DNA of 13,287 nucleotides from an uncultured Oscillospiraceae bacterium (GTDB lineage: Bacteria > Bacillota > Clostridia > Oscillospirales > Ruminococcaceae): contig CAKSHG010000038.1 of the NCBI GenBank assembly GCA_934456315.1, positions 1 through 13,287 of the forward strand, read 5' to 3'. Of the stretch, positions 1-13,287 are shown piece by piece. A program made the translations under genes and the position numbers. A model generated the notes under the pieces. The model was not told where the DNA came from and did not search any database. It worked only from the letters and a program-made list of their open reading frames with translations. Numbering within the stretch: position 1 is the stretch's first letter; each line of letters opens with the position of its first letter.

Positions 1-275
1 CGCCGAACGGCATAAACAAGCCAGAGAACGTAAAGGCGGTATCAGAAAATGCCGGCGAGCTTGTAATAACATGGGATGAAGTAGATGGCGCGGAGTATTA
101 TATTGTATACACCTACGACCCGAAGTTAGGCTTTGCAGAAAAGGGCAGACCAGTCGCGTCCGGTCTGACTGTAACTGGTCTTGCAAGCGGTGCAAATTAT
201 GGTATACTTATACGGGCATATGGGCTGAATACGCTAAGTGATTTCAGTGATATAGTATATGAAGCTGTGAAGTGA
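1..275 (+). CDS. C-terminal end of a fibronectin type III domain protein (5'-truncated by window edge)
   Basis: An open frame enters from the left edge (first full codon at position 3) and stops with TGA at 273-275, giving about 90 residues. They read as one fibronectin type III module: PENVKA opening, the conserved tryptophan strand ITWDEVDGAEYYIVY, and the later NYGILIRAY strand with the conserved tyrosine. FnIII modules are non-catalytic beta sandwiches, common as spacers or adhesion modules in secreted and cell-surface proteins of gut Firmicutes. The protein ends right after the domain, with no dockerin, sortase signal or membrane anchor at this end, so any targeting or catalytic part must lie upstream, outside the window. 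It has its own terminator 20 bases downstream. Its codons look more AT-rich than those of the recombinase that follows. The full function cannot be judged. Confidence 0.8.
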   Translation, partial: PNGINKPENVKAVSENAGELVITWDEVDGAEYYIVYTYDPKLGFAEKGRPVASGLTVTGLASGANYGILIRAYGLNTLSDFSDIVYEAVK

Positions 276-294
276 CCGGTCAGTATAGCTTATG

Positions 295-331
295 ATCAGA
301 GCCTGGCATATTGCCAGGCTCTGATTTTTTT
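295..331 (+). terminator. Intrinsic terminator after the FnIII gene
   Basis: A perfect 14-bp inverted repeat (295-308 with 312-325, arm ATCAGAGCCTGGCA) closes over a 3-nt loop and runs directly into a T7 tract (325-331). This is a textbook Rho-independent terminator on the plus strand, 20 bases after the stop codon at 275. The minus-strand side lacks a T-tract. Confidence 0.93.
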
Positions 332-433
332 GATAATAATCGTTAGGGGGCACTCCGCTATATTGCACAAATTCTCCTTGACAGGCGTCAAATCTATGCG
401 ATCTGACTGCGCGATCGCGCCCCGATAATTATG

Positions 434-442
434 TGGTATTAC
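434..442 (+). repeat. Left copy of a 9-bp direct repeat (TGGTATTAC) flanking the recombinase module
   Basis: TGGTATTAC occurs here and again at 2163-2171 in the same orientation. The two copies lie just outside the recombinase terminator on one side and just upstream of the 50-residue ORF on the other, so they bracket the whole recombinase unit. They could be the core of an attL/attR pair left by site-specific integration. Against this, the match is short and could arise by chance. The right copy also lies where a promoter for the minus-strand unit would sit. Confidence 0.25.
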
Positions 443-445
443 CAT

Positions 446-474
446 AAAAATCACCGCAGCAAAGCCACGGCGAT
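446..474 (-). terminator. Intrinsic terminator of the serine recombinase gene
   Basis: On the minus strand, starting 2 bases after the recombinase stop codon, ATCGCCGTGGC pairs with GCTGCGGTGAT (11 bp including three G-T wobbles, TTT loop; plus-strand 450-474) and is followed by five T (plus-strand A446-A450). This closes the recombinase unit before the 9-bp repeat at 434-442. It was found by eye; the wobble pairs make it weaker than the terminator at 295-331. Confidence 0.6.
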
Positions 475-476
475 GA

Positions 477-1967
477 TCAGAATTTCCAGACGATCTCGAT
501 TTTATCGTCCCACAGCAGTATCTTCTGTATGAACTGCCTTGCTATCGCGCCGCGGTTCTCTATCGGCATTTCGCCGAACTCCGAAAGCAGGGGGAGAACG
601 TCCTTATATGCAAGCGCCTGCGGAGCGCCGGAGGCGTGACTGCGGATTTCGGCTTCGACGCTTTCCCGCTCCCTGATGAGAGTTTCCAGCTTCTCCTCAA
701 GCACCTTTCCGATGGCGTAGGAGGTTTCGGCTATCCGGTCGACGAGGTTGTCTATCTGCGAGGATACCGTTTCCAGCCGCATTTTCAGCTTGTTCACGGC
801 GGGGCTCTGCACCGGCTTGTCCTCCTCAATGGAAACGTCCCGTATCTCCTCGAATTTCCGGAAAAGCTGCTCCCTGACTGCCTGCTCGACGTCGTCTATG
901 CGGGGATTTTCCTCAAAGCCGCCGCAGATTTTCTTGTTCGCCTTTCCCGAGCAGTAGAAGCAGTCCTTGTTGATTACCCGCAGAGCGTAGCCACAGTTCC
1001 CGCATTTTATCAGCCCGGTGAGCCAGGAGCGCGTGCCGGGCTTCCCCTTTTTGAGCTGACTGTTTCCGTCGAGCTTACGCTGGACGTCCAGCCATATCTG
1101 CGGCGGGATAACGCCGTCGTGCAGTCCGAGGGTCAGGACGTGGTCTTTCACGTCGGTGTACTTGCGCTCGTTCGCGGCGCGCTTTCCGTAGAGGAAGCAC
1201 CCGCGCTCCCCGGTGAACTCCTCCACCGGAGTGGAAACCTTACAGCCTTTTTCCCTGAAGTAGCGGTAGACGTCCGTATCCGCCATGACGTAGGACGGAT
1301 TCCGGAGGATACGGCTCACCATGCTGCTGTCCCACAGGGCGCCGCCGGGGGACTGCACCCCGTCGGAATTGAGCTGCTTTGCTATGTCCCCGAGGGAGGC
1401 GCGCTCCTCGCGGTAGGCTCCGTACATGTACTGCACGGTGGGCATATCGGCGTTCGGAATGAGCACGGAGGTCTTTATCCCGCCGAGGGCGGTCGGGACC
1501 TTATCGAACCCGAACGTCGGAGGTCCCCCGAGGTACATTCCCTTTTCGCCCCGGGCGTAGTAGTTGTCCTTTACGCGCATGAGGATATTCTCGCGCTCCA
1601 GCTCCGCGAAAACCATGATTATCCCGAGCATTGCGCGCCCTATCGGCGTGGAGGTGTCAAAAGTTTCCACCGTGGACGCGAACTCCACGCCGTACTGCCG
1701 GAACAGCTCCATGAGGTTTGAGAAGTCGTTCAGCGAGCGGCTTATCCGGTCGAGCTTGTAAACAACGAGCTTTGTTATCGCGCCGCTCTTTATGTCGGAT
1801 AACAGCCGCTGGAACTCCGGGCGGTCGATGTTCTTGCCGCTCCAGCCCCTGTCTGTGTAGACGCGGCATTCCTCCGCAGCGGCGAAGCGCCGGCAGAATT
1901 CTACCTGCGTGTCTATTGAAATGCTGTCCTTTTTGTCGATACTCTGTCTTGCGTATATCGCAGTCAT
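477..1967 (-). CDS. Large serine recombinase / site-specific integrase
   Basis: A 496-residue serine recombinase that cuts and rejoins DNA at specific sites through a 5'-phosphoserine intermediate. The N-terminal resolvase/invertase catalytic domain spans about residues 1-145, with YARQS holding the nucleophile Ser9 and YKLDRISRS (70-78) matching the DRLSR signature. A Recombinase-type DNA-binding domain follows at about 165-300. Next comes a zinc ribbon at about 320-350, with Cys322, Cys325, Cys336/339 and Cys348. A coiled coil covers about 390-445, and there is a short C-terminal tail. This is the usual large-serine-recombinase architecture, at the short end of the size range. The start at 1967 is supported by AAAGGA 6 nt upstream. 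It lies 18 nt after a 50-residue ORF and ends in its own terminator, so the two genes form a small operon. No other mobile-element genes (relaxase, excisionase, capsid) are nearby. All key residues are present, so it is probably active. Whether it integrates an element or inverts DNA cannot be told. Confidence 0.93.
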   Translation of the reverse strand: MTAIYARQSIDKKDSISIDTQVEFCRRFAAAEECRVYTDRGWSGKNIDRPEFQRLLSDIKSGAITKLVVYKLDRISRSLNDFSNLMELFRQYGVEFASTVETFDTSTPIGRAMLGIIMVFAELERENILMRVKDNYYARGEKGMYLGGPPTFGFDKVPTALGGIKTSVLIPNADMPTVQYMYGAYREERASLGDIAKQLNSDGVQSPGGALWDSSMVSRILRNPSYVMADTDVYRYFREKGCKVSTPVEEFTGERGCFLYGKRAANERKYTDVKDHVLTLGLHDGVIPPQIWLDVQRKLDGNSQLKKGKPGTRSWLTGLIKCGNCGYALRVINKDCFYCSGKANKKICGGFEENPRIDDVEQAVREQLFRKFEEIRDVSIEEDKPVQSPAVNKLKMRLETVSSQIDNLVDRIAETSYAIGKVLEEKLETLIRERESVEAEIRSHASGAPQALAYKDVLPLLSEFGEMPIENRGAIARQFIQKILLWDDKIEIVWKF

Positions 1968-1985
1968 TTTTTGTCCTTTCAGCGG

Positions 1986-2138
1986 TCAGGCGGTTTTCTG
2001 CCCGGACTGCTCCGTTTTGCTTTCCAGGTAGCGGAGAAGTTCCCGGTAAACGGCTCTTGACGCGTCGGCTTTCAGCTTCTCTTTCTGCGCGTCCGTCGCG
2101 GGGGGATATGTATTCACCACGGTGTATTTCGGCTGCAT
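1986..2138 (-). CDS. 50-residue hypothetical protein upstream of the serine recombinase
   Basis: A short frame of 50 codons on the minus strand starts MQPKYTVVNTYPP and ends GQKTA followed by TGA at 1986-1988. AAAGGA lies 10 nt before the start codon. The stop is only 18 nt before the recombinase start, which has its own AAAGGA, so the two genes look co-transcribed. The protein is hydrophilic, with a charged helical stretch (about residues 17-42, rich in Lys, Glu, Arg and Leu) and no membrane segment or clear DNA-binding motif. It could be a recombination directionality or accessory factor, since such small genes often sit beside large serine recombinases, but nothing in the sequence proves a function. 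A longer overlapping frame starting at 2148 runs into the recombinase gene in another phase and was not chosen. Confidence 0.6.
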   Translation of the reverse strand: MQPKYTVVNTYPPATDAQKEKLKADASRAVYRELLRYLESKTEQSGQKTA

Positions 2139-2162
2139 ATTTCATCATTCCTTTCCGCCCGT

Positions 2163-2171
2163 TGGTATTAC
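2163..2171 (+). repeat. Right copy of the 9-bp direct repeat (TGGTATTAC)
   Basis: Partner of 434-442. It lies 25 bases upstream of the 50-residue ORF start. A shorter related GTATTAC recurs 31 bases further right (2196-2202). It is a possible attachment-site core or a recombinase or regulator binding site; a chance match is not excluded. Confidence 0.25.
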
Positions 2172-2266
2172 ATTGTTATGAGGGCGGTCCGGATAGTATT
2201 ACTGTAGTTGCCGCAGATAACTTTTTCACATTCAGGCATTTTGGGGCGATAATCAGGAAGAAATTA

Positions 2267-2295
2267 TTGACAGCGGCGCTATTTAATAGTATAAT
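2267..2295 (+). promoter_or_regulatory. Consensus sigma-A promoter of the dockerin protein gene
   Basis: TTGACA at 2267-2272 and TATAAT at 2290-2295 are separated by exactly 17 nt, so both boxes match the housekeeping consensus perfectly. Transcription would start around 2302, leaving a 5' UTR of roughly 58 nt before the ATG at 2360. A promoter this close to consensus suggests strong basal expression, possibly checked by a repressor or by the leader hairpin. Confidence 0.88.
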
Positions 2296-2314
2296 AGTTG
2301 TAACTAAGATGTTT

Positions 2315-2340
2315 TCCGGACAAGCCGTGCGGCTTCCGGA
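2315..2340 (+). promoter_or_regulatory. Leader hairpin in the 5' UTR of the dockerin gene
   Basis: TCCGG (2315-2319) pairs with CCGGA (2336-2340), and AAGCC (2322-2326) pairs with GGCTT (2331-2335), with a 2-nt bulge on the left side and a GTGC loop. It ends 6 nt before the Shine-Dalgarno AAAGGAGG (2347-2354), which remains unpaired. It could stabilise the mRNA or serve as an operator or protein-binding site. There is no T-tract, so it is not a terminator. Confidence 0.4.
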
Positions 2341-2359
2341 GCATTTAAAGGAGGATACG

Positions 2360-5300
2360 ATGACAAACAGATCATTCACCCCCGGCAGGCTGTGCGGAAT
2401 GCTGACCTGCGCCGGGGTCTTACTGGCGATGATACCGCTGGTATCCGTTCCCGCGTCTGCGGAGAGCGCCGCAGTTACGGCGGACTACACCATGGATTTC
2501 ACCGGAGCAGCTTCGTGGAGATACGTCGACAAGAACGGCGACGAGCAGGTGTTTGACGCTTCGTGCGCTGACAGGATAATCGAAGCCAGGGACTGGACGT
2601 GGTACGGAAACGACCAGGGCGGCACAGAGCCGAACTCTCTCAAGATATGGAGCGAATTCAGCTTCGACACCACCGCGCAGAACGCGATGACCCTGCCCGC
2701 AGGAAGCACCGTGGTTTTCCAGTACGACGCCGAGATAAACGCGAAGCAGAACTGCATATACTCCGACGGTGATCTCACCCTGACAGGCGACCCGTATGTC
2801 GATCCTGATACAGGCATGACTAAATTACTTACTCTGACGTTCGGCGACTCCGGTCTGTATTCCAAGGGAGATCTCACTGTCGACAACATCGACCTGTACA
2901 CCGACCCGGATTCCGTTGAAAGCTACGACAACGCGGTCCTCGCGAACGGTATGTTCAGGCTCCAGGACTGCTACTTCTACGCCGGGGACGCGTGGAATGG
3001 CACCAACGTCGTCAACTGCACAAATTACAACATAAGCAGGGGTACCATCATAGATATCCCATTCTCGTATTTTACCTCGATAAACGGCTACGGCAACTAC
3101 ATTGCGGATATAAGCTATGTGGAAAATGCAAAGCCTCTCGACATCGATATCCCGCTTGAACGCGGTAAGAGCTACATCAATACCACCGCCACCCTCTGTT
3201 CCGCCGACCGCTCCGGGCGAATGAGGCTCGACACCGCGGAATTCAAGGTCAGGTCCGGCGACCTTTTCATTTACGAGAAGGCTCTGTCCGACCCGGACAG
3301 CAGGGACGACCGCAAGACCCTCGGCGGCAAGACCTATAAGACAGACCTTTCGGAACTGGTATACGGAAATCCCGACAAATACAGGATAGTGCTGTCCTGC
3401 GATTCGCCGGATAAGAACCTGTACACCTATGAGGTCAGGGACGGGGCATTTGAGATAACCGTTCCGAACAAGGAGCTGGACGACAGTCTGACCGTCACGG
3501 TCGAGGTGACCGACGACAAGTACGAATACAGCTCCAAGGAAACCAAATCCTTCAATTTCGTAGTGGGACAGCCGGTAAAGACAAACAGGCTCGGCATCGG
3601 CTACAACAGCAATGCCGGGGGTACGCTGAAGGACCATGTCGACATTTCCCTCACCCACGGCGATACGGAGCTTCCGCTCTGCGAATCCTCCGGGTACTGC
3701 TACTTTATCCCGGCGGGGTTCGACTGCAATCTCTCCCTCCTGCCGAAGGACGGCGAGGTACAATTCCTCCAGCTCGGAACAGAGGACATAAGTCCATCAA
3801 TCGACGGAAACTACGATATTTCCCTGGACGGCGACAAGGAGCTGTCTTTCTGGTTTTATGAATCCGATACGCCGCAGTACGTCACGGTAGGAATTTCGGA
3901 CGAGCTTGTCCGCGCTTTCCAGAGCGGCGGAGTGACCAGCGTCACCGTCACCGATTACCTCGGAAGCAAGCAATGGCGGCTGGATTCGGGCGCCTTCGAT
4001 TTCCCGTTCAACTACCTGAACGACAGATATATACAGATAGATATAGTGACCGACGGCTGCGGCGTTACCGACATCTGCGGCGAAACGCCGGATTACCGCG
4101 CGGAAAAGAAATATTATACCGCTGACTTCACAGTAAGCGGCGACTTCACCGTAACCGCCCCGGTGCGCGAGGTTTGCGGCTTCAAGAAACTGATTAACGT
4201 CAACGGTATACCGCCTGTCGTAAAGGGCGACAGGGACGTTTCCGGCGGGTTCTATCCCGGCGTGGAGTATGAGATACTCGTGCCCCGCGGCAGCGGCAAG
4301 CTCAATGAGGGCGCTGAATTCAACGGCGCGGCTGTCGAGCCGTTCAGCGAGGACTCCGACGGCTGGCACTACAGGGTAGCTCCCGTCAGCGGAACGGACA
4401 ACACCTTCATCTGCAAGTGCAACGACGTTTCCCTGCTAAGGCTCGCAAAGCCGGAGCACGGCGCGATAGCGTTCAGCGGCAGGCTCGACAACGGCAGAGG
4501 CAAGTCCGCCCTCGAGGACGGCACCGAGGTCTACACGCTGGGAACAGGCGATAAGATCACCCTGACGTTTACACCGGACGAGGGGTACCGCCTGGCTTCC
4601 GCTGCGCTGGACGGCTCCGAAATTGCCGTCGGCGCGGACGGCACATACTCCTTCATGCTGGAACAGCTCGTAGACTGGACTGTAACGGCGAAGTTCGAGA
4701 AGATAGCAGTACCCAGCACGGTCACCGTAAACTGCGGCAAAAACGGCACAGTAACCCCCGGCACCAAAGCCTGCGAAAACGGCTCGGAGGTCGTCCTGAC
4801 GGTAACTCCGGACGATGGCTACAAAGTTAAGTCCGTGACCCTGGACGGCAGGGCGGTAGCGCTGACCGACGGAAAATTCACGTTCACCGTAACGGCTGAC
4901 TGCACGTTCGCGGTTGAGTTCGAGAAGATTGCGGAATCCCATACCGTGACCGTGAACTGCGGCAAAAACGGCACAGTAACTCCCGGCACGAAATCCTGCG
5001 AAGACGGCGCGGAGGTCGTCCTGACGGTTACTCCGGACGCGGGATACAAGGTGAAGTCCGTGACCCTGGACGGCAAGGCTGTAACGCTGACCGACGGAAA
5101 ATACACGTTCACCGTGACGGCTGACTGCACATTCGCGGCGGAGTTCGAGAAGCTGTCCGGAGGTTCTTCGGGAGGTTCCGGCGGCTCGGGAAGCTCCGGC
5201 AGTTCCGGAAGCTCCAGACCCTCTGCGGCAAAGCCGGAGAGCACTCCGATCATGAACGGCGCTCCGATAAGCTGGAGCGATATCGCAAAGGATCTTGGAA

Positions 5301-5920
5301 AGCTACCGGACGGCGGCTCTGCGGAGATATCGCTGAACGGCGAATACACAGTCCCTGCCGACCTCATCGGCGTGATCAGGGACAGGAAGCTCACCGTGGA
5401 GTTCATATCTGACAGCGTCAAGAGCTGGGTAGTACGCGGCGGGGACGTTACCGTGACCTCGGCGGCTGATTTCTCAGCGCTCCCGGGCAATGCGGATAAG
5501 AGTGCGCTCCGCGGCGTTCCGGGCGCTGACCTGAAGGTAAGCGGGACGACTGTCCCTGCTGAACTGAAGCTGCATTTCCGCAGGGAATTCGCGGGGCAGT
5601 TCGCGAATATCTACAGGCTGAATGGCAATGCTCCGGAGTTCATCGGCTGCGTAACGGTAGGCGGCGACGGTTATGTGAACGTCCCCGGAGTCTGCAATGC
5701 CGGAGAGTACATCGTGATGGCCTGCGAATTCAGCGGCCTTAACGGCGACGCTGACAACGACGGCAGTCTGACCGCCCTCGACGCTTCCGCTATCCTGAAG
5801 GACATCGTAGGCGCGGCGAAGCCCGCGAACCCGCTGATGTGCGACTTCAACGGCGACGGCGCAGTCAACGCGCTGGACGCTTCCGCCGTGTTAAAGGCGG
5901 TCGTTGGCATTACGGCGTGA
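2360..5920 (+). CDS. Secreted dockerin-containing multidomain protein with InlB-B-like repeats
   Basis: A 1186-residue exported protein. The frame is open further upstream, but the start at 2360 is fixed by AAAGGAGG 5 nt before the ATG, a consensus promoter at 2267-2295 and a signal peptide: basic N-end, hydrophobic core, VPASA cleavage site near residue 34. Residues 35 to about 690 are beta-rich extracellular sequence that I cannot place in a family. Then come one divergent and two near-identical repeats of 75 residues (about 690-935; each with CGKNGTVTPGTK and GYKVKSVTLDG), resembling divergent InlB B-repeats. A Ser/Gly linker (about 935-960) and another unassigned beta-rich region follow. 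Residues about 1126-1186 form a type I dockerin with two calcium loops (DADNDGSLTALD and DFNGDGAVNALD). The dockerin docks to a cohesin, placing the protein in a cellulosome-like complex. No glycoside-hydrolase motif was recognised, so it may be a binding, structural or adhesive component. Confidence 0.93.
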   Translation: MTNRSFTPGRLCGMLTCAGVLLAMIPLVSVPASAESAAVTADYTMDFTGAASWRYVDKNGDEQVFDASCADRIIEARDWTWYGNDQGGTEPNSLKIWSEFSFDTTAQNAMTLPAGSTVVFQYDAEINAKQNCIYSDGDLTLTGDPYVDPDTGMTKLLTLTFGDSGLYSKGDLTVDNIDLYTDPDSVESYDNAVLANGMFRLQDCYFYAGDAWNGTNVVNCTNYNISRGTIIDIPFSYFTSINGYGNYIADISYVENAKPLDIDIPLERGKSYINTTATLCSADRSGRMRLDTAEFKVRSGDLFIYEKALSDPDSRDDRKTLGGKTYKTDLSELVYGNPDKYRIVLSCDSPDKNLYTYEVRDGAFEITVPNKELDDSLTVTVEVTDDKYEYSSKETKSFNFVVGQPVKTNRLGIGYNSNAGGTLKDHVDISLTHGDTELPLCESSGYCYFIPAGFDCNLSLLPKDGEVQFLQLGTEDISPSIDGNYDISLDGDKELSFWFYESDTPQYVTVGISDELVRAFQSGGVTSVTVTDYLGSKQWRLDSGAFDFPFNYLNDRYIQIDIVTDGCGVTDICGETPDYRAEKKYYTADFTVSGDFTVTAPVREVCGFKKLINVNGIPPVVKGDRDVSGGFYPGVEYEILVPRGSGKLNEGAEFNGAAVEPFSEDSDGWHYRVAPVSGTDNTFICKCNDVSLLRLAKPEHGAIAFSGRLDNGRGKSALEDGTEVYTLGTGDKITLTFTPDEGYRLASAALDGSEIAVGADGTYSFMLEQLVDWTVTAKFEKIAVPSTVTVNCGKNGTVTPGTKACENGSEVVLTVTPDDGYKVKSVTLDGRAVALTDGKFTFTVTADCTFAVEFEKIAESHTVTVNCGKNGTVTPGTKSCEDGAEVVLTVTPDAGYKVKSVTLDGKAVTLTDGKYTFTVTADCTFAAEFEKLSGGSSGGSGGSGSSGSSGSSRPSAAKPESTPIMNGAPISWSDIAKDLGKLPDGGSAEISLNGEYTVPADLIGVIRDRKLTVEFISDSVKSWVVRGGDVTVTSAADFSALPGNADKSALRGVPGADLKVSGTTVPAELKLHFRREFAGQFANIYRLNGNAPEFIGCVTVGGDGYVNVPGVCNAGEYIVMACEFSGLNGDADNDGSLTALDASAILKDIVGAAKPANPLMCDFNGDGAVNALDASAVLKAVVGITA
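4720..5158 (+). repeat. Tandem 225-bp coding repeat (two copies) in the dockerin gene
   Basis: Two consecutive units with a 225-bp period (AACTGC at 4730 and again at 4955) encode 75-residue modules nearly identical in protein and largely identical in DNA. A third, more divergent module precedes them at about 4435-4715. The nucleotide similarity points to recent duplication and makes copy number prone to change by homologous recombination. Confidence 0.8.
5743..5911 (+). other. Type I dockerin module (C-terminus of the secreted protein)
   Basis: Two 22-24 residue duplicated F-hand segments are spaced by a short linker. Each has a calcium loop with Asp/Asn at positions 1, 3, 5 and 12 (DADNDG...D and DFNGDG...D) followed by the helix ALDASA(I/V)LK. 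The helices carry the cohesin-recognition surface. The near-identity of the two helices fits the dual-binding-mode symmetry known for type I dockerins. Confidence 0.92.
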
Positions 5921-5942
5921 ACCTTAACGGCCTGCGTAAGTG

Positions 5943-5983
5943 AATAAAATGACCCGCTCCTGCTGTGAAAGCCGGAGCGGGTC
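5943..5983 (-). terminator. Hairpin terminator between convergent genes
   Basis: GACCCGCTCC (5951-5960) pairs perfectly with GGAGCGGGTC (5974-5983). After one mismatch the stem continues for 3 more bp (AGC-type), leaving a 5-nt loop. On the minus strand it is followed by ATTTTATT, so it best serves the rdrA-rdrB transcript, 56 bases past the rdrB stop. On the plus strand it lies 30 bases past the dockerin gene stop but is followed by GCGTATTATT, a poor T-tract. It may still act in both directions. Confidence 0.7.
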
Positions 5984-6038
5984 GCGTATTATTCAGCTTA
6001 TTCAGCGGGAAGTTCCTGCTGACCGCCAGAGAGCCGTT

Positions 6039-8702
6039 TCAGTGATTGAAAGCCTGGGAAAATCCGTTCTCGCGCAGTTTCTCAAGATAACTGTAAATGG
6101 CGTCATCGTTGTACACCTGTTCGAGGTTTTCATTTTTTATTGAGCGTATCGTACACGCGAGAAAAGAATACTCCATAGCCAGCGATGTATCAAACACACC
6201 CTGGTCGTCCGTATTGACTGAAACGAACTGCACTGTTTCCTGCGCAGAAGGGGAAACGGGGAAAAATCTGAATATCGGGTGCTGTTCATATTTGTCAAAG
6301 GGTCCGATGAGGACATTTGACGAGGGATTGCTTTCTATCCCTATATGCTTTCCCGCCAATTCCTTCATCATTTTATCCTGAAGCGCCGTGACCATGGAAA
6401 TGTACTGCTCGGTTATTCGGACAGCCTCTGTTTCATTCCCCTTTTTTCTCGCCCCGATGTCATAATGATACATTGAATAGAGCCTCGCCGCCTTTTGGTT
6501 ATTTCGTATCAGGTCCAGCTCCTTTGATTCGTAATTCATCTTTTTGTGCTTGTTATACCAGTAGCAGGCTCCATTTATGTGGTTTTTCAGCGGCTTATCG
6601 TATACTTCTTTGTCGTATTTTTCATAGCGGTAAAGCCCGGGGTCGTCGCCCCTTAGACGCCAGCCGTTGTAATAGTCTATCAGCGAAAAGCCGTCCCCAT
6701 AAATATAGGACATGAGCTGATGAGCCTTTTCTTCAAGCTGCTGTTTGAGTATGCTGTCGATGTAAATTCCATATTCCTGCGTTTTTTTCAGTGCCCAGAC
6801 AATATTGTCAAGGTGATCCTGTATTCTTAGCACTATCTTATTGTTCTTGAGAGCATAGTATTCAGGAGCGCTTACTCCCAGCGCCATCGCATGACCTATA
6901 CGCTCGCCTGTTGTCATGTCAAGGAATAGTGTGGCTTCATCTATCGCCCTCAGGCCGTCGACAAGGTCCATGAAGTCCTCTCCGGCATGATAGGTGGCGT
7001 ATAAATGAGGCTGGAAGTTCTCTTCACAGAGCGGACTGCTTTTATGCCCTGAAATGCAGAAATCCCTTAAGAACCGAAACGCGACCGCAAAAACCTCCGG
7101 CCGGCAGCCGATTTCAAAATTGCATGCGTCTATCCCTCTTATCCTGCGGCATAAATACGGTTCCCTTTCAAGCGAACCTGCAATAGCCAGAGCTTGTTTC
7201 TCCGTGCTTTTTCTCACTTTGGAATTTCTGGGATCGACAGCCCAGCGCTCGGCTTTTTCCTTTGGGTTTTTATCCTCGTCAGGAAATTTCGGAAAATGGA
7301 GAACGTAGAAATAATCGTTTGAATCGCTGAATCCATGATGTTTCATTTTCAGCATATAATCCTGGGTCCCGGTCCCGTTCAAAGACATGATGACCTGATC
7401 GGTTTTCCGTATTGCCATGATTTGGGCGTCCACTTTATTTTTAGGTCCGATCCTCATTTCAAGGGAGCGGACATTGCCATTTTTCATGCTTTCAACTACA
7501 GAAAGGTTCTTGGCTTCACGGTCATATACGGGGTACATATCAAAGATCTTGTCCTTTCTGTTCTGGTACAGGGCAAAATTCTTGAATCCATATCTCTGAT
7601 TGACCTGTATCATTTCATTGCGGAATTGGCTTTTTATCAGCAGATACAGATAAAACAGGTCCATGAAACGCTTCATCTGATTTTTGTCGACATTCGTTTT
7701 CGAATAGATGAACTTAAACGCCTTATACAAGAAAGAACGTTCTCCTGCCAGTGAACGGCAGCAATCATCTGACTCATAAGCAGGAAGCACGTCCCGGGTT
7801 ATCGCATAGTCTATATGATTCTGTACGCTCCTGAGATGGTACTTGGCGGCGTCAATCCTACTGCAAAGCGGGGTTATTGAAAACGATCCTTCAATAAAGC
7901 GCTGCAATGCCTGTACCGAATTCATTTTGTTGTCGGCGGCATTCTCGCTGCCGAACTTCAGCCAGAGCAGAAGAGAGGCCCGCAGCCAGCAGGCTATTTT
8001 AAGGCGCAGTACCCAGTCGATACGGTTGTCGTTTGCGCCAAGCGACACGCCGGGATTAAGGTTCTCGTGAAAAAGGTTGTAAAAAATGTACTCGTCATGC
8101 TTGACCTTAGCTTTGAAGTAAGTCAGTATCCGTGCCGGGTGGTTCATCAGGCATATCCATGAAAGGTCGAAGCAGCGGGTCGAGCCGTTAAGATGAAAGT
8201 GGTTTTCGGCGAGTCCCTTTTTCAGTATCTCATCGAGCCTTCTGTCATCAGTGCGTATCTGCGCCGGCCATGTAAAATGATTGAGATGCTTAAATCCCTG
8301 CGTATCAACATACGCCATATGAGCCGTCGTCAGAAGATCCTGTCCCAGATAAAGATAACAGTATCTCCAGTTAAGAAGCTGATCCTGACGGCAGATCGGC
8401 TCATTTTCATATGTGCTCAACACCTGCAGCGTATATTCGGGCAGAAGCGCAAATACGCTTTCACCGCCGCAGCTTTCGCCGCGCTGTTTTATCGTATGCT
8501 GCATATCATCATATAGCATGTCGATCTCCTCATAGGTGAGATTGCCGAGCAGCTGACCCGCGCAGTGATGATATGTAAGTCTGCTCACTTTTTCAGAGCT
8601 GATATTGAGCTGTTCTTTATCCGGATCATTCAGAGCGTTTAGCATCAGTTCCGGCTGGATCTGACTGAACACTATCCTTAGATGGTTCCTTAGCGTCTTC
8701 AT
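6039..8702 (-). CDS. rdrB: RdrB, adenosine deaminase of the RADAR anti-phage system
   Basis: An 887-residue divergent member of the adenosine deaminase superfamily, matching RADAR RdrB in length, motifs and gene order. All metal and catalytic motifs are visible: HFH (168-170), HAGE (572-575), RIGHA (601-605), SNPSSN (791-796) and NTDD (830-833). These supply the zinc-binding histidines and aspartate and the catalytic Glu and His of this fold. Large inserts (about residues 190-560 and 620-780) separate the motifs, which explains why it is more than twice the size of housekeeping adenosine deaminase. Published RdrB assembles into a large shell, partners RdrA, and converts adenosine to inosine in RNA and/or ATP/dATP to ITP/dITP on infection. 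The start at 8702 is supported by AGGAG 9 nt upstream. The first 77 nt overlap the end of rdrA, implying translational coupling. A hairpin terminator follows at 5943-5983. No inactivating change was seen. Confidence 0.92.
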   Translation of the reverse strand: MKTLRNHLRIVFSQIQPELMLNALNDPDKEQLNISSEKVSRLTYHHCAGQLLGNLTYEEIDMLYDDMQHTIKQRGESCGGESVFALLPEYTLQVLSTYENEPICRQDQLLNWRYCYLYLGQDLLTTAHMAYVDTQGFKHLNHFTWPAQIRTDDRRLDEILKKGLAENHFHLNGSTRCFDLSWICLMNHPARILTYFKAKVKHDEYIFYNLFHENLNPGVSLGANDNRIDWVLRLKIACWLRASLLLWLKFGSENAADNKMNSVQALQRFIEGSFSITPLCSRIDAAKYHLRSVQNHIDYAITRDVLPAYESDDCCRSLAGERSFLYKAFKFIYSKTNVDKNQMKRFMDLFYLYLLIKSQFRNEMIQVNQRYGFKNFALYQNRKDKIFDMYPVYDREAKNLSVVESMKNGNVRSLEMRIGPKNKVDAQIMAIRKTDQVIMSLNGTGTQDYMLKMKHHGFSDSNDYFYVLHFPKFPDEDKNPKEKAERWAVDPRNSKVRKSTEKQALAIAGSLEREPYLCRRIRGIDACNFEIGCRPEVFAVAFRFLRDFCISGHKSSPLCEENFQPHLYATYHAGEDFMDLVDGLRAIDEATLFLDMTTGERIGHAMALGVSAPEYYALKNNKIVLRIQDHLDNIVWALKKTQEYGIYIDSILKQQLEEKAHQLMSYIYGDGFSLIDYYNGWRLRGDDPGLYRYEKYDKEVYDKPLKNHINGACYWYNKHKKMNYESKELDLIRNNQKAARLYSMYHYDIGARKKGNETEAVRITEQYISMVTALQDKMMKELAGKHIGIESNPSSNVLIGPFDKYEQHPIFRFFPVSPSAQETVQFVSVNTDDQGVFDTSLAMEYSFLACTIRSIKNENLEQVYNDDAIYSYLEKLRENGFSQAFNH

Positions 8703-11541
8703 TCTTTTCTGCTCCTGTAGGGTCGTTTTGAGGATCTGTATTATCCGCGGGCGTTATTTCTTTGGATTTAGCTTCTCTGGCTCCATCGTCATCTTTCGGC
8801 TTTGGTTTCTCTATGCCGAATGTGTCTGCAACAGCATTCATGATACCATCGACAATACCCTTTTTATTGATAGCTTTACGCCAATTCTTGACAGCTGTCG
8901 ACATTTTAGCTGCTGACAGCTCGAAAAAGAGCTCATATGAGGTTTGGCTAGAAAAGTGCTGAATGATATCATCTTCTGCTGATAATATCGCCTCATACTT
9001 TTCATCTATATTTTTGATCGGCGATTTCGAACCGGTCAGCTTTTTTAAGGTCAGAAGTTTTTCCATGTTTCCCCTCAACGCTGACATAATATTTTCCTGG
9101 ACGAATAGTTTTGTGACGGAATTGTCACCGTTATCGCTGATCTTAATAACCGCATCTGGTATCTGTTCGGTGACCTCTCTCATGCTGGAAATTGCATTGT
9201 CTGCTATTAACCTGATATTGTCGTAATTTGTATAGAAGAAATTATTATCGACTTTAAAACTGTTTTCCGGCATTTGATTTTTATTGTTAAGCTCCAGATA
9301 TGGCAGGTTTAACTGCGATTCATTGTCTGAAGCGGAGATCATGGTCGTGCCGCAAAGAAGGTTTATCAAAGCATTACTTCCAATGATCGGGTCAAGATGT
9401 TTTGTTTCCGTTATTTTTGAACTTTCAGCGTATTTTGTTATCTGATGGAACACGTCCCAGTTTATCAGGACATTGTACAAATGGTTCAGGCATGCCAGTT
9501 GAGCGCGGTCGCGCGTCAAATAATACTCCTGCGTGGTAAGAAGCGACAGAAGAAATGCGGAAATATCAAAGCAGATAGTTTGTCTTTCTATCAATTCTTC
9601 TTTCTTATGCTTGGTCGGCATAACTATTCTCGTATAATTGTCGTTGGTCAGTACATAGCAGTACTTGCTGATCATAATTCTCATCAATTCAAGATTCTGT
9701 GACTGAACCGATTCTCCATCTTCTTTTTCCGGAATGCTGTATAGCTTTTTCAAAACCTTGATATTGACCTCAAAATGTCCGAGATTCTGATATTCGGCGC
9801 CAAAGATCTTTGCGTAGTCAAAATTCCACAGCACACCGCCGGTGATCTCGTACACCCAGCTGAAATCGTTGTTTTTCATACCGCCAAGCATTTCTCTGTG
9901 CAGGAATATTGTAAAAAACATACGCAGAGCGAAAACCAGCTTATAGGTCTGCATGAAATCCCGCTGGTTTCGTGCATTTTTAGAGAGTGCAGAAATAAGC
10001 CGCATTAAATTGGCATAGGTATACTCCTGCTTTTCCTCTGTTGTTATGCCGTACCTGTTGATAATGTCGGTGACTATATTTATCGCAGAAGGTACCTTAA
10101 GGGAATCGACAGCGCCTGCCAGTTTTAAAATTATCTGATAGTTTTCCTTGGACAGATTTCTGTCGCACCAATTATAGATGAAATAAACCTGAAGAGCGTC
10201 CAGGTTGCCAAGCCGTCTGGAGATGGCTTCCTGTATCTGGCTATCCTCGTTATTGTTTGCGGCTGCATTCAGGAGCGCTGCATACATGTCGGCATAGCCC
10301 AATTCTTCATTGAGGTCCGGCAAGGCGTTGAAATACGACAAAAAGTGCGTAAGATCCCTCATGTTGCCGGGAATGAAATTGTGGAGATAATGACCCGGCT
10401 TGACGAGGTCGACGCCCGTCTTTTTGTGTATCAGATTTATGAGCCTTTCCTGATAATCCGACGGAGAATAGGTAAGCAGGTCCCTTTCTTCCTTATCTGA
10501 CTTCCCGGTGTATTCCAGCTGCAGTCTTGAGCTGTTGTTTACAATGAAATCGCTGATAACCGGCAGATGTATCTGATGGGTTGCCGGGAGTATCTTATTC
10601 AGGTATCTGACCGTCATATCCTGTGGGCTGCGTGTATCAGAAATATTGTAGCTGTCAGACTTATAATAGTCCAGCAGCGGCTTGAACTCTACGATAAAGT
10701 GCTGCTCAATGATCTGGTGCATCTGATCCATATTCACTGCCATCAGCAGTATTACATTAGGGATAATACAATACTTGCGTATATCCTCGATTATTTCGAA
10801 GGATTTCTGGGTATTTAGGTCGGCGTCGTCTACCAGCATGACCAGATAGCTGTCTTTGGTATTTCCGTGGATCTGATTCAGATAGCAGTCTACCAATTCC
10901 CTGAAGGTGTTTTTGAGTCTGCTGAAATCTCCGAGCTCGGTAAGCTCCTCGAGGTCGCTGTCTGAATTCGTGTCCTTTTTCTTGCTATAGATAAAGTCAA
11001 GCAGCTTATAGCATTCCGTAAATTTCTCGACGACTTTGCTTCGTGCATACATTGTCTGCATATCGCCTGAATTCCTGGTGTCATTGTCGTCTTTTTCCCA
11101 TTTCATACGGAGGTCGGAAAACATGCGCGATATGGTTATGCGCATGAAGCTCTCGTCCGAGGAAATGCTGCATGGGTCTATTGGCGAAAGTACAGAGAAG
11201 TTGCAGACCTTTGCCTTTTCACCAAGTAGATTATATAATGCGTTTTTTTCATCTCTTTCTTTTTTTGATAAATCATACAGCGAATTAGCGACAGACAGCA
11301 TTGCGGTGGATTTTCCGCCGCCTCTTTCTGCGCAGTATACTATTATATTATTGTGATAGTATTTGTCAAGTATACTGTTTCCGTAGTCTGACCTGTCTGT
11401 GGCAGAGCAAATTTCGTTTATCAGATCGGCACTTCTTTTATATGCATAATAAAAGAATTTTTCTGGTTTGTCCAGATCCTTTTCGATAAGAAACCTGTCC
11501 TCGAAGCCCTTGCTGACTTTGATCATTTTAACATCGCGCAT
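8626..11541 (-). CDS. rdrA: RdrA, P-loop ATPase of the RADAR anti-phage system
   Basis: A 971-residue ATPase. Walker A is AERGGGKST (71-79). Walker B is LVMLVDDAD (233-241). A sensor-1-like MAVN at 267-270 follows a hydrophobic strand (NVILLMAVN), as in AAA+/STAND-type NTPases. The large C-terminal part (about 300-900) is helical-looking with no motif I can name. The last 60 or so residues are very polar and rich in Asp, Glu, Lys and Pro, probably disordered, and are encoded where the frame overlaps rdrB. In studied RADAR systems RdrA forms a ring, works with RdrB and is needed for phage sensing or delivery of substrate. The family call rests mainly on the P-loop plus adjacency to an unmistakable RdrB. 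The start at 11541 has AGGAGG 8 nt upstream (11550-11555). A hairpin with a U-tract lies immediately upstream of that RBS. The gene is more AT-rich than the left half of the window. Confidence 0.88.
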   Translation of the reverse strand: MRDVKMIKVSKGFEDRFLIEKDLDKPEKFFYYAYKRSADLINEICSATDRSDYGNSILDKYYHNNIIVYCAERGGGKSTAMLSVANSLYDLSKKERDEKNALYNLLGEKAKVCNFSVLSPIDPCSISSDESFMRITISRMFSDLRMKWEKDDNDTRNSGDMQTMYARSKVVEKFTECYKLLDFIYSKKKDTNSDSDLEELTELGDFSRLKNTFRELVDCYLNQIHGNTKDSYLVMLVDDADLNTQKSFEIIEDIRKYCIIPNVILLMAVNMDQMHQIIEQHFIVEFKPLLDYYKSDSYNISDTRSPQDMTVRYLNKILPATHQIHLPVISDFIVNNSSRLQLEYTGKSDKEERDLLTYSPSDYQERLINLIHKKTGVDLVKPGHYLHNFIPGNMRDLTHFLSYFNALPDLNEELGYADMYAALLNAAANNNEDSQIQEAISRRLGNLDALQVYFIYNWCDRNLSKENYQIILKLAGAVDSLKVPSAINIVTDIINRYGITTEEKQEYTYANLMRLISALSKNARNQRDFMQTYKLVFALRMFFTIFLHREMLGGMKNNDFSWVYEITGGVLWNFDYAKIFGAEYQNLGHFEVNIKVLKKLYSIPEKEDGESVQSQNLELMRIMISKYCYVLTNDNYTRIVMPTKHKKEELIERQTICFDISAFLLSLLTTQEYYLTRDRAQLACLNHLYNVLINWDVFHQITKYAESSKITETKHLDPIIGSNALINLLCGTTMISASDNESQLNLPYLELNNKNQMPENSFKVDNNFFYTNYDNIRLIADNAISSMREVTEQIPDAVIKISDNGDNSVTKLFVQENIMSALRGNMEKLLTLKKLTGSKSPIKNIDEKYEAILSAEDDIIQHFSSQTSYELFFELSAAKMSTAVKNWRKAINKKGIVDGIMNAVADTFGIEKPKPKDDDGAREAKSKEITPADNTDPQNDPTGAEKNEDAKEPSKDSVQSDPAGTDAKRSE
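8703..8716 (-). promoter_or_regulatory. RBS of rdrB inside the rdrA coding sequence
   Basis: On the minus strand AGGAG lies 9 nt before the rdrB ATG (8700-8702), entirely inside the 3' end of rdrA, whose stop is 77 nt further on. It fixes the rdrB start and implies that ribosomes finishing rdrA feed or unmask rdrB. Confidence 0.75.
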
Positions 11542-11549
11542 GTGTCGCT

Positions 11550-11555
11550 CCTCCT
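11550..11555 (-). promoter_or_regulatory. Shine-Dalgarno of rdrA
   Basis: AGGAGG on the minus strand, 8 nt before the ATG at 11539-11541, fixes the rdrA start. It lies directly behind the U-tract of the upstream hairpin, so the hairpin and its U-tract are part of the rdrA leader if transcription reads through. Confidence 0.85.
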
Positions 11556-11597
11556 AAAAAATTTGGAGATCAAAATTAGCTATATTTTGATCTCCAA
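11556..11597 (-). terminator. Intrinsic terminator / attenuator between the upstream gene and rdrA
   Basis: On the minus strand TTGGAGATCAAAAT pairs perfectly with ATTTTGATCTCCAA (plus-strand 11584-11597 and 11563-11576; 14 bp, 7-nt loop) and is followed at once by ATTTTTT (11556-11562). It begins 10 nt after the stop codon of the upstream gene and ends next to the rdrA Shine-Dalgarno. By form it is a Rho-independent terminator, though the stem is AT-rich (5 G-C pairs), so it may be leaky. Since no clear promoter fits in the 66-nt gap, it would set how much transcription enters rdrA-rdrB. Confidence 0.8.
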
Positions 11598-11607
11598 TAA
11601 TGCTAAA

Positions 11608-13287
11608 TTAATTCTGCTGCGGATACATATTACGGTATTCGTTTAATTCTTTTCTTTGCGCGACCGATCTTTTGATCATCTGCGCAAAGAGAAGATTGCT
11701 CTGTGATAATCCCGGGCACTCGCGCCGGATCTGGTCGTCGACCTCTGTGCTGTTTATCCAGTTGATATCCCAGTCATGCAGCCGCTGACCAGAGGAATAA
11801 AGATATCTTACATAATCACTAAGTTTGTTCTGCAGTTCCGGATTTTTTCCATAGAAATCTGCTATTCGTTTGATGATCTCATTTGGGTTGCTGTTGCAGT
11901 CTTTTTCCATCTGGACAAGGACTGGCAGGTGATCAGAATATTTTTTCGGGTGAATGAACTGTGATTGTTCACCGGTACGATAAGCGCAATAAAAACTGTC
12001 GCCGTTTCTGGAATCCGACCCCAGAGAAATCTCGCCCATATCCATCTGCCGAAGCATATTTGCGACAAGTTCCATGATCTCCTGGTCATTATATTTCATA
12101 ACAGGGCTTTGTCCTATCCTGCTGAAAAGATTTCTCACGTCTTTTCTCGGCTTGATCTCTACGGACAGGTTCTGATTCAAAAAGTCGTTGTTTGCCTTTA
12201 GTTCTAATTCTTCGCCCTCCTTCGCTATGGTTTCTTCAAACGCTTCCGAGAGTGAAGTATATTTAAATAATATGCTCGGCTCTGCCTTCTCTTTCATGAC
12301 AGGCCCGGAGCCTTCAGAACTATTGTATATAAATGCGTCAAGCTGTTCCCAGCTTAAAAACGGAGCCGTGTGTTCCATCAATTCAGCAAATGCCCTGCCA
12401 TAAATGGAGCGCACTCCGAAATTCATCATTATCTTGTCTGTATCAAGGATATCGTTTGTGACCGGGATCCTGGGATCGTACTGATTCAGCAGCAGCATAA
12501 AGTCATAGTTAAGGGTCATGTAAAGCAGTTCGGCACAGGACCTGTCTGCGAACGAAGCAGCTTCCAGCCCGGCAATGATATCGGCGCTGAATATTTTATA
12601 GAACAGCTCCCGGCAGAAGGACGTTTTGATATCCGGAAGAATGATGAACGGGATAACGCTGTATCTGTCAAGCGTAGTGTCTTGAGTTATTCGCAGGGTG
12701 TAGAAAGCCTGATAGTCGCCATTGGCGTTTTTCAGCGGCTTTACCCAGACGTCGCGCACATTCCGGCTGTTCCATGACGATCTGCTGAAGCCACTGTTTG
12801 AAGCGACCTGCGCAACATATTCGTGGAAAGGCTCTCCTGATTGCTTTTCATACATAGTGAGCGTATAGCTTGTATTGGAAAACGAGCCTTCGCCGTTTGC
12901 ATACGCGATCTTAAATGAAAAATCGCGCCATCTGTATGAACTCCATGCATGGAACGGATATCCGGAGTCCAGCATTCTCTGGAAGTAAGCAGGCTTCATT
13001 AAAAGCGCCCTGTCGCTCTGGACTATCGTGATGACGCTGATGGACCTCAACACTTCGCTTTCTAGTTCCTGATAGTCCATCTTTCGTCCTGCATTTTTCA
13101 GAAGCTCATATATCTTATGGATAAATGTATCCAGCAGCCGTCGGATCGCCCTGCCGTGGATCAGTATATCATCTGCGATCAGTATTTCCGGGAAAATGCC
13201 TCTGGTCTGATATTCATTCACGATTTCGGGGATATAGGCGAACAATGCGCTGTCAGAGATCATAGTATCCTCAATACCCGCCAGCGC
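11608..13287 (-). CDS. Unidentified protein with a phosphoribosyltransferase-like motif, upstream of rdrA (probably 5'-partial)
   Basis: The frame is open to the window edge. An internal ATG at 13263 has GAGG 5 nt upstream and would give 551 residues, but the eight codons before it read smoothly (ALAGIEDT) with no stop, so the true start may lie outside. Counting from that ATG, residues 27-39 (ILIADDILIHGRA) resemble the PRPP-binding signature of type I phosphoribosyltransferases: hydrophobic strand, two acidic residues, hydrophobics, Gly. The usual T-G-x-T is replaced by H-G-R-A. Such a fold needs about 80-100 residues before this motif, which also argues for a start beyond the window. The remaining 500 residues show no family I recognise: no membrane segment, no P-loop, mixed alpha/beta. 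It sits 66 nt upstream of rdrA on the same strand, separated by a hairpin terminator/attenuator. It may be a RADAR accessory, a separate defence gene or an unrelated neighbour. Confidence 0.75.
   Translation of the reverse strand, partial: ALAGIEDTMISDSALFAYIPEIVNEYQTRGIFPEILIADDILIHGRAIRRLLDTFIHKIYELLKNAGRKMDYQELESEVLRSISVITIVQSDRALLMKPAYFQRMLDSGYPFHAWSSYRWRDFSFKIAYANGEGSFSNTSYTLTMYEKQSGEPFHEYVAQVASNSGFSRSSWNSRNVRDVWVKPLKNANGDYQAFYTLRITQDTTLDRYSVIPFIILPDIKTSFCRELFYKIFSADIIAGLEAASFADRSCAELLYMTLNYDFMLLLNQYDPRIPVTNDILDTDKIMMNFGVRSIYGRAFAELMEHTAPFLSWEQLDAFIYNSSEGSGPVMKEKAEPSILFKYTSLSEAFEETIAKEGEELELKANNDFLNQNLSVEIKPRKDVRNLFSRIGQSPVMKYNDQEIMELVANMLRQMDMGEISLGSDSRNGDSFYCAYRTGEQSQFIHPKKYSDHLPVLVQMEKDCNSNPNEIIKRIADFYGKNPELQNKLSDYVRYLYSSGQRLHDWDINWINSTEVDDQIRRECPGLSQSNLLFAQMIKRSVAQRKELNEYRNMYPQQN

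Follow-up and report, generated by a model that had tools for sequence, protein, structure and literature searches.

Does the window, the whole 13,287-base stretch of DNA analysed here, carry a complete RADAR phage-defence operon of rdrA and rdrB, as the first-pass annotation had proposed, or does the system have a further part? In known RADAR relatives the cell's ATP pool is poisoned at phage attack: RdrA docks onto RdrB, and infection leads to conversion of (d)ATP to (d)ITP (PMC9994260). The same paper calls the activation of RADAR unclear, and a conserved partner with a fold that often binds PRPP or nucleotides would be a direct handle on this question.

A distant RADAR pair

The window probably spans an entire contig, since its length equals that of the longest contig listed for its RdrA cluster. 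The right part carries ORF3, rdrA and rdrB, in that order, on the - strand. Both genes of the annotated pair were found: rdrA (8626-11541, -) encodes a 971-aa AAA+ ATPase and lies directly upstream, on the same strand, of rdrB (6039-8702, -), which encodes an 887-aa adenosine-deaminase-family protein. The start of rdrB is backed by the N-terminus of a relative from a Clostridia MAG (locus L001) and by an AGGAG site closely upstream of its ATG. Because the genes overlap by 77 bases and this site precedes rdrB, a single rdrA-rdrB mRNA is plausible; the claim of one transcript fits the layout as read from sequence alone. The GC content of rdrB, rdrA and ORF3 (0.42-0.46) is below that of a large serine recombinase gene (477-1967, -) and a 3.6-kb gene for a protein with a Pfam dockerin domain (2360-5920, +), both at 0.58, in agreement with the AT-richer block described earlier. 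The recombinase reported beside this block is in the window, but it lies ~4.1 kb from rdrB with the dockerin gene in between. No tRNA genes were found in the window.

The sequence of RdrA contains the Walker A and B motifs of the P-loop protein first annotated (GGGKS at 74, LVDDAD at 236), as well as Arg395 in NMRD. K77, D238, D239 and R395 are invariant in all 37 aligned RdrA homologues. The NCBIfam RdrA profile matched at 9.9e-17, below the curated NCBI cut-off, and a PADLOC search of RdrA gave no hit. A monomer model of RdrA matched the fold of solved RdrAs at 10-14% aligned identity. For RdrB, all five deaminase blocks described as intact were located (HFH at residue 168, TYHAGED at 570, GERIGHA at 599, NPSSN at 792 and NTDD at 830), and the metal ligands and catalytic Glu are in place. 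H168, H170, H572, E575 and H604 are invariant in 8/8 RdrB-like rows, and the DD of NTDD is conserved in seven; the eighth, from an IMG/VR contig (locus L003), ends at the contig end before the motif. The NCBIfam RdrB profile matched at 8.6e-61 (206.5 of 800 bits, below the curated NCBI cut-off), PADLOC RdrB at 6.3e-34 and solved RdrB chains at 4.6e-26. The profile and structure comparisons suggested with the first-pass annotation thus found RdrA and RdrB families in both proteins and the RdrA fold in the first.

Since sequence, profile, gene order and, for RdrA, fold agree, RADAR membership is well supported, and we consider the operon almost certainly RADAR. It is a distant version, which shares the rdrA-rdrB order, the AAA+ fold and the deaminase catalytic residues with the RADAR of E. 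coli, C. rodentium and S. suis (PDB 8fnt, 8fnu, 8fnw, 8hr7), but differs from them in its low RdrA identity, its missed NCBI cut-offs and the additional ORF3. The intact catalytic residues suggest a functional system, in which a heptameric RdrA ring, docked on a dodecameric RdrB deaminase shell, would act as in known RADAR: upon infection RdrB would convert (d)ATP to (d)ITP and phage growth would halt. Cad1, the CARF-adenosine deaminase of type III CRISPR, has this ATP-to-ITP antiviral strategy in common and is gated by cyclic oligoadenylates via its CARF domain (PMC11645235). The window RdrB, by contrast, contains A_deaminase and no further domain by Pfam, and matches PADLOC CARF_ADA weakly (2.3e-07).

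A third gene before rdrA

The operon had been called complete, which does not hold because relatives have a third gene before rdrA. In the window this conserved gene, ORF3 (11608-13287, -), was overlooked; it runs off the contig end, so that 559 residues are read and the 5' end is lost. Its stop is 66 bases from the rdrA ATG. We recognised ORF3 by its homologues, gene order and fold. A sequence search gave 57 ORF3-related clusters and a profile search 54, four of them new, resulting in 61 clusters, none of which has a precomputed Pfam domain. The relatives are ~600-660 aa long. In one of them, P0002, the first half is almost identical to the window ORF3 and the second half clearly different, as if mosaic.

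The ORF3 locus is readable as DNA in three loci, all with the order ORF3-rdrA-rdrB: the window, L001 (CALZUA010000005.1; ORF3 9983-11881, RdrA 11922-14666, RdrB 14700-17414) and L003 (3300006217_000118; ORF3 7919-9703, RdrA 9881-12250, RdrB 12275 to the contig end). The ORF3 of L003 is 23% identical to the ORF3 relative P0001. In L003 (382-14158), the three-gene RADAR stands at the end of a 44-kb contig that cuts rdrB, and the genes preceding ORF3 read like phage tail genes.

Linkage in other clusters was judged by longest-contig size alone. By this measure, the longest contig of 11/44 RdrA clusters is exactly as long as that of some ORF3 cluster (P0007 and P0062, for instance, share a length of 60,577 bases), compared to one coincidence in total over 60 shifted comparisons; the remaining 33, including P0071, the tree neighbour of the L001 RdrA, are uninterpretable. 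Together with the window, L001 and L003, the 11 matches form 14 pairs, over which RdrA and ORF3 distances correlate with r 0.98 (0.977 without L003; 0/5000 permutations in each case). The linkage spans RdrAs down to ~31% identity, plus the viral contig. In a tree of 48 RdrA rows, 13 of the 14 ORF3-linked rows fall in one 35-row clade (support 96/95); the L003 RdrA groups elsewhere, with weak support. RdrAs without ORF3 are found in one 8-row clade (L021, L025 and L027; 99/99) and alone (L024). The ORF3 label requires two changes on this tree, so a single origin of the linkage is not demonstrated.

A profile search did not find ORF3 in any of ten other RdrB-like loci (L021-L030) or in any of four viral ones (L032-L035). 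Only four of the ten (L021, L024, L025 and L027) have a partner that matches the RdrA profile, and in L025 the contig extends ~840 bases upstream of RdrA, with a 180-aa ORF. L023 has an annotated rdrA, while L022, L028 and L030 have long neighbours with no match to the RdrA profile. The RdrB-like genes L026:7939-10689 and L029:8779-11511 have no recognisable RdrA neighbour. We judge it likely that ORF3 belongs to the RADAR system.

Fold and possible role of ORF3

A fold search with a model of P0001 returned phosphoribosyltransferases (PRTases) or PyrR by name in 46/50 of the matches listed, and hypoxanthine-guanine PRTases were on top of the Foldseek and VIA-align rows. The putative PRTase-like core covers residues 29-209 and, like PyrR and HPRT, has a DDxxxxGR loop. 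This PRPP loop is conserved in the ORF3 rows at Asp115 (61/63), Gly120 (63/63) and Arg121 (57/63). In active type I PRTases the loop Asp and Thr are catalytic. In ORF3 both are mostly replaced: where 6-oxopurine PRTases have their catalytic Asp, the D of EDIIDTG in the compared HPRTs, 60/63 rows have Ile or Val, and 56/63 have His instead of the Thr. ORF3 is also ~420 residues longer than PyrR and HPRT. Its loop profile is closer to PyrR than to HPRT, with a sequence match of just 22-25 columns; in a test for the PyrR family, the profile match covered only the loop (25 columns), and NF003549 was found in 3/32 ORF3 members (best E 0.0053). Model and sequence suggest a type I PRTase-like core whose PRPP loop is degenerate and resembles that of PyrR, and catalysis is less likely because the loop residues are replaced. 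Two relatives, P0003 and P0006, have lost Asp115 and Arg121 and are possibly partner copies without a ligand.

We favour, as the probable reading, a three-component RADAR subtype in which rdrAB is regulated by a nucleotide-sensing protein of PRTase fold. ORF3 would bind PRPP or a nucleotide and, more tentatively, serve as sensor or regulator for the activity or the expression of RdrA-RdrB, not as an ordinary salvage enzyme. A protein shaped like a nucleotide-salvage enzyme may thereby help to switch RADAR on. The output of RADAR is itself a change in the nucleotide pool.

Accessory genes around a RADAR core are also found in the Csx27-associated rdrABC and SLATT-associated rdrABCD, which with rdrAB are the subtypes given in PMC7699616. 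The best RdrB match in a plasmid collection was an Aureibacter RADAR with a SLATT gene (32.2% over 100%). The Csx27 and SLATT accessory genes are of the membrane type, whereas the additional gene in the window encodes a large protein of putative PRTase fold and stands before rdrA. No csx27 or SLATT gene was noticed in the ORF list of the window, whose contig ends inside ORF3. A RADAR joined with a PRTase-fold gene, and hence the three-gene subtype, was found described nowhere in the literature searched, which lay mostly outside subscription papers. The subtype has probably been left unnamed in annotated genomes, because RdrA and RdrB both score under the cut-offs of the NCBI naming models.

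Leader hairpins and alternative readings

The 66-base spacer between ORF3 and rdrA (11542-11607, -) folds with -17.4 kcal/mol (z -3.86), and 2/200 shuffles were equally stable. It contains a terminator-like hairpin (11597-11563) of 13-14 pairs with a T-run; 22 bases separate its end from the rdrA ATG, and it abuts the AGGAGGAG site. A hairpin scan gave -15.7, with 0/100 dinucleotide shuffles as stable. Hairpins of different sequence are found 19 and 38 bases upstream of the rdrA starts of L001 and L003, where 2/100 and 0/100 dinucleotide shuffles were equally stable. Rfam at gathering score had zero matches in the window, L001 and L003. At six other rdrA starts we found one clear hairpin, in a Cetobacterium plasmid RADAR without ORF3 (L022:4816-4961), and none clear at five; hairpin leaders may extend beyond the ORF3 subtype. 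The nearest same-strand promoter match upstream of the window hairpin is at 12115-12088. Since there is no promoter space between hairpin and rdrA in the window and L001, rdrAB transcription should cross the hairpin. With three loci, the case for an rdrA leader element is suggestive only.

A more specific form of regulation can be imagined from this layout. In L003, an 11/12 promoter match (TTGACC-17-TATAAT) is followed ~85 bases on by the hairpin and then by rdrA, an order that would suit attenuation. ORF3 might then be a regulator akin to PyrR, which senses nucleotides, binds RNA and opens the rdrAB leader terminator as replicating phage alters the levels of PRPP or nucleotides. This has only a slim chance of being correct; if true, transcription attenuation would be the trigger of an abortive defence. 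Somewhat less improbable, though still unlikely, is that ORF3 is a catalytic PRTase in a three-gene RADAR. With PRPP as substrate it would synthesise or eliminate a nucleotide, for instance to drain PRPP or to deal with the inosine products, and would thereby reinforce or moderate the poisoning. The replaced catalytic Asp and Thr places and the two relatives lacking Asp115 argue against this, despite the leading hypoxanthine-guanine matches, the nearly invariant Asp115 and Gly120, and the inosine nucleotides that are RADAR products according to PMC9994260.

The PRTase-like gene could also be a frequent but unrelated neighbour of an ordinary two-gene RADAR, with the hairpin as its normal terminator. 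Two genes suffice for known RADAR (PMC9994260), ORF3 was not found by profile at the 14 other RdrB-like loci, and the window is generally rich in terminator-like matches (21 versus 13.0, sd 4.4, in shuffles). We nonetheless consider this doubtful, given the linkage across distant RdrAs and into a viral contig, the co-divergence of RdrA and ORF3, and the position of the window and L001 hairpins so close to rdrA. Least probable by far is that these are RADAR relatives with another role, or a decayed copy, giving no phage defence. Such a reading would suit the great divergence, the scores under curated cut-offs and a truncated ORF3, which keeps the window's own copy from being judged whole. It sits poorly with the conserved key residues, the copy in a viral contig and the L001 copy, which is flanked by retron and helicase genes. 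The sensing or regulating partner in a three-component RADAR remains our preferred reading.

Several other features were observed around these loci. Before the RADAR genes, L001 contains a type I-B retron-like pair (683-3856; ATPase-Toprim_I-B 7.8e-152, RT_I-B 1.1e-85) and a second RdrB-like deaminase (5621-8356), 31% identical to the RdrB of Cetobacterium and without a visible RdrA partner. Downstream of rdrB are two ORFs with helicase-type matches (17780-21364; MkoC 2.1e-14, PF13087 5.6e-15). In the window, a 12/12 promoter match (2267-2295; TTGACA-17-TATAAT) lies 65 bases upstream of the dockerin gene ATG at 2360, and this gene includes two 225-base tandem copies (4673-5122) that are 85% identical and coincide with Pfam InlB-type repeats.
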